DNA of 64,000 bases, taken from contig NZ_JAHNZT010000028.1 in NCBI RefSeq assembly GCF_019039035.1, positions 1 to 64,000 of the forward strand. The letters run 5' to 3'. This DNA is from Citreicoccus inhibens (GTDB lineage Bacteria; Myxococcota; Myxococcia; Myxococcales; Myxococcaceae). Below the pieces are notes generated by a model. It was not told the origin of the DNA and did not search any database. It was given only the letters and a program-made list of their open reading frames with translations. The position numbers and the translations under genes are program-made. Positions 1 to 64,000 of the stretch are shown one piece after another (within the stretch, counting starts at the first letter, position 1; every line of letters begins with the position of its first letter).

Positions 1-60
1 GATGACCGTCGCTACCTCGACATGGCCTTGCTGACTTCAAACCCAGGCACCGCTGAATGA
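1..60 (+). CDS. possible 3' end of a gene cut by the window edge
   Basis: The first 19 codons form an open frame ending in TGA at 58-60, encoding DDRRYLDMALLTSNPGTAE. Roughly two thirds of the codons end in G or C, which is compatible with, but weaker than, genes in this window. No family can be recognised from so short a piece, and it could be chance. Confidence 0.25.
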   Translation, partial: DDRRYLDMALLTSNPGTAE

Positions 61-435
61 TGCCGCCAAGGAGCTTTCCTCCCCCGTACCCCCTCCGAAC
101 CGACTACACACGATTCGGGACTTGACCACGTGCAGCAGCGGGGAGGGCAGGTCGCTCCAGAGGGCCCGGACCACGGCGTGCATCACGACGTTGAGGGCGA
201 ACAGGGCGCTCACCATCCAGGGGCATCGCGCCATGGCTCGGGACTACGAGTGGCACAAGCATTCGTCCGAAGCCTTCATCCCATTGCAATGACTGGCCTC
301 ATGCTGCGCCGCCTCGCATCGCGGTCCATCTCAACACGCTCTAAGGACGGGCGCACGCACATCGAAGGCGTCAGCCCGCCCCTGGCGAGTCAGCGTCTGT
401 CGGTCTGACTCGCGCCACTCTTCATCCCCGGTGGT
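61..435. other. gap without a convincing gene
   Basis: I see no supported gene here. A minus-strand frame at 37-234 could encode a 65-residue protein with one hydrophobic stretch (starting MARCPWMVSALFALNVV), but it has no clear ribosome binding site and no recognisable family. Other frames look like antisense noise. No strong hairpin or repeat was noticed. Confidence 0.4.
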
Positions 436-1437
436 TCAGGGGAGCCGCTCGAACACGGCGATTGCCTGGGGATAGTCCACCGTCACGCGGAAGTAGCTCA
501 GGGCGCTGCCACCCAGCGCACCCTCGACGATCTTGTCCATGAACTGGGACATGCCCTGGTGGAAGTTCGGGTCGGCTCGGGTCGTGAACCAGACCGGGCC
601 CACGGTATAGCCAGCGACCTCCACGGACGGCACCTCGATGAGGAATGAGTTGGGGATGCGGCTGTCCGCGTCTGCCACGACGCGCCACTCGGGGTGGTGC
701 TGCCGCCAGCGCTCGAACACCGAGCGGGTGATGAAGCTCGTGGCTCGGTCCGCCGGACGTCCGTCCGCGAGGGCATCCTGCGCCCCCTTTGTCAGCAGCA
801 CGGAGGCGCCGGTATCGAAGAGGAGATCCAGCGTCTCGCCATCCACTTTGATCTGAATGCGGGGGAAGTTTGCCTGGCGAATTCCCTCCGCGGTCGTCGG
901 GAAGCCCAGCGAGACGCGATGCGCGGCGTCGACGGTGGGGACATCTCCGGGGGCGCGCAGCCAGAGCTTCTGCTGCGGATAGTCGAAGGTCCAGACCCGC
1001 CCGGCGAACCAGGCCTGGCCGAGCATGCCGTCCCATTCAAACGTGTTCGCCTTCGCGATGCCGTCCGGCATGACGGTGACGGTGATCTGCTCGTTGAGCA
1101 GGGGCGGAATCCAGGCGTCCGGGCTGAAGGCGGGGATGCGGATGGCGGGGCGCGCCGGAGCGCCCGTCGCGCTCTCCTCGTTCTCCAAGGGGACTCCGAG
1201 TGCCCGGACCGAGGACTCGGTGACGTACAGCCCTCCGCCGGTGTCGGTGAAGAGCGCGACCTCCTTCCCGCTCGAGGTGCGGGGATGGACGACGAAGCGT
1301 CCCTCCTTGAGCTGGCTCGGCAGCGCGAGGGGCTTGCCGGGCGCGGGGGCGGGAATGGACGGTGTCGTCGGAGCCGAGGGCGCGGTGGCGCAAGCCACCG
1401 TGAGCGAGAGGAGAAGCCAATGAGGGCGGAGTCGCAT
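436..1437 (-). CDS. aspartyl-protease-like (pepsin/retropepsin-fold) lipoprotein
   Basis: This 333-residue protein begins with a lipoprotein signal (LLSLTVAC, lipidated Cys16) and a Pro/Ala-rich linker, so it is probably anchored in the envelope. Two Asp-Thr-Gly motifs are visible, FTDTGGG at about 65-67 and FDTGAS at about 208-210, the arrangement expected of a two-lobed aspartyl protease or an aspartyl-protease-like clan protein. The stretch WDGMLGQAWF...FDYPQQKLWL also fits that fold. The frame stays open 40 codons further upstream; I chose the start that gives a proper signal peptide. Substrate is unknown. It is divergent from the next gene and appears to be monocistronic. Confidence 0.75.
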   Translation of the reverse strand: MRLRPHWLLLSLTVACATAPSAPTTPSIPAPAPGKPLALPSQLKEGRFVVHPRTSSGKEVALFTDTGGGLYVTESSVRALGVPLENEESATGAPARPAIRIPAFSPDAWIPPLLNEQITVTVMPDGIAKANTFEWDGMLGQAWFAGRVWTFDYPQQKLWLRAPGDVPTVDAAHRVSLGFPTTAEGIRQANFPRIQIKVDGETLDLLFDTGASVLLTKGAQDALADGRPADRATSFITRSVFERWRQHHPEWRVVADADSRIPNSFLIEVPSVEVAGYTVGPVWFTTRADPNFHQGMSQFMDKIVEGALGGSALSYFRVTVDYPQAIAVFERLP

Positions 1438-1895
1438 GGTACCGAGGATACGTCGCCCGTGACCCTCGATTGCAGGAAAGACGGCTCTGCGCCGCTGCGA
1501 ATGCCTCACGGGCGCGCGTGGGCTGTGGGGGGGCCGCGCCCGCGATGATGTCTGCATTGAGCCCTCGCGGACTCAGGCATGCACGGCTGGGACTCCTCAC
1601 CTGTTGACTCGATGCGCCCTCTCGAAGGTCGAGGCACGGCGGGGATGCTTCGTGCCTCCCGAGAGGCAGAAGGCGGGTTCGTGCGGGGGCTGCCGGGCGC
1701 AAGTGTCACGGGTGTTTCATGCCGGGTGATTGCAGACACATGGCGCCACCAACCCAGAGTCCGGGGCTGACTCAGGGGACGCGAAGATGACCCGTGTGGT
1801 GGTTGTGATTGCGGATTGAAGTGTTGACTGGGAGACGTATGCTATTGGGACGCGCCCGGCCCATTTCGGTTCGGGCGCGCATAGGGGGTCCTGAC
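1438..1895. other. divergent intergenic region, no gene seen
   Basis: These 458 bases separate two divergent lipoprotein genes and must contain both promoters. I see no convincing ORF. A TTGACT hexamer at 1824-1829 lacks a properly spaced -10 partner. An AGGGGG ribosome binding site lies just before the 1896 start. Confidence 0.4.
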
Positions 1896-2366
1896 ATGAT
1901 GAATCCACGTCTGGCCGTGAGCGCGGCCGCGGTAGCGTTCTTCGGTCTGTCGATGATGGGGTGCGGCCCGGAGACGCGTGAGGCGGCTCAGCCCGAGCCC
2001 GCCGCGACGCAGGCAGAGCAGCCCCGCGGTGAGAAGACCGCGATGGGGACGTCCTCCCTCTCCATCTTCCAGGTGTGCGACTCGCTCATCGGCTGCGAGA
2101 CCACGTCGGGCAAGACGACCACGACGGGGGACTTCAACGGCAACGTCACCGTCAAGACTCGCGAGTACTACAGCACCGGTGCCTTCTATGGCTCCTTCGC
2201 GGGGACCGCCGTGACGTGGACGAGCACCAGCCCCATCTTCAGCGGAGGCGTCTACATTGGCACGGAGCGCACCTTCCAACTCACCGGTGTGACGAGCGGT
2301 TCGTTCAGCGGAAGCATCCAGGGCACGGATGGCATCTGGCGGACGGCCAACCTCTACATCCAGTAA
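1896..2366 (+). CDS. small putative lipoprotein of unknown function
   Basis: The protein has 156 residues. It starts with a signal peptide ending in the lipobox-like LSMMGC, followed by an Ala/Glu/Gln-rich linker and a Ser/Thr/Gly-rich region with repeated short beta-like stretches (for example TGAFYGSFAG and TGVTSGSFSG). The Ser/Thr/Gly pattern suggests a small beta-rich extracellular domain. I recognise no family. ATG codons at 1896 and 1899 are both possible, with AGGGGG about eight bases upstream. A frame extends upstream to 1809 but would place the signal peptide internally. Confidence 0.6.
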   Translation: MMNPRLAVSAAAVAFFGLSMMGCGPETREAAQPEPAATQAEQPRGEKTAMGTSSLSIFQVCDSLIGCETTSGKTTTTGDFNGNVTVKTREYYSTGAFYGSFAGTAVTWTSTSPIFSGGVYIGTERTFQLTGVTSGSFSGSIQGTDGIWRTANLYIQ

Positions 2367-2420
2367 GGGACTGGGCTTGCCCGGGCCCACTGCTCCGCCG
2401 CGCGCGGTGAGGCTCAGAGC

Positions 2421-2457
2421 CGCGAGGACGCGCTGCCCCGAGTGTCGCGTCCTCGCG
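2421..2457. terminator. strong hairpin between convergent genes, likely bidirectional terminator
   Basis: A perfect 12-bp stem (CGCGAGGACGCG / CGCGTCCTCGCG) with a 13-base loop lies between the ends of the lipoprotein gene (2366) and the monooxygenase gene (2596). There is no T-tract, as is common in GC-rich genomes. Confidence 0.6.
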
Positions 2458-2595
2458 TGACTCCGCCAGACCCGCGGCGGATGCCTGCCGGAGCCTGGGC
2501 GCTCCGCGCGCCAGTTGGGTTCAGCTCTTCGCGCGGGTGGCTGCTTCCTCGGCCTGCAAGGCTCCATTGAAACAGGAGCGGCAGGCCAACACAGG

Positions 2596-4176
2596 TCACG
2601 GGCGCGGCTGGCTCACGCGAGGCGCGGCGCAGGCCGCCGTGGCGAGGGCTTCGGTGAGGGCTTCGGCCGGTGACGCGGGGAGGTCCATCGCTCTCCAGGC
2701 GATGTAACCATCCGGGCGGATCAACGTGGCGCCTCGCGGGCTCACCCCATAGGCCGTGCGGAACGCGGAGAGGTCCTCTGGCTGCACCGTGGTGCCGAGG
2801 TGCAAACAGGCCACGGGGAGCCCCACGGCTTGCGCGGCGTGCGTCGCGGCTGAGGCCCAAGCAGGGTCCTCGGAGAAGAGCACCCAGCCTCGCTGGAGCA
2901 GGTCGAGGGTGGAGCGCCGTGCCTCGTCCTGGCGGACCCAGAGATGCGGTGCGCGCGTGCCCGGCTGGCCGGCCCACTCCTCGGGCCGGCGCGCGGGGGG
3001 CAGCTCCGCCGCGGCTCCCAGCACCGCGGTCGAGCGATAGAGCTGACCGAACTCCATCGCGTCGTCGTCGAAGATGGGCGTGTCCTGGGCCACGCCCGCG
3101 GCCTCGGCCCGGTAGTCCGGGCGCGCGAAGATTTGGTCGTGCCGCAGCCAGGCGATGGGCCGGCGCTCCGCGTCGTAGGTGTCGAGCAGGGCCGGCCCGG
3201 ACGTGCCCGAGAGCACCGCCGCGAGCTTCCACGCGAGGTTGTGGGCATCGTCGATGCCCGTGTTGGCGCCATAGCCTCCCCGGCTGGGCGGGAGCGTGTG
3301 CGCGGCGTCGCCCGCGAGGAAGATCCGGCCCGCGGCGAAGCGGTCCGCGATCAACGCGCTCAACTCCCAGCGCCCCGTGGTGAGCAACTCGATGTCCACG
3401 TCGGTGCGACCGATGGCGCGGGATACCAGGGTGCGCAGGGTGGCTTCGTCTCGCTCGTCGTCGTCCGAGAAGATCAGCACCCAGCGCCCATCTCCGTAGG
3501 TGGTCAGGAACGCGTCGAGGCCCGGCTGCTCGATCTGGAACTGGCGGACCCCGGCCTGTAGATACGCGTCGAGTGGCGCGCGGAACAGGACGCTGCGCAC
3601 CGTGCGCATGTGGCCGCGTCCGGAGCGGCCAATCTCGAGGGCCTCCCGCACCGGACTGCGGTGCCCATCCGCCGCGATGACATAGGCCGCGCGCAGCGTG
3701 GCCTCGCTCCCGTCTCGGCGGCGCAGCGTGGCCGTGACGCCCGTGGCGTCCTGCTCGAAGTGGCGCAGCTCGGTCTCCAGTCGGATGTCGGCGCCGAGCG
3801 AGATGGCGCGCTCGCGCAGCAGGGGTTCGAGCCAGTCCTGCGCGACGGCCGCGCCCCGGCACGGGGACTGCTCCACGCGAGGCTCCGAGCGGCGCTCCGG
3901 CGTCCATGGGGACTCCTCGAACCAGGTGCCCGCGAGGCTCTCCACCCGCGCGCGACGAAGCTGGAAGTTCGCGGGGATGGGCGGGATGCGCTCCTCCAGC
4001 CCCACCGCGCGCAACAGCTCCAGCGTCCGCGCCGTGTAGCCAATCGCCCGAGGGTGCGGCGAACTGCCGGGGTGGCGCTCGACCAGCACGCACGGGACGC
4101 CGCGCCACGCGAGAAACAACGAGGCGGACAAGCCGACCAGCCCGCCTCCGACAATGAGCACCGGGGTGGATTCCAT
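2596..4176 (-). CDS. FAD-dependent aromatic-ring monooxygenase
   Basis: This 526-residue group A flavoprotein monooxygenase is of the PheA/TfdB and polyketide/rifampicin hydroxylase type. It would hydroxylate an aromatic or polyketide substrate using NAD(P)H and O2. The N-terminal FAD-binding GGGLVG is at residues 10-15, the DG motif (AADGHRSP) at about 170, and the GD motif (FLAGDAAHTLPP) at about 289. The C-terminal part has the thioredoxin-like character common in this family. The gene diverges from a TetR regulator across a palindromic operator, so it is probably repressed by that regulator and induced by a ligand, perhaps an antibiotic or aromatic compound. The substrate cannot be read from sequence. 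Confidence 0.9.
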   Translation of the reverse strand: MESTPVLIVGGGLVGLSASLFLAWRGVPCVLVERHPGSSPHPRAIGYTARTLELLRAVGLEERIPPIPANFQLRRARVESLAGTWFEESPWTPERRSEPRVEQSPCRGAAVAQDWLEPLLRERAISLGADIRLETELRHFEQDATGVTATLRRRDGSEATLRAAYVIAADGHRSPVREALEIGRSGRGHMRTVRSVLFRAPLDAYLQAGVRQFQIEQPGLDAFLTTYGDGRWVLIFSDDDERDEATLRTLVSRAIGRTDVDIELLTTGRWELSALIADRFAAGRIFLAGDAAHTLPPSRGGYGANTGIDDAHNLAWKLAAVLSGTSGPALLDTYDAERRPIAWLRHDQIFARPDYRAEAAGVAQDTPIFDDDAMEFGQLYRSTAVLGAAAELPPARRPEEWAGQPGTRAPHLWVRQDEARRSTLDLLQRGWVLFSEDPAWASAATHAAQAVGLPVACLHLGTTVQPEDLSAFRTAYGVSPRGATLIRPDGYIAWRAMDLPASPAEALTEALATAACAAPRVSQPRP

Positions 4177-4180
4177 GAGG

Positions 4181-4198
4181 GTATCGTCCTTTCGATAC
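4181..4198. promoter_or_regulatory. secondary inverted half-sites beside the main operator
   Basis: GTATCG at 4181-4186 and CGATAC at 4193-4198 form a small inverted repeat immediately left of, and overlapping, the main palindrome. With that palindrome it gives additional GTATCG half-sites, compatible with a second regulator dimer. Confidence 0.45.
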
Positions 4199-4223
4199 GG
4201 TGTATCGATCGATACACCGTATC
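4194..4223. promoter_or_regulatory. perfect 30-bp palindrome, likely TetR operator
   Basis: Each half reads GATACGGTGTATCGA and is followed directly by its exact reverse complement. The centre lies between 4208 and 4209. The palindrome sits 17 bases upstream of the monooxygenase start and 50 bases upstream of the TetR gene start, the usual position for an operator controlling both divergent genes. The AT-richer composition stands out from its surroundings. Binding by the adjacent regulator is inferred. Confidence 0.75.
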
Positions 4224-4273
4224 CAGGCCGGACGGGTTGTCAAGGTCGCGGGGGAGCGGCTAGAGGGGCCGGG

Positions 4274-5014
4274 ATGAGCCAGAAGCCGCGCGAGCCGGAG
4301 ACCGCCCTCATCTGGGAGCGCCCCGAGCCGGCCCCTCGCCCGAAGCCCGAGCCGCTGAGCCGCGAGCGGATTGTGCGCGCCGCGCTCACCCTGGCCGACA
4401 CGGAGGGGTTGGCCTCGGTGTCGGTGCGGAAGGTGGCGGCGGCGCTGGATGCCGGGCCCATGCGCCTCTACGGCTACGTGTCCACCAAGGAGGAGCTGCT
4501 GGAGCTCATGGTGGACGCCGTCTACGGGGAGCTGGTGGCCGAGGGCCCGTTGCGGGGCTCGTGGCGCGAGGCGCTCCGGGCCATGGCGCAGCGCACGCGG
4601 CGGGCGGCTCACGCGCATCCGTGGTTGGTGGATCTGCTGGTGGGGCGGATCCACCTGGGGCCTCACGCCCTGGCGTACCTGGAGGCGGCGCTCGCGGCGT
4701 TGGACGGCGCGCCGGGGTTCGAGACCGTGGACGCCATTCTCCAGGCCGTGGGCACCGTCAACGCGTTCGTGATTGGCGCCATCCGGAACGAGGCCAGCGA
4801 ACGGAGCGCGGAGCGCGAGAGCGGGATGACCAAGAAGGAGTGGCAGCACGCCACGTCGCCGTACCTCGAGCGCATGGTGGCCACGGGCCGCTTCCCCATG
4901 TTGGGGAAGGTGATGCGCGAGGCCACCCATCCCTCGTTCGACGTGGCGTTCGACCAGGGATTGGACTGCATCTTGGAGGGCCTCGCCACGCGCTTGCCGC
5001 GTCGGAAGAAGTAG
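4274..5014 (+). CDS. TetR/AcrR-family transcriptional regulator
   Basis: This is a 246-residue regulator. After a Pro/Glu-rich N-terminal stretch of about 30 residues, the helix-turn-helix reads RERIVRAALTLADTEGLASV, then SVRKVAAALDAGPMRLYGYV, the usual TetR DNA-binding domain with its YxYV-type recognition helix end. The remainder is the ligand-binding, dimerising domain. I chose ATG 4274, preceded by AGAGGGGCC; the frame extends 40 codons upstream, but that would run through the operator. It most likely represses both itself and the divergent monooxygenase. It ends 12 bp before the convergent hydrolase gene. Confidence 0.9.
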   Translation: MSQKPREPETALIWERPEPAPRPKPEPLSRERIVRAALTLADTEGLASVSVRKVAAALDAGPMRLYGYVSTKEELLELMVDAVYGELVAEGPLRGSWREALRAMAQRTRRAAHAHPWLVDLLVGRIHLGPHALAYLEAALAALDGAPGFETVDAILQAVGTVNAFVIGAIRNEASERSAERESGMTKKEWQHATSPYLERMVATGRFPMLGKVMREATHPSFDVAFDQGLDCILEGLATRLPRRKK

Positions 5015-5025
5015 CGGCGCGCAGG

Positions 5026-6408
5026 TCAGCGGCTGGAGATGGGCGCGGAGAGGAACGCCTTGATTTCGGGGAGCATCTGGGGCGCGGTGTCCTCGAAGAA
5101 GAAGTGATTGGCCTCCGCGAACTCGCGCGTCCGGTTCCGCGGGAAGACGCGCTGGAAGTGCTCCAGGTCCTCGCGCGGGAAGCCCTCGTCCTTGAGCGCC
5201 CAGAAGATGAGGGCGTCTTTGTTCGCGAGTCGGGGCAGGGCGGACTCGACCTCGGTGAAGTAGTCGGTCGCGGCGGTGATCTGCCGCGGGTAGAAGGCCG
5301 CGATGCCTCGGCGCTCCAGCGGGACGAAGGGGCGCAGGTAGGTGTCCAGCTCCTGCGGGGCCAGCTTCCGGACGATGCCGTTCTGGAGCCCGAACGACGC
5401 GAACCCGTTGAAGTTCATCTGGAAGAACTCCCCCACCGGCCCCCCGGCGATGACGGAGAAGATGCCGCGCGGCACGTTCTTCTGCGTGGGCCACGCCCAG
5501 GTGCTGCCGAGGATGATGCGCTGCACGAGCTCGGGCCGGCGGGTGGCGAAGCCCAGGCCGATGGGGCCGCCCCAGTCCTGCATCACGAGCGTCACGTCGT
5601 GGAGCCGGAGCTGCTCCACGAACTCCTCGACGACGTGGCTCTGCTCGCGCGGCGTGAAGCCGTAGCCCGCCGGCGCCTCGGACATTCCGAAGCCGGGGTA
5701 GTCGAGCGCGATGGTGCGGTACGAGCCGCGCAGGCCTTGGATGAGCGTGCGCCATTGGAAGGACCACGCGGGATTGCCGTGCAGGAAGAGGAGCGTGGGG
5801 CCCGTGCCCTCGTCGACGTAGTGGATGCGCGCGCCGCTCGGCAGCGTGACGAACTGGGGCGCCGCGTCGAACAGCTCGGAGGGAACGTCGAAGGCGACGG
5901 GCGAGCCCTTGGGCAGGGCGGGCTCATGGGCGGACGCGGCGAGGAAGGCCCACCCTTCCAGCGCGCCGAGCAACAGGAGCAGCGTCAGGCTGATGCGTGA
6001 GCGTGCCGGCCGCTGCACCGCGCGCGGCGTGAGCCAGGCCAGCGCGAGCGCGCCCACCGCCACGGCGGGGAGGGCGGCGCTGACCAGTCCCGTGGGGCCC
6101 GCGAGTGCCAGGGCGCTCACGGTCACCAGCCCGAGGCCCGCGAGCACCGAACCGAGGACGGCGCGCGGCCGAGCGCTGCGCGAGATGAGCAGCCGGTAGA
6201 GCATGGCCGCGGCGAGCGCGATCGCCACGGACACCGGGGTGAGGACGGCGTAGCGGAGCGAGGGGAAGAAGCCGATGCCCTGGACGTGGGGCGCGGTGTG
6301 CACCGCGACGGTGGTGACGAGCACGGCGGGGATGGCCGTGGCCAGCCCGGCGGCGAGCACGCGGAGGGGCTGGGGGATGGAGGGGGACTGCGAGGTCTCT
6401 GTCTGCAT
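5026..6408 (-). CDS. membrane-anchored haloalkane-dehalogenase-like alpha/beta hydrolase
   Basis: The protein has 460 residues. The N-terminal ~160 are hydrophobic, with about four membrane segments. The rest is an alpha/beta hydrolase with HGNPAWSF at about 210-217, an aspartate nucleophile in QDWGG (Asp278) instead of serine, a likely acid Asp407 and catalytic His435. Asn212 and Trp279 occupy the halide-binding positions of haloalkane dehalogenases. Epoxide hydrolases also use Asp, so dehalogenase activity is an inference. ATG 6408 has GGGAG upstream; the frame is open to 6642 but would overlap the divergent AraC gene. The joined membrane domain is unusual, since characterised dehalogenases are soluble. 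Confidence 0.8.
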   Translation of the reverse strand: MQTETSQSPSIPQPLRVLAAGLATAIPAVLVTTVAVHTAPHVQGIGFFPSLRYAVLTPVSVAIALAAAMLYRLLISRSARPRAVLGSVLAGLGLVTVSALALAGPTGLVSAALPAVAVGALALAWLTPRAVQRPARSRISLTLLLLLGALEGWAFLAASAHEPALPKGSPVAFDVPSELFDAAPQFVTLPSGARIHYVDEGTGPTLLFLHGNPAWSFQWRTLIQGLRGSYRTIALDYPGFGMSEAPAGYGFTPREQSHVVEEFVEQLRLHDVTLVMQDWGGPIGLGFATRRPELVQRIILGSTWAWPTQKNVPRGIFSVIAGGPVGEFFQMNFNGFASFGLQNGIVRKLAPQELDTYLRPFVPLERRGIAAFYPRQITAATDYFTEVESALPRLANKDALIFWALKDEGFPREDLEHFQRVFPRNRTREFAEANHFFFEDTAPQMLPEIKAFLSAPISSR

Positions 6409-6512
6409 GGTCTGGACTCCCTTCGATGGCGTAGAAGTAGTCCGATGCCTCCGGACGAACCATGTGCGAAGCTCCGCATCTCTGGTCCAATCGTCCAGGG
6501 CGGGAGCGGGTA

Positions 6513-7475
6513 ATGGATGTCCTGGCGGATGCGCTGCGCAGCCTTCAGTTGAAGACCGAGGTGTACGGGCGGCTGGAGTTGAGCGCGCCGTGGGGCATCT
6601 CGCTCGACCTGGAGCACCCGGGCTTCTTCCACGCGGTTTCACGCGGGGGTTGCTGGCTGGAGGTGGATGGGCAGCGAATCGCCCTGGCGGCGGGGGACTG
6701 GGTCTTCATCCTGGGGAAGGGGCCGCACTCGCTGCGGGACTCACCCAAGACGTCCACGCGACCGCTGCCGGAGCTCTACGCGGAGGTGGGCGCTGAGTGC
6801 GGCGGGGTCCTGCGCCATGGCGGGACGGGGCCGCAGACGACGCTCATCTCGTTCAGCTTCGGGCTCGGGGGCACGTGGCTGAGTCGGCTGCTCTCGGGCC
6901 TGCCGCGCGTGCTGCACATGAAGGGGGATGGGAGCCGCTCCACGCGGTGGGTGGAGTCGCTGGTGCAACTCGTCGCCTCCGAGATGGAGGCGGGGCGACC
7001 TGGGCACGAACTGGTGTCCACGCGTCTGGCGGATGTCCTGTTCGTCCAGGCGCTGCGCGGACATGTGGAGTCCTTCCCGGGCGAGAAGGGGGGCTGGCTG
7101 CGCGCGCTGGAGGACGCGCAGCTCGGCAAGGTGTTGAAGCAGTTGCACGAGCGGCCCCAGCACCCGTGGACGGTGGACACGATGGCGCGGGCGGCGAGCA
7201 TGTCGCGCTCGACGTTCGCGGCGCGCTTCCAGAAGGTCCTGGGGGAGAGCCCGCTCTCGTACCTCACGGGGTGGCGGATGCACACGGCCACCCAGCTCAT
7301 GGCGGGCGACGCGTCGATGGCAGACATCGCCGAGGCCGTGGGCTACGAGACGGACAGCGCGTTTGGCAAGGCGTTCAAGCGGCACATCGGGCAGTCGCCC
7401 GGGGAGTTCCGCCGGAGCCTGCGCCACGCGCCCGCGGGGCCCGCGTTCGCGGCGGTGAGCGCGCCGGGAGCGTGA
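6513..7475 (+). CDS. AraC-family transcriptional regulator with cupin sensor domain
   Basis: This 320-residue protein has an N-terminal cupin-like sensor (HAVSRGGCWLEVDG near residue 45 and onward), typical of the AraC cupin_6 group. A C-terminal pair of helix-turn-helix motifs includes TVDTMARAASMSRSTFAARF and MADIAEAVGYETDSAFGKAF. The consensus end GQSPGEFRR is present. ATG 6513 has GGGAGCGGG upstream. The gene diverges from the dehalogenase-like hydrolase across 104 bases and is the likely activator or repressor of that gene. A hairpin lies shortly after its stop. Confidence 0.9.
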   Translation: MDVLADALRSLQLKTEVYGRLELSAPWGISLDLEHPGFFHAVSRGGCWLEVDGQRIALAAGDWVFILGKGPHSLRDSPKTSTRPLPELYAEVGAECGGVLRHGGTGPQTTLISFSFGLGGTWLSRLLSGLPRVLHMKGDGSRSTRWVESLVQLVASEMEAGRPGHELVSTRLADVLFVQALRGHVESFPGEKGGWLRALEDAQLGKVLKQLHERPQHPWTVDTMARAASMSRSTFAARFQKVLGESPLSYLTGWRMHTATQLMAGDASMADIAEAVGYETDSAFGKAFKRHIGQSPGEFRRSLRHAPAGPAFAAVSAPGA

Positions 7476-7513
7476 GTCGGCCGCGTCGCTCGCAGGCGAC
7501 CCTGCACAGATAT

Positions 7514-7530
7514 CGGCCATCCGCTGGCCG
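7514..7530 (+). terminator. possible intrinsic terminator after the AraC gene
   Basis: CGGCCA, a five-base loop (TCCGC) and TGGCCG form a perfect 6-bp stem followed at once by TCTTT. It lies 39 bases after the regulator stop codon and before the CHRD gene. Confidence 0.45.
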
Positions 7531-7598
7531 TCTTTGGACTTCGAGCACGACCCGCGCGGCGCTACTCAGGACGCTCCCTTGCAGAGAGGAGAACGCCC

Positions 7599-8231
7599 AT
7601 GCGCGCCCTGACGGTTCTCGCGGTCATGATTCCGCTGTTGTCGCTGGAGGCTTACGCCAAGGACCCCGCGCTCGGGGCGACGACCTACGTCACGTATGAG
7701 AGCTTCCTCAGCCCCGCGCAGGAGCCGGGCGAGGAGTCCGAGACGCCGAAGCTGCTCCAGAAGAGTCTGGGCGCCACGGCGCCATCGATTCCGCGCGAGG
7801 AGCGCAAGTCTCGGGGGCATGGGCAACTGCGCTTCAGCCGCGACATGAGCCGCGCCTACGTGGAGGTGGAGATCCAGGGCGTCAATCCCGCGGACATCCT
7901 CATGTTTCACATCCACTGCGGGCCGCCTGGGTTCCTGGGGCCCATCATCGTGGACTTCGGCGAGGTGGACAGCCCGTCGAAGTTGTTCTCGCAAGGGAAG
8001 CTGGTGGTGGAGCTGACCAACAAGAACGTGCGCTTCGTGAAGGACATGCCGGGCCTGAAGCCCTCGTTGCCGGAGAGCTGCCCGTCTGACATCGGGCTCC
8101 CAAACCAGACGCGAACGCTGTCGGGGCTGGAGTATCTCGCGCGCAAGGGCGTGCTCTATTTCAACCTCCACACCAAGGCACACACCTACTACGGCGAGAT
8201 GCGCGGCCAGCTCTCTGTCGCCCAGGACTAG
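7599..8231 (+). CDS. secreted CHRD-domain protein
   Basis: This 210-residue protein begins with a signal peptide (MRALTVLAVMIPLLSLEAYA). The mature part contains the CHRD pattern, originally named after chordin: a beta-strand region ending in MFHIHCGPPGFLGPIIVDFG near 105-125 and a C-terminal YFNLHTKAHTYYGEMRGQL. CHRD proteins are secreted or cell-surface beta-rich proteins, and their biochemical role in bacteria is poorly defined. A GGAGAAC-type ribosome binding site (AGAGGAGAAC) precedes ATG 7599. It appears monocistronic. Confidence 0.85.
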   Translation: MRALTVLAVMIPLLSLEAYAKDPALGATTYVTYESFLSPAQEPGEESETPKLLQKSLGATAPSIPREERKSRGHGQLRFSRDMSRAYVEVEIQGVNPADILMFHIHCGPPGFLGPIIVDFGEVDSPSKLFSQGKLVVELTNKNVRFVKDMPGLKPSLPESCPSDIGLPNQTRTLSGLEYLARKGVLYFNLHTKAHTYYGEMRGQLSVAQD

Positions 8232-8326
8232 CGTCACGCTTGGAGGTGTGTGCCAGAGGTTGCCAGGGACATGCGTCTTCCTGAGTGGCACCCCGCGGTA
8301 ATCACAATCGCACCGGGAGGTTCACC

Positions 8327-8452
8327 TTGAAGGCACAGGCTCTTGCGGCAGCGGCGTTCATGGCCGACAAACATGTGAATGTCTTCACGGATGAAACCGT
8401 CACCACCACGGGATGGGGCTCTACGGTGTATGCGATGGATGTCTTGCCGTAG
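8327..8452 (+). CDS. possible small ORF with TTG start
   Basis: A 41-codon frame starts with TTG six bases after a good GGGAGG (8315-8320) and stops at TAG 8450-8452, just before the next gene's ribosome binding site. The product starts LKAQALAAAAFMADKHVNVF. No family was recognised. It may be a remnant of a longer gene, because the same frame is open upstream only to 8285. Confidence 0.25.
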   Translation: MKAQALAAAAFMADKHVNVFTDETVTTTGWGSTVYAMDVLP

Positions 8453-8465
8453 GGGGATGGCGGAT

Positions 8466-8852
8466 ATGTCGAATCCCAATCGGATGAGTTCCACGCATGT
8501 CGCTTGGGCCGTTGCCCTCCTCGTCGCCTGCTTCTCTCCAACGCAAGCCCATTCCGCCCCGCAGTGGGTGCCCATCTCGGGCGAGAACCCTGTCTTCATT
8601 CAGGCGGATGTGCCTGACCCGACTGGCACGTGCCAGGCAGGGTGCGGGGCGGGGAAGACGTGTGTGGCCGGCGCATGCATGAGTTGCGGAGGGTTTGGTG
8701 AACCCTGCTGTGCGGGTGCGTGCATGGCTGGGTCGACGTGCCTTGGCGGCTGCTGCGGTCAGCACTCCTTCTACGACGACTCCTCGCAGGGGGCGTCCGG
8801 ACTGCGAGCACACTGCCATGGCTTCCTATGCCCAGTCGGTCCATGTCTATGA
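8466..8852 (+). CDS. secreted Cys-rich protein, probably the disrupted front half of a longer gene
   Basis: The frame encodes 128 residues. A signal peptide (THVAWAVALLVACFSPTQA) is followed by a Cys-dense module with spaced pairs (GTCQAGCGAGKTCVAGACMS, then CGGFGEPCCAGACMAGSTC). Such Cys/Gly modules are common in myxobacterial secreted proteins. After about residue 100 the frame loses coherent character, while a different frame over the same bases starts to encode a GH16-like segment. I therefore suspect that a frameshift or deletion separated this part from the downstream piece. GGGGG (8452-8456) lies at good spacing from ATG 8466. Confidence 0.5.
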   Translation: MSNPNRMSSTHVAWAVALLVACFSPTQAHSAPQWVPISGENPVFIQADVPDPTGTCQAGCGAGKTCVAGACMSCGGFGEPCCAGACMAGSTCLGGCCGQHSFYDDSSQGASGLRAHCHGFLCPVGPCL

Positions 8853-9084
8853 GCTGGACTGGCGCTCGGATCGCATCAGCGTCAGCGTGGATGGCGTCCT
8901 CCTCTACACGGCGACCTCGGGAATCACATTGGGGCCAATGCAGCTTCTCCTGAACCTCAATGTCGAAGCTGGCGGGAACGGCTGGGCTTCAAACCAGATC
9001 ATCCCTGGCGTCACCCAGCTCCCTTCGACGCTCCTGATCGACAAGGTGGAGGCCTGGACGCCAGCCCTGACGTGCCCTAACTAG
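8818..9084 (+). pseudogene. C-terminal fragment of a GH16-type glucanase
   Basis: This frame encodes HVYELDWRSDRISVSVDG, then a run with LYTATSGITLGPMQLLLNLN and GGNGW. That matches the segment that follows the catalytic site in glycoside hydrolase family 16 (the FHxYxxDWtpdxIxxyVDG and PMxLiLNLavGG pattern). The catalytic ExDxxE region and the rest of the sandwich are absent upstream, and the first bases overlap the Cys-rich frame in a different register. It is best read as the tail of a broken gene. The stop is TAG at 9082-9084, followed by a strong hairpin. Confidence 0.6.
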
Positions 9085-9410
9085 GCCCGCAGCCGGAGCC
9101 GAGCCCATCGGGCCCGGTTGTGGCACCACCTGGTGCACCCAGGTGGTGCCCTCATCGATGACGACCCCAGACCAGGACTGGTGGCCGCGGAGGAGCGGTC
9201 GTCGCGTGAGCGTGGCCTTGTCCTGGCGCAAGCGTTCAGGGCGTTACCAGTTCAGGGCCGGGGCGTTCGTTGGCCAACCTCGCGGATGTCGGCAGGTGTT
9301 CGCTCGGATGTCGTTCAGTCTGAGATTGAAGATGTGGGGTCGCGAGTCGCCAGCGCGGAAGCGTAGGGGTGAAGGCCTGCGGAATCCGCCGCCCATCCCT
9401 GGAGCACTCG
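9085..9410. other. intergenic region, hairpin but no recognised gene
   Basis: Apart from the perfect hairpin at 9122-9150 I see nothing supported here. A frame at 9118-9366 is open for 82 codons but starts inside the hairpin and has no recognisable family. The promoter of the fulvocin-like gene should lie in the right half. Confidence 0.4.
9122..9150 (+). terminator. perfect 12-bp hairpin terminator
   Basis: GGCACCACCTGG, loop TGCAC, CCAGGTGGTGCC. It lies 38 bases after the stop of the GH16 remnant. The short loop and perfect GC-rich stem indicate a factor-independent terminator, although no T-run follows. Confidence 0.65.
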
Positions 9411-10019
9411 ATGCGACACCTTGGCACGCTGGCGATACGGGGGACCGCTTTCCTGCTGGGCCTTGTCTGTCTTCTGCCCGAGACGGCTGCCGCGGATGAG
9501 GAGTGCCGTGGGGGCAACACGGAGTTCGTCTCCTGGCTCGTGAAGAACTCCGCGAACGTGCCCACGGACCTCCGTGGGTTGAGCACGCATCCCGTGCTGT
9601 ATCGCGAGGCCGCCTTCCAGGTGCTGTCCCCCGCGCAGCAGGCCGCCCTCTGGCGCGAGCATGTGCAGGCCTATCGCCGTGACCATCCACGGCTCACGCT
9701 GAAGCAACTCGCGGTGCTCGACGCCATCCTCGCCGTGCTCACCCCGGATGTCTTCGAGCCCGCCTCCGCGGTGGACACCTCCCAGGTGGAGGCCGCCGTG
9801 GTCGAGGCCTTTGGCACCCAGGAGTCCCAGGCCCTCATCCGAACGCTGGGGCCGCCCGACACGGACCCGGGGCTGTCGCTCACCACCGCGAACCTCTGCA
9901 AATGTAGCCTGCAGAGCGCCTTCTGCAGCCTCGGCAAGTGCCAACCCGGCAAGTGCCACCGGCAGAGCAGTGGCTGCGGCTCCTGGTGGCGCTACCCCTG
10001 TGATGGCGTCTGCAAATAG
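9411..10019 (+). CDS. fulvocin C-like bacteriocin precursor
   Basis: This 202-residue protein has a signal peptide (about residues 1-28, ending LLPETAAADE). A middle region without cysteine follows, and then a C-terminal ~42-residue domain with eight cysteines, from NLCKCSLQSAFCS through CHRQSSGCGSWW to CDGVCK. As I remember it, mature fulvocin C of Myxococcus fulvus is a 45-residue peptide with eight cysteines, beginning with a C-x-C-S motif and carrying a GCG-x-x-W motif in the middle; the match in order and spacing is good. The middle region would be a propeptide removed on export. GGAG (9401-9404) precedes ATG 9411. No immunity or dedicated export gene is evident next to it. Confidence 0.7.
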   Translation: MRHLGTLAIRGTAFLLGLVCLLPETAAADEECRGGNTEFVSWLVKNSANVPTDLRGLSTHPVLYREAAFQVLSPAQQAALWREHVQAYRRDHPRLTLKQLAVLDAILAVLTPDVFEPASAVDTSQVEAAVVEAFGTQESQALIRTLGPPDTDPGLSLTTANLCKCSLQSAFCSLGKCQPGKCHRQSSGCGSWWRYPCDGVCK

Positions 10020-10152
10020 CCCCGGCCGCCGACAGTCCGCATCCGCTCCTTGTGAAGGCTGCTCTTTCGCTCCGTGTGGTTTCCTGTTTGTGACATGAGA
10101 GGGGATGCGTAGAGTCCACCGCCGTTCAGGCCGGCCGGACAAAGGAGCGGAC

Positions 10153-11130
10153 ATGAGGCGCTGTCTCGGATTCAGTGTGGTGGGGATGCTGGTGGCGCTG
10201 GGAGGCGGCACGGCCTGTGGAGATGGGACGGAGGTTCCCGCGAACAACGCGGTGGTCGTCCCGCACATCGAGCAGGCGGGGGCGCCCGAATCGCTCACCG
10301 TCACGGCGGGCGATTCCAGGGTGTCCCTGTCGTGGAATGCGCCCGCGAGCGAGGGCGGTGGCCACATCGTGGGCTACACGGTCTGGGTCTTCGAGGAGGG
10401 CAAGGCCGCGCGGAGCCTCCCGGTGCCCGGCCGTGGCACCACCGCCGAGGTGACGGGGCTGGTCAACGGAAGGCCGTACACCTTCTGCGTGGCCGCCACC
10501 AACTCGCTGGGAGATGGTCCTCAGTCCGCGCGCTCAGCGGCGGTTCGTCCCAGGGTCGTCCCGAATGCGCCGCGGGACATCACGGACCTGTCAACCAACC
10601 AGAAGGTCGTCCTCTCCTGGCTGCCCCCTGAGCCCAATGGCATGCCCATCGTCTCGTACACGGTGACGGTCATCCACCGGGCCACGAACAAGGACGTCGC
10701 GACCCAGACGGTGACCGAGCTGACCGCCACGTTCACCGGGCTCACCAACGGCGTCGAGTACCTTGCCCGCGTGGTCGCGAACAACGAGGTGGTGGGAGGG
10801 ACGCCCTTGCTCAGCGCCGTCTTCCATCCCCGCACCATCCCGTCCGTCGCCATCATCAACAAGGTGGTCTTCCTCCACGACGACGGGAAGCCGCCGCGGA
10901 TCCGCCTGGAGTTCGCGGTCGCGGACACGGGCGGCGGCGACCAGCTGGGCTTTGGCGTCTACATCCAGTTCCGAGGCGCGGATATCGGCTATACCGGGAC
11001 GGGCGACCACTTCGTCGAGCAGCCCGTCTACCCGAACGATCCAGGCACCTATCGCTTCGTCGTGAATGCCTTCAACGAGGCGGGCCAGGGGCCCAGCGCG
11101 GAGGCCATCGAGGTCACTCCGTATCCGTAG
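10153..11130 (+). CDS. fibronectin type III domain lipoprotein
   Basis: This 325-residue protein has a lipoprotein signal (VGMLVALGGGTAC, lipidated Cys). Two tandem FN3 domains follow: the first, about residues 40-130, includes SWNAPASEGGGHIVGYTVWV and TFCVAATNSLGDGPQS; the second, about 135-225, includes WLPPEPNGMPIVSYTVTV. The C-terminal ~95 residues form another beta-rich segment ending in NAFNEAGQGPSAEAIEV, perhaps a degenerate third repeat. FN3 modules usually mediate adhesion or act as spacers. AAAGGAGCGG precedes ATG 10153. Its last 17 bases overlap the convergent CNNM gene. Confidence 0.85.
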   Translation: MRRCLGFSVVGMLVALGGGTACGDGTEVPANNAVVVPHIEQAGAPESLTVTAGDSRVSLSWNAPASEGGGHIVGYTVWVFEEGKAARSLPVPGRGTTAEVTGLVNGRPYTFCVAATNSLGDGPQSARSAAVRPRVVPNAPRDITDLSTNQKVVLSWLPPEPNGMPIVSYTVTVIHRATNKDVATQTVTELTATFTGLTNGVEYLARVVANNEVVGGTPLLSAVFHPRTIPSVAIINKVVFLHDDGKPPRIRLEFAVADTGGGDQLGFGVYIQFRGADIGYTGTGDHFVEQPVYPNDPGTYRFVVNAFNEAGQGPSAEAIEVTPYP

Positions 11131-12400
11131 CGGGCTTGGGTGACGGAGGCAGGTGGATGCGCACCGTGCGCACCCGGCGCGGTGTGGCGTCCACCACCTC
11201 CAACTCCGTGCCGTCCTTCAGGCGCAGCCGCGTGCCGGGCTCGGGGATGGCTCCGCCCGACAGCGCGATGGTGAGGCCCGCCACGGTCGCGTAGTCCTCG
11301 CCTTCCTCCAGGTCCACGCCCAGCTCTCGCTTCACCTGCCGCAGGGGTGTCTCTCCCAGCACGAGCGCCTCTTGGGGGCCCTCGCGGCGCACCTTCTCCA
11401 CGGGCGTCTCGGACTCGCTGAGGATGTCGCCCACCAGCTCCTCCAGCAGGTCCTCCACCGTCACCAGCCCCACCACCGCGCCGCGCTCGTCCACCACCAC
11501 GGCGAGCTGCATGTGCCGGCGCTGGAACTCCTTGAGCGCCGCGATGGGCCGCATCGTGTCCACCAGGAAGAAGGGCGGACGCATGACGTCCTCCAGGACG
11601 ATGAGGTCGCCCTCCCACGCGATGCCCAGCAAGTCCTTGGCGATGACGTAGCCCACCACGTTGTCGAGGGTGTCCTCGTACACGGGCAGCCGCGAGTGGC
11701 CGCGCTCCAGGAGCACGCGGCGAATCTCCTCGGGCCGCGCGTGGCGCCGCAGCGCGACGATGCGCTCGCGGGACACCATGACGTCACGGAGCATCAGGTC
11801 GCCCAGCTCGAACGCGCGCGTGGCGATCTCCCCCACGCGCGGGTCCACCGCGCCCTGCTTCGCCGCCTCCTCCACCAACTGCTGCAACTCGTCCGGTGAC
11901 AGGCGGGACTCGGTGAAGTTCGTGCGGTCGCCGAAGAGGCGGAGCACCACGTTGGAGCTGGCGGTGAGGAACCACACGAAGGGCCGCATCAGCCACGCGA
12001 GCCCATTCAGCGGCCGGCCGATGAGCAGCGCGTAGCGCTCCGCGGTCCGCAGCGCGAGCGACTTGGGCACCAGCTCGCCCAACACCAAGGAGAGATAGGA
12101 GACGAAGGCCACCACCGCCGCGAAGGCGACCTGCTGCGCGCGCGCCTCGGACAAGAGCCCCCACCCAGAAAGCACGTCGCCCAGTCGCCGGGCGATGCTC
12201 GCGCCGCCGAAGGCCGCCGCGGTGGCCCCGATGACGGTGATGCCAATCTGCACCGTGGCCAGGAAGCGCTCGGGGTCATCGCGCAGCGCGGACACGGACT
12301 TCGCGGAGCGGCTGCCCTCCTCGAGCAGCTCCCGCAGGCGCGTCTTGCGCACGGAGAGAATCGCCAGCTCGGCGCCCGCGAAGACGCCGTTGGCCAGCAC
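11114..12400 (-). CDS. CNNM/HlyC-type membrane protein with CBS and CorC domains
   Basis: This integral membrane protein of about 428 residues has a DUF21/CNNM transmembrane domain (GVFAGAELAILSVRKTRLRE at the start), a CBS pair (DVMVSRERIVALRRHARPEE and onward) and a C-terminal CorC_HlyC domain. Relatives are implicated in Mg2+/Co2+ export; the name hemolysin is historical. The start is odd. GTG 12400 is the only usual start codon and falls inside the first membrane segment, while the frame continues upstream to a TAG at 12458-12460 that is itself the stop of the receiver gene. The true start may be a rare codon near 12430. The gene converges on, and overlaps, the FN3 lipoprotein gene. Confidence 0.85.
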   Translation of the reverse strand: MLANGVFAGAELAILSVRKTRLRELLEEGSRSAKSVSALRDDPERFLATVQIGITVIGATAAAFGGASIARRLGDVLSGWGLLSEARAQQVAFAAVVAFVSYLSLVLGELVPKSLALRTAERYALLIGRPLNGLAWLMRPFVWFLTASSNVVLRLFGDRTNFTESRLSPDELQQLVEEAAKQGAVDPRVGEIATRAFELGDLMLRDVMVSRERIVALRRHARPEEIRRVLLERGHSRLPVYEDTLDNVVGYVIAKDLLGIAWEGDLIVLEDVMRPPFFLVDTMRPIAALKEFQRRHMQLAVVVDERGAVVGLVTVEDLLEELVGDILSESETPVEKVRREGPQEALVLGETPLRQVKRELGVDLEEGEDYATVAGLTIALSGGAIPEPGTRLRLKDGTELEVVDATPRRVRTVRIHLPPSPKPATDTE

Positions 12401-12457
12401 GAGCAGCAGGATGATGACGAGCTCCGAGCCGATGGCGGCCTCCGTGCCGGGCGCGCC

Positions 12458-12823
12458 CTAGGCGCCGAGCGACTCCAGCAGGAGCGCCAGCTGGTCGCGG
12501 CTCGCGCCCTTGGGCAGGTAGTAGCGAGGACCGGACAAGAGGTCGGCCCCCACGTCCTGCGCGGAGGCGGCGGTGAGGAAGACGATGCGCGGCTGGGTGT
12601 CTGGCGGAAGCTGCGCCACCACCTCCTGGCCGCTGACTCCCGGCATGTTCAAATCCAGCAGCATCACGCCGTAGCGATCGCCGCGCCGCAGCGAGTCGAG
12701 CGCCTCCTGGCCGTTGGCGGCCTCGGTGGTCTCGTAGCCCAGCTCCTCCAGGCTCAGCCGGAGGACCTCCCTCCAGTCGGCGTCGTCATCCACGACCAGG
12801 ACCTTTCGCGCTTCATCTCCCAC
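12458..12823 (-). CDS. receiver-only response regulator
   Basis: A single receiver domain of about 121 residues. It has the acidic cluster VVDDDAD near the N-terminus, the phosphoacceptor Asp in MLLDLNMPG, a Thr in FLTAAS and a Lys in LPKGAS. There is no output domain, so it would act by protein contact, like CheY or Spo0F. I chose GTG 12823 because the receiver fold starts directly after it; the frame stays open to 12913. It lies in exactly the same frame as the downstream CNNM gene, separated only by its TAG stop. No histidine kinase is adjacent. Confidence 0.85.
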   Translation of the reverse strand: MGDEARKVLVVDDDADWREVLRLSLEELGYETTEAANGQEALDSLRRGDRYGVMLLDLNMPGVSGQEVVAQLPPDTQPRIVFLTAASAQDVGADLLSGPRYYLPKGASRDQLALLLESLGA

Positions 12824-12929
12824 GGCGAGTCGACCCAAGCAGCCTCCCTGACAGCTGACAGGGGGACAACGCCCCTGGGGGAGGGTGGCATTCGCGACAA
12901 GTGGCGCGCGCATGCCGCTCGCGGGGGGC

Positions 12930-13781
12930 TCAGGCCGCCGGGCGCTGCCCCCTCGCTCCGCCCAGCTGGCCCATCAGGTACTGGAGCGCGGGAATCACGT
13001 TGTGGGCCGCCGTCCGAGGCTGCGAGGGCCGCGTCGTCCGGCACCACGTGGGCGTGCCCTCGAGTCGCCCCGCGGCGTGCTGGAACAGACGGAAGCGGCC
13101 CAGGTCGGTGGAGCTGCCCGCGTTGTACACCTTCAGCGCGCGGCCCCCGGGGCTGCCCAGGTCTCGCTCGCGGGGGACGTGGCGGTGGCCGTGCAACACC
13201 AGGTCGCAGCGTCCGGCCACTCGCTTGACGAGCTCCGCGCCCAGCGCCAGCTCCGCCGCATGCGGCCATCCCATCCGCGTGGCCAGGCGCTCCGGGAAGC
13301 TCTCCTCGGGAAGCGGCAGCACGTGGTGGTGCAGGAGCACCGCGGCGAGAGCGTCGTGTGGCGCCTCGGACAACGCGGCGTCCACCTGGTCCACCACCGC
13401 GCGGCTCAGCTCGCCGTGGCTGTTGAAAAAGTTGCGGTTGTGTTCGCCCGTGGAGTCCACGCAGACGAGGAAGAGGCCCTCGCGCTCGACAGTGCGAACC
13501 TTGTGCCCGTCCATCCAGCCGCGGCCCACGTCGTCGCCTGGACGGTCGTGGTTGCCCGGGATGAAGGTGAGCCGTCCGGAGTCGAGCAGCGGCGCGAAGT
13601 GGTGGCGGAAGCGGTGGAACTCGGAGCGCGCGCCCTGGTGCGTCAAGTCGCCCGTCACCACGACCTGGTCCACGTTCCGCTTGAGCAGGGCTTCCACCAG
13701 GGAGGCCGCCGCGGCGTCGCTCGCGGGGCTCAGGTCCAGATGAAGATCCGACAAGTGCGCCAGCGTTCGGAGGGGCGGCAT
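12930..13781 (-). CDS. calcineurin-like metallophosphoesterase
   Basis: This 283-residue class III phosphodiesterase has the binuclear metal motifs in order: LSDLHLD (about 9-15), VTGDLTHQG (about 43-51), IPGNHDRPGD (about 72-81), LHHHVLP and LHGHRHVPRE. This arrangement is shared with cyclic-nucleotide and glycerophosphodiester phosphodiesterases (CpdA/GpdQ-like), so the substrate is uncertain. ATG 13781 starts the fold directly; an upstream extension to 13916 would overlap the glycosyltransferase. It is downstream of that gene on the same strand, with a 79-base gap, and may be co-transcribed. Confidence 0.88.
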   Translation of the reverse strand: MPPLRTLAHLSDLHLDLSPASDAAAASLVEALLKRNVDQVVVTGDLTHQGARSEFHRFRHHFAPLLDSGRLTFIPGNHDRPGDDVGRGWMDGHKVRTVEREGLFLVCVDSTGEHNRNFFNSHGELSRAVVDQVDAALSEAPHDALAAVLLHHHVLPLPEESFPERLATRMGWPHAAELALGAELVKRVAGRCDLVLHGHRHVPRERDLGSPGGRALKVYNAGSSTDLGRFRLFQHAAGRLEGTPTWCRTTRPSQPRTAAHNVIPALQYLMGQLGGARGQRPAA

Positions 13782-13860
13782 GGCGTGGAGATAGTCATCG
13801 TCCCGAGGCACCGTAAGGGCTGCCGTGTGAATGCGTCGCAAGCGCTGCGCAACGTCCCGG

Positions 13861-15072
13861 TCACCCGATGAAATCGCCGGCGAGCAGGGCCTCGTTCGCG
13901 GGCGCGGGACGGGCATCGAGCCCAGGCACGGGCGCCGGCAAGAGCCGCGTGCCCGGGCCCACGCGCAGCTTCGTGCCCCGCCAGTTCACCGTGCGGCAGA
14001 ACAGGCCGTGGCACCATGCGGCAAACAGCAGCGCGTCCTTCACCAGCACCGCGCCCGCCGCGCTCAGGGGCACGGGCCCGGGACGCAGCGCGCGCAGGGC
14101 GGCCAGGTCCACGAGCACCTTGCCCACCACGACGAGCGCGGCGGCGGCGGCCGTGAATCGCGAGGGCGCCAGCAGCGCGCCCAGGAGCGCCCACGGCGCG
14201 GGGTTGAGCAGCGACTGGGCCAGGTACGTGCCCAGCGACACCGCCGTGCGGTGAATGACACTCCAGCGCAGGTAGCGCTGGAAGAAGGCCTCCACGCTCT
14301 TGCGCAGCGAGACGTTGAAGACGGGCGCGCGCGCCACCACCACGCGCCGGCCCAGCTTGCGCGTCACCCACAACCCGATGACGAAGTCCTCGGCGAGCAC
14401 GTCCTTCACGGAGAAGAAGCCGCCGAGCGCCTCCACATCCTCGCGCCGCAGGGCCATGGACTTGCCCACCACGATGTCCTGCCCGGCGAAGCGCTTGGCG
14501 GCGATCATCCCCGCGGCCGCGCTCGACGTCAGGTACAGGTTGTCCAACAGCGAGCCGAAGGTCTCCTCGCCCAGCCCCGCGACGGGATGGGTCACGCAGC
14601 CCACCGACGGATCCTCGAAGGCCGCGGCAATCTCATCCAGGTAGCCCGGGGCCACGCGCGTGTTGCTGTCGCTGATGACCCAAAGGTCGTGGCGCGCGGC
14701 GGCGGCCAGGGTGACCAGCTGGTTCACCTTGGGGTTGAGGCCGGGCTCGCCCACCTGCTGCACTCGCCGGAAGCGCTGCGGCCAGCGCGCCACCGCCTCG
14801 CCGGCGACGTCCCAGGCCGGGTCCCTCACGTCCTTGATGCCCAGGACGACTTCGTAGTCCGGATAGTCCAGCGCGGCGAACTGGGCGAGGTTCGCCTCCA
14901 GGTCGTCGTCCACGCCACACAGGGGCTTGAGGATGGAGATGCCGGGGCGCGAGGCGCGCGCGGGCCGGGCAGGGGGCTCGCGGCGGTGCCGCAGCACGAG
15001 CGCGTACTGGATGACCAGGGCCGAGAGGCCGACACAGGCGGCTGCCAGGAGAAGGCTGGAGGCGAGGATCAT
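13861..15072 (-). CDS. ceramide glucosyltransferase-like GT21 glycosyltransferase
   Basis: This 403-residue membrane enzyme has an N-terminal transmembrane helix (about 1-25), the D1 region KPLCGVDDDLEANL (about 49-62), D2 in SDSN (Asp135), D3 in AEDF (Asp229) and an RYLRW motif (about 266-270), the (Q/R)xxRW signature of processive and GT21 enzymes. Several C-terminal hydrophobic segments follow. The family transfers glucose from UDP-glucose to ceramide; bacterial relatives also act on hopanoids (HpnI-like). Myxobacteria contain ceramides and sphingolipids, so a sphingolipid acceptor is plausible but not shown. Confidence 0.85.
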   Translation of the reverse strand: MILASSLLLAAACVGLSALVIQYALVLRHRREPPARPARASRPGISILKPLCGVDDDLEANLAQFAALDYPDYEVVLGIKDVRDPAWDVAGEAVARWPQRFRRVQQVGEPGLNPKVNQLVTLAAAARHDLWVISDSNTRVAPGYLDEIAAAFEDPSVGCVTHPVAGLGEETFGSLLDNLYLTSSAAAGMIAAKRFAGQDIVVGKSMALRREDVEALGGFFSVKDVLAEDFVIGLWVTRKLGRRVVVARAPVFNVSLRKSVEAFFQRYLRWSVIHRTAVSLGTYLAQSLLNPAPWALLGALLAPSRFTAAAAALVVVGKVLVDLAALRALRPGPVPLSAAGAVLVKDALLFAAWCHGLFCRTVNWRGTKLRVGPGTRLLPAPVPGLDARPAPANEALLAGDFIG

Positions 15073-15153
15073 GCCTCCAGGCTAGGGACTCTCCAAGGCG
15101 GTCTGGCGAAGCGGGGGCGGCGGAGCGGGCAACTCGGCGTGACAGCCGCGTGA

Positions 15154-15169
15154 AGCCCGCCCCCGGGCT
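15154..15169 (-). terminator. weak hairpin at the end of phoU
   Basis: AGCCCG, a CCCC loop and CGGGCT form a 6-bp GC-rich stem overlapping the phoU stop codon. It could end the pst-phoU transcript, but it is short and has no T-run. Confidence 0.3.
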
Positions 15170-15857
15170 ACTCGGCGGTGAGGTTGCGGCTGCGCGGGTG
15201 GCGCACGTCCTTGCCCCGCACCATGTAGATGACCATCTCGGCCACGTTCATCGCGTGGTCGCCAATGCGCTCCAGATGCTTGGCGATGAACATCAGCGCC
15301 GTGGCGCGGCGGATGTTCTTCGAGTCCTCCATCATGTACGCGAGCAGCTCGTTGAAGATCTTGAGGAACAGGGCATCCAACAGGTCATCGCCCTTGAGGA
15401 CGTCCTCGGCCTTGTCCGCGTCGCCGGACACGAAGGCATCCAGCGCCTTCTTCACCTGCTGCTGGGCCAGGTCCGCCAGCCGGGGGATGTCCACGTAGGG
15501 CGCCAGCGGCGGGACCATGTTGAGGTCCATGGCGCGCTCGGCCAGGTTCACCGCCAGGTCGCCAATGCGCTCCAGGTCGGTGACGATTTTCAGCGCGGTG
15601 GTGATGAGGCGCAGATCGCTGGCCGCGGGCTGGCGCAGCGCGAGGATGCGCCGGCACAGGTCGTCAATCTCCACCTCGAGGCGATTCACCTCGCGGTCGG
15701 CGCTGACGACCTTCTCGGCCAGGGGGGAGTCGCGCTCGGTGAGGGCGCGCACGCTGTTGGCGATGAGGGCCTCCACCTTGGCCCCCATGGCGAGCAGCTT
15801 CTCGCGAAGGTCTCGCAGGTCCTGCTCGAACGCCTTGTCGGTATGGGTCGCCGGCAT
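15168..15857 (-). CDS. phoU: phosphate signalling protein PhoU
   Basis: This 229-residue protein is made of two PhoU three-helix repeats, each with the metal-binding E/D-xxxD type helix. The clearest parts are VTDLERIGDLAVNLAER (about 95-111) and AKHLERIGDHAMNVAEMV (about 195-212). PhoU links the Pst transporter to the PhoR kinase and represses Pho signalling when phosphate is plentiful. It is the last gene of the pst operon, 14 bases after pstB. ATG 15857 is the start; the frame is open much further upstream but runs antisense-like through pstB. Confidence 0.95.
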   Translation of the reverse strand: MPATHTDKAFEQDLRDLREKLLAMGAKVEALIANSVRALTERDSPLAEKVVSADREVNRLEVEIDDLCRRILALRQPAASDLRLITTALKIVTDLERIGDLAVNLAERAMDLNMVPPLAPYVDIPRLADLAQQQVKKALDAFVSGDADKAEDVLKGDDLLDALFLKIFNELLAYMMEDSKNIRRATALMFIAKHLERIGDHAMNVAEMVIYMVRGKDVRHPRSRNLTAE

Positions 15858-15871
15858 GATGTGGTGTCTTC

Positions 15872-16648
15872 CTACCCGAACTTCCCGGTGACGTAGTCCT
15901 CGGTGCGCTTCTCGCGCGGGTTCGTGAAGATCTGCTCCGTGGGGCCGCACTCCACCAGCTCTCCCATGTAGAAGAAAGCGGTGCGGTCGCTCACCCGCGC
16001 GGCCTGCTGCATGTTGTGGGTGACGATGGCGATGGTGTACGTCGACTTCAGCTCGTGGATGAGCTCCTCGATTTTCGCCGTCGCGATGGGGTCCAACGCG
16101 CTGGCGGGCTCGTCCATCAGCAGCACCTCGGGCTCCACCGCCATCGCGCGGGCGATGCACAGGCGCTGCTGCTGGCCGCCGGACAGGCCCAGGGCGCTCT
16201 CGTCCAGCCGGTCCTTCACCTCGTCCCACAGCGCCGCGCCGCGCAGGGACTTCTCCACGCGCGCGCTCAGGGCCGCCTTGTCCTTGAGCCCGCCCACGCG
16301 CAGCCCGTAGGCGACGTTCTCGAAGATGGACTTGGGGAAGGGGTTGGACTTCTGGAAGACCATGCCCACGCGGCGGCGCAGGTCCACCACGTCCAGGGCG
16401 CGGTCATGGATGCTGGTGCCATCCAGGAGGATGGTGCCGGTGTGGTGCGTGCCCGGGATGAGGTCGTTCATCCGGTTGAGCGAGCGCAGGAAGGTGGACT
16501 TGCCGCAGCCGGACGGGCCGATGAGCGCCGTCACCTGGTGCTCGGGGATGGCCAGCGAGATGGTGCGGATGGCCACCTTGCTGCCGTAGCGCAGGGTGAG
16601 CTCCCGCGCCTCCATCTTGTTGCGCGGGGAAGGGGACTGGAGGGGCAT
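15872..16648 (-). CDS. pstB: phosphate ABC transporter ATP-binding protein PstB
   Basis: This 258-residue ABC ATPase energises phosphate uptake with PstCA and PstS. Walker A is GPSGCGKST (about 44-52), the Q-loop region is [13 protein letters not shown], typical of PstB, the signature is LSGGQQQRL and Walker B is [12 protein letters not shown], followed by the switch His in THNMQQA. It starts 15 bases after pstA and is 14 bases from phoU, so it is clearly part of the operon. Confidence 0.96.
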
Positions 16649-16663
16649 GGTGGGCGGGTACCG

Positions 16664-17578
16664 TCAGTGTCCGGCGGAGGCGGCCTTGCGGCGCGTGCGC
16701 GACCGGATGATGACCGCGACGAGGTTGAGGGCGAAGGTGAGCATCAGCAGCACCAGCACGGTGGCGTACAGCAGCGGGCGTGTCGCCTCCACGTCCGGTG
16801 ACTGCGTGGCCAGCACGTACGTGTGGTAGCCCAGGTGCATGAACTGCGAGTTGAGGTGCGTGGGCAGGTCCGGCAGGAAGTAGGCCGCGCCCGTGAAGAG
16901 GATGGGGGCCACCTCGCCCGCGCCTCGGGAGATGGCCAGCACCGCGCCGGTGAGGATGCCCGGCAGCGCCCCCGGCAACACCACGCGCACGAGCGTCTGG
17001 GACTGGGTGGCGCCCAGCGCGAGGCTCGCCGTGCGGTGATCCAACGGAACGGCGCGCAAGGCCTCCTCGGTGGAGACGATGACCACCGGCAAGGTCAGCA
17101 CCGCCAGGGTGAGCGCGGCCCAGAGGATGCCGGGCTGCGCCCAGTGCATCTCCTCGTAGCCGAGCGCACGGTCCAGGCCCTTGCCCACGAAGAGGATGAA
17201 GAAGCCCAGGCCAAAGAGGCCGAAGACGACGGAGGGCACGCCCGCCAGGTTCGCCACGGCCACGCGCACCCAGCGCGCCATGCGCGAGTCGGGCGGGGCG
17301 TACTCGTGCAGGTACAGCGCGGTGAGCACGCCCACCGGCATCACCGCCAGCGTCATGAGGAGCGTGAGCGCCGCGGTGCCGAAGATGGCGGGGAAGATGC
17401 CGCCGCCCATCATGCCGTCGGTGGGGGGCTGGGTGAGGAACGCCCACGAGACGTTCGCCGCGCCCCCGCGCACGACGTCCAGGAGGATGATCGCGATCAC
17501 GGCCACGATGACGAACGCGGCCAGCCCGGTGAGCGACGTGAGCGCCAGGCCCACCGCTTTGCGCGTGGTGTGCTTCAT
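16664..17578 (-). CDS. pstA: phosphate ABC transporter permease PstA
   Basis: This 304-residue inner-membrane permease has about six transmembrane helices. The cytoplasmic coupling loop is SLALGATQSQTLVRVVLPGA followed by LPGILTGAVLAISRGAGEVA, the EAA-type motif of PstA. The FFTxxP-like segment before it (FLTQPPTDGMMGGGIFP) is also typical. The ATG overlaps the pstC stop by four bases (17575-17578), showing translational coupling. Confidence 0.95.
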   Translation of the reverse strand: MKHTTRKAVGLALTSLTGLAAFVIVAVIAIILLDVVRGGAANVSWAFLTQPPTDGMMGGGIFPAIFGTAALTLLMTLAVMPVGVLTALYLHEYAPPDSRMARWVRVAVANLAGVPSVVFGLFGLGFFILFVGKGLDRALGYEEMHWAQPGILWAALTLAVLTLPVVIVSTEEALRAVPLDHRTASLALGATQSQTLVRVVLPGALPGILTGAVLAISRGAGEVAPILFTGAAYFLPDLPTHLNSQFMHLGYHTYVLATQSPDVEATRPLLYATVLVLLMLTFALNLVAVIIRSRTRRKAASAGH

Positions 17579-18588
17579 CCCGCCCCTCCCGTCAGGCGCT
17601 TCATGACCTTGCGGGTCCAGGAGGTGGCGAACATGTTGAGCACGAAGGTGAAGGCGAACAGCTCCACCCCGATGAAGAAGAGCAACGAGTAATGCGGGCT
17701 GCCCACCACCACCTCGCCCATCTCCGCGGCGATGGTGGCGCTGAGCGAGCGCACCGAATCCCCCAACCGCGCCGACACGATGGCGGCGTTGCCGGAGGCC
17801 ATGAGGACAATCATCGTCTCACCGATGGCGCGGCCGAAGCCCAGCACGCACGCGGCGAGGATGCCGGGGGCCGCCGCCGGAAGGACGACCTTCCACGCGG
17901 TCTCCCAGGGCGTGGCGCCCAGCGCGAGCGAGGCCTCGCGGTAGCTGCGCGGCACCGCGGTGAGCGCGTCCTCGGACACGGTGAAGATGACCGGGACGAT
18001 GGCGAGCGCGAGGCCCAGCCCGGCCACCACCGCGTTGAGCCGCGACTCCAGGCCGAAGAGGTCCTGGACGAAGCTGGCCATCACCATCAGCGCGAAGAAG
18101 CCGAGCACCACCGAGGGGATTCCGGCGAGCAGCTCGATGGTGGGCTTGAGCACCTCGCGCAGCCGGCGCGGGGCGAACTCCGCCGCGAACAGGGCGCCGA
18201 AGACCCCCAGCGGCACGGCGACGAACATGGAGACGAGGGTCGTCTTCAGCGTCCCGATGAACAGCGGAATCATGCTGACCTTCGGGACGCTGGACACGGG
18301 CTGCCACACGAACGTGGCCGGGCGCCCGGGCCGCGTCACCTGGGGCAGGAACATCTTGGAGAGGCTGGCCTCCTGACGGGCATGCGGATCCGTGAAGAGC
18401 CCCAGCGCCTCCTTCGCGACGAAGATGAGGATGAGGATGAGGGCCGCGATGCCCGTGAAGGCCACCGCGGTGACCAACCCCGCGATGACCTTCTCCTTCA
18501 ACTGCCGGCGCCGCGCCGCCGCCGACAGGGTCGGCACGGGCACCGGTGACGCGAGACTCTGCTCCTGCATGAGCGCCTGTCTATCCAT
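17575..18588 (-). CDS. pstC: phosphate ABC transporter permease PstC
   Basis: This 337-residue inner-membrane permease pairs with PstA. After a ~35-residue cytoplasmic N-terminus it has about six transmembrane helices. The coupling loop includes SLALGATPWETAWKVVLPAA followed by GRAIGETMIVLMASGN, a typical PstC signature. ATG 18588 and the internal ATG seven codons later are both possible starts. A pair of 11-bp-spaced GTCAC half-sites lies in the 39 bases between pstS and this gene. Confidence 0.95.
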   Translation of the reverse strand: MDRQALMQEQSLASPVPVPTLSAAARRRQLKEKVIAGLVTAVAFTGIAALILILIFVAKEALGLFTDPHARQEASLSKMFLPQVTRPGRPATFVWQPVSSVPKVSMIPLFIGTLKTTLVSMFVAVPLGVFGALFAAEFAPRRLREVLKPTIELLAGIPSVVLGFFALMVMASFVQDLFGLESRLNAVVAGLGLALAIVPVIFTVSEDALTAVPRSYREASLALGATPWETAWKVVLPAAAPGILAACVLGFGRAIGETMIVLMASGNAAIVSARLGDSVRSLSATIAAEMGEVVVGSPHYSLLFFIGVELFAFTFVLNMFATSWTRKVMKRLTGGAG

Positions 18589-18606
18589 AGCAGCCGAGGG
18601 CCTCGC

Positions 18607-18622
18607 GTGACATTCGTGTGAC
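18607..18622 (-). promoter_or_regulatory. PHO-box-like direct repeat before pstC
   Basis: On the minus strand two GTCAC half-sites are separated by six bases, giving the 11-bp spacing of PhoB-binding PHO boxes. The site lies in the pstS-pstC gap, 19-34 bases before the pstC start. That is close for an activator site, so it could also be chance. Confidence 0.4.
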
Positions 18623-18627
18623 GCTCG

Positions 18628-19452
18628 TTACTTCACGGGGAAGTAGCCGACCTTGGTGACGACGGCCTGCCCCTCGGGCGAGAGCGTGAAGTCGATGAAG
18701 GCCTTGGCCTCACCAGACGGCTTGTTGCGCAGGTAGAAGAAGAGGTTGCGCGAGAGCGGGTACTTGCCGCTCTTGACGTTGTCCGCCGTCGGGGCGAACT
18801 CCTCGCTGCCCTTCTTGATCTTCAGCTCCTTGACGCCCTTGGCGTAGGCGGCGCCGCCGTAGCCAATGCCGTTCTTCTCCTTGGCCACCGCGTTGACGAC
18901 CGCGGCGGTGCCCGGCAGCGTCTGGGCGTTGGCGGCGTAGTCATCGCCGCCGAGCACGTTGTCCTTCACGAAGGAGTAGGTGCCCGAGGAGTTCTCGCGG
19001 GAGTAGAGGACGATGTTGGCCGCGGGGCCGCCCACGTCCTTCCAGTTCGTGGTGTCGCCCAGGTAGATGCCCTTGAGCTGCTCCACCGTGAGCGCCGTCA
19101 CGGGGTTGGTCTCGTTCACGTAGAACGTGACGCCGTCCTTGGCGACGGGGATCTCCACGCCGGTGGTGCTGAAGCGGGCGCGCAGCTTCTCCTGCTCGGC
19201 CTCCTTCATCTCGCGGCTGGACATGGCGATGTCCGTGGTGCCGTTCTGCAGCGCGGAGAGGCCCGTGCCGGAGCCGCCGCCGGTCACCTGGACCTTGGTG
19301 CCCGGGTTCTTCTTCATGAACTCCTCGGCCCAGCGCTGGACGAGGATGACCATGGTGTCCGAGCCCTTCACGGTGAGGGTGCCGGCCTGGGCGGCCAACG
19401 GGGTGGCCAGGGCGACGAGGGCGGTGAGGGACGAGAGCAGAGTCTTCTTCAT
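18628..19452 (-). CDS. pstS: periplasmic phosphate-binding protein PstS
   Basis: This 274-residue substrate-binding protein has a signal peptide (KKTLLSSLTALVALATPLAAQAG). The phosphate-contacting segments are visible: TVKGSDTMVIL near the mature N-terminus, GGGSGTGLSALQNGTTDIAMSS broken as GGGSGTGLSA and TDIAMSSREM, and YSRENSSGTYSF. It delivers phosphate from the periplasm to PstCA. It starts 35 bases after the porin gene on the same strand, so porin, pstS and pstCAB-phoU probably form one phosphate-starvation unit. Confidence 0.95.
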   Translation of the reverse strand: MKKTLLSSLTALVALATPLAAQAGTLTVKGSDTMVILVQRWAEEFMKKNPGTKVQVTGGGSGTGLSALQNGTTDIAMSSREMKEAEQEKLRARFSTTGVEIPVAKDGVTFYVNETNPVTALTVEQLKGIYLGDTTNWKDVGGPAANIVLYSRENSSGTYSFVKDNVLGGDDYAANAQTLPGTAAVVNAVAKEKNGIGYGGAAYAKGVKELKIKKGSEEFAPTADNVKSGKYPLSRNLFFYLRNKPSGEAKAFIDFTLSPEGQAVVTKVGYFPVK

Positions 19453-19487
19453 GGGAACTGTCTCCTGGGGAAAAGGTAGGTCGTGGC

Positions 19488-20693
19488 CTAGAAGCGCGCC
19501 TGCATCTGCAGGGTGAAGAGATTGTCCTTCGGGTCCTTGGCGTCGGCGACCTTGGCGGTCATGGGGATCTCGTAGACCGCCGAAACCTTCAGGTTCTCAC
19601 CAAAGTAGTGCTGCACGAGGACGCCCACCGTGTTGACGGTGTTGTTCGCGCCCGGCACGCCGTTGGCCTCCACGTTGGGCGCGCCGTTGCGGGCATCGAA
19701 GCTGTCGAAGCGCACCGCCACCGCGTCGCTCAGGCCGAGGTTCTGCACCAGGAGCAGCCAGTAGCCGTGGGCCGAGGCGTTCAGGTTGGTGGCGTTGTTC
19801 GCGCCGCCAAACGTCTTGCCGGCGATGAACTCGCCCTTGAGGGCGGTGCCACCGATGGGCAGCACATCCAGGTAGACCTGGAGGTCCGCGCCAATGCGGG
19901 TGCGCTTGTAGGCGGTGCGGAACTCGTCGTTGGCCAGCTTGCCGAGCGAGTCGCCGTACCAGCCGGACACGCCACCGGCGATCCACTTGAGGTCGAACCC
20001 GACGCGGCCGATGACGTCCTTGTCCTTGTCGTTGTCCTGGACGGTGCCGGAGTCCGTGCCGTTGCCGTCGAACACGCCGATGTTCAGGCGCAGGAAGTCA
20101 TAGCGGCCGTTGAGCTTCACGCCGCGGTCGCGCTCGCCGGGCAGGAAGGCGCGGATGACGCGGCTGCGCTCCGGGAACTCGCGGTCGCTGGAGGACTGCG
20201 GCGCCTCATAGCCGAACGGCCACTTGGTCTGACCCGCGGTGAGCGACCACGTCTGCTTGGTGCCGGGGATGAACAGCGTGGCCTCGGCGTCCTTCAGCAC
20301 CACGCCGGAGGGCGTCGCGTCAATCTGGAGCATCGCCTGCGCCAGGTCCGTGGTGTACGTGGCCTTGAGGCGGCCCCGGCGCACGGTGAAGCGGCTGAAG
20401 CCGCCCGTCCCGTAGTCATCCAGCGACTCCTGGTACTGGTAGCGGGCCTGGATGTAGCCGGAGATCTTCAACTTCTTCAGGGCCGAGAGGTCGGACTGCG
20501 CCGTCGCGTTCTGCTCTTCCAGGGCGGCGACCTTGCCTTCGGCGGTCGTCATCCGCTCATCGACGGTGGGCTCGGCGGCGGCGGTGGCCTCGGTGGGCTG
20601 CGTCTCGGAGACGGCCGGCGTCTGGGGCTCGGCGGACTGCGCCAGGGCCGCGCTGGATGTCAGGGTGAGGAGGGCAACAAGGAGGTTACGCAT
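19488..20693 (-). CDS. OprO/OprP-like phosphate- or polyphosphate-selective porin
   Basis: This 401-residue outer-membrane protein has a signal peptide (NLLVALLTLTSSAALAQ), a short coiled-coil-prone region (MTTAEGKVAALEEQNATAQS) and a beta-barrel of the porin O/P family. Typical segments are ISGYIQARYQYQES, FTVRRGRLKATYTTDLAQAM and the C-terminal aromatic ending LFTLQMQARF. Its location directly upstream of pstS suggests that it admits phosphate or polyphosphate through the outer membrane under starvation. A PHO-box-like pair lies 74-89 bases before its start. Anion specificity is inferred from family and context. Confidence 0.88.
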   Translation of the reverse strand: MRNLLVALLTLTSSAALAQSAEPQTPAVSETQPTEATAAAEPTVDERMTTAEGKVAALEEQNATAQSDLSALKKLKISGYIQARYQYQESLDDYGTGGFSRFTVRRGRLKATYTTDLAQAMLQIDATPSGVVLKDAEATLFIPGTKQTWSLTAGQTKWPFGYEAPQSSSDREFPERSRVIRAFLPGERDRGVKLNGRYDFLRLNIGVFDGNGTDSGTVQDNDKDKDVIGRVGFDLKWIAGGVSGWYGDSLGKLANDEFRTAYKRTRIGADLQVYLDVLPIGGTALKGEFIAGKTFGGANNATNLNASAHGYWLLLVQNLGLSDAVAVRFDSFDARNGAPNVEANGVPGANNTVNTVGVLVQHYFGENLKVSAVYEIPMTAKVADAKDPKDNLFTLQMQARF

Positions 20694-20766
20694 GTGTTTG
20701 GAGGGCTCCTGAGAAGACCGCGGACTGTCTTCTACGGAGCACTTGTGGCCATTTGAGGTCCCTCTC

Positions 20767-20782
20767 GTGACAACGCGGCAAC
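20767..20782 (-). promoter_or_regulatory. PHO-box-like half-site pair before the porin gene
   Basis: On the minus strand GTTGC and GTCAC are separated by six bases, an 11-bp period. The same two words with the same period occur upstream of the adjacent regulator gene. The position, 74-89 bases before the porin start, is suitable for activation by a PhoB-type regulator. Confidence 0.5.
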
Positions 20783-20787
20783 GAGTT

Positions 20788-21477
20788 TCACGTGGCCGAC
20801 GGATCCACGATGCGGTAGCCCACGCCGCGCACCGTCTCCAGGAGCGCGCGCGCCGTCCCCAGCTTGTCGCGCAGGCGCATCACGTGCGTATCGATGGTGC
20901 GCGTCTCCAAGGAGCTGGACAGCCCCCAGACCTCCTCCAGCAACAGCTCTCGCGTCTGCACCCGGCCCAGCCGCGTCATGAGGTGCTCCAGCAGGCGGAA
21001 CTCCAGCGCGGTGAGGGCCACCTCGCGCTCGTCGACGTAGAAGCGATGGGACGCCACGTCCAGGCGCAGGGGCCCGAGCGCGAGCGGCTGCAGTCCGTCC
21101 TTGGGCGTGCCGCCGCGGCGGACAATGGCCTTGAGCCGCAGCACCAGCTCGCGCACGGAGAAGGGCTTGACGACGTAGTCATCCGCGCCCACCTCGAAGC
21201 CGCGGATGCGGTCCGCCTCCTCGCTCTTGGCGGTGAGCATGACGATGAGCACGTCGCGCGAGTGCACGTTCGCCCGGAGCTGACGGCAGACGTCCACGCC
21301 GGACATGTCCGGCAACATGAGGTCCAGCAGGACGACGTCGGGGGGCTGCTCCCGGGCCGCGGTGAGCGCCGCCTCTCCAGTGCCCGCCACCCGAGTGGTG
21401 AAGCCAGAGGCGCGCAGGTTGAAATCGATCAGCTCGGCGAGATCGCGCTCGTCGTCAACGATGAGGACATGGGACAT
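20788..21477 (-). CDS. OmpR/PhoB-family response regulator of the pst locus
   Basis: This 229-residue two-domain regulator has an N-terminal receiver (acidic pair in IVDDERDL, phosphoacceptor Asp in LLDLMLPDMSG, Lys in YVVKPFS) and a C-terminal winged helix (LTALEFRLLEHLMTRLGRVQ, then DTHVMRLRDKL and VRGVGYRI). It probably binds the PHO-box-like sites before its own gene and the porin-pst genes. No histidine kinase is adjacent; the nearest PhoR-like kinase in the window is at 33.5 kb with its own regulator. From memory, Myxococcus xanthus has an orphan PhoP4, to which this could correspond. ATG 21477 is preferred over the 15-codon upstream extension. Confidence 0.9.
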   Translation of the reverse strand: MSHVLIVDDERDLAELIDFNLRASGFTTRVAGTGEAALTAAREQPPDVVLLDLMLPDMSGVDVCRQLRANVHSRDVLIVMLTAKSEEADRIRGFEVGADDYVVKPFSVRELVLRLKAIVRRGGTPKDGLQPLALGPLRLDVASHRFYVDEREVALTALEFRLLEHLMTRLGRVQTRELLLEEVWGLSSSLETRTIDTHVMRLRDKLGTARALLETVRGVGYRIVDPSAT

Positions 21478-21515
21478 GGCGGCCTCGCACTCTGAGCGCG
21501 TCGCTTTGCCGCCGC

Positions 21516-21542
21516 GTGACACGCCGGCAACAAGTTCGTGAC
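21516..21542 (-). promoter_or_regulatory. triple PHO-box-like half-site array before the regulator gene
   Basis: Minus-strand half-sites GTCAC (21538-21542), GTTGC (21527-21531) and GTCAC (21516-21520) repeat at exactly 11-bp intervals, 39-65 bases upstream of the regulator start. The exact spacing and the recurrence of the same words elsewhere in the locus support a PhoB-type operator and autoregulation. Confidence 0.55.
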
Positions 21543-21547
21543 TGCCC

Positions 21548-21582
21548 TCCTCGCCCGCGTCACGGAAGGACGCGGGCGAGGA
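21548..21582 (-). terminator. 14-bp hairpin terminator of the SulP/SPFH operon
   Basis: TCCTCGCCCGCGTC, a seven-base loop, and its exact reverse complement GACGCGGGCGAGGA. It lies 9-43 bases beyond the stop of the second SPFH gene, and just before the PHO-box array of the next gene. It probably insulates the two transcription units. Confidence 0.7.
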
Positions 21583-21590
21583 AGCGGTCC

Positions 21591-22538
21591 TCAGCTGCGA
21601 GGCAGGGGCTTGGCCGCGCGCTCCAAGGCATTGGGCTCGTGGCCCGAGTGCTCACGCCCCGCGTGCTCGGCGCCCGCGGGATTCAACAGCATGGCGGCGT
21701 CCACCGCGCGCAGCTCGCCGTTGAAGCCGCTGAACGCGATGGTGCGATGCGGGCGGATGAGGGACAGCTCGTAGAGCTCCTGGTACGCCACCAGGACCTC
21801 GGGCTCATGGCTCAGCGCGGCGAGCGCGCGTCCCACCGCGGACGGGTACTGGCCCTTGGCCTCGGCGACCATGCCCGCGATGTGTGCCTCCGTCTCGGCT
21901 TCCAGGAGCGCCACGCGCTGTCGGCCCTCCTCCTCGATGTCCGCCTTGGCGCGCTCCAGTCGGGCGGAGATGGTCTCCAGCACTTGATGGGACACCTCGG
22001 GCAGGAGGCTGACGTTGCGGATGAGGACCGCGTCCACCTCCAGGCCCCAGCGCGCCGTCTCCGCGGCGACGTCGCGCTGCAAGAGGTCTCCCAGCTCGTT
22101 TCGGTCGCAGAGGATCTGCTGGAACTCGCGGTTGCCCAGGATGGAGATGGCCGAGTGGGTGACGAGGTTGTTGAGCGAGCGATCCCAATCCGCCACGTCG
22201 AACAGGGCCTTGGCGGGATCCGCGATGCGAAACTCCAACCACAGGTCCACGATGACGGTGGTGCCGCGCGCGTCGTTGACGTGGATGTTGTTGAACTCTC
22301 GGAAGTCGCGCCGCAGCGAGACGGGCACCGTCTTCACCCAGGGCAGGGCGCGGGCGAGCAGCCAGTGCCAGCCGGGGCGGGTGATGACGCGCTCCAGCCG
22401 GCCGAAGCGCGTGACGATGACGGCCTCCTCGTCCTCCACCTGGAGGGCGAGGCGCTGGAGGATGCCGAAGAGGAAGGGCAGGGCCGCGAGTCCGAGGACG
22501 AGGCCACCGAAGAAGTGCAGGGTGTCAGGGGAGTTCAT
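21591..22538 (-). CDS. SPFH/band 7 (slipin/HflC-like) membrane protein, second copy
   Basis: This 315-residue protein has one N-terminal membrane anchor (LHFFGGLVLGLAALPFLFGI) and an SPFH domain (VEDEEAVIVTRFGRLERVIT, then RPGWHWLLARALPWVKTVPV), followed by a charged helix (ARLERAKADIEEEGRQRVAL) and an Asn/His/Glu-rich tail. SPFH proteins form membrane microdomain scaffolds or regulate membrane proteases. Its ATG overlaps the stop of the preceding SPFH gene by four bases, so the two are likely partners in a hetero-oligomer, like HflK/HflC. No protease gene lies beside them. Confidence 0.87.
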   Translation of the reverse strand: MNSPDTLHFFGGLVLGLAALPFLFGILQRLALQVEDEEAVIVTRFGRLERVITRPGWHWLLARALPWVKTVPVSLRRDFREFNNIHVNDARGTTVIVDLWLEFRIADPAKALFDVADWDRSLNNLVTHSAISILGNREFQQILCDRNELGDLLQRDVAAETARWGLEVDAVLIRNVSLLPEVSHQVLETISARLERAKADIEEEGRQRVALLEAETEAHIAGMVAEAKGQYPSAVGRALAALSHEPEVLVAYQELYELSLIRPHRTIAFSGFNGELRAVDAAMLLNPAGAEHAGREHSGHEPNALERAAKPLPRS

Positions 22539-23407
22539 CGCGAGTCCTTCCGGTAGATGGTGCGGGCATCGGACGTCACCTCGGAGCGGCGGCGGGCGAC
22601 GTAGTGGTGCAGGGTGTTCTTCTGGGCCAGCTCGCTCAGGTAGCGGCCCAGGGTGCCGATCTCCGTCTCCACGGCCTTGGAGTGCGCCCGCGCGATGGCG
22701 AGTCCCCGCTCGGCGGCGAGCACGCGCTGCTGCGTCTCGGCCTCGGCCCGCGCGTGGGTGGCGTCCGCTTCGGACCGCGCCTGGATGACGGCGTTGAGCG
22801 CGTCGGCCAACTCGTCCGGAGGCAGCACGTCCGTGAGGTCCACCGCGTTGAAGCCCACGCCATAGCGCCGGCCGATGCGCGTGCGGCAGAACTCCTCGAT
22901 GCGCGCGTTGAGCATGCGCCGCTCGCGCCGGATGAGCGCGTACGAGCCTGGCTCCTCCGCTCCGCTCGGGGCCTTGTCCGGCGCCTCGCGGAAGTTGGCG
23001 ATCTCATTGCGCAAGAGGCAGGTGAACAGGCCGGTGATGTGCTCGATGGGCGAGCGCAAGCCGAAGAGGAAGTGGCTCAGCTCCCGCTCCACCGGCACGT
23101 AGCGGAGGATGGAGTCCAGCCGCAGGAGGGTGCCGTCCGCCGCCATGGCGGTGCGGCCTCCCTCCTCGCCGGACAGGTCCAGGTTCTGCTCCATCATCGG
23201 GACATGGATGACCTTCTCCCAGGGCCGCTTCCGGTGCAGCCCGGGGCCGTAGGTGCGCAGCCGCTGCGAGTCCTCCTCGCGATGCACGGCGCGGCCGAAC
23301 GACGTGAGCACCGCGAGCTGGCCCTGCTCCACTTGGAAGAAACAACGACTCAGGATGAAGGCGCCGTAGAGGGCGGCGCCGCCCAGGATTCCGAACAAGA
23401 ACGTCAC
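22535..23407 (-). CDS. SPFH/band 7 membrane protein, first copy
   Basis: This 290-residue protein has an N-terminal anchor (FLFGILGGAALYGAFIL) and an SPFH domain beginning VEQGQLAVLTSFGRAVHREE, with a long helical region near the C-terminus rich in Ala/Glu/Arg (SEADATHARAEAETQQRVLA). It differs clearly from its partner at 21591-22538, so it is not a recent duplication. It starts 29 bases after the SulP/carbonic-anhydrase gene, which suggests that the SPFH pair organises or controls that transporter. This link is inferred from gene order only. Confidence 0.87.
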   Translation of the reverse strand: MTFLFGILGGAALYGAFILSRCFFQVEQGQLAVLTSFGRAVHREEDSQRLRTYGPGLHRKRPWEKVIHVPMMEQNLDLSGEEGGRTAMAADGTLLRLDSILRYVPVERELSHFLFGLRSPIEHITGLFTCLLRNEIANFREAPDKAPSGAEEPGSYALIRRERRMLNARIEEFCRTRIGRRYGVGFNAVDLTDVLPPDELADALNAVIQARSEADATHARAEAETQQRVLAAERGLAIARAHSKAVETEIGTLGRYLSELAQKNTLHHYVARRRSEVTSDARTIYRKDSR

Positions 23408-23436
23408 GAGAGAAACCTCCGAAGGGATGGATGGGG

Positions 23437-25605
23437 TCAGAAGCGGCCCGGGCCTCGCGGCCGTCGCGCGAGCGCTCCAGGGCTGTTCGAGAGCTGCGCT
23501 TCACCGTGCGGTCCGTGCCCGGTGGGCACGTGCACGAGGGCGCCTGCCTTGACGTACTTGTGGTAGGCGGACGCGAGCCCGCGGTTCACGTCGACCACGT
23601 CTTCGTTGAACTCGAGGTGGGACGCCGAGACGAGCGGCAGCTTCTCCGCCTTCTCCGCGGTGTCGACGATCATCCCGTGCGGCACGAAGCGCCCGTCGGG
23701 AATCTCCACGCCCACCACCACGGCGCCAATGCCGATGTAGCAGTGCGAGCCGACGACGGAGTCGTGCACCACCGCCTTGAAGCCCACGAAGGTGTCATCC
23801 CCGATGAAGCACGGGCCATGCACCAGCGCGTCGTGGGCCATGGACACGTTGCGGCCCACGTAGACGGCCCACTCCTCGCCGCCCACGCGCACGCGCTTGT
23901 CCTTGAGGGCGTGGATGACCACGCCGTCCTGCACGTTGGAGTTGTCTCCGATGAAGAACGGCGAGCCCTCGTCCGCGCGCACCGAGCTGCCCGCGGCGAT
24001 GTGCACGTGCTCGCCCATGGTGACCCGCCCGATGACGGCGGCCTGCTCGTGGACGAAGGCGGAGGCGGCCCGGTGTGCTCGGGCGCGGATGTTGCGCAGC
24101 CACGCATGGTCCTGGGGCGGGGCCTCGTGGCCGTGGGGCTGGCGGGCCTCGGCGCGGTCCTTGTGGAGCACCGCGCGGATGCCGGTGGCCTTGCGCGCCT
24201 GCGTCTCCCGGGCCTGGGCGCGCGACTTGCGCGTGAGCCAGAGGTGCACGCCGTGGATGGCCATGCCCGCCGCGAGTCCCGCCACCAGGTGTCCGGTGAC
24301 GGTGCCCACCGCGGTGACGATGAAGGCCACCGCGCCCAGCTTCTCCGTGTGCCACAGGTGGCGCAGCGTCTTCAGCTCGATGAGCCGCATTCCCACCACG
24401 CACAGCAGTCCGGCCAGCGCCGCCAGGGGGATGATGGCGAGCTGCTGGGACAGATAGAGCACCGCGAGCAGCAGCGCGGCGGCGTGCACCAGCGCGGACA
24501 GCCGCGTCTTCGCCCCGCTCTGGACGTTGACGCCCGAGCGCACGATGACGCCCGTGACGGGCATGCCGCCGAAGAGCGCCGAGCCCGTGTTGGCCACCCC
24601 CTGCCCGATCAGCTCCAGGTCCAACTGTGGCGGCGGAGCCGTGGGGGCCATGCGCTCCACCGCGCGCGCCGCGAGCAGGGACTCGGCCGCGGCGAGCAGC
24701 GCCAGCGGCAGGACCTTCCACGCGAGGGTGAGCCACTGACTGCCTTCCATCGAAGGCAGCGCCGGGAAGGGGAGCGAGGAGGGCACATCCCCCACCCGCG
24801 AGATGCCCCAGCCCAGGTATTCGGCCAGCGCGGTGATGAGCGCGATGCCCACCAGCGCCGCGGGGAAGCGCTTGAACTGCTGGGTGGAGACAACCAGGAA
24901 CGCGACGAACAGGCCGCAGAGCACCGCCGTGTAGGAGACGTCGCGCAGCCACTCCGGGCGGTCCAGCATCTGCGCCAGCTGCGCCACGGTGTAGTCGAAG
25001 CCGAAGAGCTCCGGGAGCTGGCCATCCAGGAGCTTGATGCCGACGCCGGTGGTGAAGCCCACGAGCACCGACTCCGGCACCAGGCGGATGAGCTTGCCGC
25101 CGCGCGCCAGCCCCATGGCGATCTGCAGCCCGCCAATGAGCAGCGCCGCCGCCGCCGCGCCCGCCACGCCGAACTCCGCGACGATGGCCAGCACCATCAC
25201 GTTGAGCGCCGCGGCTGGCCCCGTCACCTGCAGGGGCGCGCCCCCGAAGATGGCCGCGAGCCCACCGCCGATGGCGCCCGCGATGAGGCCCGCCGCGGGA
25301 GGCAGGCCGCTCGCCACCGCGAGGGCGAGGTTGAGCGGCAGCGCCACCGCCGCCACGGTGATGCCGGCCAGGAGGTCCGCGGGCAGGTGGCGGCCGGTGA
25401 GGACCTCGCCCCAGGCGCGTGTCCAGGCTTGGAACAGCTCGCGCGAGGCGTGTCGGGGCGTCGCCGCTCCGGGGGCGCTCCGCGGGGAGCCCTTCGCCCG
25501 CTCATGCATGGGGCGGGGCGCGGGCAGCGGCGTGCGTCTTCTTCTCCCATCGGGAGGCCGACGGGGCACGACGTCGATGGATTGTGGATGTGAGGGATTG
25601 AGCAT
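23437..25605 (-). CDS. SulP-family anion transporter fused to a CcmM-like gamma-carbonic anhydrase
   Basis: This 722-residue fusion has, after a ~55-residue Arg/Pro-rich N-terminus, a SulP transport domain at about 60-460 (LLAGITVAAVALPLNLALAV, then VTGPAAALNVMVLAI and GGMPVTGVIVRSGVNVQSGA). It ends without the usual STAS domain. After a charged linker a left-handed beta-helix domain follows at about 510-690 with RADEGSPFFIGDNSNVQDGV, VIHALKD, YVGRNVSMAHDALVHGPCFI and VGSHCYIGIGAVVVGVEIPD. This reads like the gamma-carbonic-anhydrase domain of carboxysomal CcmM and Cam. It would couple bicarbonate transport with CO2/bicarbonate conversion at the inner membrane. Anion specificity is unproven. 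SPFH genes follow in the same operon. Confidence 0.88.
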   Translation of the reverse strand: MLNPSHPQSIDVVPRRPPDGRRRRTPLPAPRPMHERAKGSPRSAPGAATPRHASRELFQAWTRAWGEVLTGRHLPADLLAGITVAAVALPLNLALAVASGLPPAAGLIAGAIGGGLAAIFGGAPLQVTGPAAALNVMVLAIVAEFGVAGAAAAALLIGGLQIAMGLARGGKLIRLVPESVLVGFTTGVGIKLLDGQLPELFGFDYTVAQLAQMLDRPEWLRDVSYTAVLCGLFVAFLVVSTQQFKRFPAALVGIALITALAEYLGWGISRVGDVPSSLPFPALPSMEGSQWLTLAWKVLPLALLAAAESLLAARAVERMAPTAPPPQLDLELIGQGVANTGSALFGGMPVTGVIVRSGVNVQSGAKTRLSALVHAAALLLAVLYLSQQLAIIPLAALAGLLCVVGMRLIELKTLRHLWHTEKLGAVAFIVTAVGTVTGHLVAGLAAGMAIHGVHLWLTRKSRAQARETQARKATGIRAVLHKDRAEARQPHGHEAPPQDHAWLRNIRARAHRAASAFVHEQAAVIGRVTMGEHVHIAAGSSVRADEGSPFFIGDNSNVQDGVVIHALKDKRVRVGGEEWAVYVGRNVSMAHDALVHGPCFIGDDTFVGFKAVVHDSVVGSHCYIGIGAVVVGVEIPDGRFVPHGMIVDTAEKAEKLPLVSASHLEFNEDVVDVNRGLASAYHKYVKAGALVHVPTGHGPHGEAQLSNSPGALARRPRGPGRF

Positions 25606-25779
25606 GTTGCCGGAGAGAGGGTGGGCCTCCGGCCATGCGCGTCGCTTCGCGGGTCCAAAGACACACGAAGGGCGACGCGCCCGGCAGAGGACGTTCAGGA
25701 TGGCGCGCGCGACGGGGCCATTCGGCGTCTGGTGTTGCCAGGCGCCGAGACAGACAGGTCGCGAGTCAGACTGCGAGGA

Positions 25780-26268
25780 TTAGACGAGCGGCTCGTCTTC
25801 GGGCGCCGCGCAGCGCCGGGGAAGCTGTCTGCGGCGCAGGCGCGAGGCCACGTCATCCGGCGGCTCGCTGGGGCCACAGAGGCCCGCGGCAGGCAGCGGA
25901 TGGTCTTTCAGGAGGCGGGCGAGGAAGGCATCCAGCTCGGGGCCGCCGAGGAGGGGACGCCCTCCCAGCCGAGGCGTGCTCCGAGGCTTCGCCGCGAAGA
26001 CCTTGAACGCGAGGTCCGTGCGGTGATGGTCTTCCTCGAAGGGACTCTGCTGCCCGTTGCCCTGTCCCTGGCCCACGCGAACCGTGGGGGTGAAGGGCTT
26101 GGCGGGCGCCATCACGCCCGGGAGGAAGCCCAGGCCAATGATGATCAGCGCCAGCAGCGGCAGGCGAAGCGTCACGCCGAGCCCGAGGGCGGTCTGCGCA
26201 TCTCGCGCGGACTCACCGCTCAGCCCCTGAGCCGACGTCTTGTTGTGTCTGGCCTTCTGAAGACACAT
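25780..26268 (-). CDS. hypothetical protein with one membrane segment
   Basis: This is a frame of about 162 residues from ATG 26268; the frame stays open upstream to 26355. It contains a hydrophobic stretch (LPLLALIIIGLGFLPGVMA) preceded by a basic and polar region, then a Gly/Gln/Pro-rich part and an Arg/Pro-rich tail. No family was recognised. It lies alone between SixA and SulP on the same strand. It could be real, but it lacks strong support beyond length and the membrane segment. Confidence 0.45.
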   Translation of the reverse strand: MCLQKARHNKTSAQGLSGESARDAQTALGLGVTLRLPLLALIIIGLGFLPGVMAPAKPFTPTVRVGQGQGNGQQSPFEEDHHRTDLAFKVFAAKPRSTPRLGGRPLLGGPELDAFLARLLKDHPLPAAGLCGPSEPPDDVASRLRRRQLPRRCAAPEDEPLV

Positions 26269-26458
26269 CACCTGCACCCCGAACACTTCGTCGCTCAGCG
26301 TATTCCTGACCTGGAATTGTGCGCGGCGCAAGCCTTGTTCAAGGGCCTTCCGCACTCTCCGATTTCTCGAAGAATGGGGAGGTGCGCGGGGGTGACTTGC
26401 AGTGGTCTCGCCGCTCGTCCCGTCGTCGCGGAAGTCGGCGTGGTGGGGCGAGGCGGTG

Positions 26459-26938
26459 TCAGGGGCGCAGCAAGTCGCGGCCCGGCGAGGCGACCCACCC
26501 GAGTGTGAAGCCCTGATCGGTCGGGATGAGCGCGACGGCGGCGCCCTTCCTCAATTTGTCCGGAAGGCTGTGTCCCAGCGCGAGCGCCACGGCGCGCTCC
26601 AGCGAGGGATTGTGGCCCACCAGGGCCCAACCCGGGCCGCGCTCACGCGCCAGCTTGATGATGCGCTTGTGGGCGCCGCCCAGCGGCATGAGCGCGGGCG
26701 CGACCTCCACCTCGGAGAGTCCAAAGGCATCCGCGAGCAGCTCCGCGGTCTGCACCGCGCGGACCAGGGGGCTGGTGAGGATGCCTCGCAAGGGGACGCG
26801 GCGCGCCAGCTTGCGCGCGTGCTGGCGGAAGGCGATGCGTCCCTCGGAGGTGAGGGCGCGGGCTTCGTCGCCCAGCGAGTTCGAGTCCTCGGCCACGGCG
26901 TGGCGAACGATGAGCAGGGGCAGGTCGTGTGCGGCCAT
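26459..26938 (-). CDS. sixA: SixA-like phosphohistidine phosphatase
   Basis: This 159-residue protein of the histidine phosphatase superfamily has the RHG-type motif near the start (LLIVRHAVAEDS), the basic region LTSPLVRAVQTAELL and the second catalytic His in LVGHNPSLERAV. Its short length fits SixA, which removes phosphate from histidine-phosphotransfer domains. ATG 26938 starts the fold directly. It is a stand-alone gene following the TSUP/DUF1634 pair, separated from that pair by a hairpin. Confidence 0.85.
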   Translation of the reverse strand: MAAHDLPLLIVRHAVAEDSNSLGDEARALTSEGRIAFRQHARKLARRVPLRGILTSPLVRAVQTAELLADAFGLSEVEVAPALMPLGGAHKRIIKLARERGPGWALVGHNPSLERAVALALGHSLPDKLRKGAAVALIPTDQGFTLGWVASPGRDLLRP

Positions 26939-26981
26939 GGGCGCGCGTTGTAGAGCAGCCCGTCCGTCCGTGTTTGACAAG

Positions 26982-26996
26982 CGCGCAAACTGCGCG
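26982..26996 (-). terminator. hairpin after the TSUP/DUF1634 operon
   Basis: CGCGCA, a three-base AAC loop, and TGCGCG form a 6-bp stem nine bases beyond the DUF1634 stop. On the minus strand the following bases (TTGTCAAAC) are relatively T/A-rich for this genome, fitting a terminator. Confidence 0.45.
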
Positions 26997-27004
26997 GGCG
27001 TTGT

Positions 27005-27445
27005 CTATTCCACTCCACCCACGAGGAAGGACACGAGCAACAGCGCGAGCACCGCCGCGGTGATGGCGACGAAGACGCGGTCCTTCTGGAGCCGGAACAC
27101 GCCCAACGACAGCGCCACCCGCAGCACCGGCACGGACATCATCACCAGCAGGCCCGCCATCACGAACGACTGGCCGCGCACGGCGAGCACGCCCTGGAAG
27201 ACATCCGTCAAGCGATGCAGGCCGTGGTCCGGCGCCGTGAGTCGCTCCAGCGCCGTGGACGACGAGAAGTAGTCGGGGTGGTGGAAGAACGTCAGCCCCA
27301 TGCCCACGGCGACCAGCGACAGGCTCAGCATGACGCCGCCTCGCAGCAGCATGCTGATGAGCAGCTCCGGCGTGAGCGCGGGCGCCTGGGGAATGGGGGC
27401 CGCGACAGGCGCGCTCGGGCGTGGATTGGGGGAGGACAGGCTCAT
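27005..27445 (-). CDS. DUF1634-family membrane protein
   Basis: This 146-residue protein has a Pro/Ala-rich N-terminus and three membrane segments (MLLRGGVMLSLSLVAVGMGL, then SFVMAGLLVMMSVPVLRVAL and VFVAITAAVLALLLVSFLVG). DUF1634 genes are habitually found next to TSUP transporters, as here, where the ATG overlaps the stop of the TSUP gene by four bases (27442-27445). It is likely an accessory subunit of that transporter. Its biochemical role is unknown. Confidence 0.8.
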   Translation of the reverse strand: MSLSSPNPRPSAPVAAPIPQAPALTPELLISMLLRGGVMLSLSLVAVGMGLTFFHHPDYFSSSTALERLTAPDHGLHRLTDVFQGVLAVRGQSFVMAGLLVMMSVPVLRVALSLGVFRLQKDRVFVAITAAVLALLLVSFLVGGVE

Positions 27446-28290
27446 CCGTGCACGCCCTTGCGCAGCATCTCGAAGGCCACCCACAGCAGCACGACGACGA
27501 ACAGGGCGCGCAGCCAGCCGCTGCTCAGCTTCGTCATGAAGCGCGAGCCCGCGAACGCGCCCAGCGTCACGCCCACGCACACGGGGCCCGCGATGAACGG
27601 GTCGATGTCGCCGCGCGCGAAGTAGATGCCCGCGCTCGCCGCCGCCGTCACACCAATCATGAAGTTGCTCGTGGCCGAGGAGACCTTGATGGGCAGCCCC
27701 ATGGCCAGGTCCATGGCGGGCACCTTCAGCGCGCCCGAGCCGATGCCCAGCAGGCCACTCACCGTCCCAGCCACGTACATGAGCCCGAGCCCGACCAGCG
27801 GCCGGCGCACGCGATAGGCCACCTCTCTCCCCGAGGCCTCATCGAAGTAGCTGCTGTGCAGGCCCAGGCGATCCGCCAGCGCGTCGTTCGCCTCGGTCGC
27901 GCGCGTGGGTTGCTCACGCAGCTTGCGCAGCATCGCGAGCGCCGAGTACGCCATCACCGCGCCGAAGAGGAGATAGAGCCCGCGGCCTCCCACCACGCCC
28001 GCAAGCAACGCCCCGGTGAGCGCGCCGGCGGTGGTGGCCAGCTCCAGGAACATCGCCACGCGCATGTTGGCCAGGCCATCGCGAACATAGGCCGCGGCGG
28101 CGCCGCTGGAGGTGGCGATGACCGACACGATGGAGGCGCCCACCGCGTAGCGGATGTCCACCTTCAGCACGAGGGTGAGGATGGGGATGAGGATGAGCCC
28201 GCCGCCGAGTCCCAGCAGCGAGCCGAGCAGGCCCGCCACGACGGAGACGACCATCACGAGCGCGACGAAGTTGAAAGGGGTGGCGAGCAC
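27442..28290 (-). CDS. TSUP-family (TauE/SafE) sulfite/organosulfur anion transporter
   Basis: The protein has about 282 residues from GTG 28290. A duplicated set of membrane helices begins FVALVMVVSVVAGLLGSLLG, with the family motif LGGGLILIPIL, and in the second half GLGLMYVAGTVSGLLGIGSG followed by ALKVPAMDLAMG. TSUP proteins export or import sulfite, sulfoacetate and related anions. ATG 28344 is an alternative start but lacks a ribosome binding site, while GGAGAGG lies 14 bases before the GTG. It is coupled to the DUF1634 gene by a four-base overlap. Confidence 0.87.
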   Translation of the reverse strand: MLATPFNFVALVMVVSVVAGLLGSLLGLGGGLILIPILTLVLKVDIRYAVGASIVSVIATSSGAAAAYVRDGLANMRVAMFLELATTAGALTGALLAGVVGGRGLYLLFGAVMAYSALAMLRKLREQPTRATEANDALADRLGLHSSYFDEASGREVAYRVRRPLVGLGLMYVAGTVSGLLGIGSGALKVPAMDLAMGLPIKVSSATSNFMIGVTAAASAGIYFARGDIDPFIAGPVCVGVTLGAFAGSRFMTKLSSGWLRALFVVVLLWVAFEMLRKGVHG

Positions 28291-28382
28291 GCGACGCGCA
28301 TCATCCTCTCCCGCGTCCCGTGCACAACCCCTTTGGCGAGCCATGGCTCGGCCGGCTGGCTGCTCACGGTCGCGGAACGGCG

Positions 28383-28631
28383 TCAGGGCGGGGGCTTCGG
28401 CTCCGGGTGCTCCGCCGCGGGTGGGTGCCCCGGCACCTGGGGAAGAGGCCAACCCTGGAACATGGGCCACGCTCGGTACGCGTCATACGGGTGCTCGGGC
28501 GCGGAGGGGGCCGCCGGGGCGGAGCGCTCTGGACGCATCGGGTGGGGCGGGGAGCGCAGCAGAACGTAGGAGAGCACGGAGCACAGCAGGGCCAGGGCGG
28601 CGATGCTCCACGCGCGGGCCCGGTTGTCCAT
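28383..28631 (-). CDS. small proline-rich membrane-anchored protein
   Basis: This 82-residue protein has an N-terminal membrane helix (SIAALALLCSVLSYVLL) followed by a Pro-rich tail with PHPMRPERSAPAAPSAPEHP. No family was recognised. It starts 23 bases after the ClC channel gene on the same strand, so it is probably co-transcribed. Compositional bias and the proper membrane anchor suggest that it is real. Confidence 0.6.
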   Translation of the reverse strand: MDNRARAWSIAALALLCSVLSYVLLRSPPHPMRPERSAPAAPSAPEHPYDAYRAWPMFQGWPLPQVPGHPPAAEHPEPKPPP

Positions 28632-28654
28632 GCGACGAGTCTCCTCGTGAGGGG

Positions 28655-30430
28655 CTAGAAGCGTCCGTGTTTCAACACCTCGGTCTTGGAGATGGTGCCC
28701 AAGAGGTGCCGCGCGTCATCCACCACGGGCAGTCGCTCCAGGGGCGTGCGAGCGAAGCGAGTGGCCACCTCCGCGAGTGACAGGCCGGGGGTGATTGGCT
28801 GCACGCGTCGGTCCATGACGTCCGCGGCCACCGTGGCCTGGAGCAGCGAGTGGTCCGGCAGGTGCCCCTTGAGCTCGTCCAGGACGATGACTCCCAGCAG
28901 GCGCCCGCTCTCGTCGGTGACGTACAGGTCCATGCCGGGGGGCTGCTCCAGGAGGAGCACCACCACCTCATCGAAGGGCGCGGAAGGCGGCACGCGTTGC
29001 GTGACGGGCATGAGCATCCCGCGCACGCCCTCCTCGCGCAGCCAGTAGGGGACCGAGTCGGGCACGCGCACGTCGCGGCGGTTGAGCACCGACGTGTAGA
29101 GGGACTCGGGCTCCAACCACCGGCTCACGGCGGTGGAGACCACGGCGCCCAGCATGAGGGGCAGGATGAGGCCGTAGTCGCCGGTCATCTCGAATATCAT
29201 CAGCACCGCGGACACGGACGCGTGCGTGGTGCCCGCCAGCACCGCGCCCATGCCCAGCAGGGCGTACGCGCCACTCGGCGCGCCCCCGGGCGCGAGGTGG
29301 CCCACCACCACGCCGAACGCGCCGCCCAGGAGCGCGCCGAAGAAGAGCGAGGGCGTGAAGAGCCCGCCTGGGACGCCAGCGCCCGCGCACAACGAAGTCA
29401 CCGCGAGCTTTGCCAGGGGGAGGCCCACCAGCAGCAGGAAGGGGAGCGACCCGTGCAGCGCCATGTTCACCGGGTCATAGCCATTGCCGAGCAGATACGG
29501 CCAGCCCATCGCGGCCACGCCCACCACGGTCATCGCGGCCAACGGGAGGAAGGGGGCCAGCCACGCTGGCGCGCGGTCGAGGAGATCCGACAGCGCGTTG
29601 ATGCCGCGCACGTAGCCCGCGGACGCGGCCCCGAGCAACACCCCGAGCAGGAGCGTCAGGAGCAGCTCCCGTGGGTGGGTGAGGACGTAGTGCGGGATGA
29701 CGTAGCTGGGGTGATCCGCGATGAGCGTGCGGGACACGAGGGTGGCCACGACGCACGACACGACGATGGGGCCGAACAGCTCCAGCGCGAAGCTGCCGAG
29801 CAAGACTTCGAGTCCGAAGAGTGCCGCGCCAATGGGCACGTTGTAGGCGGAGGCGATGCCCGCCGCGGCGCCGCACGCCACGAGCAAGCGGGCCTGTCCG
29901 GGGCCCAAGCGCAGGCGCTGGGCGAGCGCGGATCCACTGGCCGCGCCTGTCTGCAACAGCGCGCCTTCGCGTCCCAGCGGCGCGCCGAGCCCCACGACGA
30001 TGATGGACACGAGGCCGCGGAACAGCGCGCGCGGCAGCGGGAGTCGTCCGGACTTGACCCAGATGGACTCGATGATGCCCGCGGTGCCGTGGCCGCGAAG
30101 GGGCTGGCCCACGAGCAGCGACACCAGGGACACGAGCGCGCCGCCGAGGACCGGGACGAGGAAGCGGCGCCACGCGGGAGAGGCGATCGCGCCCGCGATG
30201 AACTCATCGCCGTTGACGTGCCAGAACAGGTTCTGGGTGACGCGCAGCACTTGGAGCAGGGCCACGGCGCCGAGGCCGGAGATGAGGCCCACGCCCACCA
30301 CCATGGCCCAGAAGCGTCGCTCCTGGTTCGTCAGCCCCTTGAGCAAGCCCCCCAGCTGTGGGGGCAAGGGCCGGCGTGCCCGCCCGTCTGGCAGGGAGTC
30401 ACCGCGCGCTGATTCAGGGGTGGTGTCCAC
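28655..30430 (-). CDS. ClC-family chloride channel/transporter with CBS pair
   Basis: The protein has about 591 residues from GTG 30430. The ClC core has the anion-pathway motifs RGHGTAGIIES (GSGIP-like), GREGALLQTGAASGS with the gating Glu, and GVPGGLFTPSLFFGALLGG. A C-terminal CBS domain pair (about 460-591; MLMPVTQRVPPSAPFDEVVV and VMDRRVQPITPGLSLAEVAT) would bind nucleotide and regulate it. It moves chloride, perhaps in exchange for protons. The frame is open upstream to 30646, but GTG 30430 with GGGGAC just before it is the likelier start. A small Pro-rich membrane protein follows. Confidence 0.9.
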   Translation of the reverse strand: MDTTPESARGDSLPDGRARRPLPPQLGGLLKGLTNQERRFWAMVVGVGLISGLGAVALLQVLRVTQNLFWHVNGDEFIAGAIASPAWRRFLVPVLGGALVSLVSLLVGQPLRGHGTAGIIESIWVKSGRLPLPRALFRGLVSIIVVGLGAPLGREGALLQTGAASGSALAQRLRLGPGQARLLVACGAAAGIASAYNVPIGAALFGLEVLLGSFALELFGPIVVSCVVATLVSRTLIADHPSYVIPHYVLTHPRELLLTLLLGVLLGAASAGYVRGINALSDLLDRAPAWLAPFLPLAAMTVVGVAAMGWPYLLGNGYDPVNMALHGSLPFLLLVGLPLAKLAVTSLCAGAGVPGGLFTPSLFFGALLGGAFGVVVGHLAPGGAPSGAYALLGMGAVLAGTTHASVSAVLMIFEMTGDYGLILPLMLGAVVSTAVSRWLEPESLYTSVLNRRDVRVPDSVPYWLREEGVRGMLMPVTQRVPPSAPFDEVVVLLLEQPPGMDLYVTDESGRLLGVIVLDELKGHLPDHSLLQATVAADVMDRRVQPITPGLSLAEVATRFARTPLERLPVVDDARHLLGTISKTEVLKHGRF

Positions 30431-30805
30431 GTCCCCGCAATCTAGGGACGCGACTGGGGATGCACCGTCCCGCGAGGGGAGGGCTCCCCGCTCGCTCCCC
30501 GGCAAGGAACCCAGGCATCGTGGCGCGCGCGTGGCGCTGCGCCGAAGTCTCGCGCTCGCACGGCGATCGAATGCAGGGGCGTCACGTTCGCGCATCGGTG
30601 CGGACGCGAAGCCCTCGCTCTCCAGCGCAGCGCCGGAGCGCCGCATCGCTCAGCGGTCCAGCCTCGGAGCGCCGCCGCGCCTCGCGGTACGGAACCGGGA
30701 GCACCGCGCTCGGGTGCCCGGTGGGCTAGCGCCCGAGCATTGCTCCTCGAGGGCGGAGTCCGAGGCGCTACCAGTGCACCGCGCGCGGACGTACCTCCGA
30801 CGCCG
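30431..30805. other. intergenic region, nothing recognised
   Basis: These 375 bases lie between the ClC start and the protease stop. The ClC frame stays open to 30646 with Arg/Ser-rich translation, which could mean a longer N-terminus, but nothing shows it to be coding. No strong hairpin or repeat was noticed. Confidence 0.35.
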
Positions 30806-32380
30806 TTACCGTGCCACGGGGCGGGGCGGCGCGGAGTCGCTCCTCGCCTCGCGCTGGGTCGCGGACGCGGGCGCCCGAGGTGCGCGAGGAGGCGAGAGCG
30901 GTCCTTCTCCCAGATGGATGCCCACGCCCGCTGGCGGAGGTCTCGGCAGCGTCAGGAGCGTCTCCGCCAGGGTCGCCGCATCCGAGGGCTTGGGGGCCAG
31001 GTGGTCCGCCAGCTCCGCGGCGGTGTCGCTGAGATCTCGATGCGCGTTGATGGACCGGTCGAGCGCCTTCTGCATCCGAGCCGTGGCATCGAAGGTCTGC
31101 CGCGACTCCGCGGAGGAAGGCAGCGCCTCCTGGAAGGAGAAGGCGAGGGTCGCGTCCCGCCGCAACGCATCCAGCAGCCGCGCGAGTTGCTGTTGCAGCT
31201 CCGCGTCCTGCTCGGCGCGGAGGCTCTCGCGCAGACCTCGCTCGCCGCCAAACCACACGCGTCCAGGCTCACCGAAGACGCCCGGCACGCGCGCCTTGAG
31301 GTCCTCGAGCACCACGAGCGGATAGACCTTGCGCGGGAAGTCCTGCCCGTAGATCGCGAAGAGCAGCGAGCCATCCATGCGCGGATACACCGCGGCGGTC
31401 CGGTTCCCGAAAGGGAAGAACGGCGTGGCGGTGGCCTCCACCCGTTTGGCCATGCGCTCGCGCGCGGACGCATCCAAGGGCGCGTTCTCCTCGGAGGCCC
31501 GCCGCGTGCTGCGTCGCAGCGTCGTCATCAGGTCGCGCACCTGGTCGATCCCCACCACGACGTTGAGCGCGCTGCCTCGCGAGTATCCCGCGTGATAGAC
31601 GCCCACCAACTCGAACTCGCCCGTCTTGCACGAGATGGCCAGCACCGGCGAGCCCGAGTTGCCCGGAGACAGAAGCGCATCCACGACGAAGTCATCGTGG
31701 TTCCAGTCCTTGTACTCATCGTGGTCGAACGCGGAGATGACCTTCCCGACGTTGGTCGCGTTGAACACGCCGAGCGGGAACCCGCGAACGTCCACCACAG
31801 TCCGCTCGCGCAGCGACGCACTCCGGCCCACCTTCCACGGCATCACCGCGAGCGGCGACTTCGTCTTGATGATGGACATGTCGAGCTGCGGATCACTCAC
31901 CACGCGGGACAGCGGGATGTCGTCGCGCTCGAACGCATCCGACTCGTTGTCCACGATGCGCAGCCCGTCCCCCACGCGCTTGCACCCGGGCGCCACGCCC
32001 TCCACCGGATGGGCTTCGTCGGTGACGGCGGGCCACTCGGTCACGTGCTCGTTGGTGAGCAGCAGCGTCTCGCCGCCTTGCTGCCGATAGGCGAACGCCG
32101 TGCCGTGCGCGGACACCTGGGTCCGGCTGCGGCGCACGTTGCCCTCGGGGCCGTACGACAGGCACTCATACGTCGCGGTGCTGCGCACGCAGTAGGTGTA
32201 CTTGCGCGTGGACTGCTCATACGCCCGCGCCTGGGCGGACAGCGCCGAGAAGCTGTCCGCGTACTCGCCCTCGCAGAAGGGGGCGCTGTCGGTGTGCACG
32301 GCTCGGGGGGACTCAGGAGGAGTGCCCGCCTGGGCGAGCGACAGCGTCACCACCGACAGTCCGACCGTCCACCAGGACAT
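30806..32380 (-). CDS. secreted trypsin-like serine protease with long C-terminal extension
   Basis: This 524-residue protein has a signal peptide (WWTVGLSVVTLSLAQAG). The protease domain (about 85-290) has a complete catalytic triad: His112 in LTNEHVTE, Asp167 in LDMSIIK and Ser242 in SPGNSGSPVLA. Several Cys in the front part may form disulfides. About 230 residues after the protease domain, rich in Arg/Ala/Glu, resemble no family I know and include a helical region (LDALRRDATLAFSFQEALPS). The pattern fits the S1/S46-like exported proteases of myxobacteria. It is probably secreted or periplasmic, with an unknown substrate. Confidence 0.85.
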   Translation of the reverse strand: MSWWTVGLSVVTLSLAQAGTPPESPRAVHTDSAPFCEGEYADSFSALSAQARAYEQSTRKYTYCVRSTATYECLSYGPEGNVRRSRTQVSAHGTAFAYRQQGGETLLLTNEHVTEWPAVTDEAHPVEGVAPGCKRVGDGLRIVDNESDAFERDDIPLSRVVSDPQLDMSIIKTKSPLAVMPWKVGRSASLRERTVVDVRGFPLGVFNATNVGKVISAFDHDEYKDWNHDDFVVDALLSPGNSGSPVLAISCKTGEFELVGVYHAGYSRGSALNVVVGIDQVRDLMTTLRRSTRRASEENAPLDASARERMAKRVEATATPFFPFGNRTAAVYPRMDGSLLFAIYGQDFPRKVYPLVVLEDLKARVPGVFGEPGRVWFGGERGLRESLRAEQDAELQQQLARLLDALRRDATLAFSFQEALPSSAESRQTFDATARMQKALDRSINAHRDLSDTAAELADHLAPKPSDAATLAETLLTLPRPPPAGVGIHLGEGPLSPPRAPRAPASATQREARSDSAPPRPVAR

Positions 32381-32545
32381 GCGCCCCTCCTCTCGAGCCG
32401 CCGCCCTCCATGGCTAAGGCGTCGAGCCGGCGGATGCATCTGGAGGTGCGCGAGGAAACGCGAGGCATCGGGCGTGAAAGCCCGCTCTTCGTCACAATGG
32501 GCCACGCACGTCCGGGAGTGGACAGGCCCGCTGGTCGCCGGGGAC

Positions 32546-33493
32546 CTACCCGTCCAGGTCGTGCAGCACGTCGAGCGGCAGCGGCGTGGCGTCCGTCACC
32601 GTGCCATCCATGTCGGTGGGCAGCGACGACGGATCCACGTCCGGAGGCGGGGCGTCATCACACGGCGCGGCCACCGGCTGACGCGAAGCGGAGCCAGGGG
32701 GCGGCCGCAGCACGGGCCCCGGAGGAGGCAGCCCCGAGTGGCGGCGCGCGGCCTCCATCAGCGCGTGGTGGTGGCGGTAGCGCGCCTCCACCAGCTTGTG
32801 GATGAGCAGCGGCCCACCGGGCACGCGCCGCGCGGTGAGCGCCTGGGTGGCCTTGCGCACCGGGTAGCGGACGCGGCGGATCTGCACGCGCCAGCCCTTG
32901 GGCGTGAACGTGAAGACGCCGTAGGCGGGGCGCAGATCGCCATCGCGCGGAATGCCCGCGCTGGCGACATCCGCGATGAGCATCCGCCCCACGCGGCGGC
33001 GATAGGGAAAGTGCAGGTGCCCGAAGGCGCACGCCGCGGCGTCCAGGTGCGTGAAGAAGCGCCGCACCGCGTGGTCGTCCAGCGTGGGGTCCAGGGACTC
33101 TTCGAGGTTGCGCGGATTGGCGTGGCAGACGAACAGGTCCTGCCCCTTGCGCGGCGTGTAGCGCACGGAGAAGGGCAGGCTCCCCAGCTGCTGAAGCAGC
33201 GTGTCGCCGAGCTGATCCCGCGTCCAGCGCAGCAGCTCCGTCTTCCAGTGGTCCCGCTCGCGGTATGCCCCGCCCAGGTAGTTCCCCGCGAGGTAGCAGT
33301 CGGTGTTGCCCATCAGCAGCGAGTCGCAGCGACTGGTGAGCAGCTCCACCGTCTCTCGGGGGTGGGCCCCGCGCAGCGCCAGGTCACCCGCCGCGACGAT
33401 GTAGTCGGGGGCGACCGAGCGCGCGATGTCCTCGAGGACCGCCTCGCAGGCAGGAAGATTGCCGTGTATGTCCGCGAGGATGGCGACCCGCAT
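32546..33493 (-). CDS. YfcE/MJ0936-type metallophosphoesterase
   Basis: The protein has about 315 residues. The front half is a metallophosphoesterase: ILADIHGNLPACEAVL at the start, AAGDLALRGAHP, LLMGNTDCYLAG, the metal-ligand segment LFVCHANPRN and ACAFGHLHFPYRRR. The back ~80 residues are a Pro/Ala/Asp-rich low-complexity tail. ATG 33493 is preferred over 33505. The gene ends the phoB-phoR-phosphoesterase run; its start lies 13 bases before the phoR stop. The function of such diadenosine/cyclic-nucleotide-type phosphoesterases beside phoR is not established. Confidence 0.85.
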   Translation of the reverse strand: MRVAILADIHGNLPACEAVLEDIARSVAPDYIVAAGDLALRGAHPRETVELLTSRCDSLLMGNTDCYLAGNYLGGAYRERDHWKTELLRWTRDQLGDTLLQQLGSLPFSVRYTPRKGQDLFVCHANPRNLEESLDPTLDDHAVRRFFTHLDAAACAFGHLHFPYRRRVGRMLIADVASAGIPRDGDLRPAYGVFTFTPKGWRVQIRRVRYPVRKATQALTARRVPGGPLLIHKLVEARYRHHHALMEAARRHSGLPPPGPVLRPPPGSASRQPVAAPCDDAPPPDVDPSSLPTDMDGTVTDATPLPLDVLHDLDG

Positions 33494-33506
33494 GGTCGCG
33501 CCCATC

Positions 33507-34862
33507 CTATCCGGTCGCCGCCTCCGGGGTAGCCGCGGGCAGAAAAATCGTGAAGGTGCTGCCCACGTTCGGCTGGCTCTCCACCTTGATCTCCCCCGCC
33601 ATGGCGCCCACCAGATGTTTCACGATGGAGAGCCCCAGCCCCGTGCCGCCCATGTCCCGGCTGCGGCCCTTGTCCACGCGGTAGAATCTCTCGAATATCC
33701 GGTAAAGATGTTTTTGCTCGATTCCGACGCCGGTGTCCTGGACTCGCACCACGCAGCGGCCTTCCTCGAGGGTGCCGTAGACGTCCACGCGGCCGCCGGC
33801 GGGGGTGTACTTCACGGCGTTGTCGAGGAGGTTGAGGAGCACCTGCTCGATGGCGCGCTCGTCACCCTGGGCGCGCAGGTCGGGGGGCACGTGCAGCTCG
33901 ATGTGCTGTGACTTGCCCTCGGCCTTGATGCGCACGGCCTCCGCGGCGCGCGCGGACGCGATGGCCAGGGGGACGCGGGCCTGTTGGAGGTGCACCTCGC
34001 GGGCCTCCAGGCGGGAGAGCTCCAGCAGGTCCTCCACCAGCTCGGAGAGGCGCTCGGACTGGCGGTGGATGATGTCCACCATCTTGGGCGCCACGTGGGG
34101 GTCGTTCAGCGCGCCGCCCTGGAGCGTCTCGGCGTAGCCGCGAATCGCGGTGATGGGCGTGCGCAGCTCGTGCGAGACGTTGGCGACGAAGTCCTTGCGC
34201 ACCTTCTCCAGGCGGCGCAGCTCGGTGACGTCATGGAAGACGGCGGCGCTGCCGGGCAGGTCTCCCCCCAGGGGCGTCACCCGCAGCGACAGGGTGCGAG
34301 GAAACAGGCCCTCGAGTGTCAGCTCCAGCCGCGTGGACTCGCCCTCGCGACAGGCGCGCATCACCGCGTCGTTGAGGGCCTCGTTGCGGATGAGGGCGAG
34401 CGGTCGCTGGCCGATGATTCCGCCCGCGGGCCGGTGGAGCATCTGCGCGAGCGCGTCGTTGTGGCGCACCACGGTGCCCTCGGCATCGGTGACCCAGATG
34501 CCCTCGGCCATGCCGTCCAGGACGGCGGTGAGCGTGCGCGCCCCTTGGATGAGCTCCGCGTTGCGCGCGGACAGCTGGGAGTGGAGCGAGTCGATGGCGC
34601 CCTCCAGGCTGGTGAACTCATCGAGCCGGTCCGATGGCGGGCCCATGGTCGAGTTGCCATCGGCGCGCCCGAGCGTCTTGCGCGCCAGGGCGCGAAGCTG
34701 CTGCTCGGACACCTGTCGGCTCGTTCCCAGCGCGATGGCAGAGCCCGCCAGCGTCACGAGCGACGCGGCCAGCGCGCCTCCCGGCTGACCGAAGAGCGCG
34801 AGCAACACGGCCACCAGCGCGGCCGGAAGCAGCAGCGGGACCAGGATGGTGCGCAGGGACAT
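33507..34862 (-). CDS. phoR: PhoR-like sensor histidine kinase
   Basis: This 451-residue membrane kinase has two N-terminal helices (TILVPLLLPAALVAVLLALF and the next segment), a PAS domain (about 110-210; EGIWVTDAEGTVVRHNDALA), a HisKA domain with the phospho-His in SHELRTPITAIRGYAETL and an HATPase with N-box NLLDNAVKYTP, G1 DTGVGIEQKH and G2 GGTGLGLSIV. This layout is that of PhoR. It would phosphorylate the regulator directly upstream (34869-35549), six bases away. Whether it also serves the kinase-less pst-linked regulator at 20.8 kb cannot be told. Confidence 0.9.
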   Translation of the reverse strand: MSLRTILVPLLLPAALVAVLLALFGQPGGALAASLVTLAGSAIALGTSRQVSEQQLRALARKTLGRADGNSTMGPPSDRLDEFTSLEGAIDSLHSQLSARNAELIQGARTLTAVLDGMAEGIWVTDAEGTVVRHNDALAQMLHRPAGGIIGQRPLALIRNEALNDAVMRACREGESTRLELTLEGLFPRTLSLRVTPLGGDLPGSAAVFHDVTELRRLEKVRKDFVANVSHELRTPITAIRGYAETLQGGALNDPHVAPKMVDIIHRQSERLSELVEDLLELSRLEAREVHLQQARVPLAIASARAAEAVRIKAEGKSQHIELHVPPDLRAQGDERAIEQVLLNLLDNAVKYTPAGGRVDVYGTLEEGRCVVRVQDTGVGIEQKHLYRIFERFYRVDKGRSRDMGGTGLGLSIVKHLVGAMAGEIKVESQPNVGSTFTIFLPAATPEAATG

Positions 34863-34868
34863 GTCGCC

Positions 34869-35549
34869 TCAGGGGGGGCTGAGCTTGTAGCCGACGCCTC
34901 GCACCGTCTCGATGATGTCGCCGGCGGGGCCGAGCTTCTCGCGAAGGCGCTTGATGTGCGTGTCCACCGTGCGGGTGTGGATCTCCGCTTGAATGCCCCA
35001 GACATCGGACAGGAGCACCTCGCGCGTCTGCACGCGGTCGCTGCGCTCCAGCAGGGTGCGCAGCAGCCGGAACTCCAGCGCGGTGAGCACCACTTCCTCG
35101 CCCTTGACGCGCACCTGATGGCGCGACGTGTCCAGGCTGATCTCCCCCGCGGACAGCACCGCCGCGGGGCCTTCCTCCGCGTCCGCGCGGCGCAGCACGG
35201 CCTTGACGCGGAGGAGCAGCTCGCGGACGGAGAAGGGCTTCACCACGTAGTCATCCGCGCCCAGCTCCAGCCCCTGGATGCGGTCGGCTTCCTGGCCGCG
35301 CGCGCTCACGATGACGACGGCGGTCTTCTTGAGGTCCGGGTCGCTCTTGAGCATCCGCAGGACCTCGCCGCCCGCCACATCGGGGAGCATGAGGTCCAAC
35401 AGGACGAGGTCCGGCGGGGCGGCGCGCGCCCGGGCCAGCCCGCCAGCGCCCGTGTTCGCTGACTCGGTCTCGAAACCCGCGGCGCGAAGGTTGTAGTCGA
35501 CGAGCCCGGCGAGGTCCTGCTCGTCCTCGATGATCAGGATGCGTGCCAT
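34869..35549 (-). CDS. phoB: PhoB-like response regulator
   Basis: This 226-residue OmpR-family regulator has a receiver (IIEDEQDL, phosphoacceptor Asp in LLDLMLPDVAG, Lys in YVVKPFS) and a winged helix (LTALEFRLLRTLLERSDRVQ, then DTHIKRLREKL and TVRGVGYKL). It is closely similar in layout to the pst-linked regulator at 20788-21477, and the two may share target sites. It is cotranscribed with the PhoR-like kinase six bases downstream. No PHO-box-like repeat was seen before this gene. Confidence 0.9.
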   Translation of the reverse strand: MARILIIEDEQDLAGLVDYNLRAAGFETESANTGAGGLARARAAPPDLVLLDLMLPDVAGGEVLRMLKSDPDLKKTAVVIVSARGQEADRIQGLELGADDYVVKPFSVRELLLRVKAVLRRADAEEGPAAVLSAGEISLDTSRHQVRVKGEEVVLTALEFRLLRTLLERSDRVQTREVLLSDVWGIQAEIHTRTVDTHIKRLREKLGPAGDIIETVRGVGYKLSPP

Positions 35550-35625
35550 GTGTCCGGCCCCCCTACCAGAATCCGTGTCGTGCGCTTTGTAGCAAGCCTG
35601 CGACGAAACCCCAGCGCTCCGGGCT

Positions 35626-35642
35626 CGCCCGCTCGCCGGGCG
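35626..35642 (-). terminator. possible hairpin after the lipoprotein gene
   Basis: CGCCCG, a five-base CTCGC loop, and CGGGCG form a 6-bp stem between the lipoprotein stop and the phoB-like gene start. It is short and has no T-run. Confidence 0.3.
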
Positions 35643-35655
35643 GCCCGAGGGTCGC

Positions 35656-36153
35656 TCACGGCGCGAGCGTGGGGTCGCAGTCCTGGGCGGCGAGCGTCAG
35701 CGGCGCGGCGACCAGCGTGGCGTTGCGGCCCGCGTTGACCTCTCGGAGGTAGTTGCAGGAGCTGCCCAGGAAGCGCGGCGGGCTGTCCGAGGACAGCGCC
35801 TCGATGACCAGGGCGTAGTCGCGGCCCACGGGCACGTCCACCTCCAGCGCCTGGGACGCGCTCTCCAGGTTGACCGGGAAGCGCAGCGCACGGGCCTGGT
35901 GGCCAGCGCCGTTGGTCAGCATGAGGAGGGCGTCGGAGGTCACCTGTCCGGCCAGACAGGTGCGCTGCAGGTCGGCGCAGCTGCGGCGTGAGCCGTCCTT
36001 GAGGACGACGACCTGGAAGGCCCCCAACTGGCTGGCGGCCGAGGCGCTGACGCGCAGCTCCATGCCCAGGTTCGCGCCCTCATCGAGGGACTCGGAGCCG
36101 CATGCGGCGAGCCCCAGGCACAGCGCGGCGGAAAGGAAGAGGCGCTTGCTCAT
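35656..36153 (-). CDS. putative lipoprotein of unknown function
   Basis: This 165-residue protein has the lipoprotein signal MSKRLFLSAALCLGLAAC. The mature part is probably beta-rich (MELRVSASAASQLGAFQVVV, then RFPVNLESASQALEVDVPVG) and contains a few Cys that could form disulfides (CADLQRTCLA; SSCNYLRE; QDCDP). No family was recognised with certainty. Its ATG overlaps the stop of the TPR-like gene by four bases, so the two are translated together and probably act together in the envelope. Confidence 0.75.
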   Translation of the reverse strand: MSKRLFLSAALCLGLAACGSESLDEGANLGMELRVSASAASQLGAFQVVVLKDGSRRSCADLQRTCLAGQVTSDALLMLTNGAGHQARALRFPVNLESASQALEVDVPVGRDYALVIEALSSDSPPRFLGSSCNYLREVNAGRNATLVAAPLTLAAQDCDPTLAP

Positions 36154-37064
36154 TGCGGATCCACGCGGACGGTGATGGGGACGCGACCGCGCTCCCCCGA
36201 GGACGAGAGGGCCACGACCCCCGCCGTGCCCCCGATGGCGACCGCGCCCACGGCCACCCACAGCCAGGGGCTCTTGTACCAGGGCCGGGAGGTGTCCTCG
36301 GCGACGGCCGGGGCCGCCACGGCCCGGGGCATCACCTGGAACACGAGTGGCTGATACGAATCCCCGCGTCCGGCCAGCCGGCGCTGCGCCGCGTCCGCGA
36401 CCTCGAAGTAGTACTCGACCTCGTACGAGGTGGGCTCCGCCGGCAGCTCGTAGGCGGGCACCGTCGCGCGGTAGTGCTCTGGCGCGCCGCGCTCTCGCGA
36501 GAAGTCCACGGAGTTGAAGCCCTGGGCTCCCACGCGCCGGTAGAAGAGGCGCGCTCGGGCGCCCAGCGCCATGTCCTGGATGGTCGCGGTCACCACCACG
36601 GGCTCACCTGGCGTGGGGTCCGGGATGGGGTCCACCTCCAGCGTGACGGGGCGCAGCCGGCGACTCTTGATGTCCTCCTTCAGCTTCGCGAACAGGGCCC
36701 GGATCTTCGGCGGGGCGCTGCGGGCCAGCTCGAAGTCGGGGCGGGCCTGGAGCAGCTTCTCATAGGCCGCGCGCGCGAGCGTCTCGTCGCCGAGGTAGAG
36801 CGCCGTGAGGCCCTGGAGGCGGTAGAGCTCCACGAGCTGATCATCGGTCACGTCCGGCGCGTCCAGGCCCGCCTGCACCGTCTTCAGCGCCGCCTCAAAC
36901 TCACCGGCGTCCAACTGGGCCCGTGCCTGGGCAATCTCCGGGCTCGCGAGCCCAATCTGTGAGAAATGGGGAGGGGGAAAGAGGGGACGGGCGGAGCTGG
37001 GCACGGCGAGCGCCACTCCCAGGATACAGACACCCACACGCATGCTGGTGGCTTGACGACGCAT
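36150..37064 (-). CDS. TPR-containing envelope protein with C-terminal membrane helix
   Basis: The protein has about 304 residues from ATG 37064. It has an N-terminal hydrophobic segment (MRVGVCILGVALAVPSSARP), a TPR-like helical region (AQLDAGEFEAALKTVQAGLD, then LYRLQGLTALYLGDETLARA), a beta-rich central domain of about 120 residues and a C-terminal membrane helix (PWLWVAVGAVAIGGTAGVVA). Proteins of this layout are common in myxobacterial genomes, but their role is unknown. It is coupled to the lipoprotein gene by a four-base overlap. ATG 37043 is an alternative start. Confidence 0.7.
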   Translation of the reverse strand: MRRQATSMRVGVCILGVALAVPSSARPLFPPPHFSQIGLASPEIAQARAQLDAGEFEAALKTVQAGLDAPDVTDDQLVELYRLQGLTALYLGDETLARAAYEKLLQARPDFELARSAPPKIRALFAKLKEDIKSRRLRPVTLEVDPIPDPTPGEPVVVTATIQDMALGARARLFYRRVGAQGFNSVDFSRERGAPEHYRATVPAYELPAEPTSYEVEYYFEVADAAQRRLAGRGDSYQPLVFQVMPRAVAAPAVAEDTSRPWYKSPWLWVAVGAVAIGGTAGVVALSSSGERGRVPITVRVDPQ

Positions 37065-37173
37065 CAGTAGGTGGAAAGTACCAGAGGCGTGTCCGAGGGA
37101 TCCATTGTGGGCGTGGGCCGACGCGTCACGATGGGGTGTCGAGGACACGGAGCCGATCGTGGACTCCGGCGTG

Positions 37174-37202
37174 TTGACTGCAAGGGGGAGTCCCTCTATG
37201 TT
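37174..37202 (+). promoter_or_regulatory. sigma-70-like promoter of the yceD-rpmF-plsX-fab cluster
   Basis: TTGACT at 37174-37179 and TATGTT at 37197-37202 are separated by exactly 17 bases. Transcription would start near 37209, about 23 bases before the yceD ATG. Five of six and four of six bases match the consensus boxes. Confidence 0.6.
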
Positions 37203-37231
37203 GCGCGCCCTTTTGCCTGGAAGCCTTGTAG

Positions 37232-37831
37232 ATGGTCGTAAAGATTGAACAAATCAAAGAGACGGGGCTGACGCTCGACGAGCCCGTGGGTCTCCCTCTG
37301 CTGACGGAGGTGCTGGAGGGCGCGGCGCCCGGCACGGACACCGGCTTTCAGGCGACCGGTCCGTCCACGCTCCACGCGACCTTCCGCAAGGTCAGCGGTG
37401 GCGTGCTGCTCGAGGGCAAGCTCACGGCGCACGTGAAGGCGCCCTGCAAGCGCTGCCTCGCCGAGGTGACGCTCGACCTGCCCGTGTCCTTCCTGCTCAA
37501 CCTGGTGCCGGAGTCCCTGGCCCGAGGCGACGACTTCAATGACGACGATGAGTCGTCCATGGAGAAGAAGGAGCGAGGGCAGGGAGAGTCCGGAGGCTCG
37601 TTCGAGCTGGAGTCGGCGGACCAGCAGGTCTTCGATGGAAAGACGATCGATCTGGATCCGATCGTCCGGGAACAGGTATTGCTCGCGCTCCCGATGAACG
37701 CGGTCTGTCGGGAAGACTGCCAGGGGCTCTGTGCGCAGTGCGGCCAGAACCTCAATGAGAAGAAGTGCGGCTGTGAGACGAAGGTCGTTGACCCTCGGCT
37801 GGCACCGCTCAAGAACATCAAGCTGAACTGA
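37232..37831 (+). CDS. yceD: YceD/DUF177 family protein
   Basis: This 199-residue protein begins VVKIEQIKETGLTLDEPVG and carries in its second half the DUF177 features: FQATGPSTLHATFRKVSGGV, Cys-x-x-Cys in KAPCKRCLAEV and a C-terminal Cys cluster (VCREDCQGLCAQCGQNLNEK, then KCGCETKVVDPRLAPLKNI). YceD-type genes typically lie directly before rpmF, as here. In E. coli and plants the family affects large-subunit rRNA maturation. It is the first gene of a long cluster behind a clear promoter. Confidence 0.92.
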   Translation: MVVKIEQIKETGLTLDEPVGLPLLTEVLEGAAPGTDTGFQATGPSTLHATFRKVSGGVLLEGKLTAHVKAPCKRCLAEVTLDLPVSFLLNLVPESLARGDDFNDDDESSMEKKERGQGESGGSFELESADQQVFDGKTIDLDPIVREQVLLALPMNAVCREDCQGLCAQCGQNLNEKKCGCETKVVDPRLAPLKNIKLN

Positions 37832-37889
37832 CGGTCCCTATGCCCCTCGCAAGGCGCGGGGGGGGACGGGATCGAAGCCGAGGTGAGTC

Positions 37890-38075
37890 GTGGGAGTTCC
37901 CAAGAAGCGGACGTCGAAGATGCGCCGGGATCGCCGCCGGGCGGCCAACAACAACCTGCGGTCGGCCGTGCAGGTCATCAAGTGCGCCAAGTGCAAGGAG
38001 CCGGTGCTTCCTCACCGCGCCTGTGCGGCGTGCGGAACGTACGGCGGCCGAGAGGTCATCGCGACGCAGGCGTAG
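37890..38075 (+). CDS. rpmF: 50S ribosomal protein L32
   Basis: This 61-residue protein starts at GTG 37890 (GVPKKRTSKMRRDRRRAANN), with a zinc-ribbon near the C-terminus (CAKCKEPVLPHRACAACGTYGG: two CxxC pairs nine residues apart). GAGGTGAG lies just upstream. The order yceD-rpmF-plsX-fab is strongly conserved across bacteria and links ribosome and lipid synthesis. The Zn-binding C+ form of L32 is kept here. Confidence 0.97.
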   Translation: MGVPKKRTSKMRRDRRRAANNNLRSAVQVIKCAKCKEPVLPHRACAACGTYGGREVIATQA

Positions 38076-38093
38076 TCCACGGACGCCACGCCA

Positions 38094-39155
38094 GTGCGCC
38101 TCGTCCTCGATGCCATGGGCGGCGATCACGCCCCCGGTGCCGTCGTTGATGGAGGCGTGCTGTTCGCGCGGGCCTACCCCGGGCACGAAGTCGTGCTGGT
38201 CGGGGATGAGGCCCGCGTGCGTCCCGTGCTGGAGAAAGCGGAGCCGCCCGAGAACGTCCTCTTCCGCCATGCCTCTGAGGTGGTGGAGATGGACGAGCAC
38301 GCGTCGGCGGCCTTCCGACGCAAGCGTGATTCCTCGCTCCGGGTGGGCTTCGAGCTCGTCCGCGATGGCGAGGCGTCCGCGTTGGTCTCCGCCGGCAACT
38401 CCGGGGCGGTGATGGCTGGAGGGCTGCTGACGCTGGGGCGCATCCCCGGGGTCGAGCGGCCGGCCATCGCGGCGCTGTTCCCGGCGCTCAAGGGCGGCGG
38501 GCGGTGCCTGTTGTTGGACGCGGGCGCCAACGTGGACTGCCGGCCCTTGCACCTGGCCCAGTTCGCCGTGCTCGGTGAGGCGTACGTGCGGATGCGCCTG
38601 GGCATCGCGCGTCCTCGCGTGGCGGTGCTCTCCAACGGCGAGGAGCCCTCGAAGGGAACGGTGCTCACCCGCGAGGCGAGCGCGCTGCTGCGCGGCTCCC
38701 CGCTGGAGTTCGTGGGCTACGTGGAGGGCAAGGACCTGTTCTCCGGCGACGTGGAGGTCGTCGTGACAGATGGGTTCACCGGAAATGTCGTGCTCAAGAC
38801 ATCCGAGGGCGTGGGCATGGGCATGGCAGGGCTCATGCGGCAGGCCATCGAGAAGCGAGGCGGCCTGCCCGAGAAGCTCGGCGCGTTGCTCCTCAAGCCG
38901 ACCTTGGCGGGGCTGCGCCGCGTCATGGACTATGCCGAGTATGGCGGCGCGCCGCTCCTCGGTATCCAGGGCGTGGGCATCGTCGCGCACGGCCGGTCGT
39001 CGCCGCGCGCCATCTTCAACGCGCTCGTCACGGCGCTGCAGGCGGCGCGCTCGGGCATGCACGAGGAGATGACACGTTGCATTCGCAACGCGGCTGCATG
39101 GCTCCCTGCCCAGCAGAAGGGAAAGAAGGCGACAGACGCTAACGAATCCGATTAG
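38094..39155 (+). CDS. plsX: phosphate acyltransferase PlsX
   Basis: This 353-residue enzyme makes acyl-phosphate from acyl-ACP and phosphate, the first step of phospholipid synthesis with PlsY. The start is GTG 38094 (RLVLDAMGGDHAPGAVVDG), which carries the conserved MGGDHAP motif. Further conserved segments include SALVSAGNSGAVMAGGL, VVTDGFTGNVVLKTSEGVG and the C-terminal GAPLLGIQGVGIVAHGRSSP. It follows rpmF by 18 bases. The enzyme is soluble but acts at the membrane surface. Confidence 0.96.
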   Translation: MRLVLDAMGGDHAPGAVVDGGVLFARAYPGHEVVLVGDEARVRPVLEKAEPPENVLFRHASEVVEMDEHASAAFRRKRDSSLRVGFELVRDGEASALVSAGNSGAVMAGGLLTLGRIPGVERPAIAALFPALKGGGRCLLLDAGANVDCRPLHLAQFAVLGEAYVRMRLGIARPRVAVLSNGEEPSKGTVLTREASALLRGSPLEFVGYVEGKDLFSGDVEVVVTDGFTGNVVLKTSEGVGMGMAGLMRQAIEKRGGLPEKLGALLLKPTLAGLRRVMDYAEYGGAPLLGIQGVGIVAHGRSSPRAIFNALVTALQAARSGMHEEMTRCIRNAAAWLPAQQKGKKATDANESD

Positions 39156-39201
39156 AGAACGATGGCCGAGCGTTGGGGTCCGATGACACTCCGGAGTTCC
39201 C

Positions 39202-40200
39202 GTGGAACGCACCCAAATCGTCGGAACCGGTTCGTACGCCCCCTCGCGCGTCCTCACCAATCAGGACTTGGAGCGCCTCGTTGACACCACCGATGCGTGG
39301 ATTCGAGAACGCACCGGCATCGAGGAGCGCCGTCAGGCCGCGCCCGATGAGTCAACCAGCGACATGGCCGTCCAGGCGGCGCGGCCCGCGCTGGCCATGG
39401 CGGGCATCCAACCCGAGGACCTGGACCTCATCGTCGTCGGCACCGTGACGCCCGACATGCCCATGCCCTCCTGCGCGGCGTTCGTGCAGGCGAAGCTGGG
39501 GGCCCGGCGCGCCTTTGCCTTCGATGTGGCCGCGGCCTGCTCGGGCTCGCTCTATGCGCTGAGCGTGGCGGACCAGTTCGTGCGCACGGGGCAGGCGCGG
39601 CGCGCCCTGGTGATTGGAGCGGAGCTCTTCAGCCGGTCGCTCGACTGGTCGGACCGCAACACGTGCGTGCTCTTCGGCGATGGCGCCGGGGCGCTGGTGC
39701 TGGCGCCCGTGTCGGACACCGACGACTCGGGTCCTCCGCGCGGCATCCTCTCCACGCACCTGCGCACGGACGGCGCCCACGCGGAGATTCTCACCATCCC
39801 TGGCGGGGGCTCGCGCATGCCCATGACGGAGGAGGTGCTGCACGAGCGGCTGAACACCGTGCACATGAACGGCCGGGAGGTCTTCAAGTTCGCCGTGCGA
39901 GCCCTGGTGGACTCCACCCACGAGGCCCTGGCGGCGCACGGGCTCGAGCCGGGCCAGGTCGACCATGTCATTGCGCACCAAGCCAATCTCCGAATCCTGG
40001 AGGCGGTGCTGGCGCGGCTGGAGATTCCGCGCGAAAAGTGCTGGCTCAACCTGCACAAGTACGGCAACACGTCGTCCGCTTCACTGCCCATTTCCCTGGA
40101 TGAAGCGCTGCGCGCTGGCCGCCTGAAGCGCGGGGACATCATCGTGATGATGGCTATTGGCGCCGGGATGACCTGGGGAAGCGCGGTGGTGCGCTGGTAG
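39202..40200 (+). CDS. fabH: beta-ketoacyl-ACP synthase III (FabH)
   Basis: This 332-residue condensing enzyme starts fatty acid chains from acyl-CoA and malonyl-ACP. The start is GTG 39202 (ERTQIVGTGSYAPSRVLTNQ). The catalytic triad is visible: Cys in DVAAACSGSLYAL, His in VIAHQANLRIL and Asn in KYGNTSSASLP. The C-terminus GAGMTWGSAVVRW is typical. Myxobacteria make iso-branched fatty acids, so branched-chain acyl-CoA primers are possible here, but the primer pocket cannot be read. Confidence 0.96.
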   Translation: MERTQIVGTGSYAPSRVLTNQDLERLVDTTDAWIRERTGIEERRQAAPDESTSDMAVQAARPALAMAGIQPEDLDLIVVGTVTPDMPMPSCAAFVQAKLGARRAFAFDVAAACSGSLYALSVADQFVRTGQARRALVIGAELFSRSLDWSDRNTCVLFGDGAGALVLAPVSDTDDSGPPRGILSTHLRTDGAHAEILTIPGGGSRMPMTEEVLHERLNTVHMNGREVFKFAVRALVDSTHEALAAHGLEPGQVDHVIAHQANLRILEAVLARLEIPREKCWLNLHKYGNTSSASLPISLDEALRAGRLKRGDIIVMMAIGAGMTWGSAVVRW

Positions 40201-40224
40201 GACAACAGGAGGTAGGACCGCAAC

Positions 40225-41163
40225 ATGTCGAAGGTCGCGTTCGTTTTCCCGGGGCAGGGCAGTCAGGTCGTTGGGATGGGCAAGGATCTCTACGAGGCAT
40301 TCCCCGAGGCCCGGGCCGTCTTCGACGCCGTGGATGATGCGCTCGGAGAGAAGCTCTCCACGACGTGCTTCGAGGGCCCCGAAGAGGCGCTCAAGCTCAC
40401 CGCCAACACGCAGCCGGCCATCCTGACGGTGTCCCTGGCCGTCCACGCCGTCTTCTCCAAGCGCGGTCCTGCGCCGGCCTTCGTGGCGGGCCACTCGCTG
40501 GGCGAGTACTCCGCCCTGGTGGCCGCTGGGGCCATGGGGTTGGCGGATGCCGCCCGGGCCGTGCGCGCGCGCGGCACGTTCATGCAGGAGGCCGTGCCCG
40601 CGGGCGTGGGGGCCATGGCCGCCGTGCTCGGCCTGGCGCCGGACAAGGTGAAGGCCGCGTGCGATGCGGCCGCGCAGGGGCAGGTGGTGTCCCCGGCCAA
40701 CTACAACTCGCCCGAGCAGACCGTCATCGCCGGAGACGCCGCCGCCGTCGAGCGCGCGGGCGTGCTGTGCAAGGATGCGGGCGCCAAGAAGGTCATGCCG
40801 CTGCCTGTGTCCGCGCCGTTCCACTGCGCGCTGATGGATCCCGTGAAGCCGCGGCTCGCCGAGGTGTTGGGCCGCGTGTCCCTCTCCGCGCCGCGGGTGC
40901 CGGTGGTGACCAACGTGGAGGCGCGGCCGAACTCGGACGTGGCCCGCGTGGTGCCGCTGCTCCTGGAGCAGGTGAGCGCGCCAGTGCGGTGGATTGAGTG
41001 CGTGGAGGCCCTCCACGCCGAGGGCGTCACGCGCGTCATTGAGCTGGGGCCGGGCAAGGTGCTGTGCGGCCTGGTGAAGCGCATCACGAAGGACATTGAG
41101 ACGTTCAACGTGGAGAACACCGCGACCCTGGACAAGGTGCTCGCGGCGCTGGGGGCGGCATGA
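40225..41163 (+). CDS. fabD: malonyl-CoA:ACP transacylase FabD
   Basis: This 312-residue enzyme loads malonate onto ACP. The start is MSKVAFVFPGQGSQVVGMGK, with the conserved FPGQGSQ. The active Ser lies in VAGHSLGEYSAL, the malonate-binding Arg in RAVRARGTFMQEAV and the catalytic His in PVSAPFHCALM. The stop overlaps the fabG start (ATGA at 41160-41163), so the two are translationally coupled. AGGAGGTAGG precedes the ATG. Confidence 0.96.
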   Translation: MSKVAFVFPGQGSQVVGMGKDLYEAFPEARAVFDAVDDALGEKLSTTCFEGPEEALKLTANTQPAILTVSLAVHAVFSKRGPAPAFVAGHSLGEYSALVAAGAMGLADAARAVRARGTFMQEAVPAGVGAMAAVLGLAPDKVKAACDAAAQGQVVSPANYNSPEQTVIAGDAAAVERAGVLCKDAGAKKVMPLPVSAPFHCALMDPVKPRLAEVLGRVSLSAPRVPVVTNVEARPNSDVARVVPLLLEQVSAPVRWIECVEALHAEGVTRVIELGPGKVLCGLVKRITKDIETFNVENTATLDKVLAALGAA

Positions 41164-41909
41164 GCGGCTTCAAGGACAAGGTCGTGCTGGTGACGGGCGG
41201 TTCGCGTGGCATCGGCCGGGCGTGTGCGCTGGCGTTCGCGAAGGCGGGCGCGGCCACCGTGGTCATCAGCTACGTGGGCAATGAGGCGGCCGCGCAGGAG
41301 ACGGTCGCCCTGCTCCAGGGCGCAGGCGCCAAGGCCGAGGCCGTGCGCTTCGATGTGGCGGACGCCACCGCATGCGCCACCGCCGTGGACAACATCGTCA
41401 AGGCTCATGGTCGCATCGACGTGCTCGTCAACAATGCGGGCGTCGCGGTGGACGGGCTCGTGATGCGCGTGAAGGACGAGGACTGGGACAAGCAGCTCGA
41501 CACCAACCTCAAGGGCGCCTTCGCGCTCATCCGCGCTGCCAGCCGGCCCATGATGAAGCAGCGCGGCGGCGCCATCATCAACCTCACCTCCGTGGTGGGC
41601 GAGATGGGCAACGGCGGCCAGGCCGCCTACGCGGCCTCCAAGGCGGGACTCATCGGCTTGACCAAGTCTGTCGCCAAGGAGCTGGCAAGTCGGAACATCC
41701 GCGTGAACGCGGTATCTCCAGGGTTCATCGGAACGGACATGACGTCCCACCTCGATGACGACCTGCGGCAGAAGATGACCGCGGGCATCCCGCTGGGGCG
41801 GTTGGGCAACGCGGATGAGGTCGCGGGGGCCGTGTTGTTCCTCGCGGGTGACGCGGCGTCCTACATCACCGGTGAGGTCCTGAAGGTGAACGGCGGCATG
41901 TACATGTAA
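41160..41909 (+). CDS. fabG: 3-oxoacyl-ACP reductase FabG
   Basis: This 249-residue SDR enzyme reduces beta-ketoacyl-ACP with NADPH. The cofactor motif is TGGSRGIGRACALAFA (about 12-27), the structural Asn is in LVNNAGVAVDGLVM, and the catalytic Ser-Tyr-Lys lies in INLTSVVGEMGNGGQAAYAA and SKAGLI. The C-terminal ITGEVLKVNGGMYM is typical of FabG. It overlaps the fabD stop by four bases and precedes acpP by 107 bases. Confidence 0.96.
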   Translation: MSGFKDKVVLVTGGSRGIGRACALAFAKAGAATVVISYVGNEAAAQETVALLQGAGAKAEAVRFDVADATACATAVDNIVKAHGRIDVLVNNAGVAVDGLVMRVKDEDWDKQLDTNLKGAFALIRAASRPMMKQRGGAIINLTSVVGEMGNGGQAAYAASKAGLIGLTKSVAKELASRNIRVNAVSPGFIGTDMTSHLDDDLRQKMTAGIPLGRLGNADEVAGAVLFLAGDAASYITGEVLKVNGGMYM

Positions 41910-41916
41910 GCCGCGG

Positions 41917-41945
41917 TTGGATTGCCGCCGGGCGTGGGATATACC
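41917..41945 (+). promoter_or_regulatory. possible internal promoter for acpP
   Basis: TTGGAT at 41917-41922 and TATACC at 41940-41945 are spaced by 17 bases, 71-100 bases before the acpP start. A hairpin (CGGGCG at 41929-41934, CGCCCG at 41947-41952) overlaps it. A separate promoter would fit the high expression acpP needs, but the match is only moderate. Confidence 0.3.
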
Positions 41946-42016
41946 GCGCCCGCCTTACATCGGCCCGGGAGTAACGCCGGGGCCCCATCTGGTTCCCCCT
42001 GGAGGGTTCTACACTT

Positions 42017-42274
42017 ATGTCGACGTCAACCATCGACCCCAAGGTCGTCGAGTCCAAGGTCAAGTCCATCATCGCCGACCAGCTCGGGGTGGGGGAGGAT
42101 GAGATCAAGCCCGAGTCCTCCTTCATCGAGGACCTTGGCGCGGACAGCCTCGACATCGTGGAGCTCGTGATGGCGATGGAGGAGGAGTTCGAGGTCGAGA
42201 TCCCCGACGAGGAGGCCGAGAACATCAAGACGGTCGGGGACGCCATCAACTACATCAACACCCACAAGAAGTAG
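42017..42274 (+). CDS. acpP: acyl carrier protein
   Basis: This 85-residue ACP carries growing acyl chains. The phosphopantetheine-attachment Ser44 lies in [20 protein letters not shown], the canonical DSL motif. The protein is strongly acidic, as expected. ATG 42017 follows a GGAGGG ribosome binding site. The position between fabG and fabF is the classic cluster order. Confidence 0.97.
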
Positions 42275-42357
42275 CTTGTAGCACCACGGCGTGTCGGGGC
42301 AGGTGGAGCGCTGGTAACGGCGTTCCCATGCCCTTCGCGGCCAGCGCGGAGAGGAAC

Positions 42358-43614
42358 GTGACAAACCGTCGAGTCGTCGTCACCGGCACCGGAATGATTT
42401 CGGCGCTGGGCACCGGGACCGAGAAGAACTGGCAGGCGATGCTCGCCGGCAAGTCTGGCATCGGTCTCGTCACCCGGTTCGACCCGGGAAAGATCGACGC
42501 GCGTATCGCGGGCGAGGTGAAGGACTTCGTTCCGGAGGAGTTCATCGACAGGCGCGAGGTGCGCCGGATGGACCTGTTCGCGCAGTACGCCATGGCCGCG
42601 GCGGACATGGCCGTGAAGGAGTCTGGGATTCCCATCGGCCTGGATACGCCCAACGGCTATGCGCCGGAGAAGGTGGGCGTCATCGTCGGCTCGGGCATCG
42701 GTGGCATCTCCTCCCTGGAGGAGCAGCACCGCAAGGGCCTGGAGAAGGGGTTCGACCGGCTGTCGCCCTTCTTCATCATCCAGATGATCGTCAACATGGC
42801 GCCTGGGCTCATCTCCATGCGCTACAACTGCAAGGGCCCCAACTGGGCCCCGGTGTCCGCGTGCGCCACCAGCGCGCACGCCATTGGCGAGGCCTGGAAG
42901 TCCATCCGCCTGGGTGAGACGGACGCGGCCATCGCCGGTGGCGCCGAGGCCTCCATCACCCCGCTGGGGTTGGGTGGCTTCGCGGTGATGAAGGCGCTGT
43001 CCACGCGCAATGACGACCCCGCGGGGTCCAGCCGCCCGTTCGACAAGGAACGGGATGGCTTCGTCATGGGCGAGGGCGCCGGCATCATCATCCTCGAGGA
43101 GATGGAGGCCGCGAAGAAGCGCGGCGCCAACATCCTCGCGGAGCTGGTGGGCTATGGCGCGAACTCGGACGCCTACCACGTGACGCAGCCGGCGCCCGAG
43201 GGCGAGGGCGCAGCGCGGTGCATGCGGCTGGCGCTGCAGACGGCGGGCATGCGGCCCGAGGACGTGGGCTACATCAACGCGCACGGCACCTCCACCGAGT
43301 TCAACGACGCGAACGAGACCAAGGCCATCAAGACCGTGTTTGGCGACCACGCCCGCAAGCTGGCGGTGTCGTCGACGAAGTCCATGACGGGCCACATGCT
43401 CGGCGCGGCGGGTGGCGCGGAGGCGGTGGTGAGCGTGCAGGTGCTCACGCGCAACGTGCTGCCGCCCACCATCAACCAGACCACGCCGGATCCGACGTGC
43501 GACCTGGACTACGTCCCCAACCACGCGCGCGATGCGAAGGTGGACGCGGTGATGAGCAACTCGTTCGGCTTCGGTGGCACCAACGCGGTGCTGCTGTTCA
43601 AGCGCTTCAAGTAG
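42358..43614 (+). CDS. fabF: beta-ketoacyl-ACP synthase II (FabF)
   Basis: This 418-residue elongating condensing enzyme starts at GTG 42358 ([20 protein letters not shown]) with GGAGAGG just upstream; an ATG ten codons earlier is less likely. The catalytic Cys is in [12 protein letters not shown], the two His in [12 protein letters not shown] and [11 protein letters not shown], and the conserved NSFGFGGTN closes the fold. It elongates acyl-ACP and would work with FabD, FabG and AcpP of this cluster. A strong terminator follows. Confidence 0.96.
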
Positions 43615-43672
43615 TCCACGGCTCGGTGGCTCGCGTCCGTCCAGGCGCGGGCTTCTCCGAGACCCTCTCTTC

Positions 43673-43704
43673 CGGGGCGGGGGGCGCAAGCCCTGACCGC
43701 CCCG
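43673..43704 (+). terminator. composite terminator after fabF
   Basis: An outer 8-bp stem (CGGGGCGG / CCGCCCCG) encloses an inner 4-bp stem (GGGC / GCCC) capped by a GCAA tetraloop, and CCTTCTTC follows. It lies 59 bases after the fabF stop and 19 bases before rpiB, so it likely ends the fatty-acid transcript. Confidence 0.65.
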
Positions 43705-43722
43705 CCTTCTTCGGAGTCCCGG

Positions 43723-44166
43723 GTGAGAATCCTCCTTGCTTCCGACCACGCGGGCATCGAGCTGCGCCAGGAACTGGTCGCGGCGCTGAAGGAGCGCGGC
43801 GTCGCCTACGAGGACGCAGGCCCCCAGACGCGTGAGTCGGTGGACTACCCCGACTTCGCCTCCAAGGTGTCGCGGGCCGTGGCGGCGGGCGAGGCCACGC
43901 TCGGCGTGCTCGTGTGCGGCACGGGCATTGGCATGAGCATCGTGGCCAACAAGCACCGCGGCGTTCGCGCGGCGTTGTGCACCACCGAGTTCGAGGCTCG
44001 GATGGCGCGCGCCCACAATGACGCCAACGTGCTGTGCCTGGGCCAGCGCGTGGTGGGCGCCGGCGTGGCGCGCGGCATCCTGGAGGCGTTCCTGTCCACC
44101 GCCTTCGAGGGCGGGCGCCATGAGAAGCGCGTCCAGAAGATTCGCGAGGCGGAATCGCAGGGCTAG
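43723..44166 (+). CDS. rpiB: ribose-5-phosphate isomerase B
   Basis: This 147-residue enzyme of the RpiB/LacAB family interconverts ribose-5-phosphate and ribulose-5-phosphate. The start is GTG 43723 ([20 protein letters not shown]), with the family SDHAG motif; [20 protein letters not shown] holds the active Cys and the phosphate-binding loop. The C-terminus is a typical RpiB helix ([20 protein letters not shown]). In many bacteria rpiB precedes glyA, as here. Confidence 0.95.
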
Positions 44167-44204
44167 TTCGCCCGTTACCCGCAGTCTTTGCACCGAGGGA
44201 ACCC

Positions 44205-45461
44205 ATGGAGAACACCCGCACGCTGGCCCAGGTTGATCCGGAGATCGCGCACGTCCTCCGAGAGGAGACGCAGCGCCAGGAAGAGGGCCTGGAGCTCATC
44301 GCCTCGGAGAACTTCGTCAGTCCGGCGGTGATGGAAGCGGTGGGCTCGGTGCTCACCAACAAGTACGCCGAAGGCTACCCCGGCAAGCGCTACTACGGCG
44401 GCTGTGAGGTGGTGGACGTGGCCGAGAACCTGGCCATCGAGCGCGCCAAGGCGCTGTTCGGCGCGGAGTCGGCGAACGTGCAGGCGCACTCGGGCAGCCA
44501 GGCGAACATGGGCGCGTACATGGCGCTCATGAAGCCGGGTGACACGATGCTGTCGCTCGACCTCAACTCCGGCGGACACCTCACCCACGGCGCGGGCTTC
44601 AACTTCTCCGGCAAGCTCTACAAGGTCGTCCACTACGGCCTGACGCGCGACACGGAGACCATCGACTTCGCGCAGGTGGAGGCGCTGGCCAAGGAGCACA
44701 AGCCCAAGGTCATCGTCGTGGGCGCGAGCGCCTATCCGCGCACCATCGACTTCGCGAAGTTCCGTGAGATCGCCGACGCGGTGGGCGCCGCCATGATGGT
44801 GGACATGGCCCACATCGCGGGCCTGGTGGCCGCGGGCGTGCACCCCTCGCCGGTGCCCTTCGCGGAGATCGTCACCACCACCACGCACAAGACGCTGCGC
44901 GGTCCGCGCGGTGGCATGGTGCTCAGCCGCGAGCCGTTCGCCAAGGCCATCAACAGCCAGATCTTCCCGGGCATCCAGGGCGGGCCGCTGATGCACGTCA
45001 TCGCGGGCAAGGCGGTGGCCTTCAAGGAAGCACTGTCGCCGGAGTTCAAGGCCTACCAGCGGCAGCTCGTCGCCAACGCGAAGGCGCTGGCCGAGGCGCT
45101 GAAGTCCGCCGGGCTGCGGCTGACGTCGGGCGGAACCGACAACCACCTGATGCTGGTGGACCTGCGCCCCAAGAACCTCACGGGCAAGGTGGCCGAGGCC
45201 GTCCTGGACAAGGCCGGCATCACGGTGAACAAGAACATGATTCCGTTCGACCCGGAGAAGCCGATGGTCACGTCCGGCATCCGGGTGGGCACGCCCGCCA
45301 TCACCACGCGCGGCATGCGCGAGGCGGACATGGCCGTGGTGGGCCGGCTCATCGGCGACGCGCTCGACCATGCGCAGGACGACGCGGCGCTCGCGCGGAT
45401 CCGCGGGCAGGTGAAGGAGCTGGCGAAGGGCTTCCCGCTGTATGCCTCGCGGCTGAAGTAG
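44205..45461 (+). CDS. glyA: serine hydroxymethyltransferase
   Basis: This 418-residue PLP enzyme interconverts serine and glycine with tetrahydrofolate, feeding one-carbon metabolism. Conserved parts are [60 protein letters not shown], and the PLP Lys in [16 protein letters not shown]. The length is that of bacterial GlyA. It is followed 19 bases later by nrdR. Confidence 0.98.
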
Positions 45462-45480
45462 AAGGAGCCTGTCCCCTCCC

Positions 45481-45984
45481 GTGCGCTGCCCCTTCTGCCA
45501 GGACGCCGAGAACAAGGTCATCGACTCGCGCGAGTCGCACGAGGGCTCGGTCATTCGCCGGCGCCGCGAGTGCCTGGCGTGCAAGCGCCGCTTCACCACG
45601 TATGAGCGGGTGGAGGAGCTCTACCCGCTCATCGTGAAGAAGGACGGCCGGCGCGAGGCGTTCGACCGGGAGAAGATTCTCAGTGGCCTGAAGAAGGCTT
45701 GCGAGAAGCGGCCCGTGTCGGTGGACCAGATGGAGTCCACCATCGAGGACATCGAGCGGGTGCTCCAGGGGATGGGGGAGAAGGAAGTCCCCTCGTCCTA
45801 TCTGGGCGAGCAGGTGATGCGCCGGCTCCAGCAGATGGACGAAGTGGCCTATGTGCGCTTCGCGTCCGTCTACCGCAGCTTCCGCGACATCGCCGAGTTC
45901 ATGCACGAGTTGAAGGACCTGCTCGAGGACTCGGAGCGCGAGCGCAAGGCAAAGCCTGCTGCGCCTCCGGTCAAGGGCGGTTAG
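45481..45984 (+). CDS. nrdR: transcriptional repressor NrdR
   Basis: This 167-residue regulator of ribonucleotide reductase genes starts at GTG 45481 with the zinc finger [18 protein letters not shown] and [16 protein letters not shown] (two CxxC pairs). The ATP-cone follows ([20 protein letters not shown]). The C-terminal part has [19 protein letters not shown]. It senses nucleotides and binds NrdR boxes. Its usual companions glyA, ribD and ribE surround it. The GTG choice follows from the finger starting at residue 2. Confidence 0.96.
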
Positions 45985-45993
45985 GAAGGGCGT

Positions 45994-47157
45994 ATGCGGT
46001 TGCTGACGCGGGCACGGTTGGAGGCTTCCCGGACGCCTCGGGCGAAGCGCGCGGCGGACTTCGACCGCGCGGTGGCCGAGTTCTTCATGCGCATCGCCCT
46101 GGAGGAAGCCTCCAAGGGCCTGGGGCGCACCAGCCCGAACCCCGTGGTGGGCGCGGTGCTGGTGAAGGGCGGCCGGATCATCGCGCGCGGCTATCACAAG
46201 AAGGCCGGCACGGCCCACGCGGAGGTCGTCGCGTTGGAGGCCGCTGGCACCAAGGCGCGCGGCGCGGACCTCTACACGACGCTGGAGCCGTGCGACCACT
46301 ATGGCCGCACGCCGCCGTGCAGCCTGGCCATCCTGGAGGCCGGCGTGCGCCGCGTCTTCTGCGGCTCGGCGGATCCAAACCCGCTGGTGAGCGGCAAGGG
46401 CGTGGCGCGGCTGCGGCGTGGCGGGGTGAAGGTGGTGACGGGCGTGCTCCAGGACGAGGCGGACGCGCTCAACCGGCCCTTCTTCCACGTGCTGAAAACG
46501 GGCCTGCCGTGGGTGACCCTGAAGGCTGCGGTCACGCTCGACGGCAAGCTGGCCACGGCCACCGGCGACTCGCGCTGGGTGACGGGCGAGGCCGCTCGCG
46601 CGTGGGTGCACCAGCTTCGCGACCGGGTGGACGCCATCCTCGTGGGGGCCAACACCGTGCGCCTGGATGACCCGAAGCTCACCACGCGGCTGCCCGGTGG
46701 CGGCGGCAAGGACGCGGTGCGCGTGGTGGTGGACTCGCGGCTGCGGTTGTCGGCCAACGCCACGGTGTTCACGCAGCGCAGCTCGGCGCGCACCGTGGTG
46801 GCCACGCTGGAGGATCCCGAGGGGCGCAAGGCGCGGAAGCTCGCGGCGCTGGGCGTGGACGTGTGGCAGGTGCGCGCGAAGAAGGAGCGCGTGGACCTCA
46901 CCGCGCTCTTGCGCCGCATGGCCAAGGCGGGGATGAGCCACGTGCTCGTGGAGGGCGGCTCGGAGCTGTACGCCTCCTTGTTGCGCGAGCGGCGGGCCAA
47001 CGCGCTCGCGCTCTTCCTGGCGCCCAAGCTGATTGGGGCCTCGGGCCTGTCGTGGGCGGGCGACCTGGGCGTCCAGGCCATGTCCCAGGCCTTGAAGGTG
47101 AAGAGCCTCACCTTGGAGCACATTGGAGAGGACGTTCTGCTCCAGGCGCTGCTGTGA
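45994..47157 (+). CDS. ribD: bifunctional riboflavin deaminase/reductase RibD
   Basis: This 387-residue enzyme performs the second and third steps of riboflavin synthesis. The deaminase domain has the zinc motif HAEVVALEAAGTK and the second ligands in TTLEPCDHYGRTPPCSLAI. The reductase domain follows (WVTLKAAVTLDGKLATATGD, and VLVEGGSELYASLLRER). It has an unusual ~30-residue Arg-rich N-terminal extension before the deaminase fold. It starts nine bases after nrdR, and ribE is 45 bases downstream. Confidence 0.94.
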   Translation: MRLLTRARLEASRTPRAKRAADFDRAVAEFFMRIALEEASKGLGRTSPNPVVGAVLVKGGRIIARGYHKKAGTAHAEVVALEAAGTKARGADLYTTLEPCDHYGRTPPCSLAILEAGVRRVFCGSADPNPLVSGKGVARLRRGGVKVVTGVLQDEADALNRPFFHVLKTGLPWVTLKAAVTLDGKLATATGDSRWVTGEAARAWVHQLRDRVDAILVGANTVRLDDPKLTTRLPGGGGKDAVRVVVDSRLRLSANATVFTQRSSARTVVATLEDPEGRKARKLAALGVDVWQVRAKKERVDLTALLRRMAKAGMSHVLVEGGSELYASLLRERRANALALFLAPKLIGASGLSWAGDLGVQAMSQALKVKSLTLEHIGEDVLLQALL

Positions 47158-47170
47158 CGCGCGGGCGCGT

Positions 47171-47198
47171 CCGGGCTCGCCTTTGGTGATAAGCCCGG
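47171..47198 (+). promoter_or_regulatory. hairpin immediately before ribE start
   Basis: CCGGGCT (47171-47177) and AGCCCGG (47192-47198) form a 7-bp stem with a 14-base loop, ending four bases before the ribE ATG. It occupies the region where a ribosome binding site should lie, and no good one is seen. It may dampen ribE translation or be a chance structure. It does not resemble an FMN riboswitch. Confidence 0.3.
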
Positions 47199-47202
47199 CG
47201 CC

Positions 47203-47859
47203 ATGTTCACCGGTCTCATTCAGGATGTGGGGGTCGTGGAGCGCGTCGTCCCCGGCGCGATGACCGACCTGTGGATTCGCACCGCGTTGGGCGCGGCCCA
47301 GTTCGAGCTGGGCGAGTCCATCGCCGTCGAGGGCGCGTGCCTCACGGTGGTGTCGCGCTCGGCGGACACCTTCCAGGTCCAAGCGGCGCCCGAGACGCTG
47401 CGGCGCACCACCCTGGGCGCCTTCCGGCCCGGGGACAAGGTGAACCTGGAGCGCGCCCTGGCCCTGGGGGACCGCCTGGGCGGGCACCTGGTGGCGGGAC
47501 ACGTGGACGCCGTCAGTCAGGTGCTGGAGACGTACGCGGAAGGGGGCTCGTGGGTGATGGTGTTCGCCCTGCCCCCCGAGCTGGCCCCTTGCTTCATCGA
47601 GAAGGGCTCGGTGGCCATCGACGGCATCAGTCTGACGGTGAACACCGTGGGGGCGGACCGGTTCAGCGTCCAGCTCATCCCCGAGACGCAGGAGCGCACC
47701 ACCCTGAGGGCCAAGGGGGTGGGGTCTCGGGTGAACCTGGAGGGGGACCTGATTGGCAAGTACGTGGCCCGGCTGTTCACGCTGCGGGGCGGGCAGGCGG
47801 GCCCTGGGCTGACCGAGGCGGCCTTGCGGGCCGCTGGCTTCGGTGGGGCTCGGGAGTAG
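47203..47859 (+). CDS. ribE: riboflavin synthase alpha subunit
   Basis: This 218-residue enzyme dismutates two lumazines into riboflavin. The N-terminal [19 protein letters not shown] is the hallmark. Two similar barrel domains each include the ligand-binding part ([20 protein letters not shown]; and [20 protein letters not shown]), and [12 protein letters not shown] carries the conserved His. It sits between ribD and ribH, though no ribBA gene occurs between them. Confidence 0.95.
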
Positions 47860-47894
47860 CGACGCGGGCGCGCGGATGGTGTAGGACGCGCGCC

Positions 47895-48395
47895 ATGCCT
47901 CGCTATTTCGAAGGGGATTTCCTCCCGCCCAAGGGCCGGTTCGCCATCTGCGTGGCGCGCTTCAACAGCTTCATCACCGAAGAGCTGCTGAAGGGCGCCG
48001 TGGACACGCTGGTGCGTCACGGCGTGGCGGATGGGGACATCGATGTCTTCCGCTGCCCGGGTACGTATGAGCTGCCCGGCCTCACGCGCCGCGTCGCGGA
48101 GACCCGCCAGTACGCGGGAATGATTACGCTGGGCGCGGTCATCCGGGGCGGCACGCCTCACTTCGACTACGTGGCCGGGGAGTGCGCCAAGGGCATCGGC
48201 TCGGTGGCGTTCAACGCGGCGGCGGGTACCCCGGCGACGGCGGTGACGTTCGGCGTGCTGACGTGCGATACGGTGGAGCAGGCCATTGACCGGGCGGGCG
48301 TGAAGGCGGGCAACAAGGGCGCCGAGGCCGCGGTGGCGTGCATCGAGATGGTGAATCTCTTCGCGCGCATGTCCGCGCCGGAGAAGAAGGGTTAA
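47895..48395 (+). CDS. ribH: 6,7-dimethyl-8-ribityllumazine synthase
   Basis: This 166-residue enzyme makes the lumazine that RibE uses. Conserved segments are [60 protein letters not shown] and the C-terminal [17 protein letters not shown]. It would assemble into a pentamer or a 60-mer shell. It follows ribE by 35 bases and precedes nusB by five, as is common in proteobacteria. Confidence 0.95.
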
Positions 48396-48400
48396 CGCGG

Positions 48401-48826
48401 ATGGGCGCGCGTAGAACGGGACGCGAGCGGGCGCTGCAGGCGCTCTACCAGCTCGAGATGACCCCGAGTGGCAGCGCGGCTGAGGCGCTGGCCTCGGCGT
48501 GGGCGGCCTCCCAGGAGGACGGCAAGCCGGAGCCGGACGCGGTGAAGTTCGCCCGCGAACTGGTGGACGGGGTGCAGGGCCACCTGGCCGAGATTGATCA
48601 GCTCATCGAGAAGCACAGCCACAACTGGCGGTTGGACCGCATGTCCCGTATCGACCGGAACGTGCTGCGGCTGGGCATCTTCGAGCTGAAGTACCGCCCG
48701 GACATCCCTCGCAAGGTGTCCATCAACGAGGCGGTGGAGCTGGGCAAGAACTTCGGGACGGAGGAGTCGAGCGCCTTCGTCAACGGCCTCCTGGACCGCG
48801 TGGCGGTCGCACTCGGGAAGCCGTGA
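48401..48826 (+). CDS. nusB: transcription antitermination factor NusB
   Basis: This 141-residue protein binds the BoxA element of rRNA leaders with NusE. Family segments are RRTGRERALQALYQLEMTPS, LDRMSRIDRNVLRLGIFELK and IPRKVSINEAVELGKNFGTE followed by SSAFVNGLLDRVA. The start is ATG 48401, chosen because the fold begins there. The stop shares bases with the GTG start of the next gene, so the two are translationally coupled. Confidence 0.95.
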   Translation: MGARRTGRERALQALYQLEMTPSGSAAEALASAWAASQEDGKPEPDAVKFARELVDGVQGHLAEIDQLIEKHSHNWRLDRMSRIDRNVLRLGIFELKYRPDIPRKVSINEAVELGKNFGTEESSAFVNGLLDRVAVALGKP

Positions 48827-49314
48827 GCCAGACGACCCCCCTGGATGTGGGCTTCGAGGGCCTGGACGCGCTGGGCGACGTGGACGCCCTGTGCCTGTTC
48901 GTGGCCGAGGACGATCGCCCCCTGCCGGCCACGGCGGGGTTCGTGGACTGGCGCCTGTGCGGCGCGCTGTCGCGGGTGCTCCAGGGGGGCTTCTTCACCG
49001 GGGTGAAGGACGACTGGCTCCTCCTCCCCGCGGACGGGAAGCTGCCCGTGCCGCGCATCTTCGTGGTGGGCCTGGGGCCCCGGAAGAAGCTGGACGCGGC
49101 GGCCCTGGGGGCGGCGCTGGCCGGCGCGGCGAAGGTGCTGGGCCGGGCGCAGGTGAACGCGGTGGCCCTGGAGGTCCCCGCGGGGGGGCTCCTGGATGAC
49201 ACCGCCCGGATGGAGGCCTACCAGCGGCACTTCCTGCCGGCGTTCAAGGGCGGACGGGTGTCCCTCCTGGCGGACAAGGCGCTCGTGCGATTGCTGCCAG
49301 CCCGCAAGGGCTGA
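48823..49314 (+). CDS. stand-alone M17-peptidase N-terminal-like domain protein
   Basis: This 163-residue protein starts at GTG 48823, overlapping the nusB stop. The layout LGDVDALCLFVAEDDRPLPA, GALSRVLQGGFFTGVKDDWL, then LPVPRIFVVGLGPRKKLDAA resembles the N-terminal macro-like domain of cytosol leucyl aminopeptidases. The catalytic C-terminal domain with its metal ligands and NTDAEGR motif is missing, and no such gene lies near. It probably binds a ligand or a partner rather than cutting peptides. The tight coupling to nusB is notable. Confidence 0.65.
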   Translation: MSQTTPLDVGFEGLDALGDVDALCLFVAEDDRPLPATAGFVDWRLCGALSRVLQGGFFTGVKDDWLLLPADGKLPVPRIFVVGLGPRKKLDAAALGAALAGAAKVLGRAQVNAVALEVPAGGLLDDTARMEAYQRHFLPAFKGGRVSLLADKALVRLLPARKG

Positions 49315-49329
49315 CGCTCGGCGGACGCA

Positions 49330-49352
49330 CCCCGAGTCTGATAGCATCGGGG
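49330..49352 (+). terminator. possible hairpin after the rib-nusB run
   Basis: CCCCGA (49330-49335) and TCGGGG (49347-49352) pair across an 11-base loop between the last rib-nusB-run gene and the chemosensory operon. It may end the upstream transcript; alternatively, its loop holds a possible -10 element (GATAGCAT) for the Che operon. Confidence 0.3.
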
Positions 49353-49371
49353 GCCCGGGGCGAGAGCGCGC

Positions 49372-49746
49372 ATGAGGTTCAAGGTGCTGATCGTGGAGGA
49401 CTCCAAGGCGTCGCGCGAGTTCATCGCCGCGACCGTGGAGGCCGTGGACGAGGTGGAAGCCATCAGCACCTCCAGCGGCTTCGAGGCGCTCAAGCTGCTG
49501 CCTCGCCACCGGTTCGACCTCATCATCACCGACATCAACATGCCCGACATCAACGGGCTGGAGCTCATCAACTTCGTCAAGAAGAACCCCAACTACCGGG
49601 ACGTGCCGCTGTTCATCATCACGACCGAGGGGCGGGAGCAGGACCGCGAGCGCGGCATGGCCCTGGGCGCGGCGGAGTACCTGGTGAAGCCGTTCGTGGC
49701 GGGCAGTCTGGAAGGGCTCTTGCGGCGGTACCTGAAGCTCCCGTGA
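49372..49746 (+). CDS. CheY-like receiver protein, first gene of the chemosensory operon
   Basis: This 124-residue single receiver domain has the acidic pair in LIVEDSKASRE, phosphoacceptor Asp54 in IITDINMPDINGLEL, Thr in FIITTEGR and Lys in YLVKPFVAGS. It has no output domain. It overlaps the CheA gene by its last bases and is therefore translated with it. It probably takes phosphate from that CheA, in parallel with the second receiver at 57091. Confidence 0.9.
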   Translation: MRFKVLIVEDSKASREFIAATVEAVDEVEAISTSSGFEALKLLPRHRFDLIITDINMPDINGLELINFVKKNPNYRDVPLFIITTEGREQDRERGMALGAAEYLVKPFVAGSLEGLLRRYLKLP

Positions 49747-51962
49747 TGACCGGCACCAAGGCATTGGCGGAGTTCGTCGCCGAGGCCACGGAGATTCTGG
49801 ATGCCCTGGGGCGGGACCTGCTCGCCCTGGATGAGGTGCGTGGGCGCGACGACGCGGACCCCGAGCGGGTCAACGGCCTGTTCCGCGCGGCGCACTCCCT
49901 CAAGGGGCTGGCGGGCCTGTTCGGACAGGAGCGCATCGCTCGGCTGGCCAACGGCGCGGAGGACCTGCTGGACCGGCTGCGGCTGGGGCGCCTGCGGCTG
50001 GACGACGCGGTGCTGGACTCGCTGGTGGACGCGCTGGACACCTTCCAGTCCCTCCTGGCCGAAGCGTCGCGCGGCGAGGAGACGGACGGCCTGAGCCGGC
50101 GCGCCGAGGACATGGCGACGCGGCTGGCTCGGCTGGGTTCGCCTCCGCGCGCCGCCGAGGAGGATCCGCTCGAGCGGCTGGAGCTGGACCCGCAGGTGCG
50201 GGCTGTCTTCACCGAGTACGAGGAGCACCGGCTACGCGAGAACGTGCGCCGCGAGGTGTCACTCTGGCGCGTGCGGGCCGCGTTCGATTTGTCCGATTTT
50301 GACCAGGGGCTGGCGGACCTGAACGCGCGCCTCAAGCCGCTCGGGGAGATCATCAGCACCTTGCCGTCGGCGCGGCCGGGCGGGGTGAACGGCATCGCCT
50401 TCGATCTCATCTTCGGCGCGCAGGTCAACGGCGATGCGCTGACCTCGGGCCTGCTGGGGACTCCGGCGGAGCTGTTCCAGCTTCCGGTGCGCCCGGTCGT
50501 CGGGGCGATGCCGGTCGCGACCGCCGCGTCGCCCGAAGGGGCCCCCAGCCCGAAAGCCCGACGGGGTGGAGGGCGGAAGAAGGCCGCCCGCGCTCCGCCG
50601 CCCTCGGAAGAGACTGCTCCGCCCGCGGGCGAGGGGGCTCCCTCCGCGCCTGGGGTCCCTCCGCGCATGCGCGCCGTGCCAGCGGTGGAGAGCGCGGCGC
50701 CCCTGGCGAGTGATGCGGGCGGGGCGCGTCCGGAGGCGGAGCCCTCGCTGCGCTCGCTGACGCAGACGGTGCGCGTGGACATCGGGCGGCTGGACGGGCT
50801 CATCAACATGGTGGGCGAGCTGCTGCTCATCAAGGCGAACCTCCAGCGACTCGCGGAGACGACGCGGCAGGACGGCGCCATCGCGGTGTCGAAGCTCTTC
50901 GGGCAAGAGCTGGCGCGCGAGACACGGCAGCTGGAGCGCAAGCTGGAGGCGCTCCAGGAAGGGCTGCTCGAAGCGCGCATGGTCCCGGTGGGGCAGGTGT
51001 TCGACAAGCTGGCCCGCCTGGTGCGCCGCATCGCCCGCGACGCGGGGAAGGAGATCGACTTCGCCATCAGCGGTGGCGAGGTCGAGCTGGACAAGCTCAT
51101 TGTCGAGGAGCTGAGCGATCCGCTCATGCACCTCATCCGCAACGCCATCGACCATGGCGCGGAGCCTCCGGAGGCGCGGCTCGCGGCGGGCAAGTCGCGG
51201 CGCGCGGTGGTGCAACTGCACGCCGAGCAGAAGGGCAACCACGTCGTCATCAGCGTGAGCGATGACGGCTCGGGCATCGACGAGACGGGCGTGCGCGACG
51301 TGGCGCTCGCGCGGCGGCTGGTCACGCCCGCTCAGGCCGCGGAGATGAGCCGCCGTGAGCTGCTCAACCTCATCTTCCTGCCCGGCTTCTCCACTCGCGA
51401 CCGGGTGAGCGAGCTGTCCGGCCGAGGCGTGGGCCTGGACGTGGTGAAGAACAACCTGGGCAACCTGTCCGGCATCATCGACGTGTGGAGCGAGCGAGGG
51501 CGCGGCACCGCGTTCCACCTGACGCTGCCGGTGACGCTGGCCATCATCCGTGCGCTGGTGGTGGGCGTGAGCGGGCGCACGTACGCGGTGCCGCTCAACA
51601 GCGTGTTGGAGATCCTCGCGGTGCGGCCCGAGGACATCAGCACGGTGGAGCGCCGCGAGGTGCTGGACCTGCGGGGCCAGACGCTGCCCTTCCTGCGCCT
51701 CGCGCGGCTGTTCCATCTGCCGGAGCGCCCGGTGGGGCGCCACTTCGTGGTGGTGGTGGGCCTGGCGCAGCAGCGCATGGGCATCGCGGTGGACGAGCTG
51801 CACGGCCAACAGGACATCGTCACCAAGCCCTTGGGCGGTCGCCTGCGCTCGGTCCGAGGCATCTCGGGGGCCACGGACCTGGGCAACCGGCGCACGGTGT
51901 TGGTGTTGGATGTGGCGGAGTTGCTGGAGGAGGGCATCGCTCAGGAGCGGCGTCGCGCCTGA
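49743..51962 (+). CDS. cheA: chemotaxis-type histidine kinase CheA
   Basis: This 739-residue kinase starts at GTG 49743 or ATG 49746. It has P1 (Hpt) with phospho-His51 in LFRAAHSLKGLAGLFG, then a long linker including an Ala/Pro-rich stretch, with no recognisable P2. P3 dimerisation (LDGLINMVGELLLIKANLQR), P4 ATPase (RNAIDHGAEPPE, VSDDGSGIDE, GRGVGLDVVKNNLG) and P5 CheW-like regulatory domain (RALVVGVSGRTYAVPLNSVL) follow. There is no fused receiver, unlike FrzE. It would phosphorylate the two receivers and CheB of the operon. No receptor gene is present nearby. Confidence 0.95.
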   Translation: MMTGTKALAEFVAEATEILDALGRDLLALDEVRGRDDADPERVNGLFRAAHSLKGLAGLFGQERIARLANGAEDLLDRLRLGRLRLDDAVLDSLVDALDTFQSLLAEASRGEETDGLSRRAEDMATRLARLGSPPRAAEEDPLERLELDPQVRAVFTEYEEHRLRENVRREVSLWRVRAAFDLSDFDQGLADLNARLKPLGEIISTLPSARPGGVNGIAFDLIFGAQVNGDALTSGLLGTPAELFQLPVRPVVGAMPVATAASPEGAPSPKARRGGGRKKAARAPPPSEETAPPAGEGAPSAPGVPPRMRAVPAVESAAPLASDAGGARPEAEPSLRSLTQTVRVDIGRLDGLINMVGELLLIKANLQRLAETTRQDGAIAVSKLFGQELARETRQLERKLEALQEGLLEARMVPVGQVFDKLARLVRRIARDAGKEIDFAISGGEVELDKLIVEELSDPLMHLIRNAIDHGAEPPEARLAAGKSRRAVVQLHAEQKGNHVVISVSDDGSGIDETGVRDVALARRLVTPAQAAEMSRRELLNLIFLPGFSTRDRVSELSGRGVGLDVVKNNLGNLSGIIDVWSERGRGTAFHLTLPVTLAIIRALVVGVSGRTYAVPLNSVLEILAVRPEDISTVERREVLDLRGQTLPFLRLARLFHLPERPVGRHFVVVVGLAQQRMGIAVDELHGQQDIVTKPLGGRLRSVRGISGATDLGNRRTVLVLDVAELLEEGIAQERRRA

Positions 51963-52003
51963 GCCCGCGCACCGCACCGTGCGGGCTGCTATCCTTGGCC
52001 GCT

Positions 52004-52567
52004 GTGCCCCGCTTCGACGCGCTGCTCGACGACTTCTTCTACCGGCCGGACGAGGACGTCTCGGGGCTGGTGGACTTCGCGGCCGGCAGCCACGGCGTGA
52101 CGCCCCAGGCCGTGGAAGAGGTGCCCGAGGAGTACCTGTCCTTCCTGCTGGAGGACGAGTGCTACGCGGTGCCGCTGCTCGCCGTGCGGGAGATCTGCAA
52201 GGTGCCACCCCTCACGGAGATCCCGCGGGCGGAGCCGTGGCTCCTGGGCGTGATGAACCTGCGCGGCGAACTGCTGCCCGTGTACGACGTGAAGCTGCGC
52301 CTGCGGCTGGCGGAGGTGCCCGCGAGGGTGGCGGGCCCCGAGGCGCTGCCGGCGCCCCGCGCGGCGCGCATCCTGGTGTTGAAGACGGAGGAGGGGCCCG
52401 CCGGCGTGTGGGTGGACAGCGTGCAGGGCGTGGTGCGGCTCAAGCCCTCGATGCTGGAGGCCGCGCCGCCGGGACTTCGTGGCGAGCGCGACTGTGTGGT
52501 GGGGCTCGGCCGCCGAGGCGCGCAGCTCTACATCCTCCTGGACCCCGAGCTGGCGCTCGCCTCATGA
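52004..52567 (+). CDS. cheW: CheW coupling protein, first copy
   Basis: This 187-residue protein starts at GTG 52004. The ~45-residue N-terminal extension is acidic (LDDFFYRPDEDVSGLVDFAA). The CheW fold follows (YLSFLLEDECYAVPLLAVRE, PRAEPWLLGVMNLRGELLPV, YDVKLRLRLAEV, GVWVDSVQGVVRLKP). It would link CheA to a receptor. It differs in length and extension from the second CheW directly downstream, which overlaps its end by four bases. Confidence 0.93.
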   Translation: MPRFDALLDDFFYRPDEDVSGLVDFAAGSHGVTPQAVEEVPEEYLSFLLEDECYAVPLLAVREICKVPPLTEIPRAEPWLLGVMNLRGELLPVYDVKLRLRLAEVPARVAGPEALPAPRAARILVLKTEEGPAGVWVDSVQGVVRLKPSMLEAAPPGLRGERDCVVGLGRRGAQLYILLDPELALAS

Positions 52568-53094
52568 CGAATCCCGTGAACCTGTTGGCGCGCCGCCCTC
52601 GCGCGGTGACGGAAGCGGACGCCGCCGCGCATGACCCTGTCGTGCAGTTGTGCGCCTTCTTCGTGGGCCGCGAGGAGTACGTGCTCGACATCCAGCGGGT
52701 GGAGGAGATTCTCCCGCTCCAGCGCGTCATCCCCATCCCGCACACGCCCTCGTTCGTGGAAGGGGTGCTGCACCTGCGTGGCGCCATCCTCCCCGTGGTG
52801 GATCTGCGGCGGCGCTTGCAGGGACACGAGGGGCCCGCGACGCCCAAGACGCGGCTGCTCGTGTGCCGGGTGGGAAACCGGCGCGTGGTGGTGCGGGTGG
52901 ACCGCGTGGCGGAGGTGCTGCGGGTGCGCCGGGGCGACATCCAGCCCGCGCCCGCCGTGGTGAGCGCGGGACGTTCTCCGTTCGTGGTGGGCGTGTGCGG
53001 GCCTCCGGAGCGGCTGCGCCTGTTGCTGGACATCAAGGCGCTCCTGCGCTCGGAGCTGGAGCGCGAGGCAGCGCGGCCCGGAGGGGCGGAATGA
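52564..53094 (+). CDS. cheW: CheW coupling protein, second copy
   Basis: This 176-residue CheW has a short N-terminal extension and the conserved segments CAFFVGREEYVLDIQRVEEI, PHTPSFVEGVLHLRGAILPV, VDLRRRLQGH and RVDRVAEVLRVRRGDIQPAP. It overlaps the first CheW by four bases and the HEAT gene by another four. Two distinct CheWs in one operon suggest that receptors are addressed through different adaptors or that one caps the array. Confidence 0.94.
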   Translation: MTNPVNLLARRPRAVTEADAAAHDPVVQLCAFFVGREEYVLDIQRVEEILPLQRVIPIPHTPSFVEGVLHLRGAILPVVDLRRRLQGHEGPATPKTRLLVCRVGNRRVVVRVDRVAEVLRVRRGDIQPAPAVVSAGRSPFVVGVCGPPERLRLLLDIKALLRSELEREAARPGGAE

Positions 53095-55085
53095 GCGACG
53101 TGGCCGACGTGCCTTCGCGCGAGGAGGAGCGCTACCGGGCGATGCAGGCGTTGGATCCGCTCGCGTCGGACGCGCTGGAGTCCTTCATTGGCGGCCTGCA
53201 CGATGAGAGCTGGCGCGTGAGGCACGCCGCCGCCGAGGGGCTCCAGCGGTTGCCGGAGGCGCCTCGGGTGGCGACGCGGCTCATCTCCGTGCTGGGCGAG
53301 CGAGGCGAAGCGGGCGCGCGCAACGCGGCGGCCGAGGCGCTGGCGGGCCTGGGGGACGCGGCATTGGGGCCGCTGGTGCGCTTGCTCGCGCACGAGGATC
53401 CGGATCAGCGCAAGTTCGCGGCGGACATCCTGGGGCAGCTCGGGCGGCGGGGCGACGTGGTGGAATCCGTGCTCGTACGGGCCCTGGGCGATGGGGACCT
53501 CAACGTGCGCGTGTCCGCCGCCGAAGCGCTGGGGCGCGTGGGGGGCGCGGGCGCGGCGCGAGCGCTGGAGTCCCTGCTGGACGCCGACGAGTCGCTGCTG
53601 CGGCTGGCGGCACTGGAGGGCCTGGCGCTCTTGGGGCAGCCGCCTCCGCTGGACGTGGCACTGGCGCTGGCGGATGACGCGAGCCTGCGGCGCAGCGCCC
53701 TGCGTGTCCTGGGCCTGAGGCCCGAGCGTGCGGCCTTGGAGCGCGTCTGCGCGGGGCTGGGCGCGGGGGCTCGCTCGGTGCTCGAGGCGGCCTTGGGCGC
53801 GCTGGGCACGCAGGTGGCGCGGCGCGATGGCGCCCGGCGTGACGAATTGGATGGGCTCGTGCGAGGCGCGCTGGCGAAGCTTCCGGATGCATCCGCGCGC
53901 GTGCAGCGGGCGCTGGAGTCGGACGACGTGGCGGTGAGGGCCGGGGCATTGCTCGCGGCCGGAGTGCTGGAGGACGCGGCGCTGGCGGTGCCCGTGGCGG
54001 AGGTGGCGCGAGAGGACCGGCTGCTGCGCGAGGTGCTGCACACGCTGGGGCGTCTGGGCCCCGAGGGGGGCCGGGTCCTCCTGCGACACATGGGAGAGCT
54101 GTCCCTGCCCGCGCGCACGGCGGCGACCGAGGCGCTGGTGGACCTGGTGGATGCCGACTCGGTGCCGGCGCTGGAGTCGCTGCTCGACTGGGCCGAGGAT
54201 GACCTGCGCGCCGTGGTGGTTCGGGCCCTCGGGCGCACCAGCGCTCCGGAGGCCGTGCGTCCGCTGGTCGAGCTGCTTGGAGATCCGTCCCTGTCGGGCG
54301 CGGCGATGCGCGCGTTGGTCGCGCTGTCCGAGCCCCATGCGAGCGCGGTGCTGAAGGCGCTGGATGAGTCCGTGTCGCGGCGCGCGACGCCCGCGGCGGT
54401 GGCGGTGCTGGGGCGGGTAGGTGGCGCGCTCGCGCTGCCGGTGCTGCGGCGCCTGGCTCGGGACGCGGAGCCCGCGTGGCGCGCGGCGGCGGTGGAGGCG
54501 GCGGGCGAGGTGGACTTCCGCGCGGGTGGCGAGTTGGCCCGTGGGGCGCTCGCGGACGAGGCCGCGGCGGTGCGCATCGCGGCGGTGCGCGCCACGGGAC
54601 GCCTGGGGGGGCCGGATGCGGCCGCACTGCTGCGGCCCGCGCTCGCGGACGAGGACCTGGGCGTGCGGTTGGCGGGCGTGGATGCGGTGGGCGAGTGTGG
54701 CGCGCTGGAGCGCGTGCCGGAGCTGGAGTTGCTCGCGCGTCACGAGGACGGCGCGCTGGCGGTGCAGGCCGTGCGTGCGCTCGCGAGGTTGGGGGCGGTG
54801 GGCCCGGAGGTGCTCCGCGTCGCGGCGGGCCATGCGGACTCGGAGGTGGTGAAGGCCGCGCTGGCCGCAGGCGCGGGGACGCCGCCAGGGTTGACGCTGG
54901 CCGAAGCGCTGTTGGGCCACGCCGAGTGGGATGTGCGCGCGGCGGCGGCGAGGGTCTTGGGGGAGGTGGAGGGGCCTGGGGCCGAAGCGGCCCTGCGGAT
55001 GGCGCAGCGAGCGTTGGGGGCCGAGACGGACAGCCTGGCGCGGCGGGCGCTCCTGGATGCGGTGGAGCGCCTGTCGCGGCGATAG
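53091..55085 (+). CDS. HEAT-repeat protein of the chemosensory operon
   Basis: This 664-residue Ala/Leu/Arg/Glu-rich protein is made almost entirely of HEAT-like (PBS-lyase-type) repeats of about 31 residues, such as GLHDESWRVRHAAAEGLQRL and LADEAAAVRIAAVRATGRLG. I count roughly 15 to 20 of them. No catalytic motif is visible. The superhelical fold would serve as a protein-binding scaffold. It is coupled by a four-base overlap to CheW and is followed by CheR. HEAT proteins in myxobacterial Che clusters are known, but the partner here is not. Confidence 0.92.
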   Translation: MSDVADVPSREEERYRAMQALDPLASDALESFIGGLHDESWRVRHAAAEGLQRLPEAPRVATRLISVLGERGEAGARNAAAEALAGLGDAALGPLVRLLAHEDPDQRKFAADILGQLGRRGDVVESVLVRALGDGDLNVRVSAAEALGRVGGAGAARALESLLDADESLLRLAALEGLALLGQPPPLDVALALADDASLRRSALRVLGLRPERAALERVCAGLGAGARSVLEAALGALGTQVARRDGARRDELDGLVRGALAKLPDASARVQRALESDDVAVRAGALLAAGVLEDAALAVPVAEVAREDRLLREVLHTLGRLGPEGGRVLLRHMGELSLPARTAATEALVDLVDADSVPALESLLDWAEDDLRAVVVRALGRTSAPEAVRPLVELLGDPSLSGAAMRALVALSEPHASAVLKALDESVSRRATPAAVAVLGRVGGALALPVLRRLARDAEPAWRAAAVEAAGEVDFRAGGELARGALADEAAAVRIAAVRATGRLGGPDAAALLRPALADEDLGVRLAGVDAVGECGALERVPELELLARHEDGALAVQAVRALARLGAVGPEVLRVAAGHADSEVVKAALAAGAGTPPGLTLAEALLGHAEWDVRAAAARVLGEVEGPGAEAALRMAQRALGAETDSLARRALLDAVERLSRR

Positions 55086-55105
55086 GGCGAGGAGGGGGGA
55101 CTCGG

Positions 55106-55978
55106 GTGGCACGCTTCGATGAGAGTCGGCCAGAGATGACGGTGGAGCAGTTCCGCCTGCTGCGTGACCACGTCTACTCGCACTGCGGCATCCTGGTTCA
55201 CGACGACATGAAGTTCGTGATGGAGCGCCGGCTGTGGCCTCGCCTGGAGGCCTTGCACCTGGCGGACTTCGGCGCCTACCACCGCTTCCTGCGCTACGAC
55301 GTTCAGCGCCACGCGGAGCTGGAGGCGGCCGTCGAGTCGCTCACCACGCACGAGACGTACTTCTTCCGCGAGCCCGTCCAGCTCCGCGCCTTCACGGATG
55401 AGCTGTTTCCCCTGCTGGAGAAGCGGAACGGACGGTTGAAGCGACTGCGCCTGTGGTCCGCCGGCTGTTCCTCCGGCGAGGAGGCCTACACGCTGGCCAT
55501 GTTGCTCAAGGAGAGCCGGCGCTTCGACGAGTGGGACGTGGAGGTGTACGGGACGGACATCTCCCGGCGCGTGCTGGCCACGGCGCGGCGAGCGGAGTAC
55601 GGGCCGAGCGCGTTGCGGGCGACAGCACCGGAGCTGTTGGAGCGTTACTTCGTGCCGCTGCCAGGCAACCGCGTTCGCGTGCGCGACGACGTGCGGGCAT
55701 GGGTGAGCTTCGGGCATCAGAACCTGCTGGACGAGGCCAGCAGCCAGCTCGTGGCGCGCATGGACGTCGTCTTCTGCCGCAACGTGATGATCTACTTCGA
55801 TCAATCCGCGCGGCGCCGCGTGCTGCGAATCATCCGCGACCGGCTCAATCCGGGGGGCTACTTGCTGCTCGGCCACTCGGAGAACCTGCTCAACCTGGGC
55901 GCGGACTTCGAACTGGTGCACCTGCGCGGGGACCTCGTCTACCGGAAGCCCGAGCTGCCGGGCGGAGAGGGGCGCTGA
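55106..55978 (+). CDS. cheR: CheR-type protein-glutamate methyltransferase
   Basis: This 290-residue protein starts at GTG 55106, with a strong GGAGGGGGGA just before it. The N-terminal all-helical domain (LLRDHVYSHCGILVHDDMKF) is followed by the SAM-binding part: LRLWSAGCSSGEEAYTLAML, VYGTDISRRVLATAR, and the CheR signature MDVVFCRNVMIYFD. It would methylate receptor glutamates in adaptation. Its stop overlaps the cheB start, so writer and eraser are coupled. Confidence 0.95.
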   Translation: MARFDESRPEMTVEQFRLLRDHVYSHCGILVHDDMKFVMERRLWPRLEALHLADFGAYHRFLRYDVQRHAELEAAVESLTTHETYFFREPVQLRAFTDELFPLLEKRNGRLKRLRLWSAGCSSGEEAYTLAMLLKESRRFDEWDVEVYGTDISRRVLATARRAEYGPSALRATAPELLERYFVPLPGNRVRVRDDVRAWVSFGHQNLLDEASSQLVARMDVVFCRNVMIYFDQSARRRVLRIIRDRLNPGGYLLLGHSENLLNLGADFELVHLRGDLVYRKPELPGGEGR

Positions 55979-57012
55979 TGATCCGGCCGCTCTCCGTGCT
56001 CGTCATCGACGACTCGGCGCAGAACCGCCGCACCCTCACCACGCTGTTGGAGTCGGCCCCGGACGTGCGGGTGCTGGACCGGGCCGCGGACGGAGAGGAG
56101 GGCCTGCGCAAGGTCCTCGAGCTCAAGCCGGACGTGGTGACGTTGGACCTGGAGATGCCTCGGCTGGGGGGCTACACCTTCTTGCGGCTCCTGATGCGCA
56201 CGGCGCCCACGCCGGTCATCGTCATCTCCAGCTATGCGCACCGCTCGGACGTCTTCAAGGCGCTGGAGTTGGGCGCCTTCGACTTCATCGCGAAGCCCGC
56301 GCGCGGCACGCATGAGTCCTTGGAGCAGCTGCGCGGTGAGCTGCTGGAGAAGGTGCGCGCGGCTCGCCACGTGCGCACGGCCGCGCGCATCCCCGCGCCA
56401 GCTCGGGGCCCGGTGGTGGCGAACGAGGCGCCTCAGGTGCTCGCCATCGGCGCGTCGACGGGCGGGCCTCCCGCGGTGCAGCGGTTGTTGGAGGGGCTGA
56501 CGTCCGAACCCTCGCCGTGCGTGCTCGTGGGGCAGCACATGCCCGCCCACTTCACGCGTGCGTTCGCGGACCGCCTGGACCGGATGGGCCCCTTCACGGT
56601 GACCGAGGCGCGCGAGGGCGACGTGGTGGAGCCCGGACACGTGTTCATCGCGCCGGGGGGACGTCACCTCGTCGTGTCGGAGCGCTCGGGGCGGCTGGAG
56701 CTGCACACGCCGGCGCCGGTGGGGCAGGACAAGTACGCGCCCTCGGTGGATCGGCTGTTCGAGAGCGTGGCGCAGGTGCTGGGCGCTCGGGCGGTGGCGG
56801 TGGTGTTGACGGGCATGGGCTCGGATGGCGCGCAGGGCGCACGGGCGGTGCACGCGGCGGGCGGCGAGGTCTGGGCCGAGTCCGAGGAGACGGCGGTCGT
56901 CTTCGGGATGCCGCAAGAGGCCATCGCCACGGGCGCGGTGAAGCGGGTGCTGCCCTTGGGGGAGATGGGGCCGGCCCTGGCGTCGCTGGTGCGAAGGCGC
57001 CGAGGCACCTGA
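55978..57012 (+). CDS. cheB: CheB-type methylesterase with receiver domain
   Basis: This 344-residue protein has an N-terminal receiver (LVIDDSAQNRRT, phosphoacceptor Asp57 in VVTLDLEMPRLGG, Lys in FIAKPARGTH) and a C-terminal methylesterase with the triad Ser in IGASTGGPPAVQ, His in GQHMPAHFTRAF and Asp in LTGMGSDGAQGA. It removes methyl groups from receptors and is activated by phosphate from CheA. It overlaps cheR by one base. A 78-base gap before the next receiver gene could hold a promoter. Confidence 0.96.
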   Translation: MIRPLSVLVIDDSAQNRRTLTTLLESAPDVRVLDRAADGEEGLRKVLELKPDVVTLDLEMPRLGGYTFLRLLMRTAPTPVIVISSYAHRSDVFKALELGAFDFIAKPARGTHESLEQLRGELLEKVRAARHVRTAARIPAPARGPVVANEAPQVLAIGASTGGPPAVQRLLEGLTSEPSPCVLVGQHMPAHFTRAFADRLDRMGPFTVTEAREGDVVEPGHVFIAPGGRHLVVSERSGRLELHTPAPVGQDKYAPSVDRLFESVAQVLGARAVAVVLTGMGSDGAQGARAVHAAGGEVWAESEETAVVFGMPQEAIATGAVKRVLPLGEMGPALASLVRRRRGT

Positions 57013-57090
57013 CGGGCGTTGTCGGATTTCGAGCGGGGAGCGCCGGACACATTCCCGGGCCGCGCGGGGCCAGGGTGTTAGGCTGCGTGC

Positions 57091-57474
57091 ATGTCGCAGC
57101 AGATCCGCGCGCTGGTGGTGGATGACTCTCAGGCCATGCGGCGCAGCATCATGTACGCACTCCAGCGGCTCGGTGGGGTCACCTGCATCGAGGCGCAGGA
57201 TGGCGCCGAGGGCCTGAAGAAGCTCACCACGCAGGGGCGCTTCGACCTGGTGCTGACGGACATCAACATGCCGTTGATGGACGGGCTGAAGTTGATCAGC
57301 CACATCCGGCAGGCGACCGACCACCGCACCGTGCCCATCGTCGTCATCACCACCGAGGCGGCGGCCGCGGACCGGCAGCGCGCGATGGTGTTGGGCGCCA
57401 GCGCGTACCTGGTGAAACCCGTGCAGGCCAAGGTGGTGGTGGATACGGTGAAGGAACTGCTCAACCTCGAATGA
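57091..57474 (+). CDS. CheY-like receiver protein, second copy
   Basis: This 127-residue receiver has VVDDSQAMRRS, phosphoacceptor Asp57 in VLTDINMPLMDGLKL, Thr in VITTEAAAAD and Lys in YLVKPVQAKV. It ends by a four-base overlap with an ABC transporter ATPase gene. It is the second single-domain receiver in the operon, so the CheA output may split between two targets. Confidence 0.92.
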   Translation: MSQQIRALVVDDSQAMRRSIMYALQRLGGVTCIEAQDGAEGLKKLTTQGRFDLVLTDINMPLMDGLKLISHIRQATDHRTVPIVVITTEAAAADRQRAMVLGASAYLVKPVQAKVVVDTVKELLNLE

Positions 57475-58268
57475 CTTCCCTGGAGCCGCGCTGGCGAATG
57501 GAAACCGTCCTGGACGTGCAAGGGCTGGCGAAGACGTATGGCGCGGTGCGGGCGGTGCAGGGGCTGACGTTCCGGGTGGCGCCCGGCGAGGTCCTGGGAC
57601 TGGTGGGACCCAATGGCGCGGGGAAGACCTCCACGCTGAGGTGCCTCGCCGGCATCCTGCCCCCGTCGACAGGGCGTGTGCGCGTGGCGGGCCATGACCT
57701 CGCCATGATGCCGGTGGAGGCGAAGCAAGAGCTGGCCTTCCTGCCGGACGAACCGCGCTTCTTCGAGTACCTCACGGTGTGGGAGCACCTGAACTTCACG
57801 GCGCGGCTCTATGGCGTGGAGGACTGGGAGGCTCGGGCGCGCGGTCTGCTGGAGGAGATGGAGCTGGGAGGCCGCGAGCGAGCGCTGCCCGGCGAGCTGT
57901 CCCGCGGCATGAAGCAGAAGCTGTCCATCGCGTGCGGCTTCCTGCACGCGCCTCGGCTCATTCTCTTGGATGAGCCGCTCACGGGGTTGGATCCGCTGGG
58001 CATTCGCCGCATGAAGGCCTCGTTGCGGCGCCGCGCGGAGCAGGGCGCGGCGCTGGTGTTGTCGTCGCATCTGCTCCCGCTGGTGGAGGAGCTGTGCCAC
58101 CGCATCCTCGTCATCGCGAAGGGACAGGTGGTGGCGCTGGGGACGCTGGCGGAGATCCGCGAGCGACTGAGCGGGCCCGGGGGCGCGAACGCCTCGCTCG
58201 AGGACTTGTTCGTGCGCATCACGGGCGGGGATTCGGACCCCGCGCGCCTGGAGCAGAGCGGACCGTGA
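57471..58268 (+). CDS. ABC transporter ATP-binding protein coupled to the Che operon
   Basis: This 265-residue ATPase has Walker A VGPNGAGKTSTLRC, signature LSRGMKQKLSIACG, Walker B LILLDEPLTGLD and switch His in SSHLLPL. It is of the drug/lipid-type ABC2 family. The ATG overlaps the preceding receiver by four bases, and its own stop overlaps the permease start by four bases. ATG 57471 or the internal ATG at about residue 10 may be used. Coupling suggests that the transporter is an effector or companion of the chemosensory pathway. Confidence 0.92.
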   Translation: MTSLEPRWRMETVLDVQGLAKTYGAVRAVQGLTFRVAPGEVLGLVGPNGAGKTSTLRCLAGILPPSTGRVRVAGHDLAMMPVEAKQELAFLPDEPRFFEYLTVWEHLNFTARLYGVEDWEARARGLLEEMELGGRERALPGELSRGMKQKLSIACGFLHAPRLILLDEPLTGLDPLGIRRMKASLRRRAEQGAALVLSSHLLPLVEELCHRILVIAKGQVVALGTLAEIRERLSGPGGANASLEDLFVRITGGDSDPARLEQSGP

Positions 58269-59989
58269 GCCTGCATGGTGCGGTGCTCTTCGTGTGGGTG
58301 CGCTCGGGGCGCAATCGCGTCCTGCGCCAGCTCCAGCGGCTGAAGCGTCCGCGCTACCTCGTGGGGGCGCTGGTGGGGCTCGCCTATCTGTACTCCCTCG
58401 TGGGGCGCACGCTGCTCCTCCGCGACAGCGCGGGGAGCGCGTCTCCAGGCGTGCGGCTCTTCGCGGAGCTGTCGCTGGTGGTGTCGGTGTGGGGGACGTT
58501 GTTCAGCGCGTGGGCCCTGGGCGCGGATCGCCCCTCGCTGACGTTCACGGAGACGGAGGTGCAGCAGCTGTTTCCAGCGCCCGTCACGCGCGGCGCGCTG
58601 CTGCATTACAAGCTGGCGAGGAGCGTGCTGGGCACCGCCGCGGGCGCGCTGGCGGCCACGCTCTTCGTTGGAAGGTTGGTCAGCGCCCATCCCGGGCTCT
58701 TCTTCCTGGGCGCGTGCCTGTCGCTGACCACGCTGTCCCTGCATGGCACGGCGGCGTCGTTCATGCGCACGCGGTGGGCGGCGCGCGGCGGCTGGGTCGT
58801 GTTCGCGCGCTGGGCGGTGTTGGCGTTGGGGCTGGCTGGCGTGGGGTGGGTGGTCCTGGAGGCCCTGCGCGCGCATCCGCTGCCGGCGGGCTTCGCGTCG
58901 GCGCGGCAGGGGCGTCAGTGGCTGCTGACCTTCCTCGACGCGCCGGGGCCGCGCGCGGTGCTGTGGCCAGGCCGCTTGCTGGTGGGCCCCGCGCTGGCCA
59001 AGAGCACGGAGGACTTCCTCGCCGCGCTCCCGCCCGTGCTCTTCCTGCTGGTCGTGCACTACGCCTGGGTGTGGTGGGCGCAGACGCCCTTCGAGGAGTC
59101 CGCGCTCGTCCGCGCCGAGGCCCGTGAGCGAGCGCGGGCCGTGCGTGCTCCGGGGCGTGGGGCCGCGATGGGTGGCATTCGCGTGGGGCGGCAGCCCTTC
59201 GCGCTGAGGGCGCGCGGCCGGCCGGAAGTCGCGCTGATCTGGAAGAACCTCATCGCCCGCCAGCGGATGGGCGGTGGGTTGATCTGGCTGCTCATCACCG
59301 TGGTGCTGGGCGGGACGCTGGCCGCGCTGCTGGGAGATCCGACGGTGCTGGAGGACTCGCGGCGGGTGGTGAGCCCGGTGTGCCTCACGATGGCGGTGGT
59401 GATGGCGGTGGTGGGCCCGAGCGCGTTCCGGATGGATCTCCGCATGGACCTGCCGAAGCTGGAGTTGCTGCGCGTGCTTCCACTGGCGGGCTGGCAGGTG
59501 GTGGGCGCGGAGCTGGCGGCGTCCGCGCTGACGCTGGGCGCGTTCCAGGTGGCCTTGTTGGCCGGAGCGCTGCTGCTGGGCCGTGAGGAGGACTTGGGCT
59601 TCGAGGGCGCCTGGGTGCCCGCGCTGCTTGGACTGATGGCGTTCCTCCCCGCGCTGTCGCTGGCGGGCCTGTTCGTGCAGAACGCGGCGGTGGTGCTGCT
59701 TCCCGCGTGGGTGCCCGTGGGGATGGAGCGCGCGCGCGGCATCGAGGCGCTAGGCCAGCGCTTGCTGACCTTGGCGGGGACGCTCGTCGTGACGTTGGTG
59801 GGGCTGGTCCCCGCGGCCTTCGTGGCGCTGGTGGTGGGCTACCCGCTGTTCGATCGCTTCGGTGCGTGGGCCTTCAGCGTCGCGGGCGTCGTGGCGGCGG
59901 GAGTCCTGGCGGGCGAGGTCGCGTTGGGCATCCGCTGGCTCGGACGCGTCTTCCAGTCGCTCGACCTGTCGGAAGAGCAGACGGAGTAG
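58265..59989 (+). CDS. ABC-2-type multi-spanning permease
   Basis: This 574-residue membrane protein from GTG 58265 has a ~40-residue basic N-terminus (RSGRNRVLRQLQRLKRPRYL) and about ten to twelve hydrophobic segments, among them LVGALVGLAYLYSLVGRTLL and WLLITVVLGGTLAALLGDPT. A central Arg-rich loop (RAEARERARAVRAPGRGAAM) is notable. No substrate-determining motif is visible. It forms a two-gene exporter with the ATPase directly upstream (stop/start overlap). Confidence 0.85.
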   Translation: MSLHGAVLFVWVRSGRNRVLRQLQRLKRPRYLVGALVGLAYLYSLVGRTLLLRDSAGSASPGVRLFAELSLVVSVWGTLFSAWALGADRPSLTFTETEVQQLFPAPVTRGALLHYKLARSVLGTAAGALAATLFVGRLVSAHPGLFFLGACLSLTTLSLHGTAASFMRTRWAARGGWVVFARWAVLALGLAGVGWVVLEALRAHPLPAGFASARQGRQWLLTFLDAPGPRAVLWPGRLLVGPALAKSTEDFLAALPPVLFLLVVHYAWVWWAQTPFEESALVRAEARERARAVRAPGRGAAMGGIRVGRQPFALRARGRPEVALIWKNLIARQRMGGGLIWLLITVVLGGTLAALLGDPTVLEDSRRVVSPVCLTMAVVMAVVGPSAFRMDLRMDLPKLELLRVLPLAGWQVVGAELAASALTLGAFQVALLAGALLLGREEDLGFEGAWVPALLGLMAFLPALSLAGLFVQNAAVVLLPAWVPVGMERARGIEALGQRLLTLAGTLVVTLVGLVPAAFVALVVGYPLFDRFGAWAFSVAGVVAAGVLAGEVALGIRWLGRVFQSLDLSEEQTE

Positions 59990-60128
59990 GCGCGCGATGC
60001 GCTGGCCGTTGAACAGTGCTGCGACCTCGTGACGGGGCGGTGCTCGCGGCCTCACTACACTCCGCGCGCTCGCGCGACGTGTCGCTTCGGTGAGGAATGC
60101 GGCCAGGGCTCGAGCGAGGAGGCGGCAC

Positions 60129-61022
60129 ATGAAGGTCGGCTTCATCGGGTTGGGAAACATGGGCTCGGCGATGGCGCGCAATCTGCTCGCCGCTGGACAC
60201 TCCCTCGTGGTGTGGAACCGATCGCCAGCGAAGGCCGAACCGCTGAAGCAGGCGGGCGCGACGGTGGCCGCCACGCCCGCGGAGGCCGCGCGGGAGGCCG
60301 AGGTCGTCATCAGCATGGTCGCGGACGATGCGGCCGCGGAGACCGCCACGCTGGGGCTCGCGGGCGTCCACGCGGGGCTGGCGCGGGGCGCGGTGCACGT
60401 CTCATCGAGCACCCTCTCGGTGGCGCTCTCGCGAAAGCTGGCCCAGGTGCACGCGGGCTCGGGCCAGGGCTATGTGGCCGCGCCCGTGTTCGGCCGCCCC
60501 GCGGCGGCCGAATCCAAACAGCTCTGGGTCCTCGCGGCGGGGCCGGCACCGCAGGTGGAGCGCGTGCGCCCGTTGCTCTCGGCCATGGGGCGCGGCCTCA
60601 CGGAGCTGGGCGAGGAGCCGTCGGCGGCCAATGTCGTGAAGCTGTCCGGGAACTTCCTCATCGCGTCGATGCTGGAGGCCCTGTCGGAGTCCTTCGCGCT
60701 CGTGCGCAAGTCCGGCGTGGAGCCGGCCCGTTTCCTGGACGTGTTCCAGTCCGTCTTCGCGCGCTCGCCTGTGTTCGAGGGCTACGCGACGGCGGTCGCG
60801 AAGGAGCAGTACTCGCCCGCGGGCTTCGCGCTGCGCCTGGGGTTGAAGGACGTGTCGCTGGTGCTGGAGGCGGCGCGCGCGGCGGAGGTCCCCATGCCCC
60901 TGGCCAGCCTCGTCCGAGACAACCTCCTCGGCGGGCTGGCGCAGGGGATGGGCGCGTTGGATTGGTCCGCGTTGGGGGCCATCGCCGCGCAGCGAGCGGG
61001 GCTCGGGCCCCCCGCGAAGTGA
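60129..61022 (+). CDS. beta-hydroxyacid dehydrogenase (3-hydroxyisobutyrate/GLYR family)
   Basis: This 297-residue NAD(P)-dependent oxidoreductase has a Rossmann N-terminus (MKVGFIGLGNMGSAMARNLL) with the GxGxxG dinucleotide motif and NRSPAK, the latter suggesting NADP preference. The catalytic Lys lies in NVVKLSGNFLIASMLEA. In length it resembles succinic semialdehyde/glyoxylate reductases and 3-hydroxyisobutyrate dehydrogenases. The exact substrate cannot be fixed. It begins 139 bases after the ABC permease and is probably a separate transcription unit. Confidence 0.9.
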   Translation: MKVGFIGLGNMGSAMARNLLAAGHSLVVWNRSPAKAEPLKQAGATVAATPAEAAREAEVVISMVADDAAAETATLGLAGVHAGLARGAVHVSSSTLSVALSRKLAQVHAGSGQGYVAAPVFGRPAAAESKQLWVLAAGPAPQVERVRPLLSAMGRGLTELGEEPSAANVVKLSGNFLIASMLEALSESFALVRKSGVEPARFLDVFQSVFARSPVFEGYATAVAKEQYSPAGFALRLGLKDVSLVLEAARAAEVPMPLASLVRDNLLGGLAQGMGALDWSALGAIAAQRAGLGPPAK

Positions 61023-61031
61023 TGGCGGGGC

Positions 61032-61229
61032 CTAGGGCTTCTTGCGGAGCACCTCCGCCGGAAGGTTGCGCCGCTCTCGGGTGAGGAGCGCGGAGAGGAC
61101 CACGACCAGGGGATTGGGCAGGGCGACGAGGACGAGGATGAGGGCGAGCTTGCAGGCGCGCGTGAGCAGGCGCGCGCCCGTCGCGAGACCACGCCCGAAG
61201 GCGCGGCCCGCACGTGCGAACCAGGACAT
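61032..61229 (-). CDS. small membrane protein, hypothetical
   Basis: This 65-residue frame has a basic N-terminal helix region (SWFARAGRAFGRGLATGARL), a hydrophobic segment (LALILVLVALPNPLVVVLSA) and a basic end. No family was recognised. It is convergent with the dehydrogenase gene, ending nine bases from its stop. Small size limits confidence. Confidence 0.5.
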   Translation of the reverse strand: MSWFARAGRAFGRGLATGARLLTRACKLALILVLVALPNPLVVVLSALLTRERRNLPAEVLRKKP

Positions 61230-61283
61230 GACGTGCTCCAGGACACGAGAGAAACACTTCCGGGGACGGGCCTCGGAAGCGAC

Positions 61284-61589
61284 TCAGTGCAGGAGCGCGC
61301 GATGGTGGAGGAACAGGCGCCGCGGAGGTGCCGTGCCGCGCGTCGCTGTCCAGCGCGCGCGAGGGCGTGACGCCTGGACACGGCGCGCGCGAACGCGAAG
61401 GGGCGCCGCGTGGGTCGCGCGCCGGACGGCCGACGGGCGCGGTGCCGCCACGCTCCGGCCGATGACGACCGCGATCGAATCTTCGCGAGTGGGGAGCGGA
61501 TGCGCGGAAGCGCCAGCGCCCAGGGCGAGCATGGCGCACGTCAGCGCCAGACTCAGCCCGCGGATCATCTGACGCATGCGCCGGAACAC
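61284..61589 (-). CDS. possible small secreted protein
   Basis: This 101-residue frame begins with what looks like a signal peptide (RGLSLALTCAMLALGAGASA) and continues Arg/Ala/Pro-rich. ATG 61589 and internal ATGs at residues 5 and 8 are possible starts. No family was recognised; the Arg-rich remainder could also be a chance frame in GC-rich DNA. Confidence 0.4.
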   Translation of the reverse strand: MFRRMRQMIRGLSLALTCAMLALGAGASAHPLPTREDSIAVVIGRSVAAPRPSAVRRATHAAPLRVRARRVQASRPRARWTATRGTAPPRRLFLHHRALLH

Positions 61590-61608
61590 CGCCTCACGAT
61601 AGCCACGG

Positions 61609-61633
61609 CCTCCCTGGCGTCAACCCAGGGAGG
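61609..61633 (-). terminator. hairpin terminator of asnS
   Basis: CCTCCCTGG and CCAGGGAGG form a perfect 9-bp stem with a seven-base loop, 20-44 bases beyond the asnS stop codon on the minus strand. No T-run follows. Confidence 0.6.
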
Positions 61634-61652
61634 TCGCGAGGCGACGGGTGCG

Positions 61653-63053
<1,401 letters not shown>

Positions 63054-63381
63054 GACGCTCTCCCTTGAGCGAAGTCGGAAAAGCGAGTTAGCCGTGCCCG
63101 GGCCCGAGGGCAAGCCTGGAGACCACCCTTCCCGCGCTTCCCGCCCGCCGGCACGCGGCCGGCCGGGCGCCGCCCCGACCCAGGGGGCCGCGACGCGGGG
63201 GTCGGACCCATGCGGCCTGCCGGGAGGGAAGGGGATGGACCCGGGTGTTTTCAGCGGTCAGCCGGGTGCGATGGCCTCGTCCGCCCGTCTTGGGGCTCGC
63301 ATTGCCTGATAGGCGGGCAACTCCCGCGCGGTGAGACTTGTTGCTCGGGGGGGCGGGCCTCTCATAAGAGACTCACACGCC
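63054..63381. other. divergent intergenic region between asnS and leuS
   Basis: These 328 bases are very GC-rich and contain several short inverted repeats, such as GGGTC/GACCC around 63212 and GCAAC/GTTGC around 63318-63345 (positions approximate). I looked for a T-box leader, known upstream of leuS in some deltaproteobacteria, and did not find its conserved TGGNACCGCG-type motif. No ORF is supported. Confidence 0.4.
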
Positions 63382-64000
63382 ATGGCGATGAACGAGAGTT
63401 ACGAGCCGCAGTCAATCGAAGGCAAGTGGCAAACCCGTTGGGAGAGCGAGGGCCTCTTCCGGGCAGGCACGCGCCCGAACGCCCCGAAGAAGTACATCCT
63501 GGAGATGCTGCCGTACCCCAGCGGGAAGATGCACATGGGGCACGTGCGCAACTACCTCATCGGGGATGTCTTCGCGCGCTACTTCCAGATGAAGGGTTTT
63601 GACGTCCTGCACCCCATGGGGTGGGACGCCTTCGGACTGCCGGCGGAGAACGCGGCCATCAAGGACGGCGTGCACCCGGCCGTGCGCACCGAGGAGAACA
63701 TCGCCTCGTTCAAGAAGGAGATGCGCAGCCTCGGCTACAGCTACGACTGGACGCGCGAGGTCAACACCAGCAAGCCCGAGTACTACCGCTGGAACCAGTG
63801 GTTCTTCATCCAGATACTGGAGCGCGGGCTCGTCTATCGCCGCTTCAGCAAGGTGAACTGGTGCACGGGCTGCCTCACGGTCATCGCCAACGAGCAGGTG
63901 AAGGAAGGCGTCTGCGAGCGCTGCGACTCGCCCGTGGTGGACAAGGAGATGCCCGAGTGGGCGTTCCGCATCACCCGCTACTCGCAGGACCTGCTCGACG
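63382..64000 (+). CDS. leuS: leucyl-tRNA synthetase, N-terminal part (cut by window edge)
   Basis: The frame from ATG 63382 runs to the window end (about 206 codons) without a stop. It begins AMNESYEPQSIEGKWQTRWE and holds the class I HIGH-type signature in LEMLPYPSGKMHMGHVRNYL, then MGWDAFGLPAENAAI and the zinc-like Cys pattern WCTGCLTVIANEQVKEG, CERCD. This is the N-terminal catalytic part of LeuRS, which charges tRNA-Leu. The rest of the gene lies outside the window. Confidence 0.97.
   Translation, partial: MAMNESYEPQSIEGKWQTRWESEGLFRAGTRPNAPKKYILEMLPYPSGKMHMGHVRNYLIGDVFARYFQMKGFDVLHPMGWDAFGLPAENAAIKDGVHPAVRTEENIASFKKEMRSLGYSYDWTREVNTSKPEYYRWNQWFFIQILERGLVYRRFSKVNWCTGCLTVIANEQVKEGVCERCDSPVVDKEMPEWAFRITRYSQDLLD

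Follow-up and report, generated by a model that had tools for sequence, protein, structure and literature searches.

The window analysed here, a 64,000-nucleotide stretch of a Citreicoccus inhibens contig, holds a gene that joins a SulP-type permease to a carbonic anhydrase (CA), followed by two genes for SPFH/band 7 proteins (Table 1). An earlier note, made from the letters of the sequence, had read a SulP permease and a gamma-class CA in one frame at this place; the coordinates prove exact, the strand is minus, and Pfam and NCBIfam matches support both halves. We confirmed that a SulP transporter lacking STAS, a short linker and a gamma-CA make up a single polypeptide, although translation may begin at the internal Met33 and not at Met1. 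The Pfam model Sulfate_transp matches residues 76-431 with an E-value of 1.4e-66 (225 bits against a cut-off of 23.2). No Pfam match to a STAS domain is found in the protein, and residues 460-494 are too short for one; the gamma-CA takes the place of the usual STAS, as the earlier note had it. A profile search of the C-terminal domain, which that note had proposed as a check, matches both expected NCBIfam models, CcmM at residues 495-685 (E = 1e-56) and the Cam-type carbonic anhydrase at residues 514-683 (E = 9e-52), each below its curated equivalog cut-off. A sequence search of the PDB returns CcmM 3kwc (7e-49), the Cam-like CA 9lin and Cam (1qrf and others, about 5e-45), and after these BicA 6ki1 and other SulP structures.

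Table 1. Features of the SulP-CA fusion gene and the SPFH genes that follow it, in window coordinates.
Feature	Coordinates	Strand	Evidence or remark
SulP-gamma-carbonic anhydrase fusion gene	23437..25605	-	single open frame, 722 aa plus stop
SulP (SLC26-like) transmembrane domain, residues 76-431	24313..25380	-	Pfam, AlphaFold2, Foldseek
Cytoplasmic linker, residues 460-494, at STAS position	24124..24228	-	low-confidence model segment, no STAS match
Gamma-class carbonic anhydrase domain, left-handed beta-helix and C-terminal helix, residues 495-685	23551..24123	-	
Variable C-terminal tail, residues 686-722, invariant last Phe	23440..23550	-	
Zinc ligand His565 codon (Cam H81)	23911..23913	-	H in 43/43 fusions
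Zinc ligand His591 codon (Cam H117)	23833..23835	-	H in 43/43 fusions
Zinc ligand His596 codon (Cam H122)	23818..23820	-	H in 43/43 fusions
SPFH_C, first SPFH/band 7 protein, 290 aa, one N-terminal TM	22535..23407	-	Pfam Band_7 E 5e-16
SPFH_K, second SPFH/band 7 protein, 315 aa, 4-nt overlap with SPFH_C	21591..22538	-	Pfam Band_7 E 5e-26

The fusion is not an artefact of frame or assembly, nor a chance juxtaposition, as it occurs in frame at no fewer than (at least) 40 other loci in Myxococcota and Bdellovibrionota. How widely it is spread, a survey that the earlier note had called for, was followed in two sets of genomes. A scan of 84,980 species genomes (GTDB) with two peptide patterns, which fusions lacking both patterns would escape, yields 40 SulP-gamma-CA loci and two further contigs that end inside the gene (L022-L061 and L062, L063, respectively). 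The records are metagenome-assembled genomes, almost all from Myxococcota, with two loci (L056, L057) from Bdellovibrionota; the next best matches are cyanobacterial CcmM proteins without SulP. Among 60 related genomes searched whole, the full fusion is present in nine, a set that is not independent of the scan, since some contigs, being equal in length, are probably common to both. In a plasmid search the matches listed were SulP proteins only, and no record had one place covering 80% of the query. One related genome (locus L017, G004:C706) encodes a three-domain SulP-STAS-beta-CA frame with the motif CADSRISPN (identified by eye), which shows that the beta type already known is present in this bacterial family as well.

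The CA domain has both the left-handed beta-helix fold and the three zinc histidines that characterize gamma-class enzymes of the Cam clade. Loss of those histidines had been named in the earlier note as what would defeat an enzymatic role; all three are present, and invariant among the fusions. By alignment, R543, D545, E546, N557, Q559 and D560 correspond to Cam R59, D61, E62, N73, Q75 and D76, and N674 to Cam N202 by alignment position, every one of them identical in 43/43 fusions. Modelled with AlphaFold2 from an alignment of 63 sequences, the domain reaches a mean pLDDT of 93.7; in Foldseek this model comes out closest to a Cam-like CA and Cam (1.0-1.1 A rmsd), with CcmM also among the best matches at 44% identity. 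In the full-length model the CA part is weaker because the fusion-only alignment is shallow. As judged from alignment and fold, the domain is a gamma-class carbonic anhydrase with predicted metal binding and catalysis. The enzyme could be slow, because the acidic loop that carries Cam's proton-shuttle Glu84 is missing and a Lys stands there in 43/43 sequences.

Whether this CA should be called carboxysomal can be addressed from its relatives. CcmM of beta-carboxysomes (3kwc, 7o4z) shares with it the gamma-CA fold and the absence of the Cam insertion loop, and CcmM is its top NCBIfam model; the score of 192 bits nevertheless lies under the equivalog cut-off of 550, a threshold meant for a longer domain. 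Cam from Methanosarcina thermophila (1thj, 1qrf) has the same fold at about 1 A rmsd, the three zinc histidines and most active-site residues, but is a separate soluble enzyme with the acidic Glu84 loop. Mean identity of the fusion CAs is 48% to Cam versus 40% to cyanobacterial CcmM. In the CA tree, which is midpoint-rooted and includes few Cam-like sequences, a branch with 99/98 support parts CcmM from Cam plus the fusions; the fusion CAs are not nested in CcmM, and Cam and CcmM each fall outside the fusion group. Unlike CcmM, the fusion is joined to a transporter and has no SSUL/RbcS-like repeats after the CA domain (Pfam gives no RbcS match, and just the 37-residue variable tail follows). 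The genome, rated 100% complete, contains neither a RuBisCO large chain (PF00016) nor a BMC shell protein (PF00936). The host is thus the carboxysome-free bacterium that the earlier note supposed, while its label "carboxysomal CcmM-type" does not hold: the missing repeats, the higher identity to Cam and the tree speak against it, and without repeats, RuBisCO or shell genes, membership in the CcmM scaffold family is ruled out. The gamma-CA of the fusion is no farther from Methanosarcina Cam than from CcmM.

The two SPFH genes follow the fusion with great regularity. SPFH_C lies directly 3' of it in 40/40 loci with downstream DNA, at a spacing of -4 to 100 nt; SPFH_K comes next in all 38 whose contig continues, mostly with a 4-nt overlap. 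The Bdellovibrionota loci keep the pair too, despite SPFH proteins there being 35-38% identical. Close SPFH_C homologues (48-100% identity) are restricted to the same nine of 60 relatives that encode the fusion; the chance of the same nine genomes coinciding is about 7e-11 on the assumption of independent genomes, which these are not. From gene order and co-occurrence, fusion and SPFH pair appear to be a conserved operon, with the SPFH proteins as obligate-looking partners. A second, generic tandem SPFH pair, about 30% identical, occurs in many related genomes with changing neighbours (L131-L138), and in the eight loci viewed no SulP gene lies beside it.

Other genes of the window lie close by. 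A PhoB-like response regulator gene and then a Porin_O_P gene (19488-21522) come directly 3' of the SPFH pair; they are not conserved in relatives, and might co-regulate the operon here. Overlapping tandem genes for a DUF1634 protein and a TauE/SafE exporter precede a gene for a SixA-type phosphatase at 27005-28470. A ClcB-like ClC chloride channel with a CBS domain, another anion transporter, is encoded upstream of the fusion at 28655-30646. The porin, PhoB-like regulator, ClC, TauE, DUF1634 and SixA genes were rejected as operon members, as none is conserved beside the fusion in relatives.

Beyond the CA helix the tail is variable, yet every complete fusion protein (42/42) ends in Phe, preceded by Arg in 33 of them. 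This invariant residue could serve as a signal for docking to the SPFH proteins. The C-terminal domains of SulP proteins lie in the cytoplasm, as established for SLC26. The SPFH domains are predicted to lie on the same side as the CA, with SPFH_C oriented N-out, from charge counts read by the positive-inside rule, as Lys and Arg follow the membrane segment: SPFH_C has none before its single TM in 40 sequences and has them after it in 40/40, and in SPFH_K they are more numerous after than before in 27/37, with the reverse in none. In other systems, hetero-oligomers of SPFH proteins assemble into domed rings (PMC12624060).

The SulP half is modelled mostly at pLDDT above 90, and Foldseek places it with AtSULTR4;1 (the best fold match), prestin and BicA at E-values of about 1e-22. 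It shares its transmembrane fold with BicA (6ki1), AtSULTR4;1 (7lhv) and other SLC26/SulP transporters. With a Sulfate_transp score above the Pfam cut-off and the SLC26 fold, it belongs to SulP/SLC26 despite the missing C-terminal STAS, because SulP proteins without STAS exist, as in the can2-linked clade (PMC6458275). Differences from BicA go beyond STAS. E308 takes the position of BicA D258, R356 that of a Gly in BicA, and on this alignment retention of a BicA-like Na+ site is unlikely. Both residues are invariant across the two SulP types found in the fusions. The second type occurs in three loci, L058-L060, whose SulP half comes from another clade (a 100/100 split on a very long branch); their CA and SPFH sequences, by contrast, fall within those of the other loci, in trees with some internal supports below 95. 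The simplest account of these trees is that the transporter half was replaced while the CA, the tail and the SPFH genes stayed.

We favor, with a probability of roughly 0.62, a bicarbonate transporter with a tethered cytoplasmic CA that would work as a unit with an SPFH hetero-oligomer. The SulP domain would carry HCO3-, probably by H+ coupling or anion exchange and not through a BicA-type Na+ site. The gamma-CA, which would have to trimerize to be active, would interconvert HCO3- and CO2 where the transporter opens to the cytoplasm and so keep the gradient steep; the direction of flux that we infer would provide a heterotroph with bicarbonate or CO2 for anaplerotic carboxylation and for balancing its pH. 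The two SPFH proteins would assemble as hetero-oligomers into a ring or dome at the cytoplasmic face, clustering or enclosing the transporters, with the C-terminal Phe docking the fusion to them. The oligomeric states of the two halves present a conflict. Zinc sites of gamma-CAs sit between the subunits of a trimer, and SulP proteins for the most part dimerize, with STAS contributing to the contact. Where STAS has been lost, the CA may be free to impose a trimeric state; alternatively, a mixed lattice may arise.

The cargo could instead be sulfate or another anion, with the CA serving local pH by consuming or supplying protons for H+-coupled anion symport. By Pfam the genome has no SulP gene besides the fusion, whose R356 and E308 are as in the H+-coupled AtSULTR4;1, its best fold match, and the Na+ site pattern of BicA is absent. 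Residues of the E308/R356 type are nevertheless common in SulP proteins and leave the substrate unfixed, and bicarbonate is the cargo indicated by those SulP-CA pairings that have been studied (PMC6458275). The CA half, moreover, is kept while the SulP clade changes; a constant CA and SPFH pair with an exchangeable anion carrier favors the substrate of the CA as the cargo, and we consider the sulfate reading unlikely.

An improbable account to much the same degree makes the SPFH pair a quality-control partner of the transporter, of the FtsH type, and not an organizer of transport, with the Phe tail as a degradation tag. HflK and HflC bind FtsH, the SPFH proteins of the operon are weakly similar to both, and a tail that varies except for its last residue could be a degron. 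The pair resembles HflK/HflC, QmcA and stomatin, SPFH proteins that occur singly or in pairs and carry a membrane segment at the N terminus, but represents a subfamily distinct from all of them: scores against the NCBIfam equivalog models are 59.7 versus a required 159.4 bits for HflK and 23.9 versus 134.4 for HflC, and the second SPFH protein is nearer to stomatin and QmcA than to HflK. The charge bias described above would put the SPFH domains in the cytoplasm, unlike those of HflK/C, and no protease gene is recognized in the cluster.

Least probable is a hexapeptide domain that acts as a non-catalytic trimerizing scaffold assembling SulP trimers under an SPFH ring, like the CA-like domain of Synechococcus elongatus CcmM, which is reported to be non-catalytic; the close CcmM homology, the missing Glu84 loop and the absent STAS dimerization domain would suit it, but a pure scaffold should have lost some active-site residues, and the zinc ligands and all checked catalytic residues outside the E84 loop are invariant in 43/43 fusions.

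The favored reading, a transporter-CA unit organized by SPFH proteins, has a bolder form that we regard as doubtful. A closed SPFH dome over a patch of SulP-gamma-CA proteins, recruited by their C-terminal Phe tails, would make a protein-walled membrane chamber in which bicarbonate and CO2 are interconverted. If this were true, the SPFH-domed chamber would be a membrane-bound inorganic-carbon microcompartment in heterotrophs, a carboxysome analogue without shell proteins or RuBisCO.

Pairing of SulP permeases with CAs is itself known. Felce and Saier reportedly described SulP-beta-carbonic anhydrase fusions, such as Rv3273, in 2004. SulP genes adjoining or fused to genes for beta-CAs are predicted to encode bicarbonate transporters (PMC6458275); the literature found agrees with the earlier note that the CA in known SulP fusions is mostly of the beta class. 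Those fusions, and sulP-can2 operons such as can2-sulP of Acidithiobacillus, have a SulP permease joined to or adjoining a CA, as here. The present protein likewise has both parts on one chain, but its CA is of the gamma class and not the beta class (the folds are unrelated), STAS is lacking, and an SPFH pair is always next. No report of a gamma-CA fusion or of an SPFH-SulP link, nor of an SPFH pair with a transporter-CA fusion, was found in the open-licence PMC literature searched. It would appear that this is an undescribed, conserved variant of the SulP-CA fusion with an SPFH pair, its novelty limited by the known beta-CA fusions. Because the same two SPFH genes follow the fusion in every relative with readable downstream DNA, the cluster may represent a bacterial machinery, as yet undescribed, that transports inorganic carbon and converts it.

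Few bacterial SPFH proteins have a clear role, and here one pair gains a specific, predicted membrane-protein partner. The arrangement resembles that of AE1 with stomatin and carbonic anhydrase in the red cell: human stomatin, itself an SPFH protein, binds this HCO3-/Cl- exchanger and increases its activity, and stomatin-deficient red cells have a bicarbonate permeability that is 47% lower (PMC5383999). SulP transporters have been joined to CAs at least twice in evolution, with enzymes of unrelated folds, and this is strong evidence that the pairing is useful.
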